From assembly GCF_027924565.1 (NCBI RefSeq), contig NZ_AP027041.1:1-64000 (forward strand): 64,000 nt of DNA, given 5' to 3'. The translations under genes and the position numbers were made by a program. This DNA comes from Lysobacter auxotrophicus (GTDB lineage: Bacteria > Pseudomonadota > Gammaproteobacteria > Xanthomonadales > Xanthomonadaceae). Below, piece by piece: positions 1 to 64,000 of the stretch (its first letter is position 1; each line of letters opens with the position of its first letter). A model generated the notes under the pieces. That model was not told the origin of the DNA, ran no database searches, and worked only from the letters and a program-made list of their open reading frames with translations.

Positions 1-1335
1 ATGGATGCCTGGCCCCGCTGCCTCGAACGCCTTGAAGCCGAACTTCCGGCCGAGGATATCCACACCTGGCTCAAGCCCCTCCAGGCCACCCAGCGCGACG
101 ACATCACGGTGCTCTACGCGCCCAATGCGTTCGTGGTCGAACACGTGCGCGAGCGCTACCTGCCGCGCATCCGCGAATTGCTGGCGTATTTCGCCGGCAG
201 CGGCGAGGTCAGCCTGGAGATCGGCTCGCTCCCGCGTGCGGCGCCGCCGATGCCCGAGTCGATCGCATCCCCGCTGGTCGCGCCCGCGCGCGCCACGCCG
301 AGCGAGCCGTTCAATGGCCATCTGGACAACCACTACACCTTCGAGAACTTCGTCGAGGGCCGCAGCAACCAGCTTGGCCGCGCCGCCGCATGGCAGGCGT
401 CGCTCAAGCCGGGCGATCGCGCGCACAACCCGCTGCTGCTGTACGGCGGCACGGGCCTGGGCAAGACGCACCTGATGTTCGCCGCCGGCAACGCGATGCG
501 GGCCGCGAACCCGAACATGCGCGTGCTCTACCTGCGCAGCGAGCAGTTCTTCAGCGCGATGATGAAGTCGCTGCAGGACAAGACCATGGACGCGTTCAAG
601 CGCCAATTCCAGCAGGTCGACGCGCTGCTGATCGACGACATCCAGTTCTTCGCCGGCAAGGACCGCACGCAGGAGGAGTTCTTCCACACCTTCAACGCGC
701 TGTTCGACGGCAAGCAGCAGATCATCCTGACGTGCGACCGCTACCCGCGCGAGGTCGAAGGCCTGGAGCCACGCCTCAAGTCGCGCCTCGCCTGGGGCCT
801 GAGCGTGGCGATCGAGCCGCCGGACTTCGAGACGCGCGCGCAGATCGTGCTGTCCAAGGCGCGCGAGCGCGGCGCGCACATCCCCGAGGAAGTCGCGTTC
901 CTGCTCGCCAAGAAGATGCGCAGCAACGTGCGCGACCTGGAAGGCGCGCTCAACACGCTCGCCGCGCGCGCCAACTTCACCGGCCGCGCGATCACGGTGG
1001 AATTCGCGCAGGAAACGCTGCGCGACCTGTTGCGCGCGCAGCAGCAGGCCATCGGCATTCCGAACATCCAGAAGACCGTGGCCGACTACTACGGCCTGCA
1101 GATGAAGGATCTGCTGTCCAAGCGCCGCACGCGCTCGCTCGCGCGTCCGCGCCAGATGGCAATGGCGCTGGCCAAGGAGCTGACCGAACACAGCCTGCCG
1201 GAGATCGGCGATGCGTTCGCCGGTCGCGACCACACCACGGTGCTGCACGCGTGCCGCCAGATCCGCACGCTGATGGAGACCGACGGCAAGCTGCGCGAAG
1301 ACTGGGACAAGCTGATCCGCAAGCTCAGCGAGTGA
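1..1335 (+). CDS. dnaA: Chromosomal replication initiator protein DnaA
   Basis: This is the AAA+ initiator that binds DnaA boxes at oriC, melts the origin and helps load DnaB. The 444-residue product has an N-terminal protein-interaction domain (about 1-80), a variable Pro/Ala-rich linker (about 80-110), an AAA+ core with Walker A GGTGLGKT at 149-156 and Walker B LLIDD ending at D213, and a C-terminal DNA-binding domain with the family signature GRDHTTV at 408-414. Length matches Xanthomonadaceae DnaA. The window opens at its ATG, so its promoter and RBS cannot be seen. dnaN follows after a 299-bp gap that looks like the origin. Family identity is beyond reasonable doubt. Confidence 0.98.
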
Positions 1336-1634
1336 TGCGTCGGCGGCCAGCGCAAAGCCCGGGCCGTCGATACATACTTATCCCCGTCCGCACGGGGCAA
1401 GCCGTGTATGGTGCGGGCACAAGTTGTGGACAGTTTCGACCCTGTGGCGGTGCGCTAGAGTTGTCCACAGTTTGTCCGCCGGTTGCCCGGCCAGTTCTAC
1501 CGAAGTTTCACCAGCAAGAAAAACCTTGGTAATCAGAAGCTTGAGATGGTTTTCCCGGATTTTCGGCGACACCATCACCACCATGCTTTTGATTTATTCC
1601 ACATACTTAGTAATGGCACGGGGACGGGGTCCGC
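1336..1634. other. Candidate chromosomal origin (oriC), dnaA-dnaN gap
   Basis: The gap between dnaA and dnaN holds sequences close to the DnaA box TTATCCACA: TTGTCCACA at 1461-1469 (8 of 9), a reversed box TGTGGACAG at 1425-1433 (7 of 9) and TTATCCCCG at 1378-1386 (7 of 9). The distal part (about 1515-1620) is much richer in A/T than its surroundings and could be the unwinding element. In many gammaproteobacteria the origin lies in this gap. No perfect box is present and nothing here was tested experimentally, so this is a well-placed candidate. Confidence 0.6.
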
Positions 1635-2735
1635 ATGCGTTTTTCCCTTCAACGCGAAGTCTTTCTCAAGCCGCTCGCTCAGGTCGTCAACGTCGTCGAG
1701 CGCCGCCAGACCCTTCCGGTCCTGGCCAATCTTCTGGTGCAGGTAAAGGACGGACAGCTTTCGCTGACCGGTACCGACCTGGAAGTGGAAATGGTTTCCC
1801 GCGTTCTGGTGGATGACGCTCAGGACGGCGAGACCACGATCCCGGCACGCAAGCTGTTCGAGATCGTTCGCGCCCTGCCCGATGGCAGCAAGGTCACCGT
1901 CTCGCAGACCGCCGAAAAGATCACCGTGCAGGCCGGACGTTCGCGCTTCACCCTGTCGAGCCTGCCTGCCAACGACTTCCCGTCGATCGACGAGGTCGAA
2001 GCGAACGAACGCGTACGCGTTCCGGAAGCGGCGTTGAAGGAGCTGATCGAGCGCACGGCGTTCGCGATGGCGCAGCAGGACGTCCGCTACTACCTCAACG
2101 GCCTGCTGTTCGATCTGCGCGAATCCAGCCTGCGTTGCGTGGCCACCGACGGCCATCGCCTTGCGCTGTGCGAGTCGCCGCTGGAGAACGGTGCGCTGAC
2201 CAAACGGCAGCTGATAGTGCCGCGCAAGGGCGTGCAGGAGCTGCAGCGCCTGCTGGAAGGCGGTGAGCGCGAACTTGAGCTGGAAATGGGCCGCGGCCAC
2301 CTGCGGGTGAAGCGCGACGATGTGACCTTCACCAGCAAGCTGATCGATGGACGCTTCCCGGATTACGAGGCGGTGATTCCGATCGGCGCCGACCGTGAGG
2401 TCCGTATCGACCGCGAAGTGCTGCGGGCCTCCCTGCAGCGTGCGGCGATCCTGTCGAACGAGAAGTACCGCGGCGTTCGCCTGGAGGTTTCGCCGGGCCA
2501 GCTCAAGATCAGCGCCCATAACCCGGAGCAGGAAGAAGCCCAGGAAGAAGTCGAGGCCGATACGCGCGTCGACGATCTGGCTGTGGGGTTCAACGTGAAC
2601 TACCTGCTCGATGCCCTCACGGCCCTTAAGGACGAGCACGTGGTGATCATGCTGCGCGACGCGAACTCGTCGGCGCTGGTCCGCGAGGCCGCGAACGACC
2701 GCTGCCGCCATGTGGTGATGCCGCTGCGCCTCTAA
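1635..2735 (+). CDS. dnaN: DNA polymerase III beta subunit (sliding clamp)
   Basis: This is the ring-shaped processivity clamp that tethers the replicative polymerase and many repair factors to DNA. The 366-residue length is the usual bacterial size, with three consecutive clamp folds. It begins MRFSLQREVFLKPLAQV, ends in the typical RHVVMPLRL tail that forms part of the partner-binding pocket, and contains the conserved DGRFPDYEAVIP stretch. The ATG at 1635 is the conserved family start. It lies between the candidate origin and recF. A rho-independent terminator and a parS-like site follow the stop codon, so recF probably has its own promoter as well. Confidence 0.98.
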   Translation: MRFSLQREVFLKPLAQVVNVVERRQTLPVLANLLVQVKDGQLSLTGTDLEVEMVSRVLVDDAQDGETTIPARKLFEIVRALPDGSKVTVSQTAEKITVQAGRSRFTLSSLPANDFPSIDEVEANERVRVPEAALKELIERTAFAMAQQDVRYYLNGLLFDLRESSLRCVATDGHRLALCESPLENGALTKRQLIVPRKGVQELQRLLEGGERELELEMGRGHLRVKRDDVTFTSKLIDGRFPDYEAVIPIGADREVRIDREVLRASLQRAAILSNEKYRGVRLEVSPGQLKISAHNPEQEEAQEEVEADTRVDDLAVGFNVNYLLDALTALKDEHVVIMLRDANSSALVREAANDRCRHVVMPLRL

Positions 2736-2741
2736 GACCGC

Positions 2742-2757
2742 CGTTCCACGTGGAACA
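2742..2757. promoter_or_regulatory. parS-like ParB-binding site 1 (intergenic)
   Basis: CGTTCCACGTGGAACA matches the palindromic parS sequence TGTTCCACGTGGAACA known from Pseudomonas at 15 of 16 positions. It lies 6 bp after the dnaN stop codon and just before its terminator. Two perfect copies lie in recF. Known: ParB loads at origin-proximal parS sites to direct chromosome segregation. Confidence 0.85.
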
Positions 2758-2761
2758 TCGA

Positions 2762-2791
2762 CGCCCGGCCTCGTGCCGGGCGTTTTGTTTT
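2762..2791 (+). terminator. Rho-independent terminator after dnaN
   Basis: An 8-bp GC stem, CGCCCGGC at 2762-2769 pairing with GCCGGGCG at 2775-2782, with a 5-nt loop is followed directly by TTTTGTTTT. It lies 26 bp after the dnaN stop and 23 bp before the recF start. Confidence 0.85.
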
Positions 2792-2814
2792 GGTCGTCCG
2801 CTAGACTTGCTCCG

Positions 2815-3915
2815 ATGCACGTCACCCGACTTGAGCTGCGCCATCTACGCCGCTTCCAGGAACTCCGCCTCGACCCCGCGCCAGGCCTGAACCTCATCAC
2901 GGGCGATAACGGCGCGGGCAAGACCAGCGTCCTTGAAGCCCTCCATCTGATGGCCTACGGGCGCAGCTTCCGCGGGCGGGTACGGGACGGCCTGATCCGG
3001 GCTGGCGATCCAGGTCTGGAGGTCTTCGTCGAATGGCGCGAGAAAGCGGGTCGCGGCCTTGAGGAGGAGGAGCGCACGCGCAAGGCTGGGCTCCGACACA
3101 CGGGCCAGGATTGGACCGGAAGGCTCGACGGCGCCAACGTGGGCCAGCTGGGAGATCTTTGTGCGGCGCTGGCTGTGGTCACCTTCGAGCCCGGCAGCCA
3201 TGCGCTGATCACCGGCGGTGGCGAATCCAGACGTCGCTATCTGGACTGGGGTCTGTTCCACGTGGAACACGACTTCCTGCCCGTGTGGCGTCGCTACAAC
3301 CGGGCGCTGAAGCAAAGAAATGCCCTCCTTAAGGCGCGCGCCCGGGACGCGCAACTCGATGCCTGGGATCACGAACTCTCGGAGGCCGGTGAACCCCTCA
3401 GCCGGTTCCGCGAACGGTACCTCGAGCTCCTGCAGACCCGATTCGCTCCCCTGTTGAGTGAGCTCGCCCCAGCGCTAGGCACGAGTCGCTTGGAGTACGC
3501 CCCGGGCTGGCGTCGCGAGGAGATGTCGCTCGCGGATGCGCTGCTGCTCGCGCGGGAGCGGGACCTCAGCGCGGGATACACCTCGGCGGGGCCGCATCGG
3601 GCGGACTGGCGCGTTGCCTTCGGTAACCTGCCGGGGCGCGAAGCGCTCTCCCGCGGGCAATCCAAGCTCACCGCCCTGGCGGCGCTACTGGCACAGGCTG
3701 AACACCACGATGAGGTACAGGGCGAATGGCCCGTCGTGGCCCTGGATGACCTTGCATCGGAGCTTGATCGCCACCATCAAGGAAGGGTGCTGGCGCGCCT
3801 TCAGGCCAGCGGCGCCCAGGTGTTCATCACGGGCACGGAAGCTCCGCCCGGATTACCCGCAGAGTTTCCCGCGAGTCTGTTCCACGTGGAACACGGCGCG
3901 ATCAGCACCCGCTGA
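2815..3915 (+). CDS. recF: DNA replication and repair protein RecF
   Basis: RecF is an SMC-like ATPase that works with RecO and RecR to load RecA at single-strand gaps. The product is 366 residues, a normal length. Walker A GDNGAGKT is at 30-37, the ABC-type signature region around LSRGQSKL is in the last third, and Walker B lies in the WPVVALDDLASELD stretch. The ATG at 2815 gives the conserved start MHVTRLELRHLRRF; the frame is open upstream to 2773 but that part overlaps the dnaN terminator. Two perfect parS palindromes (3254-3269 and 3878-3893) lie inside the coding sequence and each encodes LFHVEH. Confidence 0.97.
   Translation: MHVTRLELRHLRRFQELRLDPAPGLNLITGDNGAGKTSVLEALHLMAYGRSFRGRVRDGLIRAGDPGLEVFVEWREKAGRGLEEEERTRKAGLRHTGQDWTGRLDGANVGQLGDLCAALAVVTFEPGSHALITGGGESRRRYLDWGLFHVEHDFLPVWRRYNRALKQRNALLKARARDAQLDAWDHELSEAGEPLSRFRERYLELLQTRFAPLLSELAPALGTSRLEYAPGWRREEMSLADALLLARERDLSAGYTSAGPHRADWRVAFGNLPGREALSRGQSKLTALAALLAQAEHHDEVQGEWPVVALDDLASELDRHHQGRVLARLQASGAQVFITGTEAPPGLPAEFPASLFHVEHGAISTR
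3254..3269. promoter_or_regulatory. parS ParB-binding site 2 (inside recF)
   Basis: A perfect 16-bp palindrome, TGTTCCACGTGGAACA, identical to the Pseudomonas-type parS. It is read through in frame as part of the RecF peptide GLFHVEHD. Confidence 0.93.
3878..3893. promoter_or_regulatory. parS ParB-binding site 3 (3' end of recF)
   Basis: A second perfect copy of TGTTCCACGTGGAACA, ending 22 bp before the end of the recF stop codon and encoding SLFHVEHG at the RecF C-terminus. Confidence 0.93.
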
Positions 3916-3985
3916 CCTACCCGCCCGTTGAGGGGGCGGTTCTCCAGCGTCCGAATTCCGGCTGTTATACTCCCGGTTTGTATAG

Positions 3986-6511
<2,526 letters not shown>

Positions 6512-6523
6512 TGCCGCCAAAGT

Positions 6524-6556
6524 GGCCGTTCCGGGACGCAGTGCCCGGAACCGGCC
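6524..6556 (+). terminator. Hairpin after gyrB
   Basis: An imperfect GC-rich stem in which GGCC-G-TTCCGGG pairs with CCCGGAA-CC-GGCC around an 8-nt loop, starting 13 bp after the gyrB stop. There is no T tract, so it may act as a weak terminator or as an mRNA 3'-end stabiliser. Confidence 0.45.
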
Positions 6557-6574
6557 CACGCGCGTATTCAGCCA

Positions 6575-6605
6575 TTGACGAAGTGTTAATCCGGCGGGCG
6601 ATACA
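6575..6605 (+). promoter_or_regulatory. Candidate promoter for the M48 protease gene
   Basis: TTGACG at 6575-6580 resembles a -35 hexamer, followed after about 19 bp by GATACA at 6600-6605, some 30 bp before the start codon. The -10 match is poor, so confidence is low. Confidence 0.3.
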
Positions 6606-6634
6606 ACCGCCATCAGCCACTCAGGGTTCTCACG

Positions 6635-7441
6635 ATGAAACGCGCTCTGCTTGCCCTCGGCATCGCCACCCTGGTGGTCGCCTGCGCCACCACGACCTCG
6701 CCCACCGGCCGCACCCAGTACGTCGGCGCGGTCTCGCAGGACCAGCTCAATCAGCTCGGCGCGCAGGCATTCGCCGAAGCCAAGGCGAAGGAAAAGCTGA
6801 GCACCGACGCGCGCCAGAACACCTACGTGCGCTGCGTCGTGGACGCCATCACCCGCCAGCTCCCGGCCGGCTGGCAGACGCAGTGGGAAGTCGCGGTCTT
6901 CCAGGACGATTCCCCGAACGCGTTCGCCCTTCCGGGCGGCAAGATCGGCGTGAACACCGGCATCTTCACTGTCGCCAAGAACCAGGACCAGCTCGCCGCG
7001 GTGATCGCGCACGAGATCGGCCACGTGGTCTCGCGCCATCACGACGAACGCATCACCAAGCAGCAGGGCACCTCGACGCTGCTGGGCATCGGCAGCGCGA
7101 TCCTCGGCAGCGCCTACGGCTCCGGCGCGGGCAATGCGGCCGGGCAGATCGGTGGCGCGGCGGCGCAGACGTTCTACCTGCTTCCGAACTCGCGGACCCA
7201 GGAAACCGAAGCTGACGTCGTGGGCCAGCAGCTCGCCGCCAAGGCCGGTTTCGACCCGCGCCAGGCCGTGAATCTGTGGCAGAACATGATCGCGGCCGGC
7301 GGTAGCCGTCCGCCGCAATGGCTCTCGACCCACCCTAACCCGCAGTCGCGCATCAATGAACTCGGCGCCCGTGCGGGCAGTCTCATGCCTACGTTCGAGC
7401 AGGCCCGGGCCGCTGGCCATACGCCCAAGTGCGGTTCGTAA
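6635..7441 (+). CDS. M48-family metalloprotease, lipoprotein (LoiP/YggG-like)
   Basis: A zinc-dependent periplasmic protease related to E. coli LoiP/YcaL, likely acting in envelope protein quality control. The 268 residues start with a short signal peptide and a lipobox (VVAC, lipidated Cys 17). The zinc motif HEIGH is at 126-130, and the downstream ETEAD motif supplies the third ligand. A SxHPxPxxRI motif ([10 protein letters not shown]) near the end is typical of the subfamily. It stands alone after gyrB and before a TPR-protein gene in the same direction, an order also seen in Xanthomonas. Substrate is unknown. Confidence 0.92.
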
Positions 7442-7567
7442 GTCTGCAAATCCGGCATACAACCCCGTATCACAGCGCCGCGCGTTTCTGTTAGCGTGAC
7501 GCCCCCCTGGCCCCGCGCCATCGTCCCGCCCGCTTATGCGCGTGCGGCAGCAGCTCTGAGGTGTTCG

Positions 7568-8782
7568 ATGAACAAGTTCTCCCTCCGCAACCGCAGCATC
7601 CTCGCCGCGGCCATTGGCGCGGTGCTGGTATTCGGTGCGGTCAGCCAGGTGAATGCCCAGTCCGCGCAGGACCGTGCCGAAGAGCGCCGCGCGCGCCAGT
7701 CGCAGGGCAAGCAGTCGGCGGCCAAGCCGACTGAGGAATACCCGCAGGCGACCCGCAAGGTCGAGGCCAAGGCCTCCTCGAAGGGCGGCGCGAAGCTGCA
7801 GAAGATGATGGCCCTGTACGACGACGACAAGGGCCCGCAGGCCCGCGCCGCCGCGGACGAGATCATCGCGACGGAAACCTTCAACGCCTACGATCGCGCG
7901 TTCGCCGCGCAGATGGCCGCGCAGATCGCCTACGACGCCGACGACACCGCCGCCGCCAAGGACTACTTGCGCAAGGCGATCGAACTCAACGGCCTGGACA
8001 ACAACGGCCACTACGGCGCCATGTACATGCTCGCGCAGCTCCAGCTGCAGGACGAGCAGTACGCCGAGTCGCTGAAGACGCTGGACACCTTCTTCAACGA
8101 AACCAAGAGCGCCAAGCCGGAGCAGCTGGTGGTCAAGGGCAACGCCCTGTACCGCATGGAGCGCTACCCGGAGGCCGCGACGGTCCTGAAGCAGGCCATC
8201 GACTCCAGCCCGAATCCGAAGCCGGAATGGCAGCAGCTGCTGATGGCGACCTACGCCGAGTCGGGCAACGCCGGCGAAGCGGCCAAGATGGCCGAAGCCG
8301 TCGCCGCCAAGAACCCGAACGACAAGCGCGCCCAGCTCAACCTGGCCGCCGTCTACCAGCAGGGCGAAATGCTCGACAAGTCGGCCGCCGTGCTCGAGAA
8401 GCTGCGCGCCTCCGGCCAGCTGACCGAGGACAAGGAATACCGCCAGCTCTACGCCACGTACCTGAACATGGACGGCAAGGAGAAGGAAGCCATCTCGGTC
8501 ATCAACGACGGCATCCAGAAGGGCGTCCTCAAGCCGGACTACCAGACCTACCTCGCCCAGGCGCAGGCGTACTATTTCTCCGACCAGGCCGGCCCGGCGA
8601 TCGACGCCTACAAGAAGGCCGCCCCGCTCGCTCCCGATGGCGAGGCCTATCTGAATCTCGCCCGTGTCCTGTGGCAGGAAGACCGCATCCCCGAGGCCAA
8701 GGAAGCCGCCAAGCAGGCCGTCGCCAAGGGCGTGAAGAAGCCCGACGACGCCAAGAAGATTCTCGCGCTGCCGGGCAAGTAA
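7568..8782 (+). CDS. Exported tetratricopeptide-repeat protein upstream of tonB
   Basis: A 404-residue protein with an N-terminal signal peptide (residues 1 to about 30, cleavage probably after VNA) and a charged segment, followed by repeated helix pairs of TPR type from about residue 75 to the end (for example DRAFAAQMAAQIAYDADDTA and the PDGEAYLNLARVLWQ repeat). The start at 7568 (MNKFSLRNRS) gives a proper signal peptide; the longer open frame from 7496 does not. It lies 151 bp ahead of tonB in the same direction. TPR proteins are scaffolds and some TonB clusters of other bacteria contain one, so a role in the TonB complex is plausible but unproven. No catalytic motif is visible. Confidence 0.85.
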   Translation: MNKFSLRNRSILAAAIGAVLVFGAVSQVNAQSAQDRAEERRARQSQGKQSAAKPTEEYPQATRKVEAKASSKGGAKLQKMMALYDDDKGPQARAAADEIIATETFNAYDRAFAAQMAAQIAYDADDTAAAKDYLRKAIELNGLDNNGHYGAMYMLAQLQLQDEQYAESLKTLDTFFNETKSAKPEQLVVKGNALYRMERYPEAATVLKQAIDSSPNPKPEWQQLLMATYAESGNAGEAAKMAEAVAAKNPNDKRAQLNLAAVYQQGEMLDKSAAVLEKLRASGQLTEDKEYRQLYATYLNMDGKEKEAISVINDGIQKGVLKPDYQTYLAQAQAYYFSDQAGPAIDAYKKAAPLAPDGEAYLNLARVLWQEDRIPEAKEAAKQAVAKGVKKPDDAKKILALPGK

Positions 8783-8933
8783 TTCGGCAAAGCGAATCCA
8801 CCGATTTGCGTGATTACACGGACGCGAATTGGTATATGCTAGGAGGTTCCCGCGACTCGACTTGGGCCGCGGGAATCGTATCTGACGGCCCGAGGCGCCC
8901 TGGCGTCCGGAATTACCTCCCGAGCTACGGCGC

Positions 8934-9608
8934 ATGACGCAAGACCTAGAAATTCACGCTAGAAACGACGACGACCGCGACGGTTTGAACTGGGCACGCA
9001 TTGCCGGTATCACCATCGCGATCGCCTTCCACGTCGCGGCCCTGCTCCTCCTGCTTGCTCCGATGGCCCCTCCGGCCCAGCAGCAGAAGGAAGAGGAGGT
9101 CACGTTCGTCAACCTCATCAAGCCGCCGCCGCCGCCCCCGCCGCCGCCGCCGCCGCCGCCGGAGCCGCCGAAGGAGCTGAAGCCGCCGCCGAAGCTCACG
9201 CCGCCGCAGCCGACGCCGTTGCCGCCGCCGCCGGAAGAGCCGCCGATCGTGGTGGACGACCCGAGCCCGGTGGACGTCCAGGCGCCGCCGCCGAGCCCGC
9301 CGTCGCCGCCCGCACCGGCTACGACGATCGGTTCGAGCGTCGACCCGTCCTCGAAGCGGCTCAACCCGCCCAAGTACCCGCCGACGGAAGCCCGTCAGGG
9401 TGTTGGTGGCACGGTCGTGCTGGTCATCACCATCGACGGCCAGGGCAACGTGCTTGACGTCGCTGTCGAGAAGTCGAGCCGCAACCGCAACCTCGACCGC
9501 GCTGCAATGGACGCCGCCCGGAAGTGGAAGTTCAACCCGGAAATGCAGAACGGCGTGGGTGTACAGAGCCGAGTCCGCGTCCCGGTCGATTTCGTCCCGC
9601 CGACCTGA
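8934..9608 (+). CDS. tonB: TonB energy transducer
   Basis: TonB passes proton-motive force from ExbB/ExbD at the inner membrane to outer-membrane TonB-dependent transporters. The 224 residues show a cytoplasmic N-terminus, one membrane anchor (about 23-46) that contains the conserved His of the S-H interface in AFHVAALLL, a long periplasmic proline-rich spacer (about 62-135) including 13 consecutive prolines, and the C-terminal TonB domain beginning at PPKYPPTEARQG. The Pro run is encoded almost only by CCG (9123-9161), a tract prone to length change. exbB follows after 73 bp. Confidence 0.95.
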   Translation: MTQDLEIHARNDDDRDGLNWARIAGITIAIAFHVAALLLLLAPMAPPAQQQKEEEVTFVNLIKPPPPPPPPPPPPPEPPKELKPPPKLTPPQPTPLPPPPEEPPIVVDDPSPVDVQAPPPSPPSPPAPATTIGSSVDPSSKRLNPPKYPPTEARQGVGGTVVLVITIDGQGNVLDVAVEKSSRNRNLDRAAMDAARKWKFNPEMQNGVGVQSRVRVPVDFVPPT

Positions 9609-9681
9609 TCGGGGTCACGGGATTCGTTAGCACCAAACCCGCAACACACTCCTTTTCCACGACATTTCAAAGGTAAGCGTC

Positions 9682-10434
9682 ATGCTGCAGGAAACCACCA
9701 CCGCTGCGACTGCTGGAGGCTCCAACGCCCAGGCACTTCAGCAGATGAGCTTCGCGCATCTGTTGCAGAACTTCGACTTCGTCGGCTGGGTCGTCTTCAT
9801 CACTCTGGCGATCATGTCGATCCTGTCGATCTACTGGATCGTCGTGAACTTCGTGAAGAACCTGCGCCTGCGCGCCAGTTCGGATCGCGTCGTCTCGACG
9901 TTCTGGGAAACCCCGAACGCCCAGGACGCCATCCGTTTCATGGAAGAGCAGGGCCGTTTCGAGCCGTTCTCGAAGATCGCCCTCGACGCCGCCCAGGCGG
10001 CTGCCCACCACCAGCGCCATGAAGGTTCGCGTCTGGTCGAGTCGCTGAACCGTTCCGAGTTCGTCGATCGCGCCCTGCGTCAGGGTGTGACCCGCGAGAG
10101 CTCGAAGCTGGAAGCCGGCCTGACCGTGCTCGCCACCGTCGGTTCGACCGCTCCGTTCGTCGGTCTGCTCGGCACCGTGTGGGGCATCTACCACGCCCTG
10201 ATCCGCATCTCGGCGACCGGCCAGGCTTCGATCGACGCCGTGGCAGGCCCGGTGGGTGAAGCGCTGATCATGACCGCCATCGGTCTGTTCGTCGCAATCC
10301 CGGCGGTGCTGGCGTACAACTTCTTCACCCGCCTCAACCGCGTCACCAACAACAAGTTCGACACCTTCGCGCACGATCTGCACGACTTCTTCGCCACCGG
10401 CTCGCGCGTCGGCGAAGTGGGCGCGAAGCGCTAA
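9682..10434 (+). CDS. exbB: ExbB proton-channel subunit
   Basis: A MotA/TolQ/ExbB-type inner-membrane protein that forms the pentameric channel housing ExbD and powering TonB. It has 250 residues and three membrane segments (about 33-54, 150-172 and 196-220). The conserved TVGSTAPFVGLLGTVWGIYHAL segment and the following AGPVGEALIMTAIGLFVAIPAVLAYNFF segment are diagnostic. An AAAGG-type RBS precedes the ATG at 9682. It is third in the TPR-tonB-exbB-exbD-exbD series. Confidence 0.96.
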   Translation: MLQETTTAATAGGSNAQALQQMSFAHLLQNFDFVGWVVFITLAIMSILSIYWIVVNFVKNLRLRASSDRVVSTFWETPNAQDAIRFMEEQGRFEPFSKIALDAAQAAAHHQRHEGSRLVESLNRSEFVDRALRQGVTRESSKLEAGLTVLATVGSTAPFVGLLGTVWGIYHALIRISATGQASIDAVAGPVGEALIMTAIGLFVAIPAVLAYNFFTRLNRVTNNKFDTFAHDLHDFFATGSRVGEVGAKR

Positions 10435-10483
10435 GAACGCGTTGTAACAACGACACCCTCTTGCAGCAGGTTGGAGTTTCGTA

Positions 10484-10903
10484 ATGGCCTTCAGTACTGG
10501 CGATAGCGGCGGCCCGATGGCCGAGATCAACGTCACGCCCCTCGTGGACGTGATGCTGGTTCTGCTCATCATCTTCATGATCACCGCGCCCCTGATGTCG
10601 CATAAGGTCCAGGTCGATCTTCCCGAAGCGAATCTGGACAATCGTGACAAGACGGCTCCGCCCGTTCCGCCGATCAGCATCACGGTGGAAGACAACGGGA
10701 ATCTGTATTGGAACGATGAGCCGGTGACCAAGGACCTGCTCGAGAGCCGTCTGTCGATCGAAGCCCAGAAAACGCCGCAGCCGGCCATCAACGTCCGCGG
10801 CGACAAGACGACCAAGTACCGCATCGTTAACGAAGTGGTGCAGATCGCGCAGGCCCAGGGCATGCGCAAGGTCGGCTTCATGGCGCTCAAAGAACCTCGC
10901 TGA
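10484..10903 (+). CDS. exbD1: ExbD proton-channel subunit, copy 1
   Basis: ExbD is a single-span protein whose membrane aspartate carries protons through the ExbB channel. The 139 residues start with a short cytoplasmic segment, then [17 protein letters not shown] with the essential Asp at residue 22, followed by a periplasmic domain. It lies 49 bp after exbB and 15 bp before a second, clearly paralogous exbD. In Xanthomonas campestris a tonB-exbB-exbD1-exbD2 arrangement is known and matches this one. Confidence 0.95.
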   Translation: MAFSTGDSGGPMAEINVTPLVDVMLVLLIIFMITAPLMSHKVQVDLPEANLDNRDKTAPPVPPISITVEDNGNLYWNDEPVTKDLLESRLSIEAQKTPQPAINVRGDKTTKYRIVNEVVQIAQAQGMRKVGFMALKEPR

Positions 10904-10918
10904 TCCGGAGATCCAGTA

Positions 10919-11335
10919 ATGGCATTTGCATCGAAATCCGGTGGCGGTCCGATGGCGGACATGAACGTCACGCCCCTCGTGGACGTGATGTTGGTTCTGC
11001 TGATCATCTTCATGGTGACGGCGCCCCCGCTGACGTATCCGATCGACGTCAACCTGCCGCAGAAGTCGTTGAACCCACCGCCGCAAACGCGCGAACCGCC
11101 GCCGCCGATCAGGCTGCGGATCGACGCGTCCGGTCAGGTGTTTTGGAATGACGCACCGCAGCCGATCACCGCGATCCAGGGCATGATGACTGCGGAGGTC
11201 CAGCGCGACCCGAGCAATCAGCCGATGCTCGAGATCGACACCAGCCCGGACGCCGATTACGGCATCCTCGCGAAGGTGCTGGCGCATGCGAAGAACGCCA
11301 ATATGGAAAAGATTGGCTTTGTTCAGAACAATTGA
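10919..11335 (+). CDS. exbD2: ExbD proton-channel subunit, copy 2
   Basis: The second ExbD paralogue, 138 residues, has the same N-terminal layout as copy 1 ([20 protein letters not shown]) and the essential membrane Asp at residue 22. The periplasmic domain differs, with a proline-rich [13 protein letters not shown] segment near the membrane. It follows copy 1 by 15 bp, so the two are almost certainly cotranscribed and may form a mixed dimer within ExbB. A strong terminator begins 18 bp after the stop, which ends the classical cluster. Confidence 0.94.
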
Positions 11336-11353
11336 TTGACGCTTACCTGTCGT

Positions 11354-11385
11354 GAAAACGCCGCCTCCGGGCGGCGTTTTCTTTT
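11354..11385 (+). terminator. Strong rho-independent terminator after exbD2
   Basis: A perfect 12-bp stem, GAAAACGCCGCC (11354-11365) pairing with GGCGGCGTTTTC (11370-11381), with a TCCG tetraloop, is followed by TTTT. It separates exbD2 from the third exbD. Confidence 0.9.
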
Positions 11386-11585
11386 GTGCGTTTCAGTGGG
11401 CGCTGCAACCGTCCCGGCCATAAGCACCGAACATTGCGGGCCCTGGATCCGGCCCCCGTCGGACGGTGGTCCAGTGTCGGCGGCGCGCCCGAGCATCCCG
11501 CGCCCTACGACCTTGGTGTGACTTGCGGCGCCGCGGCCGGCGGGTTTAGCGTGGAACCGGGCATGGGGCCCATGGAGGTTGCGCG

Positions 11586-11999
11586 ATGGCTGCTTCCGTT
11601 TTCCGCGATTCCCCGTCTTCCCGCAGCGGCCACACCGAGGTCGCCCAGATCAACATCACCCCGCTGGTCGACGTGATGCTGGTCCTTCTGGTCATCTTCA
11701 TGGTGGCCACGCCCGTGATGAGCGGACGGATCGATCTCCGATTACCGCAACCCGTCCCCGGCAAGACCTTGCCACCGCCCGAGCGCGTCATGTTGCGGGT
11801 CGATGGCAACGGCCGGTTCACCCTCGATGGGGTCGCACTGGATCGGGTGGCATTGCCGCAGGCGCTGCGTGAGCTGATGCAGGCGGACCCGCGCACCGTC
11901 GTGCAGATCACCGCGAACGCGGACGCCGACTACCAGGATTTCGCCTGGACGCTGGCCGAAGCGCAGCGCAATGGCGTTCGCGACATCGCCTGGGAATAA
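11586..11999 (+). CDS. Third ExbD/TolR-family protein
   Basis: A 137-residue ExbD/TolR-type protein with an N-terminal cytoplasmic segment, the motif [18 protein letters not shown] with the proton-carrying Asp at residue 29, and a periplasmic domain ending in EAQRNGVRDIAWE. It is less similar to copies 1 and 2 than they are to each other. It lies 250 bp downstream of exbD2, beyond a strong terminator, so it probably has its own promoter. A GGAGG RBS (in ATGGAGGTTGCGCG) lies about 7 bp before the ATG at 11586. Whether it partners the upstream ExbB, a TolQ-like protein elsewhere, or acts alone cannot be told. Confidence 0.9.
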   Translation: MAASVFRDSPSSRSGHTEVAQINITPLVDVMLVLLVIFMVATPVMSGRIDLRLPQPVPGKTLPPPERVMLRVDGNGRFTLDGVALDRVALPQALRELMQADPRTVVQITANADADYQDFAWTLAEAQRNGVRDIAWE

Positions 12000-12006
12000 G
12001 CACTCT

Positions 12007-12038
12007 GGCGGCGCCCGTCCTTCGTGACGGGCGCCGCC
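12007..12038. terminator. Strong hairpin between convergent exbD3 and pdxJ
   Basis: A perfect 13-bp stem, GGCGGCGCCCGTC (12007-12019) pairing with GACGGGCGCCGCC (12026-12038), with a 6-nt loop, 7 bp after the exbD3 stop. There is no clear T tract on either strand, so termination may be weak or Rho-assisted. Confidence 0.55.
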
Positions 12039-12103
12039 GACGCATGCAGCAGAAGGCTGGAAGTCGTCCTGATTTCGCGATTTGGAGCGCGTTGCGGTAG
12101 GCG

Positions 12104-12136
12104 GTTCCCGGGTGCGCTTCGCTTACCCGGGCTACA
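12104..12136. repeat. REP-like palindrome, CCCGGGT...ACCCGGG family
   Basis: CCCGGGTGCG, then CTTCGC, then TTACCCGGGCTAC forms a hairpin. Similar units lie at 20084-20118, 31817-31848 and 31856-31891, always between genes. Palindromes of this type are common in Xanthomonadaceae intergenic regions. Confidence 0.75.
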
Positions 12137-12178
12137 GAAGCGTGTGCCGTCGTTCCGCAATCGTGACGATGCCGCGGG

Positions 12179-12943
12179 TTACCTGCCCTGCAGGATCGCG
12201 AGATACCGCCGCACCGTCGCGTCAAATCCGTCGTACAAGGCCTCGCCGACTAGCGCGTGGCCGATCGACACCTCGAGCACGCCGGGCACCGCAGCAAGAA
12301 ATGCACCGAGATTCTCCTGGCTCAGATCATGACCCGCATTGACCCCGAGACCGGCGTCCTGCGCGCGTTTGGCGGCTTCGGCGAACTGCGTCGCCATCGC
12401 ATCGCCCTCGCCCTGTGCGAACGCCTCCGCCCACGGTCCGGTGTATAGCTCGATGCGGTCGGCGCCGACCTCGGCCGCGTGCGCGATCCCGGTTCGACCG
12501 GCGTGCGTGTGCGCGTCGGCGAACAGGCTCACGCGGCATCCGATGCCCTTCAACGCATCGACGTGCGGACGCAGCGAACCCGCATCGCGCACGAAATCGA
12601 AACCGTGGTCGGACGTGAGTTGCGCGTCGCCGTCCGGAACCAGCGTCGCCTGCGCCGGACGCACCGCTTCGCATAGCGCGAAGAAGCCGGGATAGCCCGC
12701 ACGTGGCGGAGCGAACGGATTGCCTTCCAGGTTGAACTCCACGCCGCGTTCGCGCGTGAGTTCGGCCAGCGCGTACACGTCCTCGGCGCGAATGTGGCGC
12801 GCATCCGGACGCGGATGCACGGTGATACCGTGCGCGCCCGCGTCCAGGCAGGCGCGCGCGGCGCGTACGACATCGGGCTCTGCGCCGCCACGCGAATTGC
12901 GCAGCACGGCGATCTTGTTGACGTTGACGCTCAATACGGTCAT
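12179..12943 (-). CDS. pdxJ: Pyridoxine 5'-phosphate synthase
   Basis: PdxJ condenses 1-deoxy-D-xylulose 5-phosphate with 3-amino-2-oxopropyl phosphate, the last step in making pyridoxine 5'-phosphate (vitamin B6). The 254-residue TIM barrel shows the family start [20 protein letters not shown], the substrate-binding stretch [14 protein letters not shown], the catalytic Glu in FNLEGNPF and the C-terminal phosphate-binding [15 protein letters not shown] chose the ATG at 12943; an open frame reaches 12979 but adds a non-conserved tail. It is convergent with exbD3, as in Xanthomonas. Confidence 0.96.
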
Positions 12944-12986
12944 CGCGCGGCGTCCTGTGCGGACGTCGCCCTGCAGCACGCTGGGA

Positions 12987-13460
12987 TCACTGGCACGACT
13001 CGGAATTCTGGTGGTAGATGACCGGCTCCCAATAGGAACCGTCGGCGATGTTGTTGCGGCGCGCCGTGATCAGCCGCGCGGCGAGAAGATAGGTCGTGTC
13101 GGGCTGCACGTCGACCACCAGTTCCTTGTACGGATCCTTGCGCATGTCGCGCTGGCGCATCTGGACGTCGCCGAACTGCTCCGGGTCGATCAGCTCCGCG
13201 ACTTCCAGTACGTGGCGCCCCGGCGATACGCGAAAACTCTTGGCGCCCGCAGGCCCGGGAAGTTGTCCGTCGATGTTCATCAGCCGCGCGCGATACAACT
13301 CCTGGCTGCGCGGCGCGACGTCGAAGATGCTGATGCGCCCGCATCGCGACGAATCCGAAGCCGATGTGGGCGTGGGTGCCGATGCGGCGGGATTCTGCGT
13401 CGCGGCGCAGGTGCCGGCGAACAGGCACAGGGCCAGGAGCGGAAGGCCGAAGGCGTTCAT
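12987..13460 (-). CDS. Exported protein of unknown function
   Basis: A 157-residue product with a clear N-terminal signal peptide ([20 protein letters not shown], cleavage near residue 20), a short Ala/Pro/Ser-rich linker, then a compact domain with [13 protein letters not shown] and [20 protein letters not shown]. This spacing recalls small beta-sandwich modules of the PEGA type (PG-x-H-x-L-x-V), but I cannot assign a family. A GGAGATCGCC RBS precedes the ATG at 13460. It lies just upstream of pdxJ on the same strand (43-bp gap). Confidence 0.75.
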
Positions 13461-13562
13461 GGCGATCTCCTTGATGGCGATCGCGGCCGGGCGGCCGCGG
13501 CCGATGCGCTGCTGCCGCCGATGGTAGCGCAGCCGGCGTGAGCGGCCGCGCGTTCGCCAGGG

Positions 13563-13826
13563 TTACGGCGTCGGCGGCGCCGTCGGATTACCCGCCGCGG
13601 CGCGGCGCGCTTCGGCCTGCTCGCGAAGTCGGCGCAGCTCGGCCGGATCGAGGATCAGCGACGAATCGCGCGTCTGGCTGTCCACGCGGCTGGCGAGCAG
13701 CTTGAGCACCCACGCGAGGAAGAAGCCGAGCGCCGCGACCAGCGCGATCAGGAGCACCGCCACCGACGTCGTCTTGAACGCCACCGCCAGCGCGGCCAGT
13801 GCGAGCAGGAGGTACAGCCAGTGCAT
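13563..13826 (-). CDS. Small two-span membrane protein of unknown function
   Basis: An 87-residue product with two hydrophobic segments (about 1-18 and 20-43) and a charged cytoplasmic or periplasmic tail rich in Arg, Glu and Ala (LRRLREQAEARRAAAG) with a Pro-rich end. The ATG at 13826 (MHWLYLLLALAALAV) is preceded by GGAG at a good distance; the frame is open to 13934 but the extra part is not protein-like. It sits between the cardiolipin synthase gene (111 bp upstream on the same strand) and an exported protein gene. No known family recognised. Confidence 0.7.
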   Translation of the reverse strand: MHWLYLLLALAALAVAFKTTSVAVLLIALVAALGFFLAWVLKLLASRVDSQTRDSSLILDPAELRRLREQAEARRAAAGNPTAPPTP

Positions 13827-13937
13827 GGGAAGCTCCGTGAAGGGGTGCGATGCGCCGGCAGTGTAGCGCGCGTTCCCGGGCGCAAAAGGCCGATCGCCGG
13901 TTGCGTGAGACCGCCCGTCAGCGAAGCGCGGCACCGG

Positions 13938-15374
13938 TCACAACAGCGGCGACACCAGGCGCGCGAGCCCCTCCGGCAGGCGCGTGCTCCACAACGGCTG
14001 CGCGCGATCCGCGCGTACCCGTGGCGCCAGGTTGCACTCGCCCTGGATCAACGTTTCCAGTTCGGCGACCAGCCCCTTGTCGCGGAACAGCACCGACACC
14101 TCGAAGTTGAGCCGGAAGCTTCGATGGTCGAAGTTCGCGCTGCCGACGATCGCCAGGTCGTCATCGCACAGCAGCGCCTTGCTGTGCAGCATGCGCGGAC
14201 CGTATTCGTGGATCTTCACCCCCGCTTCCAGCAGCTCGTCGAAATACGAGCGTGCCGCCAGCGTCACCAGCCGGCTGTCGCAGACCTTCGGCACGAGCAG
14301 GCGCACGTCGAGTCCACCCAGCGCCGCCGACGTCAATGCCATGCGCGCGGCTTCGCCCGGCACGAAGTACGGCGTCACCAGCCACACGCGACGCTGCGCG
14401 GAATGGATGGCCGCCACGTGCACGCGATGGATCGCTTCCCACGAAGAGTCCGGCCCCGACACCAGCACCTGTGCCGACACCGTGCCGCGTTGCGGTGCGG
14501 GGTGATGCACGCGCAGCGGCGGCTCGCCCGTCGCATACGCCCAGTCCTCGATGAAGACCAGCTGCAGCTCGCGGACGATGTCGCCTTCCAGCCGCAGGTG
14601 CAGGTCGCGGTACGCATCCTCGCGCAGGCGCTCGTCCTCGTCGTCGGTGATATTGATGCCGCCGGTGAAGCCGATCTCGCCATCGATCACCACGATCTTC
14701 CGGTGCGTGCGCAGGTTGAGCCACGGCCGCTTCCAGAACCACTGCAGCTTCATCGGGTGGAACCACGCCACCTCGGCGCCGGCATCGACCAGCGGCTTCA
14801 GGAACTTGCGCTTGGTCCGGCCCGAGCCGACCGCATCGAGCAGCAGCCGCACCTTCACGCCGGCGCGCGCACGTTCGGCGAGCGCGTCGCGCAGCGCGGT
14901 GCCGGTGCGGTCGGGGAGGTAGATGTAGTACTCCAGGTGGATGTGATCGCGCGCGTTGGCGATCGCCTCCAGCAGCGCGGTGTACTTCGCCGATCCGTCG
15001 ACCAGGATGTCCACGCGCGTCGCGGTGATCGGCGGAAGGCCGGTCGTCGCCTGGGCCAGGCGCGCGAGCTCGATGGCGTCGGGCGTCGGCGTCAGGCCTT
15101 CGGGCGGCTTCGGTAGCGTTGCGCGGGCGCGCACGCGGCGCAGGCGATGCCGGCGGATCCGCTGCGGACCGAAGAAGAAATAGATCAGGAAGCCGATGTA
15201 CGGCAGCGCCGCCAGGCTGATCAGCCAGCTGAGGGTCGCGACCGGCTCGCGCTTCTGAAGCACGATCCACAGGCCGAGCCAGACCACGTAGGTCAGCCAG
15301 CCGAGCGTGAGATACAGCCACAAGTTGGGAACCGAGGCCAGCGCGGCCCAGGCACTACGCAGGATGTCGAGCAT
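13938..15374 (-). CDS. cls: Cardiolipin synthase (phospholipase D family)
   Basis: The enzyme joins two phosphatidylglycerol molecules, or phosphatidylglycerol and another phospholipid, to give cardiolipin at the inner membrane. The 478 residues carry two N-terminal membrane segments (about 15-40 and 46-68) and two HKD phosphodiesterase motifs, H224-x-K226-x4-D231 and H397-x-K399-x4-D404, the second followed by GSANFDHRS. Length and layout fit ClsA-type enzymes. It is oriented away from the radical SAM gene, from which it is separated by 107 bp. Confidence 0.94.
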   Translation of the reverse strand: MLDILRSAWAALASVPNLWLYLTLGWLTYVVWLGLWIVLQKREPVATLSWLISLAALPYIGFLIYFFFGPQRIRRHRLRRVRARATLPKPPEGLTPTPDAIELARLAQATTGLPPITATRVDILVDGSAKYTALLEAIANARDHIHLEYYIYLPDRTGTALRDALAERARAGVKVRLLLDAVGSGRTKRKFLKPLVDAGAEVAWFHPMKLQWFWKRPWLNLRTHRKIVVIDGEIGFTGGINITDDEDERLREDAYRDLHLRLEGDIVRELQLVFIEDWAYATGEPPLRVHHPAPQRGTVSAQVLVSGPDSSWEAIHRVHVAAIHSAQRRVWLVTPYFVPGEAARMALTSAALGGLDVRLLVPKVCDSRLVTLAARSYFDELLEAGVKIHEYGPRMLHSKALLCDDDLAIVGSANFDHRSFRLNFEVSVLFRDKGLVAELETLIQGECNLAPRVRADRAQPLWSTRLPEGLARLVSPLL

Positions 15375-15481
15375 GCCGGGCGGTGTCCTCCTCCATTCAG
15401 CGTGCCGTCCGGCGCGTCGTCGCCGCGTCGTGGCATGCCCCGTCTCACGGGCTGCGACGGGCGCCGCGTAGGCTAAGGCCG

Positions 15482-16573
15482 ATGGATGACGCCCGCAAAG
15501 CCCAAGCCCCGATCAAAGGTCGCGGTGCCGCCTCCCATGTCGATGGCCGCTACGCGGTGACGGTCGCGCACGGCGAGGACGACGGCTGGGGTTCGGTCTA
15601 CGAAGACCTTTCCGACGCCCCCAGCCCGCAAACCCGCGTGACCGAGGAGCGCGCCCGCAGCATCGTCAGCCGCAACGATTCGCCCGACGTCGGCCACAGC
15701 GCGTCGGTGAATCCCTACCGCGGCTGCGAGCACGGCTGCGTCTACTGCTTCGCCCGGCCCTCGCACGCGTACCTCGATCTCTCGCCCGGCCTGGACTTCG
15801 AAACGCGCCTGTTCGCCAAGACCAACGCCGCCGAGCTGCTGCAGAACGAGTTGTCCCGGCCGTCCTACCAGTGCGTGCCGCTGGCGCTGGGCATCAACAC
15901 CGATTCCTACCAGCCGATCGAACGCCGCTATCGCGTCACGCGATCGGTGATCGAAGTGCTGAGCGCGTGCTCGCACCCTTTCAGTGTCATCACGAAGAAC
16001 GCCGGCGTCGTGCGCGATCTCGACCTCATCGCGCCGATGGCCAAACGCGGCCTGGCGAGCATCGCCTTCTCGGTCACCTCGCTGGACAACCGCCTGTCCG
16101 CACGCATGGAGCCGCGCGCCTCGGCGCCGCACGCGCGACTGAAGGCGATCCGCACCCTGGTCGATGCCGGCGTCCCGGTCGGGATCATGGTCGCGCCGGT
16201 GATTCCGATGATCAACGACCGCGAGATCGAGCACATCCTCGAAGCCTGCCGCGACCACGGCGCGACATCGGCCGGCTACGTGCTGCTGCGCCTGCCGCAC
16301 GAGCTCAAGCAGGTGTGGCGCGAATGGCTGCAGCTGCATTACCCGGATCGTGCCGAGCACGTGATGAGCCTGATCCAGCAGATGCGCGGCGGCAAGGATT
16401 ACGACAGCGCGTTTGGCACCCGCATGCGCGGCGAAGGCCCGTTCGCGCAGCTCATCGCGCAACGGTTCCGCAAGGCGCACGCGCGCCTGGGATTCGGTTC
16501 GATGCCGAGCCTGGATACGAGCCAGTTCGTGCCGCCGCGCAAGCCATCGCCGCAGGGCGAACTGTTCGGCTGA
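15482..16573 (+). CDS. PA0069-family radical SAM protein
   Basis: A 363-residue radical SAM enzyme of the uncharacterised PA0069 (spore photoproduct lyase-like) group. It shows the family N-terminus (KGRGAASHVDGRY), the iron-sulfur cluster motif CEHGCVYC within NPYRGCEHGCVYCFARPSH, and conserved barrel segments such as LGINTDSYQPIER and ITKNAGVVRDLD. The ATG at 15482 fits the family start; an upstream open frame to 15383 overlaps the cls 5' region. The reaction is not known. It converges with the SLC13 transporter gene 13 bp downstream. Confidence 0.93.
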   Translation: MDDARKAQAPIKGRGAASHVDGRYAVTVAHGEDDGWGSVYEDLSDAPSPQTRVTEERARSIVSRNDSPDVGHSASVNPYRGCEHGCVYCFARPSHAYLDLSPGLDFETRLFAKTNAAELLQNELSRPSYQCVPLALGINTDSYQPIERRYRVTRSVIEVLSACSHPFSVITKNAGVVRDLDLIAPMAKRGLASIAFSVTSLDNRLSARMEPRASAPHARLKAIRTLVDAGVPVGIMVAPVIPMINDREIEHILEACRDHGATSAGYVLLRLPHELKQVWREWLQLHYPDRAEHVMSLIQQMRGGKDYDSAFGTRMRGEGPFAQLIAQRFRKAHARLGFGSMPSLDTSQFVPPRKPSPQGELFG

Positions 16574-16586
16574 CGCCGCACCACGC

Positions 16587-18380
16587 TCAGCCCGGGATCA
16601 GCGGACCCCCGAGCCACAGCCAGCGCGACATCCACGCGCTGACCAGCGCGATCATCGCCGTCAGCGGCAGTCCGATGCGCAGGAAATCGTTGAAGCGGTA
16701 CTGCCCGGGGCCGAGGATCAGCAGGTTGCCGTGGTGGCCGATCGGCGTGAGGAACGAGGCCACCGCACCGAGTGCCGTGCACACCACGAACGGCGTCGGC
16801 GGCAGGCCGAGCGACTGCGCCAGTTCCACCGCGATCGGACCGAGCAGCACCGTCGTCGCCGCATCCGACAGGATCTGCGTCAACAGCGCCGCCACGCCGA
16901 ACATCACCAGCAGCACCCCCAGCGGCGGCCATCCCGACACCACGTGCAGCAGCCCCGATGCGAGCCACTGCGCCGTGCCGGTCTGCTCCATCGCGATGCC
17001 AAGCGGAATCACGCCGGCGATCATCACGAAGATGCGCACGTCGACTTCGCGATACGCCTGGTCGACATCCACGCAGCGCGAGGCGACCATCGCGACCGCG
17101 CCGAGCAAAAACGCGAGCGGCGCCGGCAGCCATTCGGTCGCGGCCGCGAGCACCGTCGCCGCGAGGATCGCCAGCGCCACCGGCGCCCGCCGCCGCCGGC
17201 GCGCCTCGCCGGCGAACGGCACCAGCATCAGGAAGCCGTGGTGCGTGGCCAGTTCGGCGAAACGCGACGGCCGGCCCCAGAGCACCAGCAGGTCGCCCTC
17301 GCGCAGCCGGGTTTCGGTCAGGCGCGGGGATTCGTCCTCGCCGCGCCGCCACAAGCCGATGATCACGGTGTGGAAGCGCTTGGCGAAATCCAGCTCGCGC
17401 AGGGTCCGGCCGATGAACTCCGAGCCCGGCGCGATCACCGCCTGCACCAGCTGCGCCTGGCCCTCGCCGGTCGCCAGCGCGCCGTAGCGACGGATGGCCT
17501 GCAGTTCCAGGCCGGCGTCATCGTGCAGCGAGGCCAACGCGTCGGCCGACGCTTCCACGCGCAGGATGTCGCCCTTGATGAGCGGACTGGCGGGCGTGAG
17601 GTCGTCGCGCACTTCGCCCTCGCGCGTCCAGCTGATCAGCCGGAACCGGTCGCCGAGCGCCTTCTGCAGGTCCGACAGCGGCCGCGTGTTCCACCGCGCG
17701 CCCTCGCCCACCACCAGCTCGGTGCGATATCGGTCCAGGCGCAGGTAGCCGGCATCGCCCAGCGCGCCGAACCGCTTGGGCAGCAGCCATCGCGCGAGCA
17801 GCATGTACGCCACGCCGAGCACGACCAGCGCCAGCCCGATCGGCGTGATCGAGAAGATCCCCAACCCCTCGCTGCCGGTGCGTTCGATGAGGTTGTCGGC
17901 CAGCAGGAACGCCGGCGCGCTGACCAGCGTCAGCGTCGTGCCGAGCGATGCGGCGAACGACATTGGCATCAGCAGTCGCGATGCCGACATCCCGCGCGCA
18001 CGTGCGAAGCGCGTCACGATCGGCAGCATCATCGCGGTCACCATCACGTGGTGCGTGAACGACGACAGCGCCGCGACCGCGAGCATGACCACCGCGATCG
18101 CCCGGCTTTCCGTGCGCCCCGCCGCACGTTCCACGGCCTGGCCGATGCGTTCGGTGATGCCGGTCGCGGCCAGTCCGCCGGAAATGATGAACACCGCCGC
18201 GACGATGATCGCCGGCTCGCTCGCGAAGCCCGACAACGCCTCGCGCGCGTCGAGCACGCCGGCCAGGACCATGGCCAGCAAGGTGAGCATCGCCGTCACG
18301 TCCACGCGCAGGCGCTCGCTGATGAAGAGGTACAGCGAACCGGCGAGGATGATCAGGAACAGGATCTGTTGCATCTCCAT
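16587..18380 (-). CDS. SLC13-family transporter with two TrkA-C domains
   Basis: A roughly 597-residue inner-membrane protein of the ArsB/NhaD or SLC13 superfamily. It has five or six hydrophobic spans in the first 200 residues, two cytosolic TrkA-C (RCK_C) modules in the middle (about 210-360, with GEGARWNTRPLSDLQKALGDRFRL and APGSEFIGRTLRELDFAKRF), and a second membrane half. This matches sodium/sulfate-type permeases such as SAC1/YbhI relatives; the true substrate is unknown. The start is either ATG 18380 (MEMQQ) or ATG 18374. It is divergent from the PAS kinase gene over about 110 bp. Confidence 0.88.
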   Translation of the reverse strand: MEMQQILFLIILAGSLYLFISERLRVDVTAMLTLLAMVLAGVLDAREALSGFASEPAIIVAAVFIISGGLAATGITERIGQAVERAAGRTESRAIAVVMLAVAALSSFTHHVMVTAMMLPIVTRFARARGMSASRLLMPMSFAASLGTTLTLVSAPAFLLADNLIERTGSEGLGIFSITPIGLALVVLGVAYMLLARWLLPKRFGALGDAGYLRLDRYRTELVVGEGARWNTRPLSDLQKALGDRFRLISWTREGEVRDDLTPASPLIKGDILRVEASADALASLHDDAGLELQAIRRYGALATGEGQAQLVQAVIAPGSEFIGRTLRELDFAKRFHTVIIGLWRRGEDESPRLTETRLREGDLLVLWGRPSRFAELATHHGFLMLVPFAGEARRRRRAPVALAILAATVLAAATEWLPAPLAFLLGAVAMVASRCVDVDQAYREVDVRIFVMIAGVIPLGIAMEQTGTAQWLASGLLHVVSGWPPLGVLLVMFGVAALLTQILSDAATTVLLGPIAVELAQSLGLPPTPFVVCTALGAVASFLTPIGHHGNLLILGPGQYRFNDFLRIGLPLTAMIALVSAWMSRWLWLGGPLIPG

Positions 18381-18493
18381 GCCCCATTGTGCGGCAGACG
18401 GTGCAGCGGCCGTGCAAGCAGCCTGCACCACACCGTCACGATCGGCCCCGCTACACTACGCCTGCGACAGGACAAGCTTGAGCCACGCCATCG

Positions 18494-19630
18494 ATGAGCG
18501 AAATCCCCGGTCAGGACGCGGGAATCGACCGTTTCCGTCTCGCGATGGACGCCTCCGGCGTCGGCATGGCGGTGGTCGATCTGCAGGGCCGCTGGCTCGA
18601 AGTGAACCCCGCGTTCGAACGCATCTTCGGCTACAGCGCGCATGAAATCGTCGGCACGCTGGCGTCCGCGTTGACGCATCCGGACGACGTCGCGATGAGC
18701 CAGTCGTTCCTGCGCGGCCTCGTCGACGGCCAGATTCCCGCGCTCGACGCGCAGAAGCGTTATCTCCACCGCAGCGGCGAGACCGTCTGGGCGCACGTCA
18801 ACGTCTCGGTGGTGCGTGACGAGAACGGACACGCGTCGTACCTGCTGGTGCAGCTGCGCGACATCAGCGCGCAGCACGCCGCCGAACTCGCGCTCAAGGC
18901 CCGCGCCGAAGCCGAACACGCCGCGCGTTTCGCGGCCAACCACCAGTTGCAGCTGTTCGCCGATGCGGTCGCGCACGACCTGCGCGCGCCGCTGCGGTCG
19001 ATCGAAAGCTTCTCGGCGCTGCTGGCCGATCGCGCGTCCGATCGCCTGGACGACACCGATCGCGATTACCTCACCCGCATCCGCGCCGCCGCCTCGCGCA
19101 TGAGCGGATTGCTGAGCGCGCTGAACGATCTCGCGTACGTCACGCGCACCGAGCTCAAGCCGGTCGACGTCGACCTCAGCCTGCTCGCCGACTGGGTGGG
19201 CGCGGAGCTGCAGGACGCCGAACCGCAGCGTCGCGCCGACATCCGCGTGCAGCCCAGCCTGCATGTCTGGGGCGACGAACGGCTGCTCAAGCTCATGCTC
19301 AGCCAGCTGATGGGCAATGCGTGGAAGTTCTCGCGCGAACGCGAGCCCATCCGCATCCAGGTCAGCGGCCGGCGTGAAGGCAAGCGCGTGCAGCTCGAAA
19401 TCCGTGACGAGGGCATCGGATTCGACATGCGCTATGCGCACAAGCTGTTCGAGCCATTCCAGCGTTTGCACGGACCGGACCAGGGGGGAGGTCACGGTCT
19501 GGGCCTGGCGATCGTGCGGCGTATCGCCGAACGACACCACGGCAGCGTCCGCGCCGACTCGCGTCCCGAGTCCGGCGCCACGTTCACCCTCGAATTACCG
19601 GCCGAAAAGCTGGTGGAGGAGAGCGCCTGA
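18494..19630 (+). CDS. PAS-domain sensor histidine kinase
   Basis: A cytoplasmic sensor kinase of 378 residues with no membrane span. A single PAS/PAC module covers about 10-140 (LDASGVGMAVVD-like entry, GYSAHEIVG). It is followed by a HisKA domain with the phospho-accepting His 161 in AHDLRAPLRS and a GHKL ATPase domain with an N box (LMGNAWKFS), G1 (RDEGIGFDM) and G2 (GHGLGLAIVRRI). The kinase core resembles the bacteriophytochrome/Cph1 class, but no chromophore-binding GAF domain is present. The stop overlaps the next ATG by one base, tying it to the response regulator. Confidence 0.93.
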   Translation: MSEIPGQDAGIDRFRLAMDASGVGMAVVDLQGRWLEVNPAFERIFGYSAHEIVGTLASALTHPDDVAMSQSFLRGLVDGQIPALDAQKRYLHRSGETVWAHVNVSVVRDENGHASYLLVQLRDISAQHAAELALKARAEAEHAARFAANHQLQLFADAVAHDLRAPLRSIESFSALLADRASDRLDDTDRDYLTRIRAAASRMSGLLSALNDLAYVTRTELKPVDVDLSLLADWVGAELQDAEPQRRADIRVQPSLHVWGDERLLKLMLSQLMGNAWKFSREREPIRIQVSGRREGKRVQLEIRDEGIGFDMRYAHKLFEPFQRLHGPDQGGGHGLGLAIVRRIAERHHGSVRADSRPESGATFTLELPAEKLVEESA

Positions 19631-20064
19631 TGCACAAGGAAATCCTGCTGGTCGAGGACAACCCGGACGATGTCGAGCTCACGCGCATCGCCTTCGACGA
19701 GGCGAAGATCGCCAACCGCCTGGTCGTGGTGAGCGATGGCGCCGAGGCGCTCGACTACCTCTTCGCGCGCGGCAAGTACGCCGATCGCGATCCGGACGAT
19801 CTTCCCTCGATCATGCTGCTGGACCTCAACCTGCCCAAGGTCGACGGGCGGGAAGTCCTGCAGGCCGTGCGCGCGAACGAAGCCACGCGCACGCTGCCCG
19901 TCGTGGTGTTGACCACCAGCGCGGAGCCGTTCGACGTCGAAGCCAGCTACGCACTCGGCGTCAACAGCTACATCCAGAAGCCGGTGGATTTCGAGCAGTT
20001 CGTGTGGGCGGTGAAGCAGGTCGGCCTGTACTGGCTGGTGCTCAACCACCCGCGCACCGCCTGA
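19630..20064 (+). CDS. Stand-alone receiver-domain response regulator (Rcp1-like)
   Basis: A 144-residue single-domain response regulator. The acidic pocket (EDN near residue 9), the phospho-acceptor Asp in LLDLNLPKVDGREVL, the switch Thr in VVLTTSAE and the Lys in YIQKPVDF are all present. It has no output domain. Its length and the inserted FARGKYADRDPDD loop resemble Rcp1, the partner of cyanobacterial phytochrome Cph1. It starts within the stop codon of the kinase gene, so the two are translationally coupled; the downstream target is unknown (phosphorelay or protein-protein contact). Confidence 0.93.
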   Translation: MHKEILLVEDNPDDVELTRIAFDEAKIANRLVVVSDGAEALDYLFARGKYADRDPDDLPSIMLLDLNLPKVDGREVLQAVRANEATRTLPVVVLTTSAEPFDVEASYALGVNSYIQKPVDFEQFVWAVKQVGLYWLVLNHPRTA

Positions 20065-20083
20065 GCGGATCGCCGCTGCTCGT

Positions 20084-20118
20084 GTAGCCCGGGTAAGGCC
20101 GAAGGCCGCACCCGGGGA
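20084..20118. repeat. REP-like palindrome, CCCGGGT...ACCCGGG family
   Basis: GTAGCCCGGGTAAGGCC, then GAA, then GGCCGCACCCGGGGA forms a long hairpin just after the response-regulator gene. It is one of four units of this family in the window. Confidence 0.8.
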
Positions 20119-20148
20119 TCGGCACCCGCGCCGAACCGACCTGCGAGC

Positions 20149-20874
20149 CTACGAAGCCCCGAACAACGTCTCCGCCCGCTGGAAAAGGATCCAGCTCGTC
20201 GCGATGAACTTGTCGCCGCCTTTCGGCCGGTTACCACGGTGCGTATGGGTGAACGCCGCCGGCGCGATCAGCAGGCTGCCGGTGCGCGGCGCGATCCGGC
20301 GGCGCTGATAGAGGAACTCCGTCTCGCCCACTTCGAAGCCGTCGTTGAGGTACATCGTCCACAGCAGATGGCGGTGCAGCGTCTCGCCGTGCGCATCGCG
20401 CGGATACAGCTCGCAGTGCCAGTAGGGATAGCCGCCGCGATCGGCCGTGTATCGCTGCAGGTTGATCGCGCCCGGCCGCAGTACCGTCTGCACGATGGGC
20501 GCCAGCGCCGCGTCGTCCATCGCCGCGAGGCGCTCGGCCGTCAGGCGATGGCGCGCGCCATCGTCGCCCGGCACTTCCAGCATCAACGGGGCGATGAGCG
20601 TGTGCGGATAACGGCGCAGGTAGGCGATCAGGCCCTTGAACACCGCCGCGTTGAGCATCGCCTCCGCATCGCGCCACGCGTCGCGGCCGGTGATGGTGAG
20701 GTCGCGGCTGTCCTTGAGGTCGGGCAGCACGCCGCCGCCGATGCGGCCCGGCACGGTGTCGCTGCTCGCCGAGAAGCGCTCGACGAGCCACGCGCACTGC
20801 TGCGCATCGAGCGCGTCGTCGTAGACCTCGATGAAGTCGGCCGCAGCGACCGCATCGTCTTGAGGAGTGTGCAT
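20149..20874 (-). CDS. Fe(II)/2-oxoglutarate-dependent oxygenase family protein
   Basis: A 241-residue protein of the prolyl-4-hydroxylase-like 2OG oxygenase fold. The jelly-roll metal site appears as an HCE motif in YWHCELYPRD and a distal His in FTHTHRG, with the following Arg/Lys suited to 2-oxoglutarate binding (RPKGGDKFIATSWI). The TMYLNDGFEVGETEFLYQ segment is typical. The ATG at 20874 is preferred over an upstream open frame to 20916. The substrate is unknown. It lies on the same strand as, and 70 bp downstream of, the sigma-54 activator. Confidence 0.82.
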   Translation of the reverse strand: MHTPQDDAVAAADFIEVYDDALDAQQCAWLVERFSASSDTVPGRIGGGVLPDLKDSRDLTITGRDAWRDAEAMLNAAVFKGLIAYLRRYPHTLIAPLMLEVPGDDGARHRLTAERLAAMDDAALAPIVQTVLRPGAINLQRYTADRGGYPYWHCELYPRDAHGETLHRHLLWTMYLNDGFEVGETEFLYQRRRIAPRTGSLLIAPAAFTHTHRGNRPKGGDKFIATSWILFQRAETLFGAS

Positions 20875-20944
20875 GGCGCGGAAGGAAGACCCGGACGCCG
20901 CATCCTCGCACGCCACGCGCGCGATGCAAACGCGCCGCGACGGC

Positions 20945-22360
<1,416 letters not shown>

Positions 22361-22525
22361 GTCATTCCTGACGTAGTCCGAGGCAGTCGATGCTGCCACT
22401 GCGGGAAGTTACGCAGTGTATTCAACGGACCGTTCGACGATGAGCGGTCAGAAACGACGCGTTCCATGCTGAATGCGCCGCGCGGCACGCGACATGAAAC
22501 GCGCCAACACGATTCACGTTCGTGA

Positions 22526-22552
22526 GTGGCGCACGCCTAATGCGTGCGCCAC
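22526..22552. terminator. Hairpin downstream of fbp
   Basis: A perfect 11-bp stem, GTGGCGCACGC (22526-22536) pairing with GCGTGCGCCAC (22542-22552), with a 5-nt CTAAT loop, 28 bp beyond the fbp stop codon on the minus strand. There is no T tract. It may protect the fbp mRNA 3' end or terminate with Rho. Confidence 0.5.
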
Positions 22553-22579
22553 CTGATGTAGACAACGTTTCGCGCGTGC

Positions 22580-23620
22580 TTACGCGGCCCCGTCGTGTTC
22601 GGCGTGATAGCGCACGGCCGCTTCGACTTCGCGCCTGGAACCCAGGAACACCGGCACACGCTGATGCAGGCCCGTGGGCTGCACTTCGAGCATGCGCTGG
22701 CGACCGGTGCTCGCCGCGCCGCCGGCCTGCTCGACCAGAAGCGACATCGGGTTGGCTTCGTACATCAGGCGCAGCTTGCCGCCCTTCGCCGCGCACTTGC
22801 TGTCGAGCGGATAGCTGAAGATGCCGCCGCGCGTCAGGATGCGGTGCACGTCGGCGACCATCGACGCCACCCAGCGCATGTTGAAGTCCTTGCCGCGCGG
22901 GCCTTCCTTGCCGGCGAGCAGGTCGCCGACGTAGCGCTGCATCGGCGCTTCCCAGAAACGCTGGTTCGACATGTTCACCGCGAACTCCTTCGTTTCCTCG
23001 GGAATGCGCATGCCGCGCGTGGTCATCACGAAGCTGCCGATCTCGCGATCGAGCGTGAACGAATGCGTGCCGTTGCCGACGGTGAGCACGAGCATCGTGC
23101 TCGGCCCGTACGTGCAGTAACCGGCGGCGACCTGCGCGGTGCCCGGCTGCAGGAAGTCTTCGTCCTTCGCGTGCGTCACGCCGTCCGGTGCGCGCAGCAC
23201 GGAGAAGATCGTGCCGACGGAGATGTTCACGTCGATGTTCGAACTGCCGTCGAGGGGATCGAACAGCAGCAGGTAGTTGCCGCGCGGATACACGTCGGGA
23301 ATCGGCTGCGAGGTGTCCATCTCTTCCGACGCGAGGCCGGCGAGATGGCCGCCCCACGCGTTGGCTTCCATCAGGATCTCGTTGGACAGCACGTCGAGCT
23401 TCTTCTGCGCTTCGCCCTGCACGTTGATCGACGCCTCGCCGGCGGTGCCCGCATCGCCGAGCACGCCACCGAGCGCACCCTTGCCCACGGCGATCGAGAT
23501 CGTCTTGCATGCGCGCGCCACCACTTCGATCAGCAGGCGCAGGTCGGCGTTGATGCGCCCGGCGCGTTGCTCCTCGATGAGGTAGCGGGTGAGGGAAATC
23601 GACTGCGAGTGGTTCGTCAT
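22580..23620 (-). CDS. fbp: Fructose-1,6-bisphosphatase class I
   Basis: The enzyme hydrolyses fructose 1,6-bisphosphate to fructose 6-phosphate in gluconeogenesis. The 346 residues show the metal-binding motifs ASEEMD and [11 protein letters not shown] with GTIFSVL, and the C-terminal substrate segment [20 protein letters not shown]. The ATG at 23620 ([14 protein letters not shown]) matches class I enzymes; the frame is open further upstream without conservation. The neighbouring MBL-fold gene ends 44 bp upstream on the same strand and could be cotranscribed. Confidence 0.97.
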
Positions 23621-23664
23621 GGGCGGCGCCGTATTCGGAAACGGACCGCCATTGTCGCCGATGA

Positions 23665-24753
23665 CTACGGCGAGGGCAGCCACCACGCGCGCTCGGCGGG
23701 CGGCTCGCGCAGGTCCATCGCTTCGCCGAAGCCCGGCGTTGTTAGCGCTACACCACGTTCACGCGCGATCTGCGACACGCGTGTAAACGGTTCCTGCCAG
23801 CCGTGCAGCGCCAGATCGAACGTGCCGTTGTGCACCGGCATGAGCACGCGGCCGCGCAGGTCCACGTGCGCCTGCACCGTTTCTTCCGGCTGCATGTGCA
23901 CGCCGCTCCACATCGCGTCGTACGCACCGCATTCCACCATCGTCACGTCGAACGGGCCCAGGCGCTCGCCGATGGCCTTGAAGCCGTCGAAGTAGCCGCT
24001 GTCGCCGCTGAAGAACACGCGCAGGCCATCGGCCTCGATCACCCACGACGACCACAGCGTCGGGTTCTTCGAGAACATCCCGCGGCCGGAGAAGTGCTGC
24101 GCCGGCGTCGCGACCAGGCGCACGCCGCCGATGCGGGTCTCCTGCCACCAGTCCAGCTGGCGCACTTTCGCTGCATCCACGCCCCACTCGACCAGCAGGT
24201 CGCCCACGCCCAGCGGCGCGATGAAATGGCGCGTCTTCGCCGCGAGCGCGAGCACCGCGGCGCGATCGAGATGGTCGTAGTGGTCGTGCGAAAGGATCAC
24301 GCCTTCGATCGGCGGCAACTGGTCCAGCGCGATCGGCGGCGCGTGGAAGCGCTTCGGCCCGGCCCATTGCACGGGCGAGGCGCGCTCGGAAAACACCGGA
24401 TCGGTCAGCCAGAAGCCGCCGTCGAGCTTGAGCAGCATCGTCGAATGCCCCAGCCGGAACAGCGAGCCATCCGGCGCGGCGAGCAGTTGCGCGCGCGTGA
24501 TCGGCGTCACCGGCAGCGCGACGTCGGGGCGTGCGTCGTCGGACTTGTCGAACATGAAGCGCCACGCCATGCGCAGCATCTGCGGCCATCCCGCCTGTCT
24601 GGGCTTCACCGGAGTGCGGAATCCGCCGTCGCGGAACTGCGGCGAGTTCGCGTAAGGCGAGGCGGTGGTGGAACAGGCGGCGAGGGATCCGGTGGTCATC
24701 AGCAGCAGGCTCAGCAGCAGGGGGCGCGGCAGGGCGCGGAAAAGGTCAGACAC
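23665..24753 (-). CDS. MBL-fold metallohydrolase, lipoprotein
   Basis: A 362-residue metallo-beta-lactamase-fold protein related to UlaG and NAPE-hydrolysing phospholipase D. The metal motif HDHYDH lies in [11 protein letters not shown]; later metal ligands include the His in [11 protein letters not shown], the Asp in FFSGDSGYF and the His in [11 protein letters not shown]. The N-terminus has a signal peptide with a lipobox (SLAAC), so the protein is probably anchored in the envelope. I place the start at the GTG at 24753 ([15 protein letters not shown]), because no ATG gives a signal peptide. It lies between fbp and a GNAT acetyltransferase gene. Substrate unknown. Confidence 0.88.
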
Positions 24754-24770
24754 GGCGTGGCGGCCGGAGT

Positions 24771-25238
24771 TCAGGCGAGCGGCACGACGTGGCGAACGCC
24801 GTCGCGTCGCGCATCGAGGGCGCCGAGGCGGGCCTCGTCGGACGCGTCGTGCCAGTGCAGCTGGACGCAGCCGAGCCGGCGGGCCATCGCGCGGACTTCG
24901 TCGAACAGGGCGGCTTCGGCCGCCGCCGCCCACGCATCGCGCGCGTGCAGGGTGTCGAGCTGGAAGCAGTAGCCGCGGGCACGCATGGAGAAGCCCACCG
25001 TCGCTACCGCGTGGCCGACGGCCTCGCCACCGACGAAGGCCAGCCATGCCCACGCGCGAACCGGCGCTTCGAACAGCGCTTCATGGAATTCGAGCAGGCC
25101 CGTGGCGGGCGCATCGTGGCCGTCGGCCTCGCGTGCCAGCCGCAGCAGCGTGGAGGCATCCTCCGGGCGGACCGGCCGCACCGTCACCGGCGACACCGCC
25201 GGCACGGGCATGCGGAAAAGCAGGGACGTCGCTGTCAT
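24771..25238 (-). CDS. GNAT-family N-acetyltransferase
   Basis: A 155-residue protein with the GNAT layout: N-terminal VRPVRPEDASTLLRLAREADGHD, a central strand AWLAFVGGEAVGHAVATVGFS, the acetyl-CoA region following FQLDTLHARDAWAAAAEAALFDEVRAMARR and a C-terminal HWHDAS strand. The pyrophosphate-binding loop is degenerate compared with the usual R/Q-x-x-G-x-G/A. It ends 17 bp before the MBL-fold start on the same strand and is divergent from the two-component pair. Acceptor unknown. Confidence 0.8.
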   Translation of the reverse strand: MTATSLLFRMPVPAVSPVTVRPVRPEDASTLLRLAREADGHDAPATGLLEFHEALFEAPVRAWAWLAFVGGEAVGHAVATVGFSMRARGYCFQLDTLHARDAWAAAAEAALFDEVRAMARRLGCVQLHWHDASDEARLGALDARRDGVRHVVPLA

Positions 25239-25317
25239 GGGATCACCGGGGAAGGGGCCGACCGCGCCGCGCTACGATGCCGGCACGGCGCATGGGAAGC
25301 ACAGGCTGCGCGCGGTC

Positions 25318-25335
25318 CTTTAAGAAGTTTTTAAA
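25318..25335. promoter_or_regulatory. Candidate response-regulator operator, TTTAAG...TTTTTAAA
   Basis: TTTAAGAAGTTTTTAAA is an A/T-rich, partly palindromic and partly repeated stretch inside GC-rich DNA, about 55 bp before the response-regulator start. OmpR-family regulators such as PhoP often bind repeats of this kind at their own promoter. Inference only. Confidence 0.4.
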
Positions 25336-25388
25336 CCCGGATGGCGACACTGCCGGCCGCAACGCCCCGCGAAGAACACGGTATCCCG

Positions 25389-26072
25389 ATGAACCTGCTG
25401 CTGGTGGAAGACGACACGATGCTCGCCGAGGCGCTGTGCGCCGGGCTGCGCGCGCACGGCTTCCGCGTCGACACCGCCGGCGATGCCGCGCTGGCGCGCA
25501 CCGCGCTGGTCGAACACGACTTCGACGCGGTGCTGCTCGATCTCGGCCTTCCCGGCAGTTCCGGTCTTTCCGTGCTGTCGTACCTGCGCGGCCGCTACGA
25601 CGCCACGCCGGTCATCATCCTCACCGCGCGCGACAAGCTCAGCGACCGCATCGCCGGCCTGGACGCCGGCGCCGACGACTACATCGTCAAGCCCTTCCAG
25701 CCCGACGAACTCTTCGCGCGCCTTCGCGCGGTGATGCGTCGCACGCAGGGGCGCGTGTCGCCGGTGCTGAGCTGGCACAACATCGTGCTCGATCCCGCGC
25801 GGCGCGAGGTCACGCGCGACGGGGCCGCCGTGTCGCTCAGCGCGCACGAGTTCCGAACGCTGCTTCTGTTGATGGAACGCCAGGGCCGCGTGGTCACGCG
25901 CGAGCAGTTGGAGGAAGCGGTGTACGGCAGCTCCGGCACGATCGAAAGCAACACCATCGCGGTGTACGTGCACCAGCTGCGACGCAAGCTCGGCGAGCAG
26001 CTGATCGTCACCGTGCACGGGCAGGGATACCGCATCAGCAATGGCGTCGCGAGCGGCGGAGCGTCGGCATGA
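25389..26072 (+). CDS. OmpR-family response regulator
   Basis: A 227-residue response regulator with a receiver domain (EDD at about 8-10, phospho-acceptor Asp in AVLLDLGLPGSSG, Lys in YIVKPFQPDEL) and a C-terminal winged helix of OmpR/PhoB type (LSAHEFRTLLLLMERQGRVVTREQLEEAVYG and TIAVYVHQLRRKLGEQLIVTVHGQGYRI). It resembles QseB/PmrA/TctD-type regulators. I chose the ATG at 25389 (MNLLLVEDD) over the longer open frame from 25341. It overlaps the kinase gene by 4 bp, so they form a coupled pair. Confidence 0.95.
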   Translation: MNLLLVEDDTMLAEALCAGLRAHGFRVDTAGDAALARTALVEHDFDAVLLDLGLPGSSGLSVLSYLRGRYDATPVIILTARDKLSDRIAGLDAGADDYIVKPFQPDELFARLRAVMRRTQGRVSPVLSWHNIVLDPARREVTRDGAAVSLSAHEFRTLLLLMERQGRVVTREQLEEAVYGSSGTIESNTIAVYVHQLRRKLGEQLIVTVHGQGYRISNGVASGGASA

Positions 26073-27439
26073 AGGCGCGTTCGCTGCGCTGGCGCCTGAC
26101 GTGGGTGTCGGTGAAATGCGTGCTGGTCGCGTGGCTGGTGTGGCTCGGCTGCCAGGCGTGGCAGCTCTCGCGCGCGCACTACGGTTTCTGGGACGAATCG
26201 CAGCGTGAGGTCGCCGCGCAGATCCTCGAGTCCATGCCTGATGGCCTGCAAAGCCTGCCGCCGCGCGAACGTCCCGACGTGCCGGCGGGCCATCGCGACC
26301 ACAAGATGAGCTGGCAGGTGTGGGCGGGCGGCCGCAATGTCGTGTACTCGGTGGCCGCCCCGGACGAACCGCTCAAGCCCGATTTCCGCGACGGCTTCGC
26401 GCGCCGCAAGATCGCCGGCCAGGTCTGGCACGTGTACAGCCTGTCCGATCCGAAGCGCGGCCTGATCGTGCAGGTCGGCCGGTCCAAGGAAATGATCGCC
26501 AACGAGATCGCGCGCTGGGTCGGCCTGAGCCTGCTGGCCGCGGGATTGATCTTCGTGCTGTTCGTGCTGACGGTGTGGATCGTGATCGGCCGATCGCTGC
26601 GACCCGTCGCCGCGCTGCGCGATGCGTTGCGCGCGCGGCCGCCGCTGGATCTCACGCCGTTGCAGGCGCCGGGGCTGCCCACCGAATTCAGCCCGCTGGT
26701 CGATGCCTTCAACGACCAGCTCACGCGCGTGGACCAGGCGGTGCAGAACGAACGCCGCTTCATCGCCGACGCCGCGCACGAACTGCGCACGCCGCTGGCG
26801 GTGTTGAGCGCCCATGCGGACCTTGCGCGCCGCGCCGCCACCGAAGAGGAGCGCGACACCGCATTGCGACGCCTGAGTGCCGGCGTCGCCCGCGCCGCGC
26901 GCCTGTCGGAACAGCTGCTGGACCTCGCGCGCCTGGACGCGCAGACCGTCGCACCGACCCTCCTGCCGCTCGACATCGCGCCGCTGCTGGTACTGGTCGT
27001 GCGCGATTTCGAGACGCTCGCGCGCGAACGCCATCAGCGCATCGGCCTGCGCACGGAAGACGGCCGCATCCTCGGCGACGTCGACCTGCTCGGCATCCTG
27101 ATCCGCAACCTCGTCGACAACGCCGTGCGTTACGCGGGCGAAGGCGGACGCATCGAGGTGATCTGCCGGCGCGACGTGCGCGACGGCGTCGGCGGCATCG
27201 CGCTGTGCGTCGCCGACGACGGCCCCGGCGTGGTGAAGGACGAACGCGAGCGGATCTTCCACCGCTTCTATCGTGCCAACGGCGGCACCCACGGCGACGG
27301 TTCGCCGCGCAGCAGCGGCAGCGGCATCGGCCTGTCGCTGGTCGCGCGCATCGCGCGCACGCACCACGCGCGCATCCACGTCGAGGACGGGCTGGACGGC
27401 CGTGGCCTGGCGATCACGGTGTTCTTCCCGGCCGCCTGA
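26069..27439 (+). CDS. Membrane sensor histidine kinase (QseC/PmrB-like)
   Basis: A 456-residue sensor with two membrane spans (about 12-32 and 150-175) enclosing a roughly 115-residue periplasmic sensor, a HAMP-like linker, a HisKA domain with the phosphorylated His 237 in DAAHELRTPLAVLS, and a HATPase domain with N box LVDNAVRYAG, G1 VADDGPGV and G2 GSGIGLSLVARIA. The ATG at 26069 overlaps the regulator stop by 4 bp. The periplasmic domain has no motif I can use to predict the signal. Confidence 0.94.
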   Translation: MKARSLRWRLTWVSVKCVLVAWLVWLGCQAWQLSRAHYGFWDESQREVAAQILESMPDGLQSLPPRERPDVPAGHRDHKMSWQVWAGGRNVVYSVAAPDEPLKPDFRDGFARRKIAGQVWHVYSLSDPKRGLIVQVGRSKEMIANEIARWVGLSLLAAGLIFVLFVLTVWIVIGRSLRPVAALRDALRARPPLDLTPLQAPGLPTEFSPLVDAFNDQLTRVDQAVQNERRFIADAAHELRTPLAVLSAHADLARRAATEEERDTALRRLSAGVARAARLSEQLLDLARLDAQTVAPTLLPLDIAPLLVLVVRDFETLARERHQRIGLRTEDGRILGDVDLLGILIRNLVDNAVRYAGEGGRIEVICRRDVRDGVGGIALCVADDGPGVVKDERERIFHRFYRANGGTHGDGSPRSSGSGIGLSLVARIARTHHARIHVEDGLDGRGLAITVFFPAA

Positions 27440-27444
27440 GCGCG

Positions 27445-27470
27445 GCTGCTGACAGGACCCTGTCAGCAGC
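27445..27470. repeat. Perfect 12-bp dyad after the kinase gene
   Basis: GCTGCTGACAGG and CCTGTCAGCAGC flank a 2-bp spacer, starting 5 bp after the kinase stop. A partial echo, CCTGACAC, lies at about 27480. As RNA it folds into a 10-bp stem with a short loop and no T tract; as DNA it could be an operator for the next gene. Confidence 0.55.
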
Positions 27471-27665
27471 GCCGGCCGATCCTGACACCGTGCGATCGGC
27501 ACGCTGGACCGGATCACCGCGATGGACCTCGACCTCGTTCTCCAGCCGGCCTGGCGCCGGCAGCGGCGCCTGTTCCTGCAACTGGCGGCGATCGCGCAGA
27601 CCGCGTGGCTCGCACCGATGCGCGCCGGCGCGCGCGCACTTTCAAGAACGCAGGCGACGCCCACG

Positions 27666-28922
27666 ATGCAGACCCCGACCGGTCACGACGGCCGACACGA
27701 TTTCGACTTCCTCCACGGCCAGTGGAGCATCCGCAACGAGCGCCTGAAGCAGCGCCTGGCCGGATCGAACGACTGGGAGATCTTCCACGCCACGCAGCGC
27801 TGCCTGCCGCTGCTCGGCGGCCTGGGCAACGTGGACGATTTCATCAGTGACTGGACGCGTCCCGGCACGGACGAGCGATTCGTCGGCATGACGCTGCGCC
27901 TGTTCGGCGTGGAGTCGAAGCAGTGGTCGATCTACTGGGCCGGCAACCACGACGGCGTGCTCGATTCGCCGATGACCGGCGCCTTCGCCGACGAAGCGCA
28001 GGGCCAGCGCGTGGGCACGTTCCTCGGCGTGGACGAACACGAAGGCCAGCCGGTGCGCGTGCGCTTCCGCTGGAGCCAGGCGAGCGCGAACACCGCGCAC
28101 TGGCAGCAGGCGTTTTCCGTCGACGATGGCGCGACATGGGAAACGAACTGGCACATGTGGTTCCGCCGCATCGACGACGCCGGGCGCGCGCTGCACGACG
28201 ACCATGTCATCGAACTGCGCCAGTACGCGATGCAGCCCGCGCGACGCGACGAGCTCATCGCGCTGTTCGAGCGCGAATTCATCGAATCGCAGGAAGCGGT
28301 CGGCATGCACGTCATCGGTCAGTTCCGCGACCTCGACGCGCCGGACCGCTTCGTGTGGCTGCGCGGATTCGCCGACATGCCGGTACGCGCCGAAGCGCTG
28401 GACGGCTTCTACGGCGGGCCGACCTGGAAGCGTCATCGCGAAGCGGCCAACGCAACGATCGCCGACAGCGACGACGTGCTGTTGCTGCGTCCGGCGCGCG
28501 CGGGCTCCGGCCTTCCGACGCCCGCGACGCCGCGCCCGTCCTCGCAGGATGCACCCGCGTCGGGCGGGCTGATCGAAGCGGGCCTCTGCGCGCTCGACGC
28601 GCCGGCCGATGCGGGCTTCCTCGAACGCTTCGAACGCGACCTCGCGCCGCGCCTGAAAGCAGCCGGCGCGGAGGTGATCGGCCTGTACGTCACCGAAAGC
28701 AGCGCGAACACGTATCCGCGCCTGTCGGTGCGCGAAGGCGAGCAGGTGCTGGTGTGGTTCGCGCGTTTCGATGACGTCGACGCGCACCATCGCTACGAGA
28801 CCGCGCTGCTGGCCGATGCGGCATGGCGCGACGCGGTCGCGCAATCGCTGCTGCACGGACTGAGGCAACCGCCGCAACGGCTGCGCCTGTCGCCGACGGC
28901 ACGCTCGGAGTTGCGCGCGTGA
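27666..28922 (+). CDS. Lipocalin-like and NIPSNAP fusion protein
   Basis: A 418-residue soluble protein built from an N-terminal module (about 1-180, FDFLHGQWSIRNERLKQRL, like DUF1579-type or lipocalin-like proteins), a NIPSNAP domain (about 185-285, HVIELRQYAMQPARRDELIALFEREF, a ferredoxin-like fold) and a more divergent second NIPSNAP-like module (about 310-400, GGLIEAGLCALDA to the end). NIPSNAP proteins are small dimeric alpha-beta barrels of unclear function. I used the ATG at 27666, where the conserved region starts; an ATG at 27522 in the same frame would add 48 Arg-rich residues. A YafY/WYL regulator follows 73 bp downstream. Confidence 0.75.
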   Translation: MQTPTGHDGRHDFDFLHGQWSIRNERLKQRLAGSNDWEIFHATQRCLPLLGGLGNVDDFISDWTRPGTDERFVGMTLRLFGVESKQWSIYWAGNHDGVLDSPMTGAFADEAQGQRVGTFLGVDEHEGQPVRVRFRWSQASANTAHWQQAFSVDDGATWETNWHMWFRRIDDAGRALHDDHVIELRQYAMQPARRDELIALFEREFIESQEAVGMHVIGQFRDLDAPDRFVWLRGFADMPVRAEALDGFYGGPTWKRHREAANATIADSDDVLLLRPARAGSGLPTPATPRPSSQDAPASGGLIEAGLCALDAPADAGFLERFERDLAPRLKAAGAEVIGLYVTESSANTYPRLSVREGEQVLVWFARFDDVDAHHRYETALLADAAWRDAVAQSLLHGLRQPPQRLRLSPTARSELRA

Positions 28923-28995
28923 CCGCCGTCGCGCCATACGCCGGCGTGCAGATGCGGTCCGTTGAGGTCGGCACGGCGTCGCGCGATCATGGCGC

Positions 28996-29676
28996 ATGCG
29001 CCGCGCCGACCGCCTCTTCCTCCTGATCCATGCCCTGCGTGGCCGCCGTTCCGCCATCACCGCGCAACGCCTGGCGCAGGAGCTCGGCGTTTCGTTGCGA
29101 ACGGTGTATCGCGACGTCGCCGACCTGCAGCGCTCCGGCGTGCCGATCGAAGGCGAGGCCGGCGTCGGTTACCTGCTGCGCAAGGGTTCGGACATCCCCC
29201 CGCTGATGTTCACGCCCGACGAGCTCGAAGCCCTGGTGGTCGGCACGCGCTTCGTGCGCGCGTTCGGCGGCAACCGGCTGGGGCGTGAAGCGGCGGCGGC
29301 GTTGTTGAAGATCGAGGCGGTGCTTCCGCCGGAACTGCGCGACCGCAGCGATCGCACGCGCATCTTCGCGCCGGAAGTCGAGCGACTGGAAAACAGCGGC
29401 CTGATCGACGATCTCCATGCGGCGGTGACCGGCGCGCTGGTGTTGCGCATGAACTACCGGGACAACGACGCGCGACCGACCGAGCGCGTGATCGAACCGC
29501 TGTGCCTGGCCTTCTGGGGCGGCAGCTGGACGCTGGGTGCGTGGTGCCGTTTGCGCGGCGACTTCCGCAACTTCCGGCCGGACCGCATCGTCGATTACGC
29601 GCCGACGGGCGAGACGTTCGTGGAGACGCGCGAGCGGGGCTTGGCGGCGTATATGAAGGCGGTGCAGGGAAGCTGA
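28996..29676 (+). CDS. YafY-type transcriptional regulator with WYL domain
   Basis: A 226-residue regulator with an N-terminal winged helix (RRADRLFLLIHALRGRRSAITAQRLAQELGVSLRTVYRDVADLQRSG region, typical HTH_11) and a C-terminal WYL ligand-sensing domain (LRMNYRDND, then RVIEPLCLAFWGGSWTLGAWCRLRGDFRNFRPDRI). WYL domains bind small ligands or nucleic acid. It lies directly after the NIPSNAP fusion gene in the same direction, an arrangement that suggests it controls that gene. The ATG at 28996 is the family start. Confidence 0.9.
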   Translation: MRRADRLFLLIHALRGRRSAITAQRLAQELGVSLRTVYRDVADLQRSGVPIEGEAGVGYLLRKGSDIPPLMFTPDELEALVVGTRFVRAFGGNRLGREAAAALLKIEAVLPPELRDRSDRTRIFAPEVERLENSGLIDDLHAAVTGALVLRMNYRDNDARPTERVIEPLCLAFWGGSWTLGAWCRLRGDFRNFRPDRIVDYAPTGETFVETRERGLAAYMKAVQGS

Positions 29677-29687
29677 CGAACGCCGCT

Positions 29688-29713
29688 GTCATCCCGGCTT
29701 TCGCCGGGATGAC
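29688..29713. repeat. Palindromic repeat, GTCATCCCGGC family
   Basis: GTCATCCCGGC, a TTTC loop, then GCCGGGATGAC gives a perfect 11-bp hairpin. It belongs to the same family as the units at 36079-36106, 36149-36175 and 36224-36250. Confidence 0.8.
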
Positions 29714-29770
29714 GGTGGTCTCCAAAGCGGCGGTGGCGTAGTGTCGTGCGGCTCGATACGACGAAAAAAC

Positions 29771-31282
29771 CTAGGGCCGCATCGACCCCGTTTCCACGAA
29801 CCGCTCGTGCCACGACAGCGCCTCGCCCAGCAGATGCGGCGTGTGCTTGCCGAAACTCTCGCGGCATGCGCGGTCGAAGTAGTCCTGCAGCAGCGGTGCG
29901 TAATCCGGATGGGCACACTGGTCGATCAGCCGCTGCGCGCGCTGCTTCGGCGACAGGCCGCGCAGGTCGGCGATGCCGCGTTCGGTCACGATCACCATCA
30001 CGTCGTGCTCGGTGTGGTCGACGTGGCTCGCCATCGGGACGATGGAGGAGATCGCGCCGTTCTTCGCCGTGCTCGGCGACATGAAGACCGACAGGTAGGC
30101 ATTGCGCGCGAAGTCGCCGCTGCCGCCGATGCCATTCATGATCTTGGTGCCGGCCACGTGCGTCGAATTGACGTTGCCGTACAGGTCGACCTCGATCATG
30201 CCGTTCATCGCGATGCAGCCAAGTCGGCGCACGAGTTCGGGATGGTTCGAGATCTCCTGCGTGCGCAGCACGATGCGTTCGCGGTAGTAATCCACGTGCG
30301 CCAGGAATTCGTCGATCGCCGCCGGGCTGAGCGAGAACGACGTCGCCGACGCCACACGCACGACGCCGCGCTTGAGCAGTTCGAGCATCCCGTCCTGGAT
30401 GACCTCGGTGAACGCGGTGAGGTCGCGATAACCCGCTTCGCCCAGCCCCATGAGCACCGCATTGGTGATGTTGCCCACGCCCGACTGCAGCGGCAGCAGC
30501 TGCGGCTGCAGGCGGCCGCGGCGGACTTCGTGCGCGAGGAAGTCGAGCAGGTGCGCGGCGATCTCGCGCGAGGTCGTGTCCGGCGGCGTGAACGGAGAAT
30601 TGCGATCCGGCGCGTCGGTCTCGACCACCGCGATCACCTTGGACGGGTCGCAGCGCAGCCACGGCTCGCCGATGCGGTCGTCCGGATGCAGCAGCGGAAT
30701 CGGCTTGCGGTTCGGCGGCAGCGCGGTGCCGTAGTAGACGTCGTGCATGCCTTCCAGCGCGGAGGGCTGCCAGCGGTTCACTTCCAGGATCACGCGGTCG
30801 GCCTGGTCCAGCCACGTCTTGTTGTTGCCGACCGACGAGGACGGCACGAGGTGGCCGTCCTCGGTGATGGCCGTCACTTCGATCACCGCGACATCGACCG
30901 CGCCGAAGAAACCGAACCACGTGTGCTGCGCGACGTGGCTCAGGTGCATGTCGATGTAGTGCAGCTCGCCCGCATTGATGCGCTCGCGCAGGTGCGGGTC
31001 GGACTGGTACGGCAGGCGCAGCTCGATGCCCTGCGCGCGGGCGAGCACGCCGTCCAGTTCCGGCGCCGTGGACGCGCCGGTCATCACCTTCACGCGGAAG
31101 TCCTCGCCGCGTGCATGCGCCTGTTCGATATGCGCCGCGAGCGCCTGCGGCACCGCCTTCGGGTAGCCCGCGCCGGTGAAGCCGCTCATCGCGACGGTCA
31201 TTCCGGGCTGGATCAGGGCGGCGGCGTGCTCGGCGGACAGGCGCTTGTCGCGCAGGCCGGGGTGGCGGATGCGGTCGTTCAT
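29771..31282 (-). CDS. Acetyl-CoA hydrolase/CoA-transferase family protein
   Basis: A 503-residue class I CoA-transferase of the AarC/ScpC/Ach1 group, which moves CoA between acyl-CoA and acetate, succinate or propionate. Diagnostic parts are the N-terminal [17 protein letters not shown], the acyl-CoA binding [14 protein letters not shown], the region with the active-site Glu in [14 protein letters not shown], and the terminal FVETGSM. The ATG at 31282 ([16 protein letters not shown]) is the family start; the open frame upstream overlaps the divergent crcB promoter. Exact acyl substrates cannot be read from sequence. Confidence 0.92.
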
Positions 31283-31427
31283 CGGGAGCGTGGCGGGCGG
31301 GGGAAGCCGCAGTCTAGACCCGCCGGTCGAGGCCGGCTTTCCCGATCGATGCGGGTTCTTTGCCGCGACTGGCCCGGCGATGCGCGGCCGCTTACCCTGC
31401 CCGTCTGGACTTCGCCGGAGATCGCGC

Positions 31428-31808
31428 ATGCCCCTCGCCCTGCTCGCCATCGCCGCCGGCGCCGCGCTGGGCGCGTGGGCACGCTGGGGCCTGAGCCTGT
31501 GGCTGAATCCCGCGCACCACGCGGTGCCGATGGGTACGTTGGCGGCGAACCTCGTCGGCGGCTACCTGATCGGCCTGGCCGTCGCCGGCTTCGCGCAGGC
31601 GCCGCAACTGGCGCCGGAATGGCGGCTGTTCGTGATCACCGGGATGCTGGGCGGGCTCACCACGTTCTCGACCTTCTCCGCCGAGACGGTCGACCTGCTG
31701 CAGAAGCAGGCGTACGGGTGGGCCTTCGGCACCATCGCTGCGCACCTGCTCGGGTCGCTGGCGATGACGGGGCTGGGGCTCTGGACGGTGAAGATGGTGG
31801 CGCGCTAG
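31428..31808 (+). CDS. crcB: Fluoride ion channel CrcB/Fluc
   Basis: A small membrane protein that exports fluoride. The 126 residues form four membrane spans with the signature [14 protein letters not shown] and the pore and sodium-site segment [18 protein letters not shown]. Start ATG 31428 gives [21 protein letters not shown], as in the family. It is divergent from the CoA-transferase gene. I looked for a fluoride riboswitch in the 145-bp upstream gap and could not make one out. Confidence 0.95.
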
Positions 31809-31816
31809 CGCCTTTG

Positions 31817-31848
31817 CACCCCGGGAAAGCGAAGCGCACCCGGGGCAA
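31817..31848. repeat. REP-like palindrome, CCCGGGT family, copy a
   Basis: CACCCCGGGAAAGCG and the following CGCACCCGGGGC form a hairpin, 9 bp after crcB. It is paired with the unit at 31856-31891. Confidence 0.7.
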
Positions 31849-31855
31849 GACGCGC

Positions 31856-31891
31856 GTTCCCGGGTGCGGCCTGCGGCCTTACCCGGGCTAC
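31856..31891. repeat. REP-like palindrome, CCCGGGT family, copy b
   Basis: GTTCCCGGGTGCGGCC, then TGC, then GGCCTTACCCGGGCTAC forms a hairpin between the converging crcB and response-regulator genes. Together with copy a it makes a closely spaced doublet. Confidence 0.8.
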
Positions 31892-31902
31892 AAACGCAGG
31901 CC

Positions 31903-32535
31903 TCAGATCACCCGCAGCGTGATCGCCTTCAGCACCGCGCGCGTGCGGTCGCGCGTGCCGAGTTTCTCCAGGATCACCGACACGTAGTTTTTCACCGTGC
32001 CTTCGGCCAGGAACATCGCCCGCGCGATTTCCTTGTTCGAATAGCCGCCGGCGAGCAGGCGCAGGATCGCGACTTCGCGCTCGGTGAAGTGCTCGCGCGG
32101 CGCCTCCTGCTGGTGGTACTGGTAGCGCGCGCGCACAGGGTCGGTACTGACCGGCTGCAGCAGCGTTTCGCCCGTCGCCACGCGTTCGATCGCCTCGCGA
32201 AGATCCTCCGGCGCCGCGTCCTTCAGCAGGAAGCCCTGCGCGCCGGCCTCGGTCGCCTGCAACAGCAGTTCGCTCTCGTCGAACGTGGTGAGCAGCAGCA
32301 CCGGCGTCGCGTCGCCGCGCTCGCGCAGGCGGCGCAGCGCTTCGATGCCGTCCATGCCGGCCATGCGGATGTCGCTGAGCACCACGTCCACCGGCGTGTC
32401 GGCCAGCCGCTCGAGCAACTCGTTGCCGTCGTTGGCCTCGAACACGGTGACGATGCCGTGCCGTTCGAGCAGCGCGCGCAATCCCGCGCGGACGATGGCC
32501 TGGTCGTCGGCCAGCGCGATGCGAAGCGCCGTCAT
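31903..32535 (-). CDS. NarL/LuxR-family response regulator
   Basis: A 210-residue regulator with a receiver domain (ADD at about 9-11, phospho-acceptor Asp in VVLSDIRMAGMDG, Lys in FLLKDAAPEDL) and a LuxR-type helix-turn-helix (FTEREVAILRLLAGGYSNKEIARAMFLAEGTVKNYVSVI). The product is like DesR/LiaR-type regulators. Its start overlaps the kinase stop by 4 bp, so the pair is translated together. Target genes are unknown; the divergent membrane-protein gene beyond the kinase is one candidate. Confidence 0.94.
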   Translation of the reverse strand: MTALRIALADDQAIVRAGLRALLERHGIVTVFEANDGNELLERLADTPVDVVLSDIRMAGMDGIEALRRLRERGDATPVLLLTTFDESELLLQATEAGAQGFLLKDAAPEDLREAIERVATGETLLQPVSTDPVRARYQYHQQEAPREHFTEREVAILRLLAGGYSNKEIARAMFLAEGTVKNYVSVILEKLGTRDRTRAVLKAITLRVI

Positions 32536-33635
32536 GCGGGCAGGCTCGCGTCGATGCGCAGCGAACCGCGTTCGGAGCGGCCGAATGCCAGGTTTCCGCC
32601 CGCGGCGGCGACGCGTTCGCGCATGCCCGACAAGCCGTTGCCTTCGCGGATCGCGCCGCGCAGCTGGCCGTCGTCTTCCACGCGAATGCGCAGGCGATCG
32701 CCCTCGCAGTCCAGCGACACCTGCACGATGTCCGCATCGGCATGGCGCGCGCTGTTGGTCAACGCTTCCTGCACCAGGCGCAGCACCGCTTCGGCGGTGG
32801 CCGGGTCGGTGACGCGCACCGACTCGGCGATGCGCAGCCGCAGCGACGGTCGCGGCATCGGCGCGGCGAGCGCGCGCAGCGCCGTGCCGAGGTCGAGCCC
32901 GCGATCGTCGCGCATCGCCTGCACGATGCCGCGGATGTCGCTGAGCAGTTCGGTCGAAAGCTGCTGCGCGATGGCGATTTCCGGACGCGCCGCGAACGCC
33001 GGATCCGCCGCGAGCGCGCGCAGGTTCAAGGTCATCGCGGTGAGCTTGTGGCCGGCGACATCGTGCAGCTCGCGGGCCACGCGCAGGCGTTCGTTGTCGC
33101 GCGCGCTGTCGGCCAGCAGCGCGCGCGTGGCGAGCAGGTCGGCGTTGACGCGCGCGAGCTGGTCGCGGGCGCGCTCGGCGCTCACCGCGTACCACGCGCA
33201 CAACGCGGCGAAGAGCTGGAAGCCGGCGTGGATGAACACCACCGTGAGCGGCGCGCTGTGGCCGTCGTCCCGCAGCACGAACCAGAACGCGATGTCGGCC
33301 GCGATCACCGCCATCGCCGTGATGCGCAGCGGCATCGCCGCCGCCATCACCGCCGTCCACACGACCAGCAGCACCGGCGCGACCGACGGCTTCGGGTCGA
33401 TCCAGACCAGCGTCAGCGCGATGAGCGGCATCAGCGTCAGCTGGACCGGTCGAAACCAGCCCACGCGCGGCAGGAAGTCCACCGCCAGCATCAGGACGGC
33501 GTACAGCGCCAGCAGCGCGATGGCCCACGGCAGCAGGTAGGCGGGCATCCAGCGGAAGGCCATGCCGACGGCCACCAGCGTGAAGAGGCCGGCGAGGTTG
33601 AGGGGCTGGAGCAGCGAGCGCATTCGTTCGTCCAT
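32532..33635 (-). CDS. HisKA_3-type sensor histidine kinase (DesK-like)
   Basis: A 367-residue sensor with about five or six membrane spans in the first 170 residues and almost no extracytoplasmic domain, then a short coiled coil, a HisKA_3 dimerisation domain with the phospho-His in ELHDVAGHKLTAMTLNLRAL, and a HATPase domain (VQEALTNSARHA, GNGLSGMRERV). This layout is that of DesK and LiaS, which sense membrane state. The ATG at 33635 (MDERMRSLLQPLN) is preferred; the frame is open to 33770 without conserved residues. Ligand or stimulus unknown. Confidence 0.92.
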   Translation of the reverse strand: MDERMRSLLQPLNLAGLFTLVAVGMAFRWMPAYLLPWAIALLALYAVLMLAVDFLPRVGWFRPVQLTLMPLIALTLVWIDPKPSVAPVLLVVWTAVMAAAMPLRITAMAVIAADIAFWFVLRDDGHSAPLTVVFIHAGFQLFAALCAWYAVSAERARDQLARVNADLLATRALLADSARDNERLRVARELHDVAGHKLTAMTLNLRALAADPAFAARPEIAIAQQLSTELLSDIRGIVQAMRDDRGLDLGTALRALAAPMPRPSLRLRIAESVRVTDPATAEAVLRLVQEALTNSARHADADIVQVSLDCEGDRLRIRVEDDGQLRGAIREGNGLSGMRERVAAAGGNLAFGRSERGSLRIDASLPA

Positions 33636-33791
33636 GGGCACATGCTGCGGCCGCCGCGGCGAGGCGCGCAATGCATCGGGCGTCGAAAGTGACTTCCGGC
33701 AGGTCGTTGCGATGACGGCAGGCACTGAGGCCGCGGGCGAGCCGGGCGCATCGTGTGTCCCCATCGACACCTACGCGAAAGAGCCGCCGCC

Positions 33792-34499
33792 ATGACCGCC
33801 TACCAGATGCTTGTCGCCGTGCACGTCCTCGTGGGCGCCGTCGCCCTCGTCGCCTTCTGGACCGCCGGCCTGCTGCGCAAGGGTACGCCGGCGCATCGCA
33901 ACACGGGTCGCGTGTACCTGCTGGCGATGGTCGGCATCGTCATCACCGGCGCGCCGATGGCGATCACGCGCTGGCTAGACGGCCACGTCGTCACGGCGGC
34001 GTTCCTCGCGTACCTGGTGGTGATCACCAGCACCGGCGTGTGGGTGTCGTGGCGCGCGATCCGCGACAAGGCCGCGCCCGAGCGCTTCGTCGGACCGGTG
34101 TACGTCGCATTCGGTGCGCTGTCGCTGGCCTCGGGCGCGGGCGTGCTCGCGCTGGGCATCAAGGCCGGCGCGCCGCTGCTGATGGGGTTTTCCGCGGTGG
34201 GACTGTTCACCGGTCTGGACATGCTGCGTCGCCGCCTGCGCCGGGCGACATTCGCCAGGACCCCGCGCTGGTGGATGACGCAGCACTACACCGCGATGAT
34301 CGGCAACGGCATCGCCACGCACATCGCGTTCCTCGGCATCGGCCTGCCGCGCCTGCTGCCGTCGGTGAACGGAACGGTGCTGCATTACCTGTCGTGGTTC
34401 GGGCCGATCGCCGTGGCGCTAGTCGCCAAGGTCATCCTGGATCGTCGCTGGAAGCCGCGCCCGGTCGCCCGGCCCGCCGCGCAGCCGCAGCGCGCGTGA
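33792..34499 (+). CDS. Multi-span membrane protein (DUF2306-like)
   Basis: A 235-residue protein with about seven membrane spans. A His in span 1 (VAVHVLVGAVALVAF), HRNTGRVYLLAMVGI, and a WWMTQHYTAMIGNGIATHIAF segment with several His residues in the last third recall DUF2306/YozB-type membrane proteins. I cannot name a function. It is divergent from the DesK-like kinase (156-bp gap) and could be a target of that system. Start at ATG 33792. Confidence 0.72.
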   Translation: MTAYQMLVAVHVLVGAVALVAFWTAGLLRKGTPAHRNTGRVYLLAMVGIVITGAPMAITRWLDGHVVTAAFLAYLVVITSTGVWVSWRAIRDKAAPERFVGPVYVAFGALSLASGAGVLALGIKAGAPLLMGFSAVGLFTGLDMLRRRLRRATFARTPRWWMTQHYTAMIGNGIATHIAFLGIGLPRLLPSVNGTVLHYLSWFGPIAVALVAKVILDRRWKPRPVARPAAQPQRA

Positions 34500-34632
34500 A
34501 GGCCAGATTCCGTTGCGTTATGACGCACTGACGAACCGTTGCGTGAAAAGCGCCCGCGCGTAACCCACCGTTTACTTCCGCCGTCCGGCGATCGCCTACC
34601 AATAGGCGCACGACGACCCCGGAGTACACGAC

Positions 34633-36048
34633 ATGCGGATCAGCATCATCGGCGCCGGTTTCAGCGGCTGCGCACTGGCCACCGAACTCGCACGCGCGGC
34701 GTCGTCGGACGTGGACATCCAACTCGTCGGCGTGCCGGAAAGCTTCGGTCGCGGCGTCGCCTACGGCGAAGCGCGCCCGGAGCACCTGCTCAACGTGCGT
34801 GCGCGCGACCTGGGCGCCACCGCCGACCACCCCGGCGAGTTCGCCGACTGGCTCAACCTCACCGAGCGCGCGCGCACGACCTTCCTCCCGCGCCTGGTCT
34901 ACGGCGAATACCTGCATTCGCGCCTGAACGCCGCCGCGCAGCTGTCGCTGGCCGGCTTCAACCGCATCGCGCAGGAGGCCATCGCGATCGACCGCGAAGG
35001 CCCGGCGTTCCGCGTGCACCTGGCCGACGGTTCGGATTTCGTCAGCGATCGCGTCGTGCTCACCGTCGGCGCGCTGCCGCCGCAGCCGCTGGCGGGCATC
35101 GGGCCGCGGCTGGCGGTGCATCCCAGCTACATCGCGTGGCCGTGGCAGAACGGGCTGGACGGCATCGGCGCCATCGACCACATCGCGCCGAACCAGCGCG
35201 TGCTCATCATCGGCACCGGCCTGACGATGGCCGATGTCGTCGCGACGCTGCATCGCCGCGGTCATCGCGGGCCGATCACCGCGTTGTCGCGACACGGGCT
35301 GCTGCCGCAATCGCATACCGACGAGCCGGCCGCGCCCATCGCCCTCCCGCCGACGGTGCTGCATGCGATCAACACGCACGACCTGCGCGAACTGGTGCGT
35401 GCGCTGCGCGCGCTGACGCCGATCGTCCCCGACTGGCGCAGCCTCATCGATGCGCTGCGTCCCTATCTGCAAGGTTTCTGGCGCGACCTGCCGACGCAGC
35501 GGCGCACGCAGTTCCTGCGACACCTGCGTTCGCACTGGGAAGTGTTGCGGCATCGCCTGGCGCCGACGTTGTCGCGCGAACTCGAGGAGATGCGCGTGCG
35601 CGGCCGTCTGCGTGTACGTGCCGGTCGCCTGCTGCGCGCGCGGCGTACCGGCGAAGGCGTCGAGGTGCTGATCCGCGAGCGCGGATTCGCGCATGCCAGT
35701 CGCGAGGAGTTCGACGTGGTGGTGCGGGCGACGGGGTTCGACACCGACGTCGATCGCACGAGCCATCCGTTGATCGCGCAGCTTCGCGATTCGGGCCTGA
35801 TCACCGCCGACCCGCTGGGGCTCGGCATCGAGGCATCGCCGCGTTTCGAAGCGCTGGACGGCAGCGGTGCGCCGGTGCGCGGCCTGTACGCGCTGGGGCC
35901 GTTGCTTCGCGCGCAGTTGTGGGAAATCACCGCGGTGCCGGAGCTGCGCGTCGCCGCGCGATCGCTGGCGAAGCAGCTGCTCAGCGCGCAGGAGCGACAG
36001 GCGAGCGTGGGCATCCGGCGCGGGATGGAGGCGTTGGCGCGGCCGTAG
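34633..36048 (+). CDS. FAD/NAD(P)-binding protein (YdhS-like)
   Basis: A 471-residue flavoprotein with an N-terminal dinucleotide-binding fold (ISIIGAGFSGCALATEL, GxGxxG type), then GRGVAYGEARPEHLLNVRARDLG, a segment typical of the NAD_binding_9 / YdhS group, and a second nucleotide-binding fold (RVLIIGTGLTMADVVATLHRRGHRGPI). The C-terminus carries the FAD-contacting G-x-A-L-G-P type segment (RGLYALGPLL). Electron donor and substrate are unknown. A GGAG RBS lies 11 bp before the ATG. Confidence 0.88.
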   Translation: MRISIIGAGFSGCALATELARAASSDVDIQLVGVPESFGRGVAYGEARPEHLLNVRARDLGATADHPGEFADWLNLTERARTTFLPRLVYGEYLHSRLNAAAQLSLAGFNRIAQEAIAIDREGPAFRVHLADGSDFVSDRVVLTVGALPPQPLAGIGPRLAVHPSYIAWPWQNGLDGIGAIDHIAPNQRVLIIGTGLTMADVVATLHRRGHRGPITALSRHGLLPQSHTDEPAAPIALPPTVLHAINTHDLRELVRALRALTPIVPDWRSLIDALRPYLQGFWRDLPTQRRTQFLRHLRSHWEVLRHRLAPTLSRELEEMRVRGRLRVRAGRLLRARRTGEGVEVLIRERGFAHASREEFDVVVRATGFDTDVDRTSHPLIAQLRDSGLITADPLGLGIEASPRFEALDGSGAPVRGLYALGPLLRAQLWEITAVPELRVAARSLAKQLLSAQERQASVGIRRGMEALARP

Positions 36049-36078
36049 TCGCAGGCCCCTTCGTCGCCCACCTGCCCC

Positions 36079-36106
36079 GTCATCCCGGCGAAAGCCGGGA
36101 CCCAGG
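36079..36106. repeat. Palindromic repeat, GTCATCCCGGC family
   Basis: GTCATCCCGGCGAAAGCCGGGACCCAGG forms a hairpin with a short GAAA loop, 31 bp after the flavoprotein gene. It is the first of three units in this 298-bp gene-free stretch. Confidence 0.75.
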
Positions 36107-36148
36107 CACCTGGTGTTCGGGCACTCCCGCCAAGGCGAACTACAGCAC

Positions 36149-36175
36149 CGTCATTCCCGCGAAGGCGGGAATCCA
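36149..36175 (+). repeat. Palindromic repeat, GTCATTCCCGC family
   Basis: CGTCATTCCCGC, GAA, then GGCGGGAATCCA. It is widely found in proteobacterial intergenic DNA. It is one arm of an inverted pair with 36224-36250. Confidence 0.8.
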
Positions 36176-36223
36176 TCAATCCGCCGTGTCACGTTTTGTC
36201 GAAGGTTGACGCCTGTGGGAGTT

Positions 36224-36250
36224 GGATCCCCGCCTTCGCGGGGATGACGG
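36224..36250 (-). repeat. Palindromic repeat, GTCATCCCCGC family, inverted copy
   Basis: GGATCCCCGCCTTCGCGGGGATGACGG is the reverse-oriented partner of the unit at 36149-36175, 48 bp away. The two form a REPIN-like doublet. The rest of the gap to the phhA stop at 36347 holds nothing I recognise. Confidence 0.78.
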
Positions 36251-36346
36251 CATAGGCATGCGGAAGCGGCAGTGGCCTCAAGCGCGAGAGTTCTTCGGCG
36301 CTGGAGGCTTCGAATGCGTATGGCTCAAGCGTGCGGGCGCTTTACC

Positions 36347-37240
36347 TCAAACATCCCCACCCGCAGCCCACCCCTCGCCCGTGCCGCGGTTGAACACCGT
36401 GTCGGTGTCCAGCACGTGGCCGGCGGGAATCGAGTCGAGCTTCGCCAGCGACGCATAGATCGGCGTGAAGTCCGGACGCGTGGCTTCCATCAGCTGCTCG
36501 TAGCTGTCGATGACGAAGTACGTCTTCTGGAACGTGTCGATGCGGTACTGCGTGCGCATGATGCGTTCGAGGTCGAAGCCGATGCGGTTCGGCGCAGCGC
36601 TGTCGAGGCAGTGGATCGACTCGCCCTTGGACGACACGATGCCGCTGCCGTAGATGCGCAGGCCGTCGTCCTGTTTGATCAGGCCGAATTCCACCGTGTA
36701 CCAGTACAGTCGCGTGAGGTTCACCAGCGCGTCCGGGCCGATGCCGTGCGCCTTCACGCCACCGCGGCCGTAGGCCTGCATGTAGTCGGCGAAGACGGGA
36801 TTCATCAGCAGCGGCACGTGGCCGAACAGGTCGTGGAACAGGTCCGGCTCGGCGAGGTAGTCCAGCTGCTCGGGCTTGCGGATCCACCACGTCACCGGGA
36901 AGCGCCGGTTGGCGAGGTGATCGAAGAAGGTCAGCTCCGGCAGCAGGCCCTCGACGCCGACGAGCTCCCAGCCCGTCGCCTTGCGCAGCATGCGGTTGAG
37001 GTCGTCGTACTTCGGGATGCGGTCGGGCGTCATGCCCATCGCTTCCTGCGTGCGCAGGAATTCGTCGCTCGCCCGACCCACGAGAATTTCTCGCTGGCGC
37101 TTGAACAGCGTGCTCCAGACCTCGTGGTCGGTGGCGCTGTACTTGGCCCAGGGCTGCTCGACCACCGCCGTCGTATACACCGGCACGTAGCCCTTGTCTG
37201 TGAGCTGGTGTTCCACGCGGTTGGGGGTGCCGAGATTCAT
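36347..37240 (-). CDS. phhA: Phenylalanine 4-monooxygenase
   Basis: A tetrahydropterin-dependent non-heme iron enzyme that converts phenylalanine to tyrosine. The 297 residues contain the catalytic core with iron ligands in FHDLFGHVPLL (two His) and YWYTVEFGLI (Glu), plus the pterin-binding region around FVGVEGLLPEL-like ELVGVEGLLPELTFF. Length fits bacterial single-domain enzymes, with no regulatory ACT domain. It is transcribed divergently from an Lrp-family regulator; a perfect dyad lies in the shared 120-bp promoter region, so phenylalanine-responsive control by that regulator is likely. Confidence 0.96.
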   Translation of the reverse strand: MNLGTPNRVEHQLTDKGYVPVYTTAVVEQPWAKYSATDHEVWSTLFKRQREILVGRASDEFLRTQEAMGMTPDRIPKYDDLNRMLRKATGWELVGVEGLLPELTFFDHLANRRFPVTWWIRKPEQLDYLAEPDLFHDLFGHVPLLMNPVFADYMQAYGRGGVKAHGIGPDALVNLTRLYWYTVEFGLIKQDDGLRIYGSGIVSSKGESIHCLDSAAPNRIGFDLERIMRTQYRIDTFQKTYFVIDSYEQLMEATRPDFTPIYASLAKLDSIPAGHVLDTDTVFNRGTGEGWAAGGDV

Positions 37241-37317
37241 TCGCTGCTCCTGGTCGAACTTCGACTGTAGCGATCCCCCGGCGCAATGGGCTTGCGTTGT
37301 TGCGCGCTAACCGCCCT

Positions 37318-37340
37318 TTGACGCAAGATCCTTGCGTCAA
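37318..37340. promoter_or_regulatory. Perfect dyad, likely Lrp-family operator
   Basis: Arms TTGACGCAAG (37318-37327) and CTTGCGTCAA (37331-37340) surround a 3-bp ATC spacer, in the gap between phhA and the Lrp-type gene, 20 bp before the regulator ATG. Additional half-site-like CTTGCGTTG occurs at about 37291. Arm and spacer size suit a dimeric Lrp/AsnC regulator controlling both genes. Confidence 0.7.
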
Positions 37341-37360
37341 TCTGCCACGAAGCGCAATCC

Positions 37361-37837
37361 ATGCCCGCCGTCGAACTCGATCGCACCGACCTGCTCGTGC
37401 TCGCGGAACTCCAGCGCGAAGGCCGGCTGACCAACGCCGAGCTGGCCGAGCGCGTCCATCTGTCCGCGTCCGCGTGCCTGCGCCGCGTGCAGCGGTTGGA
37501 GCGGGAAGGCGTGATTGCCGGCTACCGGGCCGAAGTGGATCCCGAGCGGCTCGGCCTCGGGCTGCAGGCCTTCGTCCGCGTGCAACTTTCCCGGCACGAT
37601 GCCGACGCGATCGCCGCTTTTGTCGGCTTTGTGAACCAGTGGGGCGAGGTCGTCGCCTGCCACGCGCTGACCGGCGACATGGATTACCTGCTGCAGATCG
37701 TCGTGCAGGACCTGGAGCATTTCTCGCGCTTCCTGCTCGATCGGCTGCTGACGCAGGCAGGCGTCGCCGACGTCAATTCCAGTTTCGTGCTGAGGACGGT
37801 GAAGGCCTTCGGCGGAATGCCGCTGCCCGGGCGCTGA
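37361..37837 (+). CDS. Lrp/AsnC-family transcriptional regulator
   Basis: A 158-residue regulator with an N-terminal helix-turn-helix (LDRTDLLVLAELQREGRLTNAELAERVHLSASACLRRVQRLEREGVI) and a C-terminal RAM/ligand-binding domain (FVRVQLSRHD, CHALTGDMDYLLQIVVQDLEHFSRFL). The GDMDYLL motif is the usual amino-acid-effector region. It is divergent from phhA, so aromatic amino acids are the most likely effectors. The stop lies 1 bp from the convergent FabR-type gene stop. Confidence 0.95.
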   Translation: MPAVELDRTDLLVLAELQREGRLTNAELAERVHLSASACLRRVQRLEREGVIAGYRAEVDPERLGLGLQAFVRVQLSRHDADAIAAFVGFVNQWGEVVACHALTGDMDYLLQIVVQDLEHFSRFLLDRLLTQAGVADVNSSFVLRTVKAFGGMPLPGR

Positions 37838-37838
37838 G

Positions 37839-38519
37839 TCAGCCTTGGCCGCGCAAACTGCGGGCTTCTTCGGCCAACGTCCGGGATCCCGCGATGATCA
37901 TGCGCACCATCAGCGTAAGCTGACGGACCAGTTCGGGGTCCTTTTCACGCGGCAGGTCCACGGCGGTGGCACCCATCGCGAAGACCAGGCGCGTGATCGC
38001 CTTGGCCACCAGCGCCGGCTCGCGCAGGGTCACGCCCTGAGCGGCGTTGATCTGGATGAGGCTGATGCGCAGCTCTTCCTCGAAGAAGCTCAGCTGGCGG
38101 TCGACGGCGTGCTTGAAGGCGTCAGACCCGGCGGTGCCCTCGCGCAGGAGCACGTGCAGCAGCTGGTCGTCGGCGCGCAGCTGTTCCATGAAGGCCTCGA
38201 CCGCGCCGCGCACGGCGCTGCGGTCGATCGCCGCGCGAACCCGGGCGGCGTCGATGATCTTCTGCAACGAAAGGCCGGCAAGATCGATCAGTGCCACCGC
38301 CAATTCGTCCATGTCGCGGAACTGGCGGTAGAAGCTGTTCGGAGCGATGCCCGCCTCGCGCGCCACCTCGCGCAGGCTCAGCGTGGAGACGCTGCGATGC
38401 GGGCCGATGAGCTTGAGCGCCGCCGCCAGCAGGTCTTCGCGCGAGATCGCCGACTTTCGACCCGCGATGTGCTCGGAATCGGCGGGAATGTGGGTGGTTG
38501 GGCTCAAGGCGGCGGGCAC
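37839..38519 (-). CDS. fabR: TetR-family repressor of unsaturated fatty acid genes (FabR/DesT-type)
   Basis: A roughly 226-residue TetR regulator. The helix-turn-helix segment (STLSLREVAREAGIAPNSFYRQFRDMDELAVALIDLAG) is characteristic of FabR and DesT, which sense acyl-CoA saturation and repress fatty-acid desaturation or synthesis genes. No ATG is suitably placed: the start is GTG 38519 or TTG 38507, both just ahead of the conserved region. It is divergent from a reductase-desaturase operon, the same partnership as desT-desCB in Pseudomonas aeruginosa. Weak start signals hint at low expression. Confidence 0.9.
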   Translation of the reverse strand: MPAALSPTTHIPADSEHIAGRKSAISREDLLAAALKLIGPHRSVSTLSLREVAREAGIAPNSFYRQFRDMDELAVALIDLAGLSLQKIIDAARVRAAIDRSAVRGAVEAFMEQLRADDQLLHVLLREGTAGSDAFKHAVDRQLSFFEEELRISLIQINAAQGVTLREPALVAKAITRLVFAMGATAVDLPREKDPELVRQLTLMVRMIIAGSRTLAEEARSLRGQG

Positions 38520-38555
38520 GGCGGCGATCGGTCCGGCATCATATCGGGGATTTAA

Positions 38556-38569
38556 TATACAGTCGTATA
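38556..38569. promoter_or_regulatory. Candidate FabR/DesT operator
   Basis: TATAC-AGTC-GTATA is an inverted repeat with a 4-bp spacer in the 84-bp gap between the repressor and the desaturase operon, in an A/T-rich island. A related TGTATAGTGC lies at about 38588, next to a -10-like TATAGT for the operon. A repressor bound here would cover both promoters. Confidence 0.5.
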
Positions 38570-38603
38570 CACATCTGTGCGCATGCCTGTATAGTGCATC
38601 GCC

Positions 38604-39704
38604 ATGAGTGCCGTTCTCCGTTCCCACAAGCGCCCGCGCGGTCTGCGGCGCCTGCTCCATGCCTGCGTCGCCCCGAGCGTGTTCGACTTCTGGGCGCAGC
38701 GCCTCGACCGCACCTGGACCTGGGATCGCCCGCTCGCGCGCATCGTCGAGCGACGCGCCGAATCGCGCGACGCGATCACGCTGGTGTTGCGTCCGAACCG
38801 CCACTGGCGCGGCTTCCGCGCCGGCCAGCACGTCAACGTCAGCGCCGAGATCGACGGCGCGTCGGTCACGCGCAGCTACAGCCTCAGCGCCGCACCGCGC
38901 GCCGACGGCCTGCTGGCGATCACCGTCAAGCGCGTCGACGGCGGCAAGCTCAGCACCTGGCTGTTCGATAGCGCCTGCGTCGGCGATGTGCTGCACATCG
39001 GCCCGGCGTTCGGCGAGATGACCTGGCCGCAAACCCATGACGCCGGCTGGCTGCTGCTCGCGGCCGGCAGCGGCATCACGCCGCTGATGGCGCTGGTGCG
39101 CGAACACGCATCGCGCGGCATGCCCGCGCCGGTGACGCTGCTGTACTGGGCACGCACGCGCGAGGAGCTGTGCTTCGCCGACGAACTCCTGGCGCTGGCC
39201 GACGCGCATCCGGACTTCGCCGTGCATTGCCTTCTCACGCGCGAAACCGACGCGTCGGACACCGCACCGGCCGGTCGCCTCGATGCCGCGCAACTCGCCG
39301 CGCTCGTCCCCGACGCCTCGCAGCGACGCGTCTACGCCTGCGGCCCGTCGGGCTTCGTCGATACGGCGCGCGCGCTGCTGGACGGCAACGCGCGCAGCTT
39401 CCACGCCGAAGCGTTCACGCCGCCGGCGCGCTCGTTCGAAGACACGGGCGAGGCCGTCGTCACCCTGCAACGCAGCGGCCGCACGCTGACCGTGCCGCGC
39501 GGGCAGTCGCTGCTCACGGCGCTGGAAGCGCAGGGCATCAAGCCCGCGTCCGGCTGCCGCATGGGCATCTGCAATACCTGCGCATGCGGCAAGTCCGCCG
39601 GCGCCACGCGCGACCTCACCAATGGCGAGGTCCGCACCGAACCGTCCTCCGCGCTGCGCCTGTGCATCAGCGCCGCCGCGGGCGACATCGAACTGGATCT
39701 GTGA
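38604..39704 (+). CDS. Ferredoxin reductase for acyl desaturase (DesC-like)
   Basis: A 366-residue electron-transfer protein with an FAD-binding barrel (about 35-140, RSYSLSAAPR), an NAD(P)H-binding domain (LLLAAGSGITPLMALV and YACGPSGFVD) and a C-terminal plant-type 2Fe-2S ferredoxin domain with Cys ligands in SGCRMGICNTCACG and the final Cys in LRLCISAAAG. It would pass electrons from NAD(P)H to the desaturase 16 bp downstream. The same pairing is known as DesC-DesB in Pseudomonas. Confidence 0.93.
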   Translation: MSAVLRSHKRPRGLRRLLHACVAPSVFDFWAQRLDRTWTWDRPLARIVERRAESRDAITLVLRPNRHWRGFRAGQHVNVSAEIDGASVTRSYSLSAAPRADGLLAITVKRVDGGKLSTWLFDSACVGDVLHIGPAFGEMTWPQTHDAGWLLLAAGSGITPLMALVREHASRGMPAPVTLLYWARTREELCFADELLALADAHPDFAVHCLLTRETDASDTAPAGRLDAAQLAALVPDASQRRVYACGPSGFVDTARALLDGNARSFHAEAFTPPARSFEDTGEAVVTLQRSGRTLTVPRGQSLLTALEAQGIKPASGCRMGICNTCACGKSAGATRDLTNGEVRTEPSSALRLCISAAAGDIELDL

Positions 39705-39720
39705 GTTGAGCCGCACCGAC

Positions 39721-40851
39721 ATGACGTTCCGCAACCGCGCACTTTCCCCTGCAGAACTCGACCGCTTCGGCGAGGAACTCGACGCGCTACGCAAGCGCAC
39801 CGTCGCCACGCTCGGCCAGCGCGACGCCGACTACATCCGCTCGATCGTCGCGTGGGTCCGCTGGACCGAGGTCGCCGGTCGCGGCCTGCTGTACCTGGGC
39901 GCGTTCTCGCTGCTGTTCGCGCCGGTGCTGCTGTGGCCGGCGTGCGTGCTCGGCGCGCTGCTGCTGGGCCTGTCGAAGATCCTCGAGAACATGGAGCTGG
40001 GCCACAACGTCATCCATGGCCAGTACGACTGGATGCGCGACCCGCACCTGGACGGCAAGACGTACGAGTGGGACATCGTCGGCACCGCCGACAACTGGCG
40101 CCACACGCACAACTTCCGCCACCACACCTACACCAACGTGCGCGGGCTCGATGACGACATCGGCTACGGCCTGCTGCGCATCTTCCCGGAGCAGCGCTGG
40201 CGCGCGTACTACCTGATGCAGCCGGTGATCGCGGTCGTGTTCGCGCTGCTGTTCGAGTGGGGCGTGGCGATCCAGAACCTCAAGCTCGGCCGCTGGATCC
40301 ACGGCAAGGTGTCGAACCGCCAGATGTGGCGCATGTTCAAGCCGGTCGGCCGCAAGATGGCGCGGCAGATCGTGAAGGATTACATCGTGTTCCCCGCGCT
40401 GGCCGGCCCGTTCTTCCTGCCGGTGCTGCTGGGCAACGTCGTGGCGAACATCATCCGCAACCTGTGGACGTACACGATCATCTTCTGCGGCCATTTCACC
40501 GCCGAAGCCGAGACGTTCCCCAAGGAATGCGTGCGCAACGAATCGCGCGGCCACTGGTACCTGCGCCAGCTGCGCGGCTCGTCGAACATCAGCGGCGGTT
40601 GGCTGATCGACGTGCTGTCGGGCAACCTGAGCCACCAGATCGAGCACCACTTCTATCCGGACGTGCCGGCCAACCGCTACGCCGCGATGGCGGTGGAAGT
40701 GCGCGAGATCTGCAAGCGCTACGGCCAGCACTACAACACCGGCTCGCTGCCGAAGCAGTTCGGCCAGGTGGTGTGGCGCATCGTGCGGCACGCGTTCCCG
40801 AGCCGGCCGCGGCGTACGGCGCCGCTAGTGGCGGCGACTGAGGCGACGTAA
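39721..40851 (+). CDS. Membrane fatty-acid (acyl-CoA) desaturase (DesB-like)
   Basis: A 376-residue membrane diiron desaturase that introduces a double bond into acyl chains. Three histidine boxes are present: HNVIH (in ELGHNVIHGQYDW), HTHNFRHH and HQIEHH (in LSHQIEHHFYPD), with hydrophobic spans before the first and between the second and third. ATG 39721 follows the reductase stop by 16 bp. It is under probable control of the divergent FabR/DesT repressor. Regiospecificity (likely delta-9) is inferred from family only. Confidence 0.94.
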   Translation: MTFRNRALSPAELDRFGEELDALRKRTVATLGQRDADYIRSIVAWVRWTEVAGRGLLYLGAFSLLFAPVLLWPACVLGALLLGLSKILENMELGHNVIHGQYDWMRDPHLDGKTYEWDIVGTADNWRHTHNFRHHTYTNVRGLDDDIGYGLLRIFPEQRWRAYYLMQPVIAVVFALLFEWGVAIQNLKLGRWIHGKVSNRQMWRMFKPVGRKMARQIVKDYIVFPALAGPFFLPVLLGNVVANIIRNLWTYTIIFCGHFTAEAETFPKECVRNESRGHWYLRQLRGSSNISGGWLIDVLSGNLSHQIEHHFYPDVPANRYAAMAVEVREICKRYGQHYNTGSLPKQFGQVVWRIVRHAFPSRPRRTAPLVAATEAT

Positions 40852-40865
40852 GTCCCTGTGCTTTA

Positions 40866-40902
40866 TCCCCTCTCCCGTCCACGGGAGAGGGTCGGGGTGA
40901 GG
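40866..40902 (+). repeat. Palindromic repeat, CCCTCTCCCG family, left arm
   Basis: CCCCTCTCCCG, TCCA, CGGGAGAGGG, followed by TCGGGGTGAGGG. A nearly matching inverted copy lies at 40973-41012 and a third at 43454-43492. Confidence 0.8.
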
Positions 40903-40923
40903 GCAACGGAGCTTGAATACGAA

Positions 40924-40955
40924 AAAAGCCCAGTGCATCGCTGCACTGGGCTTTT
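40924..40955. terminator. Bidirectional terminator between desaturase and patatin genes
   Basis: A perfect 14-bp stem, AAAAGCCCAGTGCA (40924-40937) pairing with TGCACTGGGCTTTT (40942-40955), with a TCGC loop and A/T tracts on both sides. It serves both converging genes and lies at the centre of an inverted pair of repeats. Confidence 0.92.
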
Positions 40956-40972
40956 GTTTGTGCGCTGCACTT

Positions 40973-41012
40973 GCCCTCACCCCAACTCCTCTCCCGCTGG
41001 CGGGAGAGGAGC
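40973..41012 (-). repeat. Palindromic repeat, CCCTCTCCCG family, right arm (inverted)
   Basis: GCCCTCACCCCAACTCC followed by TCTCCCGCTGGCGGGAGA. It is the inverted partner of the unit at 40866-40902, making a REPIN-like structure around the terminator. Confidence 0.8.
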
Positions 41013-41032
41013 TAGAGCGAGCAGGTTGAGGG

Positions 41033-42100
41033 TTACCGCGACAAAACCCCCTGCTCCGCCAGCGCCTTGCACTGCGGAGCGCGGCGCAGCTTCGACATCC
41101 ACTTGCGGTCTTCCTCCTCACAGAATGCGCGCAGCTTCGCCTGCTCGGCCTTCGCATCCGCCGCGCGACGTGCGGCGATCGCCTCGTCCTGGCGCGCCTT
41201 CTGCCATTGCGCGACCTTCGCGCGGATCTGCGGCATGGCCGCCAGCGCGGCGCGTTCGCCTTCCATGATCGCGTTGTTGCGCTGCTCGAAGTCCGCCGGG
41301 CCGATCTCGTTCACGCTCGGGCGGATCACCACGTCGGCGCGCGCCAGTTCCTGTGCGCCAAGCTTCTGGCCCATGATCGTGATCGACTGGTTGACGTTGC
41401 CCAGCATGCTGCCCGGGTTCTTGCCGCTGGCCTTGCTGGAGATGTCGACCGCGATGACGAAATCCGCGCCGAGCTGGCGCGCCGCGTCGACCGGCACCGG
41501 ACTTACGACGCCGCCGTCGACGTAGTGGAACTTGCCGATCGCCACCGGCTCGAACACGCCGGGGATGCTGCTGGACGCGCGCACCGCCTGGCCGGTGTTG
41601 CCGCGCACGAACACGGTGCGGTCGCCGGTTTCCAGGTTGGTCGCCACCGCCGCGAACGGCATGCGCATGCGCTCGATCGTCTTTCCGCCGACCAGCTGGT
41701 TCACGTAATCCTGCAGCTTCTGGCCTTTCACCACGCCGCCGGAGAACAGGCTGACGTCGCGGATCTCCGCCTCGTCCAGCGAGAACGCCGTCTTCTGCAT
41801 CGCGAAGGCGTCCATGCCGCTGGCGTAGAGCGCGCCAACCACGCTGCCCGCGCTGGTGCCGGAGACGACCACGGGCTGGAAGCCGTTGGCTTCGAGCATC
41901 TTGATCACGCCGATGTGCGCGAAACCCTTCGCCGCGCCGCCGCCGAGCGCGATGCCGATGCGGATCTTCGGCGCAGGTGCGGTGGGCGCGACGACGGCCG
42001 GCGGCGGAGTCGGCTTCACGGCCTCGCCGCCGCCGCAGGCGCCCAGCAGCACAGCGAAGGAAGCGAGCAGGAAAGGGCGCAGCGAACGGAACGGTTTCAT
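41033..42100 (-). CDS. Patatin-like phospholipase, lipoprotein (RssA-like)
   Basis: A 355-residue envelope lipoprotein with a patatin domain. The N-terminus has a signal peptide and lipobox (LLGAC), then a Pro/Ala-rich linker. The catalytic elements are the oxyanion-hole GGGAAKG, the nucleophile motif GTSAG and the Asp of the dyad in YVDGGVV. The C-terminal part is Arg/Glu/Ala-rich and ends with a charged coiled segment. The ATG at 42100 gives the signal peptide; the frame is open further to 42172. It is probably a lysophospholipase or acyl hydrolase. It converges on the desaturase gene across a terminator. Confidence 0.92.
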   Translation of the reverse strand: MKPFRSLRPFLLASFAVLLGACGGGEAVKPTPPPAVVAPTAPAPKIRIGIALGGGAAKGFAHIGVIKMLEANGFQPVVVSGTSAGSVVGALYASGMDAFAMQKTAFSLDEAEIRDVSLFSGGVVKGQKLQDYVNQLVGGKTIERMRMPFAAVATNLETGDRTVFVRGNTGQAVRASSSIPGVFEPVAIGKFHYVDGGVVSPVPVDAARQLGADFVIAVDISSKASGKNPGSMLGNVNQSITIMGQKLGAQELARADVVIRPSVNEIGPADFEQRNNAIMEGERAALAAMPQIRAKVAQWQKARQDEAIAARRAADAKAEQAKLRAFCEEEDRKWMSKLRRAPQCKALAEQGVLSR

Positions 42101-42232
42101 GGACACGAGGCGGAAGTGGAAGCGATCAGCGGCGCAGGATACATGGGCGGACAGAGGCGGCACGGCGCGCACGCGGGAGACATCCAGGCGGGATAACGCC
42201 GCCTGGACACGCCGGGCTTCTTCGTCAGGACG

Positions 42233-43258
42233 TCAGAACGCGTTGTCGCCGTCGAGGATGCGGCCGAGCCCACCAAGCACCGAGCCTTCGCCGCGCGCCT
42301 GCCCGCCGCCCTGAGGCGCCGCGGCCAGCATGCGACCGGCCATGCGCGAGAACGGCAGCGACTGCAGCCACACCTTGCCCGGGCCGGTCAGCGTCGCGAG
42401 GAACATGCCCTCGCCGCCGAACATCATGCTCTTGATGCCGCCGACTGCCCGCACGTCCATCTGCACGGTGTCGTGGTAGGCCATCACGCAGCCGGTATCG
42501 ACGTCCAGGCGCTCGCCGGCGCGCAATTCGCGCTCGATCACCGTGCCGCCCGCGTGCACGAACACCCAGCCGTCGCCTTCCAGCTTCTGCATGATGAAAC
42601 CCTCGCCGCCGAACAGGCCGGTGAGGATGCGCTTCTGGAACGCGACGCCGACCGACACGCCGCGCGCGCCGGCCAGGAAGCTGTCCTTCTGGCAGATCAG
42701 GCGGCCGCCGTGCTCGTCGAGCTTCATCGCCAGCACCGTGCCCGGATACGGCGCGGCGAACGCCACGCGCGCCTTGCCCGTGCCCGTGTGCGTGAACACC
42801 GTGGTGAACAGGCTTTCGCCCGTGAGCACGCGCTTGCCGGCGGAGAAGATCTTGTCCATCAGGCCGCCGCCGCCCTGCCCCGACTGCCGGCCGTCGCCGA
42901 AGACCGTGTCCATCTGCACGACGGCGTCCTTGTACATAAGCGCGCCGGCTTCGGAGATCGCGCTTTCGCCCGGATCGAGTTCGACCTCGACGAACTGCAT
43001 GTCGTTGCCGACGATGCGGAAATCGATGTCGTCGCTGCTGCGCGATGCGGCCGACGGCGTCGGCGGCGGCAGGTGCACGGGCTGCACGCCGGTGGCTTCG
43101 GCGAATTCCGGCACGGAACGAACCGCCTGCCAGCCGGACAGGCCTTCGCGCCAGCACAGGTCGTCCGGATGCTGGCGGGCATGGTTGCGCGCCGCGGTGG
43201 GGTCGAGCGGGCCGATGCGTTGCGAACTACCGGCGGAAACGAAATACCACTGCGTCAT
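42233..43258 (-). CDS. AIM24/TIGR00266-family protein with N-terminal GYF_2 domain
   Basis: A 341-residue soluble protein. Residues 1-55 form a GYF_2-type module (WYFVSAGSSQRIGPLDPTAARNHARQHPDDLCWREGLSGWQAV). After a short Pro/Ser linker, residues about 80-300 form the AIM24/TIGR00266 double beta-helix (VEVELDPGESAISEAGALMYKD, FGGEGFIMQKLEGDGWVFVHAGG). The Ala/Gly-rich end contains GGGQARGEGS. AIM24 proteins are implicated in membrane organisation in mitochondria; the bacterial role is unknown. The start ATG at 43258 is the only suitable one. Confidence 0.9.
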   Translation of the reverse strand: MTQWYFVSAGSSQRIGPLDPTAARNHARQHPDDLCWREGLSGWQAVRSVPEFAEATGVQPVHLPPPTPSAASRSSDDIDFRIVGNDMQFVEVELDPGESAISEAGALMYKDAVVQMDTVFGDGRQSGQGGGGLMDKIFSAGKRVLTGESLFTTVFTHTGTGKARVAFAAPYPGTVLAMKLDEHGGRLICQKDSFLAGARGVSVGVAFQKRILTGLFGGEGFIMQKLEGDGWVFVHAGGTVIERELRAGERLDVDTGCVMAYHDTVQMDVRAVGGIKSMMFGGEGMFLATLTGPGKVWLQSLPFSRMAGRMLAAAPQGGGQARGEGSVLGGLGRILDGDNAF

Positions 43259-43453
43259 GGGGATCCTGGATTCGCGTCGGAAAGCGCCGAGTGTAGCCGT
43301 GCGATGTGGCGTGACATGGGCGGGAGGTCATTGCGGGCGAGCAGTCGATGCGTGCGTTTAGCTCGCGGTCTGCATCGGCCTTTGACGAGGTGACGCGCGG
43401 AAGCAACAGCGCAGCGCGGTCATGCATCGGAAGTTCGAAGCCTTCGCTCCGTT

Positions 43454-43492
43454 ACCCCTCACCCCAACCCCTCTCCCGAGGGGAGAGGGGCT
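43454..43492 (-). repeat. Palindromic repeat, CCCTCTCCCG family
   Basis: ACCCCTCACCCCAACCCC, then TCTCCCGAGGGGAGAGGGG, in the 281-bp gap between the racemase and the AIM24 gene. It is the third copy of this family in the window; the rest of the gap holds nothing I recognise. Confidence 0.8.
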
Positions 43493-43539
43493 AACGTGCC
43501 GCGCGTGGTGCGCGCTCCGGCGGCCGAAAGCCAATCACC

Positions 43540-44241
43540 TCAAGCGCCGTCACCCAGCGCCGCCAGCGCCGCCGCGCGCGCATGCAGCGCCGTCGTGTCG
43601 AACAGCGGCACGTTCGCGTCGCCCTCGCCCACCAGCAGGCCGATCTCCGTGCAGCCCAGGATGATTCCCTGCGCACCGCGCGCCACCAGCGCGTCCATCA
43701 CGCGGCGGTACTGCGCGCGCGAGGCCTCGCGGATCACGCCCTGGCACAGCTCGTCGTAGATCACCCGATGCACGATGTCGCGCTCGTCGGGCTCCGGAAC
43801 CAGCACTTCAAGCCCGTGGCGCTCGACGAGCCGCTGCCGATAGAAGTCCTGCTCCATCGTGAATCGCGTGCCGAGCAGGCCGATGCGCCCGATGCCGTGC
43901 GCGCGGATCGCCGCGCCCGTCGCATCGGCGATGTGCAGCAGCGGCAGGCCGCTCGCCGCCTCGACCGCGCCGGCGACCTTGTGCATCGTGTTGGTGCAGA
44001 TCACCAGCAGTTCCGCGCCGCCAGCCTTCAGCGACCGCGCCGCATCGGCCAGCACCTCGCCCGCGCCGTCCCAGTCGCCGGCATGCTGGAGCTTCTCGAT
44101 CTGCGCGAAATCCACGCTGTACAGAAGCAGGCGCGCCGAATGCAGCCCGCCGAGGCGCTCCTTCACCGTCTGGTTGACGATCCGGTAATACGGGACGGTC
44201 GATTCCCAGCTCATCCCGCCGATCAGGCCCAGCGTTTTCAT
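43540..44241 (-). CDS. Aspartate/glutamate racemase-family protein (YgeA-like)
   Basis: A 233-residue cofactor-independent racemase of the Asp/Glu/hydantoin superfamily. Both catalytic cysteines are in place, in VICTNTMHK and in ILGCTEIGLLV, and the N-terminus LGLIGGMSWESTVPYYRIVN is characteristic of the YgeA/broad-spectrum amino acid racemase group. It might produce D-amino acids for the wall or a regulatory role; substrate range is not predictable. It precedes an M28 peptidase gene across a 71-bp gap on the same strand. Confidence 0.93.
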   Translation of the reverse strand: MKTLGLIGGMSWESTVPYYRIVNQTVKERLGGLHSARLLLYSVDFAQIEKLQHAGDWDGAGEVLADAARSLKAGGAELLVICTNTMHKVAGAVEAASGLPLLHIADATGAAIRAHGIGRIGLLGTRFTMEQDFYRQRLVERHGLEVLVPEPDERDIVHRVIYDELCQGVIREASRAQYRRVMDALVARGAQGIILGCTEIGLLVGEGDANVPLFDTTALHARAAALAALGDGA

Positions 44242-44312
44242 CGTTTACCCCGTTGCGTTGTCCTGGGGCGCGATCTTCGCGATCCCGCCGGGCAAGCCAA
44301 GCGGAAAGAACC

Positions 44313-45974
<1,662 letters not shown>

Positions 45975-46046
45975 GGGCGGTTCCATGGAAGGCGAAGCCG
46001 CGACGCTAGCACCCGACCCCGGGCCCGCCAAATGCCGTTCGGCCCG

Positions 46047-46622
46047 TTATTCCGGCAGCAGAACGCCCACCAGCACCAGCAGCCACAGCACGCCGCCGAC
46101 GAGAAGCCACAACCAGTTCGCCCAGCCCAGGCGTGCGTTCAATGCGCCGAGCTTGTCCCCGCACGCCAGGTTCGCCGCGCGCTGGATGTTCACCATCGAC
46201 CAGGCGGTCGGCGGCAGCAGGAACACCGGCAACCAGCTGGCCATGGGCGACACGCTTTCGGGGATGCGGCTCGCGATCGTGCTCACGATGCTCAAGACGA
46301 TGAACCAGACGGCATTGGCGCCGGGGGACCACGCGTGGCGCTGGTTCTCGCGGCGCAGCCGGTCGTCGATCTCGTCGGCGAGCAGCCGCACGAAGAAGAT
46401 CGGGAACAGCGCGCGCGCCACCGGCCACATCGGCTGCCGGCGGAACCGCTTGTAACGGGCCCAGTGCATGTAGAACCAGAACAGCGGATACAGGCCGAAC
46501 GTCGCGAAGTACAGCAGCACGAGCTTGGTCGTGCCGGTGACGAAGAACTCGGTGCCGGCCGCAGCGACGCGCTGCGTATCGACCACCGGCGTGGCCGGCG
46601 GCGCGTAAAGGTTTTCGCTCAT
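46047..46622 (-). CDS. Four-span membrane protein of unknown function
   Basis: A 191-residue membrane protein. The first 30 residues are soluble (MSENLYAPPATPVVD), then hydrophobic spans lie at about 33-50, 66-82, 103-122 and 165-188, with conserved-looking FATFGLYPLFWFYMHWARYKRFRRQPMWPV in the first third. This resembles DUF4234-like proteins that contain a YPLFW..R pattern. Function unknown. The start is ATG 46622. Confidence 0.75.
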   Translation of the reverse strand: MSENLYAPPATPVVDTQRVAAAGTEFFVTGTTKLVLLYFATFGLYPLFWFYMHWARYKRFRRQPMWPVARALFPIFFVRLLADEIDDRLRRENQRHAWSPGANAVWFIVLSIVSTIASRIPESVSPMASWLPVFLLPPTAWSMVNIQRAANLACGDKLGALNARLGWANWLWLLVGGVLWLLVLVGVLLPE

Positions 46623-46671
46623 GGTGATCTCCCCTGGTGCGCCGACTCTAACGGCGCCCGGGGAGTCGCGG

Positions 46672-47439
46672 CTAGGGCTCGCGACGTGGCGGGAAACGCA
46701 GCACGACGCCGTTGTCGCGTTCCGGCCGGTTCCACAGCACCGGCACCTCGCGCGGCGGCGGTGGTTCGAGTTCGTCCGACAGCGGCGCGATGGTGGCGTC
46801 TTCCTCGTCTTCCCAGCTGTAACGCTTGCGCGGCGGCAGCGGGTCGGTGCGGCGCAGCAGGTAGGCCGCGATCACGCTGGCGATCGCGCCGCCCAGGTGC
46901 GCCTGCCACGACACGCCCGGCTCGCGCGGAAGGATCGTCAGCAGCATGCCGCCGTAGAACATGAAGGCGAGCATCGCGGCGGCGATCGACGCACGATCCC
47001 GGCGCAGCAGGCCCAGCACGAACACCAGGAACATCAGGCCATGCGTGATGCCGCTCGCGCCGAGGTGCCGCGTGCCTTCATCGCCCAGCAACCACGCGCC
47101 CAGCCCCGAGCCCAGCCACAGCAGCGGCAGCGCGCGGATCGTCGCCTTCGGATACAGCCCGCCGGCGAGCGTGCCCAGCATCAGCAGCGCGATCGAGTTG
47201 GCGGCGACGTGTTCGAACGAGCCGTGCAGCAGCGGCGCCATGAGCAGGCCGCGCAGGCCCTCGACCGACCACGGCTGCACCGTCCAGGCCGACACGTCGA
47301 AATGCCGCTGCGCGCTGAAGATCGCCAGCAGCACCAGCACGAACGCCAGGCTCGCGTTGAAGGCCCGCAGCCAGCGGCGCTTGTCCGCGCTGCGCTGCTC
47401 GGGGGTGTCGGGGACCGCTTCGGGCGTGGGCAGGTGCAT
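46672..47439 (-). CDS. Rhomboid-family intramembrane serine protease
   Basis: A 255-residue polytopic membrane protein with about six spans. The rhomboid catalytic serine motif GASGITHG lies in RHLGASGITHGLMFLVF, the second-helix motif is in LLHGSFEHVAANSIALLMLG, and the catalytic His is in WQAHLGGAIASVIAAYLL. It ends in a roughly 55-residue soluble tail rich in Arg, Asp, Glu and Pro. ATG 47439 is preferred although the frame is open further upstream. It lies divergent from rlmI, 153 bp away. Substrate unknown. Confidence 0.9.
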   Translation of the reverse strand: MHLPTPEAVPDTPEQRSADKRRWLRAFNASLAFVLVLLAIFSAQRHFDVSAWTVQPWSVEGLRGLLMAPLLHGSFEHVAANSIALLMLGTLAGGLYPKATIRALPLLWLGSGLGAWLLGDEGTRHLGASGITHGLMFLVFVLGLLRRDRASIAAAMLAFMFYGGMLLTILPREPGVSWQAHLGGAIASVIAAYLLRRTDPLPPRKRYSWEDEEDATIAPLSDELEPPPPREVPVLWNRPERDNGVVLRFPPRREP

Positions 47440-47592
47440 GCGATGGACATTGAACCGCCGGATCGCGAATACAAGGCCGGCGCGGTGGGCCAATGCATCC
47501 CGCGATCCCGCCTGCCGGGGCTCGCGACGAAGGCGCCGGGAATATCGGCCCGGAAAACGCGGGCGCGCAGCCCGACCCCGTAAAATGCCGCG

Positions 47593-48762
47593 ATGAACGC
47601 TCCCCTGCCCTCCGTACGCCTCAAGAACGCCTGGAAATCCACCCACCCCTGGATCTTCCAGCGCCTCGTCGACAAGCCCGCCCAGCGGCCCAAACCCGGC
47701 GCCATCGTCGACGTGCTGGGCGTGGACGGCGACTGGATCGGCCGCGGTTTCTACAACGGCCACTCGCGCATCGCCGTGCGCATCCTCGAAACCAACCCGG
47801 ACATCGACGTCGACGCCGGCTGGTTCGCCCGCAAGATCGCCGACGCCGTCTCGCTGCGCCGCGACGTGCTCAGGCTGGATGAGGTGAGCGACGCCTGGCG
47901 CGTGGTGCACAGCGAGGGCGACGGCCTGTCGGGCCTGGTCGTCGACCGCTACGGCGACCTGCTGGTGGTGGAGTTCTTCAGCGCCGGCATGTTCCGCCAC
48001 CGCGAATGGGTCTACGACGCGCTCAAGGCGCAGTTCCCCGGCTGCCGCTTCTACAGCTTCGCCGACGAACACGTGCAGAAGCAGGAGTCGTTCGATTTCC
48101 GCGGTACCGAGCCCGTGCCGCCGGCCGTCATCACCGAATACGGCATCAAGTTCCGCGCCGACCCCGCCGGCGCGCACAAGACCGGCTTCTTCGCCGACCA
48201 GCGCGAGAACCGGCAGTGGCTGTCGCAGCAGGTCGAAGGCAAGACGGTGCTCGACCTGTGCTGCAACACCGGCGGTTTCGCCGTGTATTCGGCCGTGCGC
48301 GGCGCCAGCGAAGTGCTCGGCGTGGACATCGACGCCGACGTGATCGAGATCGCCAAGGGCAACGCGAAGCTCAACAACGTGCGCCCGCGCTTCGTGCAGG
48401 CCGACATCTTCCCGTGGCTGCGCGACGCCGGCCTGCGCGGCGACCGGTACGACGTGGTGATCCTCGATCCGGCGAAGATGACGCGCGATCGCGAGCAGGT
48501 CATCCCGGCGCTCAAGAAGTACCTCGACATGAACAAGCTGGCGCTGGGCGTGGTGAAGCCCGGCGGCCTGTTCGCGACGTTCTCGTGCACCGGCCTGGTC
48601 AGCGAGGACCAGTTCCTCGACATGCTGCGGCGCGCCGCGTACTACTCCGGCCGCACCGTGCAGGTGCTCAAGGTCGCCGGCGCCGGCGCGGACCATCCGT
48701 GGCTGGCGCAGGTGCAGGAATCGCGCTACCTGAAGGCCGTGTTCTGCCGCGTGGTGGACTGA
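47593..48762 (+). CDS. rlmI: 23S rRNA (cytosine(1962)-C(5))-methyltransferase
   Basis: A 389-residue SAM-dependent methyltransferase of the RlmI group. It has an N-terminal PUA RNA-binding domain (about 1-75, PWIFQRLVDKPAQRPKPGAIVDV), a central EEHEE-like domain and a C-terminal Rossmann fold with SAM motif LDLCCNTGGFAVYSAVRGA, acidic loop GVDIDADVIEIAK, motif IV VILDPAKMTR and the Cys-containing TFSCTGLVSEDQF. These features fit 5-methylcytosine formation in 23S rRNA. It is divergent from the rhomboid gene. Confidence 0.93.
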   Translation: MNAPLPSVRLKNAWKSTHPWIFQRLVDKPAQRPKPGAIVDVLGVDGDWIGRGFYNGHSRIAVRILETNPDIDVDAGWFARKIADAVSLRRDVLRLDEVSDAWRVVHSEGDGLSGLVVDRYGDLLVVEFFSAGMFRHREWVYDALKAQFPGCRFYSFADEHVQKQESFDFRGTEPVPPAVITEYGIKFRADPAGAHKTGFFADQRENRQWLSQQVEGKTVLDLCCNTGGFAVYSAVRGASEVLGVDIDADVIEIAKGNAKLNNVRPRFVQADIFPWLRDAGLRGDRYDVVILDPAKMTRDREQVIPALKKYLDMNKLALGVVKPGGLFATFSCTGLVSEDQFLDMLRRAAYYSGRTVQVLKVAGAGADHPWLAQVQESRYLKAVFCRVVD

Positions 48763-48914
48763 CGCGCCCTGCCCTCGCGCGCCGACGTGGCGGACGGATG
48801 TTTCCGACGCCACGTCGCGGCGAATCCCGAACGTCGACCGCCGCCCCGTGTCTCACGACCTGAGACCGCGGCCGATACACTGCAAGTCGTACCAACCCGC
48901 AAGAGGCGCACACC

Positions 48915-50471
48915 ATGGACACGCTGATCATCGCGGCAGGCGCCGTCATCGTGCTCATGCTGGTCTACGTCGCATGGCTGCTCACGCGGCTCGCGCGCGG
49001 CCAGGGCGAAGGCGCGGCGGCTGCCGAACTCTCCACGCTGCGCGAGGCCGAGCGCGCGAAGGCGATCGAGCTGTCCGCACTCCACGTGCGCCTGGCCGAA
49101 CGCGATGCCGACATCGCCGCCGCGGCCGAGACCACGGCGCGCCTCGCGCAGGAACGCGAGGAGGCGATGGAACGCGCCGAACGCATGGGCACGTCGGCGC
49201 TGGAACTCGCCGCCAACCTTCGCGCGCGCGAAGCCGAACTGGGCGATGTGCGCACGCGGCTGGACGCCGAACTCGCCGAGCTGACGCGCCTGCGCGCCGA
49301 ACTCGTGCAGCTTCGCGAGCGCACCGCGCAGGCCGAAGCCAACCTCGCCCACGCCGAGCAGGCCAAGGCCGAGATCAAGGGCTTCCTCGAGACCGCGCAG
49401 TCCAGGCTGTCGGCGACCTTCGCCGAACTCGCCGGCAAGACGTTCGAAGAGCGCGGCGCGCAGTTCGAAAGCAACGTGCGCACCGCGACGCAGCAGTCGA
49501 AGTCGGACATCGAGACGCTGCTCAAGCCCTTCGCCGAGCAGCTCAACGTCTTCCGAAACCGCGTGGACACGGTCTACGGCGAGGAAGCCAAGGAACGCGC
49601 CGCGCTCGCCGGCGCCGTCAATGAACTCAAGACGCTGAACCAGGACATGGCCGAACAGGCCTCCGCGCTCACGCGCGCGCTGAAGGGCAGCGCGAAGGTG
49701 CGCGGCGACTGGGGCGAGCTGATGCTGGAAAGCGTGCTGCGCGGTTCCGGCCTGGAAGAAGGCACGCACTACGACCGCCAGACCTCCAGCGAGGACGACG
49801 AAGGCCGCCGCCTGCGTCCGGACGTCGTCGTGCGCCTGCCCGGCGATCGCCGCATCGTCGTCGACAGCAAGGTGAACCTCATCGACTGGCAGCAGGCGAT
49901 GAACGCCGAAACGCCGGAAGCGCACGAAGACGCACTGCGCCGGCACTCGGTCGCGCTGCGCCAGCACATGAAGGACCTCGCCGAAAAGAACTATCCCAAG
50001 GCCGTGGGCGACTCCGCGCTGGAAGTGACGGTAGCGTTCGTGCCGATCGAAGGCGCGCTGTCGGCGGCGCTCGGGACGGACGCCTCGCTGCAGACCGACG
50101 CCTTCGCCAAGGGCATCGTGTTCGCGTCGCCCAACACCCTGATGGCCGTGTTGCGCGTGATCGAGCGGCTGTGGACGCGCGACAAGGTGCAGCGCGAAGC
50201 CATCGAGATCAGCAAGTCGGGCGGGCTCCTGCTCGACGCGCTGCAGAACTTCCTCGCCGAGTTCGACCTGGTCGGAAGGAAGCTCACCGACGCGCATACC
50301 GCCTTCACCGATGCGCGCAGCAAGTTGTCCGAATCCCGCAACGCGGTGATTCCGCGCGCGCGACGGCTCGTGGAGCTGGGCGTCAAAGGCAAGAAGGCGC
50401 TGGCCGCCGAACTGGAACCGGAGGAGGCGATCCTCCCGCTCACGCTGGAGCGCACCGGTTCGGAGGAATAA
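48915..50471 (+). CDS. rmuC: DNA recombination protein RmuC
   Basis: A 518-residue protein with one N-terminal membrane span (about 3-25), a long coiled coil rich in Ala, Glu and Arg (about 30-175) and a C-terminal RmuC nuclease-like domain (about 200-460) with KGSAKVRGDWGELMLESVLRGSGL and VDSKVNLIDWQQA. RmuC limits inversions at short inverted repeats and is thought to be a nuclease. It is transcribed alone and ends before a strong bidirectional terminator shared with mlaA. Confidence 0.95.
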   Translation: MDTLIIAAGAVIVLMLVYVAWLLTRLARGQGEGAAAAELSTLREAERAKAIELSALHVRLAERDADIAAAAETTARLAQEREEAMERAERMGTSALELAANLRAREAELGDVRTRLDAELAELTRLRAELVQLRERTAQAEANLAHAEQAKAEIKGFLETAQSRLSATFAELAGKTFEERGAQFESNVRTATQQSKSDIETLLKPFAEQLNVFRNRVDTVYGEEAKERAALAGAVNELKTLNQDMAEQASALTRALKGSAKVRGDWGELMLESVLRGSGLEEGTHYDRQTSSEDDEGRRLRPDVVVRLPGDRRIVVDSKVNLIDWQQAMNAETPEAHEDALRRHSVALRQHMKDLAEKNYPKAVGDSALEVTVAFVPIEGALSAALGTDASLQTDAFAKGIVFASPNTLMAVLRVIERLWTRDKVQREAIEISKSGGLLLDALQNFLAEFDLVGRKLTDAHTAFTDARSKLSESRNAVIPRARRLVELGVKGKKALAAELEPEEAILPLTLERTGSEE

Positions 50472-50522
50472 ACGCCGCGACGGACGTTGCGCACTTGCCG
50501 AAACCGCAAACGGCGTCCAACG

Positions 50523-50554
50523 AAAAAGCCCCGATGTCGCCATCGGGGCTTTTT
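50523..50554. terminator. Bidirectional terminator between rmuC and mlaA
   Basis: A perfect 14-bp stem, AAAAAGCCCCGATG (50523-50536) pairing with CATCGGGGCTTTTT (50541-50554), with a TCGC loop and A/T flanks. It serves both converging genes. Confidence 0.93.
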
Positions 50555-50581
50555 GTTTGCGCGAGCCCTGATCGAGGCCGA

Positions 50582-51793
50582 TCAGCCGCCGTCGGTCGGC
50601 ATCACCGGCATCGCATCGACCGGCACCTGCGGGTTCGTGTCGTCCTGCAGGTAATCGGGCAGGTTGTCGGCGTCGTCGGCGTTCATGCGGTCGCCGAAGA
50701 TCTGGTAGTCGCGGCGCTGCATCCACGCATCGCGCACGAGGGCGTAATCGTCCTCGGCGCCTTCGCGGAAGCTGTCCGTCGCCAGCAGCTGCGCACGCAC
50801 GTCCACCAGTTGCAGGCCCTGCAGCGGAATGCGCACGCGATCGGCTTCCACCTGGCGAAGCGGACTCAGCGGCGCGTCGCCGACCATGCCAAAGCTGTCG
50901 CGCAGCGTGCGCGGCCCGAACAGCGGCAACTCGACGAAGCGCGAACGCTTCCAGCCCCACACGCCCAGCGTCTGGCCGAAATCCTCGCTCTTGTTCGGCA
51001 GCTTGGCGTCGGAAGCCGGATCGAAGATGCCCGCGATGCCCAGGGTCGAATTGAGCAGGAAGCGGCCCAGCGACTGCCCCGCCTGCTTCGGCTTGCCCTG
51101 GAGCAGCGCGTTGATCGCCGACACAGGCTGGCCGAGATTGTTGAAGAAGTTGCTGACGCCCAGGCGGAAAGGGCGCGGCACGACCTTCACGTACCCGCGC
51201 GCGAGCGGCCGCGCGACCGTGCGGTCGACGGCGTTGTTGAAGCGGTGCATGCCACGGTTGTAGCGCTCCCAGGGGTCGTAGACCTGGGGCGTCGGCGCGG
51301 GGGCGGGCAGCGTGGGATCGGCGAATTCCGGCCCATAGATGGCGTCGAAATCGCGCTCGGCCTGGGTCGGCTCGCCCTGTGCTGTCGTACCCGGTTCGGT
51401 GGACGTGGGCGGGACGTCGGTCGGCGGAATCTCCGTCGGCGGCGGGGCGTCGGGCGTCACCGGCTCCGTCGACGGCGTCGTCGCCGGCTCGCTGGGCGGC
51501 AGCGGCGGCGGAACCGGCTCGCTCGGCGGGGGCGTGGGCGTCGGCTGCGTTTCGGTCGGCGGCGGGGTCGCCGGGACGGCAGGCGGCTGGGATTCGACCG
51601 GCCGGCCGGTCTCGCCGTCGATGGTCGCCTGCACGCACTTGCGTGCCGCGGCCTTGTCGTCGCCGGCGGCCTTCATGCAGCGGTCGAATTCCGCTGCCTG
51701 CGCGCCCGAAAGCGGCCGCGTGAGGATCTGCGCCTGGCCGATCAGCGGCGCGGCGGCGAGCACGAGTGCGATGAGGGGTGCGTGGGGGCGCAT
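50582..51793 (-). CDS. mlaA: MlaA/VacJ-family protein without lipobox, with Pro/Thr-rich insert
   Basis: The outer-membrane component of the Mla system, which removes phospholipids from the outer leaflet and hands them to MlaC. The 403 residues are longer than usual (about 250). The MlaA core lies at about 171-370 (YDPWERYNRGMHRFNNAVDR, NFFNNLGQPVSAINALLQG, GIFDPASDAKLPNKSEDFGQTLGVWG). The N-terminal signal peptide (cleavage near residue 22) has no lipobox Cys, unlike typical MlaA lipoproteins. Residues 23-60 hold two Cys (39 and 53), and 65-145 are a Pro/Thr/Ser/Glu-rich linker. An acidic C-terminal tail contains LPDYLQ, also found in MlaD of this operon. It is last in mlaFEDCBA, 153 bp after mlaB. 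Confidence 0.93.
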   Translation of the reverse strand: MRPHAPLIALVLAAAPLIGQAQILTRPLSGAQAAEFDRCMKAAGDDKAAARKCVQATIDGETGRPVESQPPAVPATPPPTETQPTPTPPPSEPVPPPLPPSEPATTPSTEPVTPDAPPPTEIPPTDVPPTSTEPGTTAQGEPTQAERDFDAIYGPEFADPTLPAPAPTPQVYDPWERYNRGMHRFNNAVDRTVARPLARGYVKVVPRPFRLGVSNFFNNLGQPVSAINALLQGKPKQAGQSLGRFLLNSTLGIAGIFDPASDAKLPNKSEDFGQTLGVWGWKRSRFVELPLFGPRTLRDSFGMVGDAPLSPLRQVEADRVRIPLQGLQLVDVRAQLLATDSFREGAEDDYALVRDAWMQRRDYQIFGDRMNADDADNLPDYLQDDTNPQVPVDAMPVMPTDGG

Positions 51794-51946
51794 GGTCGCA
51801 GAGGGAGCCTGTTCAGTGTCTCCATGTCGCCCGCGCCGGGACGGCGAACCTGCGGGGCAAGGAGAGTGAGGGAGTGTAAGTCGATACGTGACCGGGCGAT
51901 GACGTCGTGGCCCGGGCCCGCGTACCGGCGAAGATCGGGACGCGTC

Positions 51947-52222
51947 TCAGCCGGCGAAGGCCAGCGCCGCGTCCAGCCGATAGGCGCGTCGCAGGTCCGC
52001 CAGGCCGGGCGGCGAGCCGATCACTTCGGAGATCCCCAGGCGCCCGCTGAGCTCGGCCAGCAGCGCGAGGCCCGCGCTGTCGACCGATTCCACGGCGCTC
52101 AGGTCGAGGCGGCGCGCCTTTGCCGCGCGCAGCTGCGACCACAACGAGGCGACGGCGGCGCGCTCAAGCACGCCGCCGAAGGCGAGGGTGTCACCGTCCT
52201 GGCGGACCGTCGCGGCGGCCAT
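51947..52222 (-). CDS. mlaB: STAS-domain protein MlaB
   Basis: A 91-residue STAS-domain protein that binds and stabilises MlaF in the MlaFEDB complex. It has the STAS core (LDLSAVESVDSAGLALLAELSGRLG), with the conserved Ser of the DSAG motif. It starts 1 bp after the mlaC stop and is followed by a 153-bp gap with no recognisable feature before mlaA. Confidence 0.92.
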   Translation of the reverse strand: MAAATVRQDGDTLAFGGVLERAAVASLWSQLRAAKARRLDLSAVESVDSAGLALLAELSGRLGISEVIGSPPGLADLRRAYRLDAALAFAG

Positions 52223-52223
52223 G

Positions 52224-52892
52224 TCAGTTCGTGGCGGCCTGCGCCTGCAGCTTGCCAGCCTTGATATCTGCGGCGACCTGCGGGATCGACTTCTGCTTCA
52301 GCGGCGCGTCGAACTGGTTGCGGAAGGTCTGCACGAAGCTGACGCCTTCCACCATCACGTCGAACACCTTCCACTGCGAACCGACCTTGCGCATCAGGTA
52401 ATCGACCGGCACCGGCTCGTTGCCCTGGCGCAGGTACTCGCTCGACACCTTCACGATGGCGCCGCCGCGCAGCGGGGTTTCGGACTTCACGCGGACCTTC
52501 AGCTTGGTGTTGAGGTCCAGCAGCGAGGAACCGTAGCGCTGCATCAGGCTGTCGGCCAGCGCGTCGGCGAAGACCTTCACGTCCGCGTCGGACGCGCCGC
52601 GACCGTGCACGCCCAGCACGAGGCGGGCGGAGTAGTCGCGGTCGAACATGTTGTTGAACTCGCTGCCGATGAAGTCGCGCAGCGCGCCGCGGTTCTTCTG
52701 GAACTCGGCGCGGCGCGATTCCAGCGTCGCCAGGATGCGGGTGGAATTGCTCAGCACCAGCTGGCTGGGCGAGTCGGCGGCCGGCGTGGCGGCCGGCGCC
52801 GGCGCGGTCTGCGCGAGCACGGCGGCCGGGGCGGCCACGGCCAGCGCGGCGGCGATGAGGAGCGAAAGGGAACGGTTGGAAATGCGCGTCAT
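52224..52892 (-). CDS. mlaC: Periplasmic phospholipid-binding protein MlaC
   Basis: The shuttle that carries phospholipids between MlaA at the outer membrane and MlaFEDB at the inner membrane. The 222 residues start with a signal peptide (about 1-27), then a Pro/Ala linker and the Tol_Tol_Ttg2 (MlaC) fold (RDFIGSEFNNMFDRDYSARLVLG, FADALADSLMQRYGSSLL, MRKVGSQWKVFDVMVEGVSFVQTFRNQFD). The start overlaps the mlaD stop by 4 bp, so the two are coupled. Confidence 0.95.
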   Translation of the reverse strand: MTRISNRSLSLLIAAALAVAAPAAVLAQTAPAPAATPAADSPSQLVLSNSTRILATLESRRAEFQKNRGALRDFIGSEFNNMFDRDYSARLVLGVHGRGASDADVKVFADALADSLMQRYGSSLLDLNTKLKVRVKSETPLRGGAIVKVSSEYLRQGNEPVPVDYLMRKVGSQWKVFDVMVEGVSFVQTFRNQFDAPLKQKSIPQVAADIKAGKLQAQAATN

Positions 52893-53446
52893 GGCTTCTT
52901 GGTCTCGTCCGTGGGGGCGGATTCGCCTTGCAGATAATCGGGAAGTGCGGCGTCTTGGCCGTCGGTTTGTCCGGCATTGTCGGCGGGCTTTGCGCCACCG
53001 CCGCTGAACATGTACTTGCCCACCAGCTGGATCAGATCGACCGCCGATTGGGTCAGGTAAAGCTCGTCGCCGGGCTTCAGGTTTTCGGGGTCGCCACCCG
53101 GCGCGAGGTTCACGTAGCTCTCGCCCAGCAGGCCGCTGGTGAGGATGCTCGCTGCCGTGTCGGCCGGCAGCTTGTCGTAGCGCTTGTTGATCGCCAGGGT
53201 CACAACGGTGTCGAACTTGACGGGATCCACGTCGATCTTGTCGACATGTCCGATGGAGACGCCACCGATCTTGATCGGCGCGTTGGGTCGCAGCGCCCCG
53301 ATCGTCGAGAAACGGGCGGTCAGCGGGTAGGTGTCGCCGCCTAGGCCCCAGCGACCGTTGGTCGAGGCGAGCGCCAGGACCAGCAGCGAGGCGAGCGCCA
53401 GCAGGAGGAAGGCGCCGACGGCGAATTCGATTCGGGGGGCACGCAT
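52889..53446 (-). CDS. mlaD: MCE-domain protein MlaD
   Basis: The 185-residue product has one N-terminal membrane span (about 8-29) and an MCE domain (about 40-125) with ARFSTIGALRPNAPIKIGGVSIGHVDKI and GLLGESYVNLAPGG, then a helix (LTQSAVDLIQLVGKYMF) and a C-terminal acidic/Pro tail. MlaD hexamers form the periplasmic channel on MlaFE. The tail contains LPDYLQ, matching a peptide in the MlaA tail. ATG 53446 gives the expected short cytoplasmic N-terminus; the upstream open frame to 53536 overlaps the gap to mlaE, which holds imperfect GGGATCC-like repeats. Confidence 0.95.
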   Translation of the reverse strand: MRAPRIEFAVGAFLLLALASLLVLALASTNGRWGLGGDTYPLTARFSTIGALRPNAPIKIGGVSIGHVDKIDVDPVKFDTVVTLAINKRYDKLPADTAASILTSGLLGESYVNLAPGGDPENLKPGDELYLTQSAVDLIQLVGKYMFSGGGAKPADNAGQTDGQDAALPDYLQGESAPTDETKKP

Positions 53447-53532
53447 AGGAAAGACCGGAATAGGGGATTGGGATGGGAGGGGAGCGGGGTGGGGCCGGAT
53501 CACGAATCCCGGCTCCCGTCCCGGATCCCGAC

Positions 53533-54282
53533 TCACCGGAACAGGAAAGCCGACATCACGAAATTGAACATCAGCACCAGCAACGAGGCGTTGACCACGG
53601 CGCGGGTGGTCGCCACCGAGGTGCCCTCGATCGTCGGCTCGGCGTGGAAGCCCACGTAAGCCGCCACCAGTGCCGCCGTGCCGCCGAACACCGCCGACTT
53701 CACGAAGGCCATCAGGAAGTCGTCGACGAAATCGACACTGTCCTTCAACACCTGCCAGAAGGTGCCCGCGTCCAGGCCGATGACGTGGACCGACTCGAAG
53801 TAGCTCGCGCTGATCGCCAGGCTGCAGAAGAAGCCCGTCAGCAGCGGCACGCAGAGCACCGCCGCCCAGAAGCGCGGCGCGACGGCCTTGCCGACCGGAT
53901 CGATCGCCATGAGTCCAAGCGCGGTGATCTGGTCGGTGGCGCGCATCAGGCCGAGTTCGGCGGCGATGGAGCTGCCCGCGCGGCCGATGAAGAGCAGGGC
54001 GGTCAGCACCGGGCCGAGTTCCCGGTACAGGCCGAGGCCCAGCATCGCGCTGACCTGGGCCGTCGCGCCGTAGGTTTCCAGCGCGCGGTAGCCGAGCAGC
54101 GTCACCGAAAGGCCGACGAACGCGCCACCAACGGCGATGATCGGCAGCGACCGTGCGCCGATCTTGTAAATCTCACGAACCAGCTCGCGCCAGAAGTCGG
54201 CGGTCGGCCTGGAGGCCCGCAGGACGGACAACGAGAACAACCCGGCCCGACCGAGCGAGCGCGTGGCGGCAACGAACGGCAT
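53533..54282 (-). CDS. mlaE: ABC transporter permease MlaE
   Basis: The 249-residue inner-membrane permease of the Mla phospholipid transporter. It has about five or six spans and the family landmarks GGAFVGLSVTLLGYRALETYGA, LGLYRELGPVLTALLFIGRAGSSIAAELGLMRATDQITAL (coupling region for MlaF) and the closing VMSAFLF. Its ATG shares one base with the mlaF stop codon. The gap to mlaD is 86 bp. Confidence 0.96.
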   Translation of the reverse strand: MPFVAATRSLGRAGLFSLSVLRASRPTADFWRELVREIYKIGARSLPIIAVGGAFVGLSVTLLGYRALETYGATAQVSAMLGLGLYRELGPVLTALLFIGRAGSSIAAELGLMRATDQITALGLMAIDPVGKAVAPRFWAAVLCVPLLTGFFCSLAISASYFESVHVIGLDAGTFWQVLKDSVDFVDDFLMAFVKSAVFGGTAALVAAYVGFHAEPTIEGTSVATTRAVVNASLLVLMFNFVMSAFLFR

Positions 54283-55070
54283 CAGGCGGCCTCCGAGGTG
54301 CGCGGCGCGGCGTCGAAGGCGATCGGGCCGTCCGGTTCCCCGTTGAGGAACTGGCGCACGAACGGGTCCTCGCTGGCTTCCAGCTGGGCCGGCGTGCCGG
54401 AGAAGACGATCCCGCCGTTCGCGATGACGATGGCGTGGTCGGCCACCGGCAGCGTTTCGTGCACGTGGTGGGTGACGACGATGCTGGTCAGCCCCAGCGT
54501 GTCGTTGAGGCGCTTCACCAGCTCCATCACGACGCCCGAGGCGATCGGGTCCAGGCCGGTCAGCGGCTCGTCGTAGATCATCAGCGGCGGATCCAGCGCC
54601 AGCGCGCGGGCCAGCGCGACGCGGCGCGCCATGCCGCCGGACAGTTCGCGCGGGTACGAAACGGCCACCGCGCGCAGGCCCACCGCGTGCAGCTTCATCA
54701 GCACCAGCTGGCGAATCACCGCGTCGGGCAGGTTGGTGTGCGCGCGCAAGGGCAGGGCGACGTTCTCGGCCGCGGTCAGGTCGGTCAGCAGGCCGTTGCC
54801 CTGCAGAAGCACGCCGATGCCCTTGCGAAGTTCGAGCAGCGCGCGACGTCCCTGCGGCACCGGCTGGCCGAACACCTCCACCGAGCCTGCGGCCGGTGCG
54901 AGCTCGCCGGTCAGCGCCGCGAGCAGCGTCGACTTGCCGCTGCCCGACGGCCCGAGCACCGCGACGATGCTGCCGCGCGGGACGTCCAGGCTGATGTCGC
55001 GCAGCACGGCGCGTCCGCCGCGATCGAGGCGGAGGTGGTTCAAGCGGACGATGGGCGCTTCGTTCGTCAT
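54282..55070 (-). CDS. mlaF: ABC transporter ATP-binding protein MlaF
   Basis: The 262-residue ATPase that drives MlaFEDB. It contains Walker A GPSGSGKST, Q loop VLLQGNGLL, signature LSGGMARRVALARAL, Walker B LMIYDEPLTGLD and switch His in VTHHVHE. ATG 55070 (MTNEAPIVRLNHLR) is the likely start; the open frame reaches 55199 but overlaps promoter sequence. It is first in the operon and divergent from recC over 235 bp, which must hold both promoters; I see no clear -35/-10 pair. Confidence 0.96.
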   Translation of the reverse strand: MTNEAPIVRLNHLRLDRGGRAVLRDISLDVPRGSIVAVLGPSGSGKSTLLAALTGELAPAAGSVEVFGQPVPQGRRALLELRKGIGVLLQGNGLLTDLTAAENVALPLRAHTNLPDAVIRQLVLMKLHAVGLRAVAVSYPRELSGGMARRVALARALALDPPLMIYDEPLTGLDPIASGVVMELVKRLNDTLGLTSIVVTHHVHETLPVADHAIVIANGGIVFSGTPAQLEASEDPFVRQFLNGEPDGPIAFDAAPRTSEAA

Positions 55071-55305
55071 GCGCGTGCGTGTTCGGCCGGCTGCCGGAAA
55101 GCGGGCAGGATGGCCGGTAAGGGCTGAACGGAACCGGGAAGGCGGGCATTGTCGCAGGTTCGTCGCACTTTGCCCGCCATGCCTTGCGGCACGGTGCATC
55201 GCGCGGCACGGCCATGATCGCGACGGGTTTTTGGGGCGGTCTTAATACGCGCGTCGGCGCGGCGCGTCTCGTCGTGCGCGACGCCGCTCCGGCAAGATAG
55301 CCGCG

Positions 55306-58300
55306 ATGCCCGGCCGCTCCGACTTCCGCCTCTACCATTCCAACGCGCTGGACGTGCTGGGCGAACTGCTCGCCACGCAGCTGCGCGAACCCGTGCCCGG
55401 CCGGCCGCTGCTGACGCCCGACGTGCTGCTGATCCCGCAGGTGGCGATGCGCCGCTGGCTGCAGTCCACGCTCGCGCAGCGCCACGGGATAGCCGCGAAC
55501 CTGCGGTTCCTGACGCCCGGCGAGTTCGTCCGCGAGACGCTCGATGCCAACGTGCCGGGCGCCAGCGAGGACCTCGACGCCGCCGCGCTGCAGTGGCGTC
55601 TGTACGCGCAGCTGACCGATCCTGCCGCCCTCGCGGGCCGCGCCTTCGCGCCGCTGCGCGCGTACCTGTCGGGCGACGACGCGCTCAAGCCGTGGGCGCT
55701 GGCGGGCGAACTCGCATCGATCTTCGAGAAATACCAGGCGTGGCGGCGCGACTGGCTGCTGGCCTGGGAAGCCGGCGACGCGCCGAACGACGCGCAGGCC
55801 GAACTGTGGCGCCGTGTCGCGGGCGGGCGTCGCCATCGCGCGCGCCGCATCGACGACTACCTCTCGCGCTTCGCCGCGCCCGACGCCCCGCTGCCGTCCG
55901 GCATGCCCGCGCGGCTGTTCGCCTTCGCCACGCTCAACATCTCGCCCGACGTGCTGCGCGTGATCGCCACGCAGGCGAGGGTGGGGACGCTGCATTTCCA
56001 CGTGCCCACGCCGTCGCGCCGCTACTGGGGCGACCTGCCGACCTACGCCGAACGCCTGCAGCGCGATCCCGCCGAGCACGAGGACGAAAACCCGCTGCTG
56101 TCGAACTGGGGCGCGGCCGGACGCGATTTCATGGCGGTGCTCGGCGGCTACGAGGTCGTGCACCCGTCGGTGGAGGAGGAGCGCTACGCCGATCCCGAAG
56201 CGCTGCCCGACGACGCGCCCGATCGCGACAGCCTGCTCGGCCGCCTGCAACGCGACCTGTTGCACCGTCGCGCACCGCGACCGTGGCGAAAACAGGTCGA
56301 TCGCGACGATCCCAGCCTCCAGGTCCACGCCTGCCACACGCGCCTGCGCGAAGTGCAGGTGCTGCACGACCGCCTGCGCGCGCTGCTCGACGACCCACGC
56401 TTCGACCCGCCGTTGCAGGCGCGCGAGATCGCCGTGCTCGCGCCCGACATCGATCCGTATCGACCGCACATCGAAGCCGTCTTCGGCGGACTGGCCGGCA
56501 CGCGCGACTACATCCCGTACGCACTCGCCGACCTGAGCCCGCTCGCCGGCGAACCGCTGGCCGATGTTTTCCTGCGCCTGCTGGCGCTGCCGGACGCGCG
56601 CTTCGGCCTGAGCGAGGTGCTGGACCTGATCGCCACGCCCGCGCTGATGGACGCCGCCGGCCTCGACGCCGCCGGCCTGGAGCGCCTGCGCCTGTGGCTG
56701 CACGAAGCCGGCGCGCGCTGGGGCCTGGACCCCGACCATCGCGCGCGCCACGACGCACCGGCCGACGATGCGTACACGTGGCGGTTCGCGCTCGACCGCC
56801 TGCTGCTCGGGCATGCGACCAACGACGACGCCGATCTCGCGGGCGTCGCGCCGTGGACCGAACTGGAAGGCAGCGCGCTCGACGCGCTCGACGTGCTGAT
56901 CCGCGTGCTGCGCGTGCTCGCGCGCAACGAGCGCGTGCTCGGCCGTTCGATGACGCCGGCGCAGTGGCGCGACGCGCTGTTCGCGTTGCTCGACGCGCTG
57001 CTGCCGGAGCACCCGCGCGCGGTCGCCGACCAGCGCGCGATCGAACGCCTGCGCCGCCACGTCGACGCCTTCGCGAAGAGCGCGCACGACGCCGGCTTCG
57101 ACGAGGCCGTACCGCCGGACGTCGCCCGCGCCTACTTCCGCACCGCGTTGTCGGAATCCGACACGCGCGCGCCGCTGCTCACCGGCGGCGTCAGCTTCGC
57201 GCGCATGGTGCCGATGCGCCTGATCCCGTTCCGCGCGATCTGCCTGCTCGGCATGAACGACGGCGACTACCCGCGTCGCGATCCCGCCGGCGGCCTCAAC
57301 AAGATGGCGCAGGAGCTGACCACGCCCGCGCGTCGCCACGGCGACCGCTCGCTGCGCGAGGACGACCGCTTCCTGTTCCTGCAGCTGTTCGCGTCGGCGG
57401 GCGAGGTGTTCTACGTCAGCTGGCTCGGCGCCGATCCGCGCGACGGCAGCGCGCGCGAACCGTCGGTGCTCGTGTCCGAACTGCTCGATGCCGCCGCGCA
57501 TTACCACTTCGACGAAGACGCGCGCGACGCGCTCGTCCTGCATCACCCGTTGCAGCCGTTCTCGCCGCGCGCGTTCGGGCAGCGCGACGAGCCGCGTCAT
57601 TTCAGCTATCTGGCGCCGTGGCATCCGGCGGCCGACGCCGTGCGCGGGCCACGCATCGACGCCGCGCCGTGGTTCGCCGACGCGCTCCCCGCCGTCGGCA
57701 TGCCGGCCGAACTGCCGCTGGTCGCGCTGCGCCGTTTCCTGGTCGACCCGGCGGGGCAGTTCCTGCGACAGCGCATGGGCCTGCGCCTGCCGGACGAAAT
57801 CGACGCCTACGACGACCTCGATCCGCTCACCGCGCCCGCGCGTGGGCTCGATCGCTGGAAGCTGCAGAACGTCGTTTTCGAAGCGTGCGTGGAAGGCGAC
57901 ACGGACGAGCTGGCCGCACGCCTGCGCGCCCGCGCGTTGTTGCCCTCCGGCCCGCTCGGCGAGCGCCAGCTCGTGGGTCTGAAAGCCCAGGTGCAGCCGT
58001 TCGCCACCGCGCTGCGCGAGTGGCGCGAGGGCGATGCGGACACGCGTGCGTTCGAACTCGACGTGGACGGCACGCGGCTCTACGGCCACCTCGACCGCCT
58101 CTATCCGCGCGGCGCGCTGCGCATGCGGCTGGATGCGCTGCACGGCCCGGCGCAGATCGCGCACGGCCTCGACTGGCTCATCCTCTCCGCCCTGGGCGAC
58201 ACGCGCCCGCTTGCGCAGCTCGCGCTATGGGACGACGGCCCCGGCGTGCGCGAACGGCCCGCGCTGTCCGTCGTGCAGGCGCGCGCCGCCTTGCGCGAAC

Positions 58301-58623
58301 TGCTCGCGCTGTACCGCGAGGGCCTGCGCGAACCGCTGCCGATCCAGGCGCGATCCGCATATCGCTGGTATGCCGCGCCGCGTGCCGACGAGGCCGCCGA
58401 GCTGTCGGCATGGAAGCTCGCGCGCGAACAATGGGCCGGCAGCAACAACACCTGGGGCGATGCGAACAACGCCGCCGTGCAACTGGCGCTGCGCGGGCAC
58501 GACCCGTTCGCGGGCGAGTTCGACGACCCCGACGGCGTGCGCTTCCGCGAGCTCGCCACGCGCCTGTTCGACGCGGTTGTGCACGGCCACGACATCGACG
58601 CGCGCACTGGAGCGGCCGCATGA
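55306..58623 (+). CDS. recC: Exodeoxyribonuclease V gamma subunit RecC
   Basis: The 1105-residue subunit that splits the DNA duplex and scans for Chi in RecBCD, the main double-strand-break repair nuclease. It begins FRLYHSNALDVLGELLA, as usual for RecC, and contains helicase-like and nuclease-like folds that have lost catalytic residues (VLAPDIDPYRPHIEAVFGG, PFRAICLLGMNDGDYPRRDP). The ATG at 55306 matches the family. Its TGA overlaps the recB ATG by 4 bp. Confidence 0.95.
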   Translation: MPGRSDFRLYHSNALDVLGELLATQLREPVPGRPLLTPDVLLIPQVAMRRWLQSTLAQRHGIAANLRFLTPGEFVRETLDANVPGASEDLDAAALQWRLYAQLTDPAALAGRAFAPLRAYLSGDDALKPWALAGELASIFEKYQAWRRDWLLAWEAGDAPNDAQAELWRRVAGGRRHRARRIDDYLSRFAAPDAPLPSGMPARLFAFATLNISPDVLRVIATQARVGTLHFHVPTPSRRYWGDLPTYAERLQRDPAEHEDENPLLSNWGAAGRDFMAVLGGYEVVHPSVEEERYADPEALPDDAPDRDSLLGRLQRDLLHRRAPRPWRKQVDRDDPSLQVHACHTRLREVQVLHDRLRALLDDPRFDPPLQAREIAVLAPDIDPYRPHIEAVFGGLAGTRDYIPYALADLSPLAGEPLADVFLRLLALPDARFGLSEVLDLIATPALMDAAGLDAAGLERLRLWLHEAGARWGLDPDHRARHDAPADDAYTWRFALDRLLLGHATNDDADLAGVAPWTELEGSALDALDVLIRVLRVLARNERVLGRSMTPAQWRDALFALLDALLPEHPRAVADQRAIERLRRHVDAFAKSAHDAGFDEAVPPDVARAYFRTALSESDTRAPLLTGGVSFARMVPMRLIPFRAICLLGMNDGDYPRRDPAGGLNKMAQELTTPARRHGDRSLREDDRFLFLQLFASAGEVFYVSWLGADPRDGSAREPSVLVSELLDAAAHYHFDEDARDALVLHHPLQPFSPRAFGQRDEPRHFSYLAPWHPAADAVRGPRIDAAPWFADALPAVGMPAELPLVALRRFLVDPAGQFLRQRMGLRLPDEIDAYDDLDPLTAPARGLDRWKLQNVVFEACVEGDTDELAARLRARALLPSGPLGERQLVGLKAQVQPFATALREWREGDADTRAFELDVDGTRLYGHLDRLYPRGALRMRLDALHGPAQIAHGLDWLILSALGDTRPLAQLALWDDGPGVRERPALSVVQARAALRELLALYREGLREPLPIQARSAYRWYAAPRADEAAELSAWKLAREQWAGSNNTWGDANNAAVQLALRGHDPFAGEFDDPDGVRFRELATRLFDAVVHGHDIDARTGAAA

Positions 58624-61600
58624 GCGCCGTGCACGACGCCTTCCTGGACCTGCCGCTCGACGGCGTCCGCTTGATCGAGGCCAGCGCGGGCACGGGCAAG
58701 ACCTTCACGCTCGCTACGCTGGTCACGCGACTGGTCATCGAACGCGGGCTGCGCGTCGGCCAGATCCTCGCCGTCACCTACACCGAAGCGGCCACGCAGG
58801 AGCTGCGCGAGCGCCTGCGCCTTCGGCTCGAACTCGCGGCCCGGCTCGCCAATGAAGTCGCGCTGATGCCCACCACGCTGGACGACGACAGCGAAGCGGC
58901 GGTGACGCGCACGCTGATCGAACGCCAAGCGCGCCGCGAGGATCCGCTCGCCCTCGCGCGCCGCCTGCGGCAGGCCGCGCGCGAGATGGACCTCGCCGCG
59001 GTGTTCACCATTCACGGCTTCTGTGCGCGCGCACTGGCCGAACACGCGGTCGAAGCCGGCCAGCCGCTGCTCGCGCCGGAACTCACCGGCAGCGAGCGCG
59101 AGCTGATCGACGCCGTCGCCACGGACCTGTGGCGGTCGCTCGGCAGCGACGCGGCCGATGCGGAGCTGCTGCAGCAGCAATGGCGCACGCCCGACGGGCT
59201 CGCCGGCGATCTCTACAAGCTGCTCTACGTGCCGCGCCTGCAGCCCGCGCCGCCGCCGGCGTCGCCGGATCCGCTGCGGCAACTGCTCGACGCCGCCGCC
59301 GCGTTGCGCGACGCGTTCGCCGCGCACGGCGAGGACGCCTGCGCCGCGCTGCATGCGGCCATCGAGAACAAGGTGCTCAACGGCACCAGCTACAAGTCCG
59401 CGCTGATCGACGACCTGCGCAATGCGTTGTCGCAGTGGTGCGGTAACGGCGATGCGTCGGCGCCGGTGCACGAAAAGCTCGACCGCCTCACGCCACGCAT
59501 GCTGGCCGACAAGACCAACAAGCCGAAGAAGGGCGCGCCATTGCAGGCGCCGGTCTCGCCGTTGTTCGACGCGGTGGCGCGGTACCTGGACGCAGCGAAC
59601 GCTCGCGAAACCTGGCTCGCATCGCGTCGCATCGCGCTCGTGCATCGCGTTCGCGACGCCGCCGCCAAACGGCTGGCAGCGATCAAACGCCTGCGCCGCG
59701 AGCAGACTTTCGACGACCTCATCGCCAACCTCGCCGATGCGCTCGACGGCCCGTACGGCGCGCGCCTCATCGAACGGCTGCGCGCGCAGTACGCGTTCGC
59801 GCTGGTGGACGAATTCCAGGACACCGACCCGCGCCAGTGGTCGATCTTCGAGCGCATCTTCGGCAGCGGCGACGAACCTGCGCTGTTCCTGATCGGCGAC
59901 CCGAAGCAGGCGATCTACCGCTTCCGCGGCGGCGACGTGCACACCTATCTGGCCGCGGCCGAACGCGCGCAGCGCGCGCCGGCGCTGGATCGCAATTTCC
60001 GTTCCCGGCCGTCGGTCCTGCAGGCCATCGCGGCGCTGTACGAACGCGCGGGCGAGGCCGCATTCGTCGACGAACGCATCCGCTTCCGCGATGTCGAGCC
60101 CGGCGGTGCGGTGCAGGACGGCGACTTCCGCCGCGACGGAAACACCGCGCCCGCGCTGGACCTCTGCGTGCTGCCGCCGCCCGACGACGGACGCCGTAAT
60201 TCGAAGTGGTATGTCGGCGAAGCGCGCCAGCTTGCGGCGCTTGCGTGCGTGACCGCGATCCATGGCCTGCTGTCGGACGCACGCGAAGGCCGCGCCGTCC
60301 TGCGCGAACGCGGCGCCGAACGTACGCCGCAATCGGGCGACATCGCGGTGCTCGTGCGCAACCACGGCGAGGCGACGCTGATGCGCGAAGCACTCTCGCG
60401 CGCCGGAATTCCCGCCGTGGCCGCCGGACGCCGGAGCCTGTTCTCGACCGAACAGGCGCGTGACGTGCTCGCGTTGCTCGAAGCACTGCTGCGTCCCGAC
60501 GACGACGCGCGCCTGCGCGGCGCGCTCGCGACGATGCTGGTCGGCCTCGACGCGGACACGCTTGCGCGGTTCGACGAGGACGCGCAACTGCATCGCCACT
60601 GGCAGCTGCGCGCGCTCGCGTGGCGCGACCGCTGGCAGCGGCATGGGCCGCTCGCGATGCTCGGCGATGTCGCGGCCGAACACGCGCCGCGCCTGCTCGC
60701 GCAATCCGATGGCGAGCGGCGGCTCACCAACACGCTGCAGCTGGCCGAAGTGTTGCAGGAAGCCGACATCGAGGCGATCGGCGAGCACGGGCTGGTCGAC
60801 TGGCTGCGCACGCGCATCGCCGAGGCCGACGACAGCGACGAGACGCAGCAGCTGCGCCTGGAATCCGACGCGCGCTGCGTGCAGATCCTCACGCTGCACA
60901 AGAGCAAGGGGCTGGAATACCCGTTCGTCTTCCTGCCGTTCGCCGCGATCGGGCGCGATGCGCGCAACGGCAACCTGTGCGAGTTCCACGACGGCGAGGG
61001 CCGCGTGCTGCAGCTGCGCAGCGAAGCGACCCCGGAGAACGCATCGGCCTGGAACGATGCGCGCATCCGGCATGAAAACGAAGAGCGCGGCGAGGACGCG
61101 CGCCTGCTGTACGTCGGGCTCACGCGCGCGCGGCATGCGCTGTGGCTGGCCACAGGCCCCTTCGCGAATACCGAGCTGAGCCCGCTGGAGCCGATGCTGC
61201 GCGACGTCCACGCGCTCGCCGAAGTGCTCGGGAATGCGATCGCAGTGCATCGGCCTTCGTTGCCGTTGCGTCTGCCCGATGCATTGACGCCCGAGCGTCG
61301 CGACGCGGTGCCCGTCGCGCGCGAGACGCGGCGCGCCGTGTCGCGCGACTGGTGGGTGTACAGCTTCACGCAGCTGGCCAACGAATCGCCGGGCACGATC
61401 GAAGCCGCGCCGCGTGCGGTGGCGGAGGAGGGCGGCGCGCAGGACGAACCGGCCGTGGTCGTGTTCGACGGCGATCCGCGGTTCGGCGGCAGCCGCTTCG
61501 GCAACGTGCTGCATTCGGTGCTGGAGCGCGTGGATTTCGGCGCGTGGTCGCATTGGCTCGACGCGGGCATGCCCGAAGGCGAGCGCCGGCATCTCGTCGA

Positions 61601-62228
61601 TGCGCTGCACGGCGAAGGCTATGCGGACGAAGACATCGACGACGGCGTCGACGTGCTCGCGCCGCTGGTGGGCCACACGCTGACCGTTCCGCTGCCCGAA
61701 GGCGCGCGTCTGTGCGACGTACCCGTCGACGCGCGCCTGTCGGAAATGGAGTTCCACTTCGCGCTGGAATCCACGCCCGTCCCGCGCCTGCTCGCGCTGC
61801 TGCACGAACACGACGTGCTCACGCAGCGCCACGCGTTCGGCAATCGCCAGCGCCTGGAAGGCCTGATGACCGGCAAGATCGACCTCGTGTACGCGCACGA
61901 CGAGCGCTACTTCGTGCTCGACTACAAATCCAATCGCCTGCCCGCGTACGACCGCGCGTCGCTCGCCGCGGCGATGGACGACAGCGAGTACACGCTGCAG
62001 GCGCTGCTGTATTCGCTCGCATTGCATCGCTGGCTGCGCTTCCGTCTTGGCGATGCGTACGACTACGACACGCACTTCGGCGGCATCCGCTACCTGTTCT
62101 GTCGCGGCCTCGATGCCGCGCGCGACGACTCGCCGGGCGTGCATGCGTGGCGGCCTGCGCGCGCGTTGATCGACGGCCTCGACGCGCTGTTCCGCCACGC
62201 GACGCACCGCGAGGAGGCGATGGCATGA
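58620..62228 (+). CDS. recB: Exodeoxyribonuclease V beta subunit RecB
   Basis: The 1202-residue UvrD-like 3'-to-5' helicase and nuclease subunit of RecBCD. Walker A ASAGTGKT ends at T28, the UvrD-type motif II lies in YAFALVDEFQDTDPRQW, and motif IV-VI segments include ILTLHKSKGLEYPFVFLP and LLYVGLTRARHALWLA. The C-terminal nuclease domain has the catalytic TGKIDLVY and VLDYKSNRLP (D1101, K1103). Start and stop overlap neighbours by 4 bp each. Somewhat longer than E. coli RecB (1180). Confidence 0.96.
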   Translation: MSAVHDAFLDLPLDGVRLIEASAGTGKTFTLATLVTRLVIERGLRVGQILAVTYTEAATQELRERLRLRLELAARLANEVALMPTTLDDDSEAAVTRTLIERQARREDPLALARRLRQAAREMDLAAVFTIHGFCARALAEHAVEAGQPLLAPELTGSERELIDAVATDLWRSLGSDAADAELLQQQWRTPDGLAGDLYKLLYVPRLQPAPPPASPDPLRQLLDAAAALRDAFAAHGEDACAALHAAIENKVLNGTSYKSALIDDLRNALSQWCGNGDASAPVHEKLDRLTPRMLADKTNKPKKGAPLQAPVSPLFDAVARYLDAANARETWLASRRIALVHRVRDAAAKRLAAIKRLRREQTFDDLIANLADALDGPYGARLIERLRAQYAFALVDEFQDTDPRQWSIFERIFGSGDEPALFLIGDPKQAIYRFRGGDVHTYLAAAERAQRAPALDRNFRSRPSVLQAIAALYERAGEAAFVDERIRFRDVEPGGAVQDGDFRRDGNTAPALDLCVLPPPDDGRRNSKWYVGEARQLAALACVTAIHGLLSDAREGRAVLRERGAERTPQSGDIAVLVRNHGEATLMREALSRAGIPAVAAGRRSLFSTEQARDVLALLEALLRPDDDARLRGALATMLVGLDADTLARFDEDAQLHRHWQLRALAWRDRWQRHGPLAMLGDVAAEHAPRLLAQSDGERRLTNTLQLAEVLQEADIEAIGEHGLVDWLRTRIAEADDSDETQQLRLESDARCVQILTLHKSKGLEYPFVFLPFAAIGRDARNGNLCEFHDGEGRVLQLRSEATPENASAWNDARIRHENEERGEDARLLYVGLTRARHALWLATGPFANTELSPLEPMLRDVHALAEVLGNAIAVHRPSLPLRLPDALTPERRDAVPVARETRRAVSRDWWVYSFTQLANESPGTIEAAPRAVAEEGGAQDEPAVVVFDGDPRFGGSRFGNVLHSVLERVDFGAWSHWLDAGMPEGERRHLVDALHGEGYADEDIDDGVDVLAPLVGHTLTVPLPEGARLCDVPVDARLSEMEFHFALESTPVPRLLALLHEHDVLTQRHAFGNRQRLEGLMTGKIDLVYAHDERYFVLDYKSNRLPAYDRASLAAAMDDSEYTLQALLYSLALHRWLRFRLGDAYDYDTHFGGIRYLFCRGLDAARDDSPGVHAWRPARALIDGLDALFRHATHREEAMA

Positions 62229-64000
62229 GCCTGCTCGATGCCTTGCTGCGCCAGGGTGCGTTGCGACCGGTCGATCACGCGCTCGCTCAGAGCCTGCGCC
62301 GCCTCGGGCGCGAGGACGGCGATGCGGACGATCGGGTGCTCGTCGCCGCGGCGTTAGCGTCGTCGGCGATCGCGCATGGGCATGCGGGCCTGGATCTATC
62401 GCGTCCGGAACTGGTGTGCGATGCGAATGTCGAATGGCCCGACGCGGCGCAATGGCGCGACGCGCTGCAGGCCTCGCGCTGGGTCGCGCTGCCTTCGCGC
62501 GACGCCGCCGCCACGCAGGCGCCGCTGGTGCTGGAAGACAACCTGCTTTACCTGCGTCGATACCGCGAGTACGAACGCCGCCTCGCGATGAACCTGCGGC
62601 GGATCGCGTCGGCGTCGCCGGCCAAGGGCGATCTGGCGTCGCTGGCACCGCTGTTCGCCGCGCTGTTCCCCGGGGCGCGCGACACGGACCGGCAGGCACG
62701 CGCCGCCGCGCTCGCGCTGGTGCGTTCGCTGCTGCTGGTCACCGGCGGCCCGGGAACCGGCAAGACGACCACGATCACGCGCGTGCTGCTGTTGCTTATC
62801 GCGCAGGCCGCGCTCGATGGCCGGCCGCCGCCGCGCATCGCGCTCGCCGCGCCGACCGGCCGCGCCGCCGAGCGCATGGCCGAAAGCCTGCGCGCGGCGA
62901 TCGCGCGCCTGCGCGACATCGAGGGCATCGAGGCGGCGTGGTGCGATGCACTGCCATCGTCCGCGAGCACGCTGCACCGCCTGCTCGGCACGATTCCCGA
63001 CAGCCCGCGTTTCCGGCACGACGCCGATCATCCGCTGCCGTTCGACGCGGTCGTCGTGGACGAGGCGTCGATGGTCGACCTGCCGCTGATGTGCAAGCTC
63101 GTCGAAGCCGTGCCCGATGGCGCGCGGCTGATCCTGCTCGGCGACCGCGACCAGTTGCCGTCGGTCGAGGCCGGCGACGTGCTCGCCGCCATCACCGACG
63201 CCGCGGGCGAGGGCGACGCGTTGCCGGCGGAACTCGCGCGCATGCTGTCGCCGCTGCTGGGCGCGTTGCCCGAACGCGACGACGAGGGCGTGCTCGCGGG
63301 CCACCGCGTGCAGTTGCAGCGTGGCTACCGGCAGGCGCAATCGCTGGAGCTGGCGCCGCTCGCCGATGCCATGCGCACCGGCGATGCGGAGCGCGCAACG
63401 CAACTGCTGCGCGAGGGGCTTGCGGGCGTGAGGTTCCACGAGGACGTGTCCGATCCGTTGTCGGGTTCGTCGCGCGAGACGTTGCTCGCGCCGTGGCGTG
63501 CCCTGATGTCGCTGACCGATCCCGCGCAGGCGTTGCAGCAGGCGCAGGCGTTGCGACTGCTCACCGCGTTGCGTGAAGGCGCGCAGGGTGCGGCGGCGTT
63601 GAACCAGCGCATCGAGGACGCGCTCGCCGGCGTGCAGCGCGATCCGTACTTCCACGGCCGGCTGTTGCTGGTCACCGAAAACAGCTATCGCCACGGCCTG
63701 TTCAACGGCGACATCGGCGTGGTGCAGCGCGACGCGGCAGGCGTGCCGGTCGCGTGGTTCGCCGGTGCCGATGGCGTGCGCGGCTTCCATCCGGCGTCGC
63801 TACCGGCGCACAGCGGTGCGTTCGCGATGACGGTACACAAGGCGCAGGGTTCGGAGTTCGACACCGTCTGGCTGCTGCTGCCGAAGCAGGATGCGCGGAC
63901 GTTGTCGCGTGAGCTGCTCTATACCGGCGTCACGCGCGCGCGCCGCGAGTTGCATGTGTGCGCGAGCGAGGGCGTGTTGCAGGCGGCGCTGGCGCGGCAC
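62225..64000 (+). CDS. recD: Exodeoxyribonuclease V alpha subunit RecD (3' end outside window)
   Basis: The 5'-to-3' helicase subunit of RecBCD. At least 592 residues are encoded and the frame is open at the window edge. After an N-terminal domain (about 1-150) it has Walker A GGPGTGKT at 174-181, helicase motifs APTGRAAERMAES and VVVDEASMVDLPLMCKLV, then ILLGDRDQLPSVEAGDVLA, a tail with FAMTVHKAQGSEFD and LLYTGVTRARRELHV. The ATG overlaps the recB stop by 4 bp. Roughly the last 10 to 30 residues are missing. Confidence 0.93.
   Translation, partial: MSLLDALLRQGALRPVDHALAQSLRRLGREDGDADDRVLVAAALASSAIAHGHAGLDLSRPELVCDANVEWPDAAQWRDALQASRWVALPSRDAAATQAPLVLEDNLLYLRRYREYERRLAMNLRRIASASPAKGDLASLAPLFAALFPGARDTDRQARAAALALVRSLLLVTGGPGTGKTTTITRVLLLLIAQAALDGRPPPRIALAAPTGRAAERMAESLRAAIARLRDIEGIEAAWCDALPSSASTLHRLLGTIPDSPRFRHDADHPLPFDAVVVDEASMVDLPLMCKLVEAVPDGARLILLGDRDQLPSVEAGDVLAAITDAAGEGDALPAELARMLSPLLGALPERDDEGVLAGHRVQLQRGYRQAQSLELAPLADAMRTGDAERATQLLREGLAGVRFHEDVSDPLSGSSRETLLAPWRALMSLTDPAQALQQAQALRLLTALREGAQGAAALNQRIEDALAGVQRDPYFHGRLLLVTENSYRHGLFNGDIGVVQRDAAGVPVAWFAGADGVRGFHPASLPAHSGAFAMTVHKAQGSEFDTVWLLLPKQDARTLSRELLYTGVTRARRELHVCASEGVLQAALARH

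Follow-up and report, generated by a model that had tools for sequence, protein, structure and literature searches.

Why do MlaA and MlaD of Lysobacter auxotrophicus end in tails that carry the same short peptide, and could that peptide be a docking site for the lipid carrier MlaC? The answer bears on the way in which MlaC is caught, let go and steered between the two membranes; no other soluble protein is known to contact both MlaA and MlaD. We examined the mla operon within the first 64,000 nucleotides of contig NZ_AP027041.1 (the window) and compared its tails and its MlaC with those of related operons.

A tail peptide shared by MlaA and MlaD

The mla operon of the window has mlaA and mlaD separated by two genes, one of which is mlaC (Table 1). 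MlaA and MlaC exceed the curated cut-offs of their Pfam families (PF04333, 242.2 bits vs. 25, and PF05494, 133.9 bits vs. 26) and MlaD exceeds that of the equivalog TIGR04430, OM_asym_MlaD (159.4 bits vs. 135), whereas the narrower NCBIfam equivalog for MlaA (PRK15091, 129.1 vs. 375) and two NCBIfam equivalogs for MlaC (PRK15117, 64.1 vs. 195; HpnM, 65.7 vs. 160.1) remain below cut-off.

Table 1. Genes and tail features of the mla operon in the window
Feature	Position	Strand	Remarks
mlaA	50582..51793	-	403 aa; PF04333 domain residues 172-363, then C-terminal tail of ~40 residues
Second conserved MlaA tail block NPQVPVDAMP	50606..50635	-	
MlaA tail motif LPDYLQ	50645..50662	-	residues 378-383; positional counterpart of E. 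coli MlaA tail helix
mlaB	51947..52222	-	STAS_2 domain above cut-off; NCBIfam mlaB_1 below cut-off
mlaC	52224..52892	-	periplasmic lipid carrier, presumed motif receptor
MlaC residues 142-146 (RGGAI)	52455..52469	-	residue 146 aligned to E. coli MlaC cleft I130
mlaD	52889..53446	-	MCE protein, 185 aa from ATG
MlaD disordered C-terminal tail	52892..52993	-	residues 146-179 of AlphaFold model, pLDDT <50
MlaD tail motif LPDYLQ	52928..52945	-	
mlaE	53533..54282	-	permease subunit; TIGR00056 above cut-off; NCBIfam perm_MlaE_1 below cut-off
mlaF	54282..55199	-	ATPase; top NCBIfam match MlaF, below cut-off; real start may be further in

The hexapeptide LPDYLQ stands in the translated C-terminal tails of both proteins, exactly as the preliminary description had it, with MlaA ending in ...DADNLPDYLQDDTNPQVPVDAMPVMPTDGG and MlaD in ...DGQDAALPDYLQGESAPTDETKKP. 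The codons differ, as had also been pointed out: MlaA uses CTG CCC GAT TAC CTG CAG and MlaD CTT CCC GAT TAT CTG CAA, with 15 of the 18 bases identical and all three differences synonymous third-base ones. This six-letter identity is partly luck, since the full LPDYLQ is common to MlaA and MlaD in only 3 of the 113 operons compared below (the window, L127 and L128); the conserved core is P-x-Y-L, with variable letters before P, after P and after L and a wider consensus of [LVT]-P-[DA]-Y-L-[QKR].

Peptides of this kind are scarce in the rest of the genome. Across its 4.16 Mb the DNA pattern for [LF]PDY[LF] occurs nine times: in MlaA, in MlaD, at one site without an in-frame motif (L122), and inside six larger proteins that, judged by eye, look like folded enzymes or signaling proteins, one match (L123) lying close to the C-terminus of a HisC-like enzyme. 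The pattern P[DEA]YL[QK] has 10 matches, namely MlaA, MlaD, one out of frame and seven others at least 75 residues away from the C-terminus.

Distribution, gain and selection of the core

The comparison set comprises 113 distinct Xanthomonadaceae mla operons, left from 137 after dropping 11 with an incomplete MlaA, MlaC and MlaD set or no recognizable domain end, and then 13 duplicates. Scored in the tails as P-[DAEPN]-Y-L, the motif is present in 107/113 MlaA but 37/113 MlaD, the latter being the window and its Lysobacter-type relatives, and in no operon does MlaD alone possess it. The preliminary description had proposed checking for it in both proteins across Xanthomonadaceae and regarded its absence from either one in close relatives as fatal to the idea; family-wide, such absence is what we find, and a general co-occurrence is rejected by the 76 of 113 MlaD tails without the motif. 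It is missing from MlaD in every row examined of Xanthomonas, Luteimonas, Stenotrophomonas, Pseudoxanthomonas and Thermomonas. The check for covariation of motif variants fared no better, none being found by eye between MlaA and MlaD: alanine follows P in 12 of 37 MlaD motifs vs. 3 of 107 in MlaA.

Within its lineage the MlaD motif is constant, occurring in 12/12 genomes of the genus to which the window belongs (itself among the 12) and in 7/7 of a second genus; five of these 19 genomes lie outside the 113-operon set, among them G358, which is probably the dropped row L158. In an order- and class-level survey, for which 127 of the collected genomes were examined and the MlaD tail was read in 98 (some of them Xanthomonadaceae), P-x-Y-[LF] was found in none of the 98 tails, and among 65 such genomes only three had words of at least four letters common to the MlaA and MlaD tails, all of charged or Pro/Ala/Gly type. 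Two individual rows have peculiarities of their own: G344, another of the five additional genomes, has a broken mlaD frame with the motif on the second piece, and L069, counted among the six motif-less MlaA rows, has LPSYLQ, a P-x-Y-L with serine.

Free trees imply three MlaD motif changes among the 113 rows or five in a reduced set of 58, with an uncertain branching order of the deep Lysobacter lineages. When the 21 motif-bearing rows of the 58-row tree were forced into one clade, the score improved by 9.2 log units (AU p 0.655), and since this one-clade tree is not rejected, a single gain of the MlaD motif is allowed.

The codons tell a more pointed story. On the tree the MlaD P, Y and L codons underwent at least 8, 8 and 9 changes, respectively (at least 25 in total), with no amino-acid change, whereas MlaD sites -12 to -2 and +6 to +12 experienced 7-19 amino-acid changes apiece and the variable motif letters 11 (before P), 7 (after P) and 5 (after L); the corresponding MlaA codons changed 34, 13 and 8 times, again with no replacement. 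These counts rest on a single FastTree topology and on rows selected by P-[DAEPN]-Y-L, a selection that does little harm because no row within the two motif-bearing clades is without the motif. Judged from these sequences, purifying selection acts strongly on P, Y and L in both proteins' tails.

Nor is the sharing of the motif by the two tails due to chance: when the 37 motif-bearing MlaD tails were shuffled, a mean of 0.08 and a maximum of 2 over 2,000 rounds retained the motif, vs. 37 observed. The placement of both genes in one operon, the agreement of 15 of 18 motif bases and the rarity of full hexapeptide identity would all suit a coincidence, or a copied mlaA end neutrally retained in mlaD; set against the shuffling result and against at least 25 silent codon changes in a tail otherwise freely replaced, this reading is hardly credible. 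More precisely, the codon counts contradict neutrality of the MlaD motif, while copying is a possible origin.

Tail context and the E. coli precedent

In its AlphaFold model the MlaD tail begins at the C-terminal helix and is predicted to be disordered (Table 1), whereas the MlaA model is poor (mean pLDDT 52) and was left unused; at the motif itself the models have only short, low-confidence helical turns. Outside the motif the 37 motif-bearing MlaD tails consist of 0.2% leucine, 0.1% valine and no aromatic residues, and with almost no hydrophobic residue elsewhere the motif is the sole sticky patch of the tail. The peptide has the features of a docking-type element, being conserved, hydrophobic and acidic and placed in a C-terminal tail, with flexibility indicated by the model for MlaD.

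The geometry of the tails bears on two further readings. A C-terminal proteolysis or sorting signal in both proteins would fit the 8 of 37 MlaD tails in which the motif is the very C-terminus (a YLQ or YLK end), but the remaining 29 have 2 to 18 residues past the core and MlaA mostly 16-26, and the two proteins reside in different membranes, all of which renders such a signal very improbable. MlaD is a hexamer, and its motif could instead act within the ring, folding back onto ring or pore as a plug or assembly aid, with the likeness to MlaA convergent. The start of the modeled tail at the C-terminal helix agrees with this, as does the fact that Xanthomonas and Luteimonas MlaD manage without the motif; yet the linker ahead of it ranges between 17 and 37 residues in length, which does not suit a fixed contact within the molecule, and the same core in ring-less MlaA is left unexplained, making a role confined to the ring improbable.

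A docking function has a direct precedent. Two reports (PMC10245069, PMC10719372) describe the E. coli MlaA tail, NAQAIQDDLKDIDSE, as binding MlaC and recruiting it to the outer membrane: there, binding of MlaC is lost when the tail is truncated or carries L245N or I248N and is weakened by I241N, and none of these variants complements (PMC10245069); a KD of 57 μM is given for a GFP-tail fusion (PMC10245069), and D243/D244 are placed opposite a basic patch of MlaC (PMC10719372). The MlaA peptide of the window shares with this tail helix (PDB 8I8X) its family, its place after the MlaA domain and its nature as a short peptide, hydrophobic as well as acidic, that hangs on a linker, with more than one register possible in the alignment of LPDYLQDD with AIQDDLKDI; it differs in that the P-x-Y-L core is missing in E. 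coli. The MlaA half of the finding matches a tail peptide for which MlaC binding is established in E. coli.

The MlaD half is new. In E. coli one MlaC cleft serves both MlaA and MlaD, the MlaD element is the β6-β7 loop (PMC10245069, PMC11289387), and MlaD devoid of residues 153-183 retains MlaC binding and normal function (PMC10245069). The E. coli element is accordingly a folded loop and its disordered MlaD tail has no such motif, whereas the Lysobacter-type element is a tail peptide. In the alignment the window MlaD loop is five residues shorter than that of E. coli, with nothing at F118. We considered a shortened loop as the reason for a tail bait and found no support for it: an equally short loop occurs in relatives without the motif (A1), as well as in a Pseudomonas-type MlaD structure sequence (7ch8). 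Among the papers searched, which included few subscription papers or preprints, none prints LPDYLQ, LPDYLR or PDYLQ in an Mla context, and among the matches listed no title or abstract opening points to a description of this motif. Given the 76 of 113 MlaD tails without the motif, the dispensable E. coli tail and the lack of covariation, the MlaD motif is a Lysobacter-type feature and not a general docking motif.

A proposed common bait for MlaC at both membranes

On the receptor side, MlaC positions matching E. coli Y72, D165 and T176 are identical in 113/113 operons, the R153 position holds arginine in 104 and histidine in the other 9, and R98, aligned to K83, is arginine in 112 and lysine in the remaining one. 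Other cleft or interface positions are not conserved relative to E. coli (Y82 to G97, R90 to V105, R134 to S150 and R147 to P162), so the MlaC cleft is not simply the same; in E. coli, Y82K abolishes MlaD binding (PMC10245069). MlaC residue 146 is hydrophobic in 37/37 motif-bearing vs. 11/76 other operons, an association that amounts to one to three independent contrasts and was for that reason dropped as evidence. The MlaA peptide does not need this residue, since the MlaA motif is kept in 59 of the 65 operons in which residue 146 is not hydrophobic.

The absence of Y82 and R90 here, taken with an E. coli tail without P-x-Y-L and with a strongly conserved peptide of interaction type, leaves room for both tails binding a third periplasmic partner, e.g. 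a porin loop, a peptidoglycan-linked protein or a chaperone, rather than MlaC. We regard this as unlikely, as mlaC is encoded between mlaA and mlaD and as the equivalently placed tail of E. coli MlaA binds MlaC directly (PMC10245069, PMC10719372). The common MlaC docking site suggested in the preliminary description is partly upheld: selection on P, Y and L in both tails, the MlaC-binding E. coli MlaA tail and a cleft used by both proteins speak for it, whereas E. coli MlaD employs its β6-β7 loop and can dispense with its tail.

On balance we lean toward the peptide being a short linear docking motif for MlaC, with Lysobacter-type MlaD having probably acquired a mimic of the MlaA bait. In MlaA it would be the Xanthomonadaceae version of the E. 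coli tail helix that recruits MlaC to the outer membrane. Lysobacter-type MlaD would have gained its counterpart on the disordered C-terminal tail, and six tails per ring on tethers of 17-37 residues could catch MlaC by the cleft that receives the MlaA tail. MlaC could then be bound at only one membrane at a time, and hand-over would be the exchange of one bait for an equivalent one. We infer that the MlaD peptide may bind MlaC in this very cleft and aid capture or hand-over. The MlaD tail has the core of the tail by which MlaA probably catches MlaC, an arrangement that hints at a single bait for the carrier in the two membranes. A full symmetric relay is a more tentative proposition: the same bait on donor and acceptor in opposite membranes, exchange at a single cleft, six inner-membrane baits biasing capture, and an MlaD bait that arose a single time as a mimic or copy of the mlaA end and has since been kept by strong selection.

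In a lineage whose two partners may use an interchangeable peptide, short peptides are enough to study competition, avidity and hand-over experimentally, and the question arises why a loop suffices for E. coli. The finding further suggests that the disordered tail of an MCE protein, although E. coli can do without it, may have a selected function in other bacteria.

The MlaA tail has a second conserved element: in a further difference from E. coli, most Xanthomonadaceae MlaA add a conserved TVPVDAMP-like block after the motif, and a loose pattern for its window form, NPQVPVDAMP, matches 102/113 MlaA tails vs. 5/113 MlaD tails; MlaD does not share this block, a point against the docking reading.

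The tail peptide in the mla operon

The window holds a complete mla operon on its minus strand in the order mlaF-mlaE-mlaD-mlaC-mlaB-mlaA, and the occurrence of LPDYLQ in the C-terminal tails of both MlaA and MlaD, as put forward in the preliminary description, is correct and above chance. The two coding stretches are identical at 15 of 18 bases, with all three differences synonymous, and a whole-genome scan with two peptide patterns returned 9 and 10 matches, where only the MlaA and MlaD copies lie, as judged by eye, in a C-terminal tail outside the fold. The window MlaA may not be a classical lipoprotein, as its first cysteine (residue 39) is not close to where the apparent signal peptide ends.

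Coordinates of the mla genes and of MlaA and MlaC segments in the window
Feature	Position	Strand	Remark
mlaF	54282-55199	-	
mlaE	53533-54282	-	
mlaD	52889-53446	-	LPDYLQ in C-terminal tail
mlaC	52224-52892	-	
MlaC cleft segment, residues 142-146	52455-52469		RGGAI
mlaB	51947-52222	-	
mlaA	50582-51793	-	LPDYLQ in C-terminal tail
MlaA N-terminal part before the domain	51281-51793		171 residues, Pro- and Thr-rich

Spread and origin of the motif

The comparison drew on 137 mla loci: that of the window, 56 of family members and 80 taken from titled genome records. Usable loci numbered 126, of which 113 were distinct. Counted as P-x-Y-L with x being D, A, E, P or N, the motif is present in the MlaA tails of 107 of the 113 distinct operons and in the MlaD tails of 37; no operon among the 113 carries it in MlaD but not in MlaA, and six carry it in neither, one of these featuring LPSYLQ in MlaA and three belonging to Stenotrophomonas or near kin. 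MlaA from three loci of Stenotrophomonas and a relative (L040, L166 and L177) has lost P-x-Y-L and retains the downstream IPVDAMP block, and the two tail elements are therefore separable.

The rows closest to the window on the tree are Lysobacter soli, L. arvi and L. changpingensis. Across the 113 operons the MlaD motif is carried by Lysobacter-type lineages and by Vulcaniibacterium tengchongense; it occurs in none of the sampled Xanthomonas, Luteimonas, Stenotrophomonas, Pseudoxanthomonas or Thermomonas rows, and the MlaD of some species named Lysobacter also lacks it. Checks of whole genera found the MlaD motif in all 12 genomes of the window's genus and in all 7 of a second one, five of these 19 lying outside the set of 113 and one of the five probably corresponding to a dropped row (L158). 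Another observation among the five concerns G344, a genome of the window's genus (L402/L403), where mlaD is broken across two frames with the motif in the second piece. At the order and class levels, none of the 98 genomes with a MlaD tail read, some of them from Xanthomonadaceae, features the motif in MlaD, and these tails are mostly short. In three genomes of the class (L326, L334 and L338) a near-tailless MlaA is encoded directly downstream of a MlaD, which suggests that MlaC is captured there without a tail bait.

In free trees the motif-bearing rows are dispersed among deep branchings of poor support, with 3 changes in one tree and 5 in another, and for 58 of the 113 rows a tree uniting the 21 motif-bearing ones in a single clade is preferred, albeit not significantly. 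The most economical history is a single gain with no later loss; the MlaD tail may have been copied from mlaA or have arisen independently.

Selection on the tails

On the tree, the P, Y and L codons of MlaD have undergone at least 8, 8 and 9 changes, respectively, with no amino-acid change, whereas tail positions -12 to -2 and +6 to +12 relative to the motif show 7 to 19 amino-acid changes each, and the positions directly preceding P, following P and following L show 11, 7 and 5. The corresponding MlaA codons changed 34, 13 and 8 times, none altering the residue. Such a pattern, present in both tails, is typical of a short linear motif retained for binding. Outside the motif, the motif-bearing MlaD tails shift among A, G, D, P, S, E, K and T; leucine makes up 0.2% and valine 0.1%, and aromatics are absent. 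The window MlaD tail is disordered in the structure model (pLDDT under 50, model residues 146-179). The presence of the peptides, this modeled disorder and the selection are established here. The motif stands 17 to 37 residues from the folded part of MlaD and is followed by 1 to 18 residues after the core, variation that fits a tethered bait rather than a fixed contact. Exact LPDYLQ in both proteins is found in 3 of the 113 operons, the shared core being [LVT]-P-[DA]-Y-L-[QKR]; full hexapeptide identity is partly accidental.

The MlaC cleft and a putative docking role

In E. coli the MlaA tail, which follows residue 226, has been predicted to wind around MlaC and to bind it in a cleft formed by helix 3 with strands beta3/beta4; MlaC binding is lost on truncation and in the L245N and I248N variants and is weakened in I241N, none of these variants complements as reported there, and the tail alone on GFP has an apparent KD of 57 uM for MlaC (PMC10245069). 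Acidic D243/D244 face a basic patch of MlaC, in a report where the tail helix is traced as poly-alanine in the cryo-EM map (PMC10719372). The Lysobacter MlaA peptide occupies the same place and therefore, by position and likeness, is the lineage version of this known bait, in an ambiguous register that pairs LPDYL with IQDDL by spacing or YLQDD with AIQDD in a HMMER alignment. E. coli MlaD enters the same cleft via its beta6-beta7 loop, and loss of its tail (153-183) is reported to have no effect (PMC10245069, PMC11289387). Both MlaA tail binding and cleft sharing are thus established elsewhere for E. coli. In comparison, the window MlaD has a loop that is shorter by five residues and has no counterpart of F118, and equally short loops occur in relatives without the motif. 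What is described for E. coli already covers the MlaA half in substance. The second peptide, on MlaD, is specific to the lineage and has no counterpart in E. coli.

In MlaC, as the putative receptor, the positions of E. coli Y72, D165 and T176 do not vary (113/113), the one corresponding to R153 holds R in 104 operons and H in 9, and R98 is R or K in all; the latter aligns with a basic residue printed as K84 in PMC10719372 vs. a lysine at 83 in the NC_000913.3 sequence. Since Y82, R90, R134 and R147 are replaced by G97, V105, S150 and P162 in the window, the cleft appears partly changed relative to E. coli, where Y82K and I130D each abolish MlaD binding (PMC10245069). Residue 146, equivalent to I130, is hydrophobic (I, L, V or M) in all 37 MlaD-motif operons vs. 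11 of the 76 others, which represents only 1 to 3 independent contrasts; because these are few and 59 of the 65 operons lacking a hydrophobic residue here retain the MlaA motif, the apparent covariation was dropped as support. Residues 142-146 elsewhere mostly take forms such as PGNRG or PRGLG.

The earlier proposal of a common MlaC docking site on both proteins is plausible and the best explanation within the Lysobacter-type lineage, but it does not hold generally. We infer that the MlaD tail binds MlaC, such that the MlaA tail and six MlaD tails would offer equivalent peptides to a cleft holding one at a time: MlaA would catch MlaC at the outer membrane, where it would be loaded and then released, and a MlaD tail would catch it at the inner membrane and bring it to the ring.

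In a relative (locus L043, genome G056), an open frame at 2766-3831 on the reverse strand joins mlaD and mlaC, encoding the MlaD core, an Ala/Pro-rich tail and then MlaC without a signal peptide. Of the 31 genomes in that genus the locus was read in all but G319; G056 shows the fusion, the remaining 29 do not, and it may be an assembly error. If true, the fusion would keep MlaC of G056 attached to the inner membrane.
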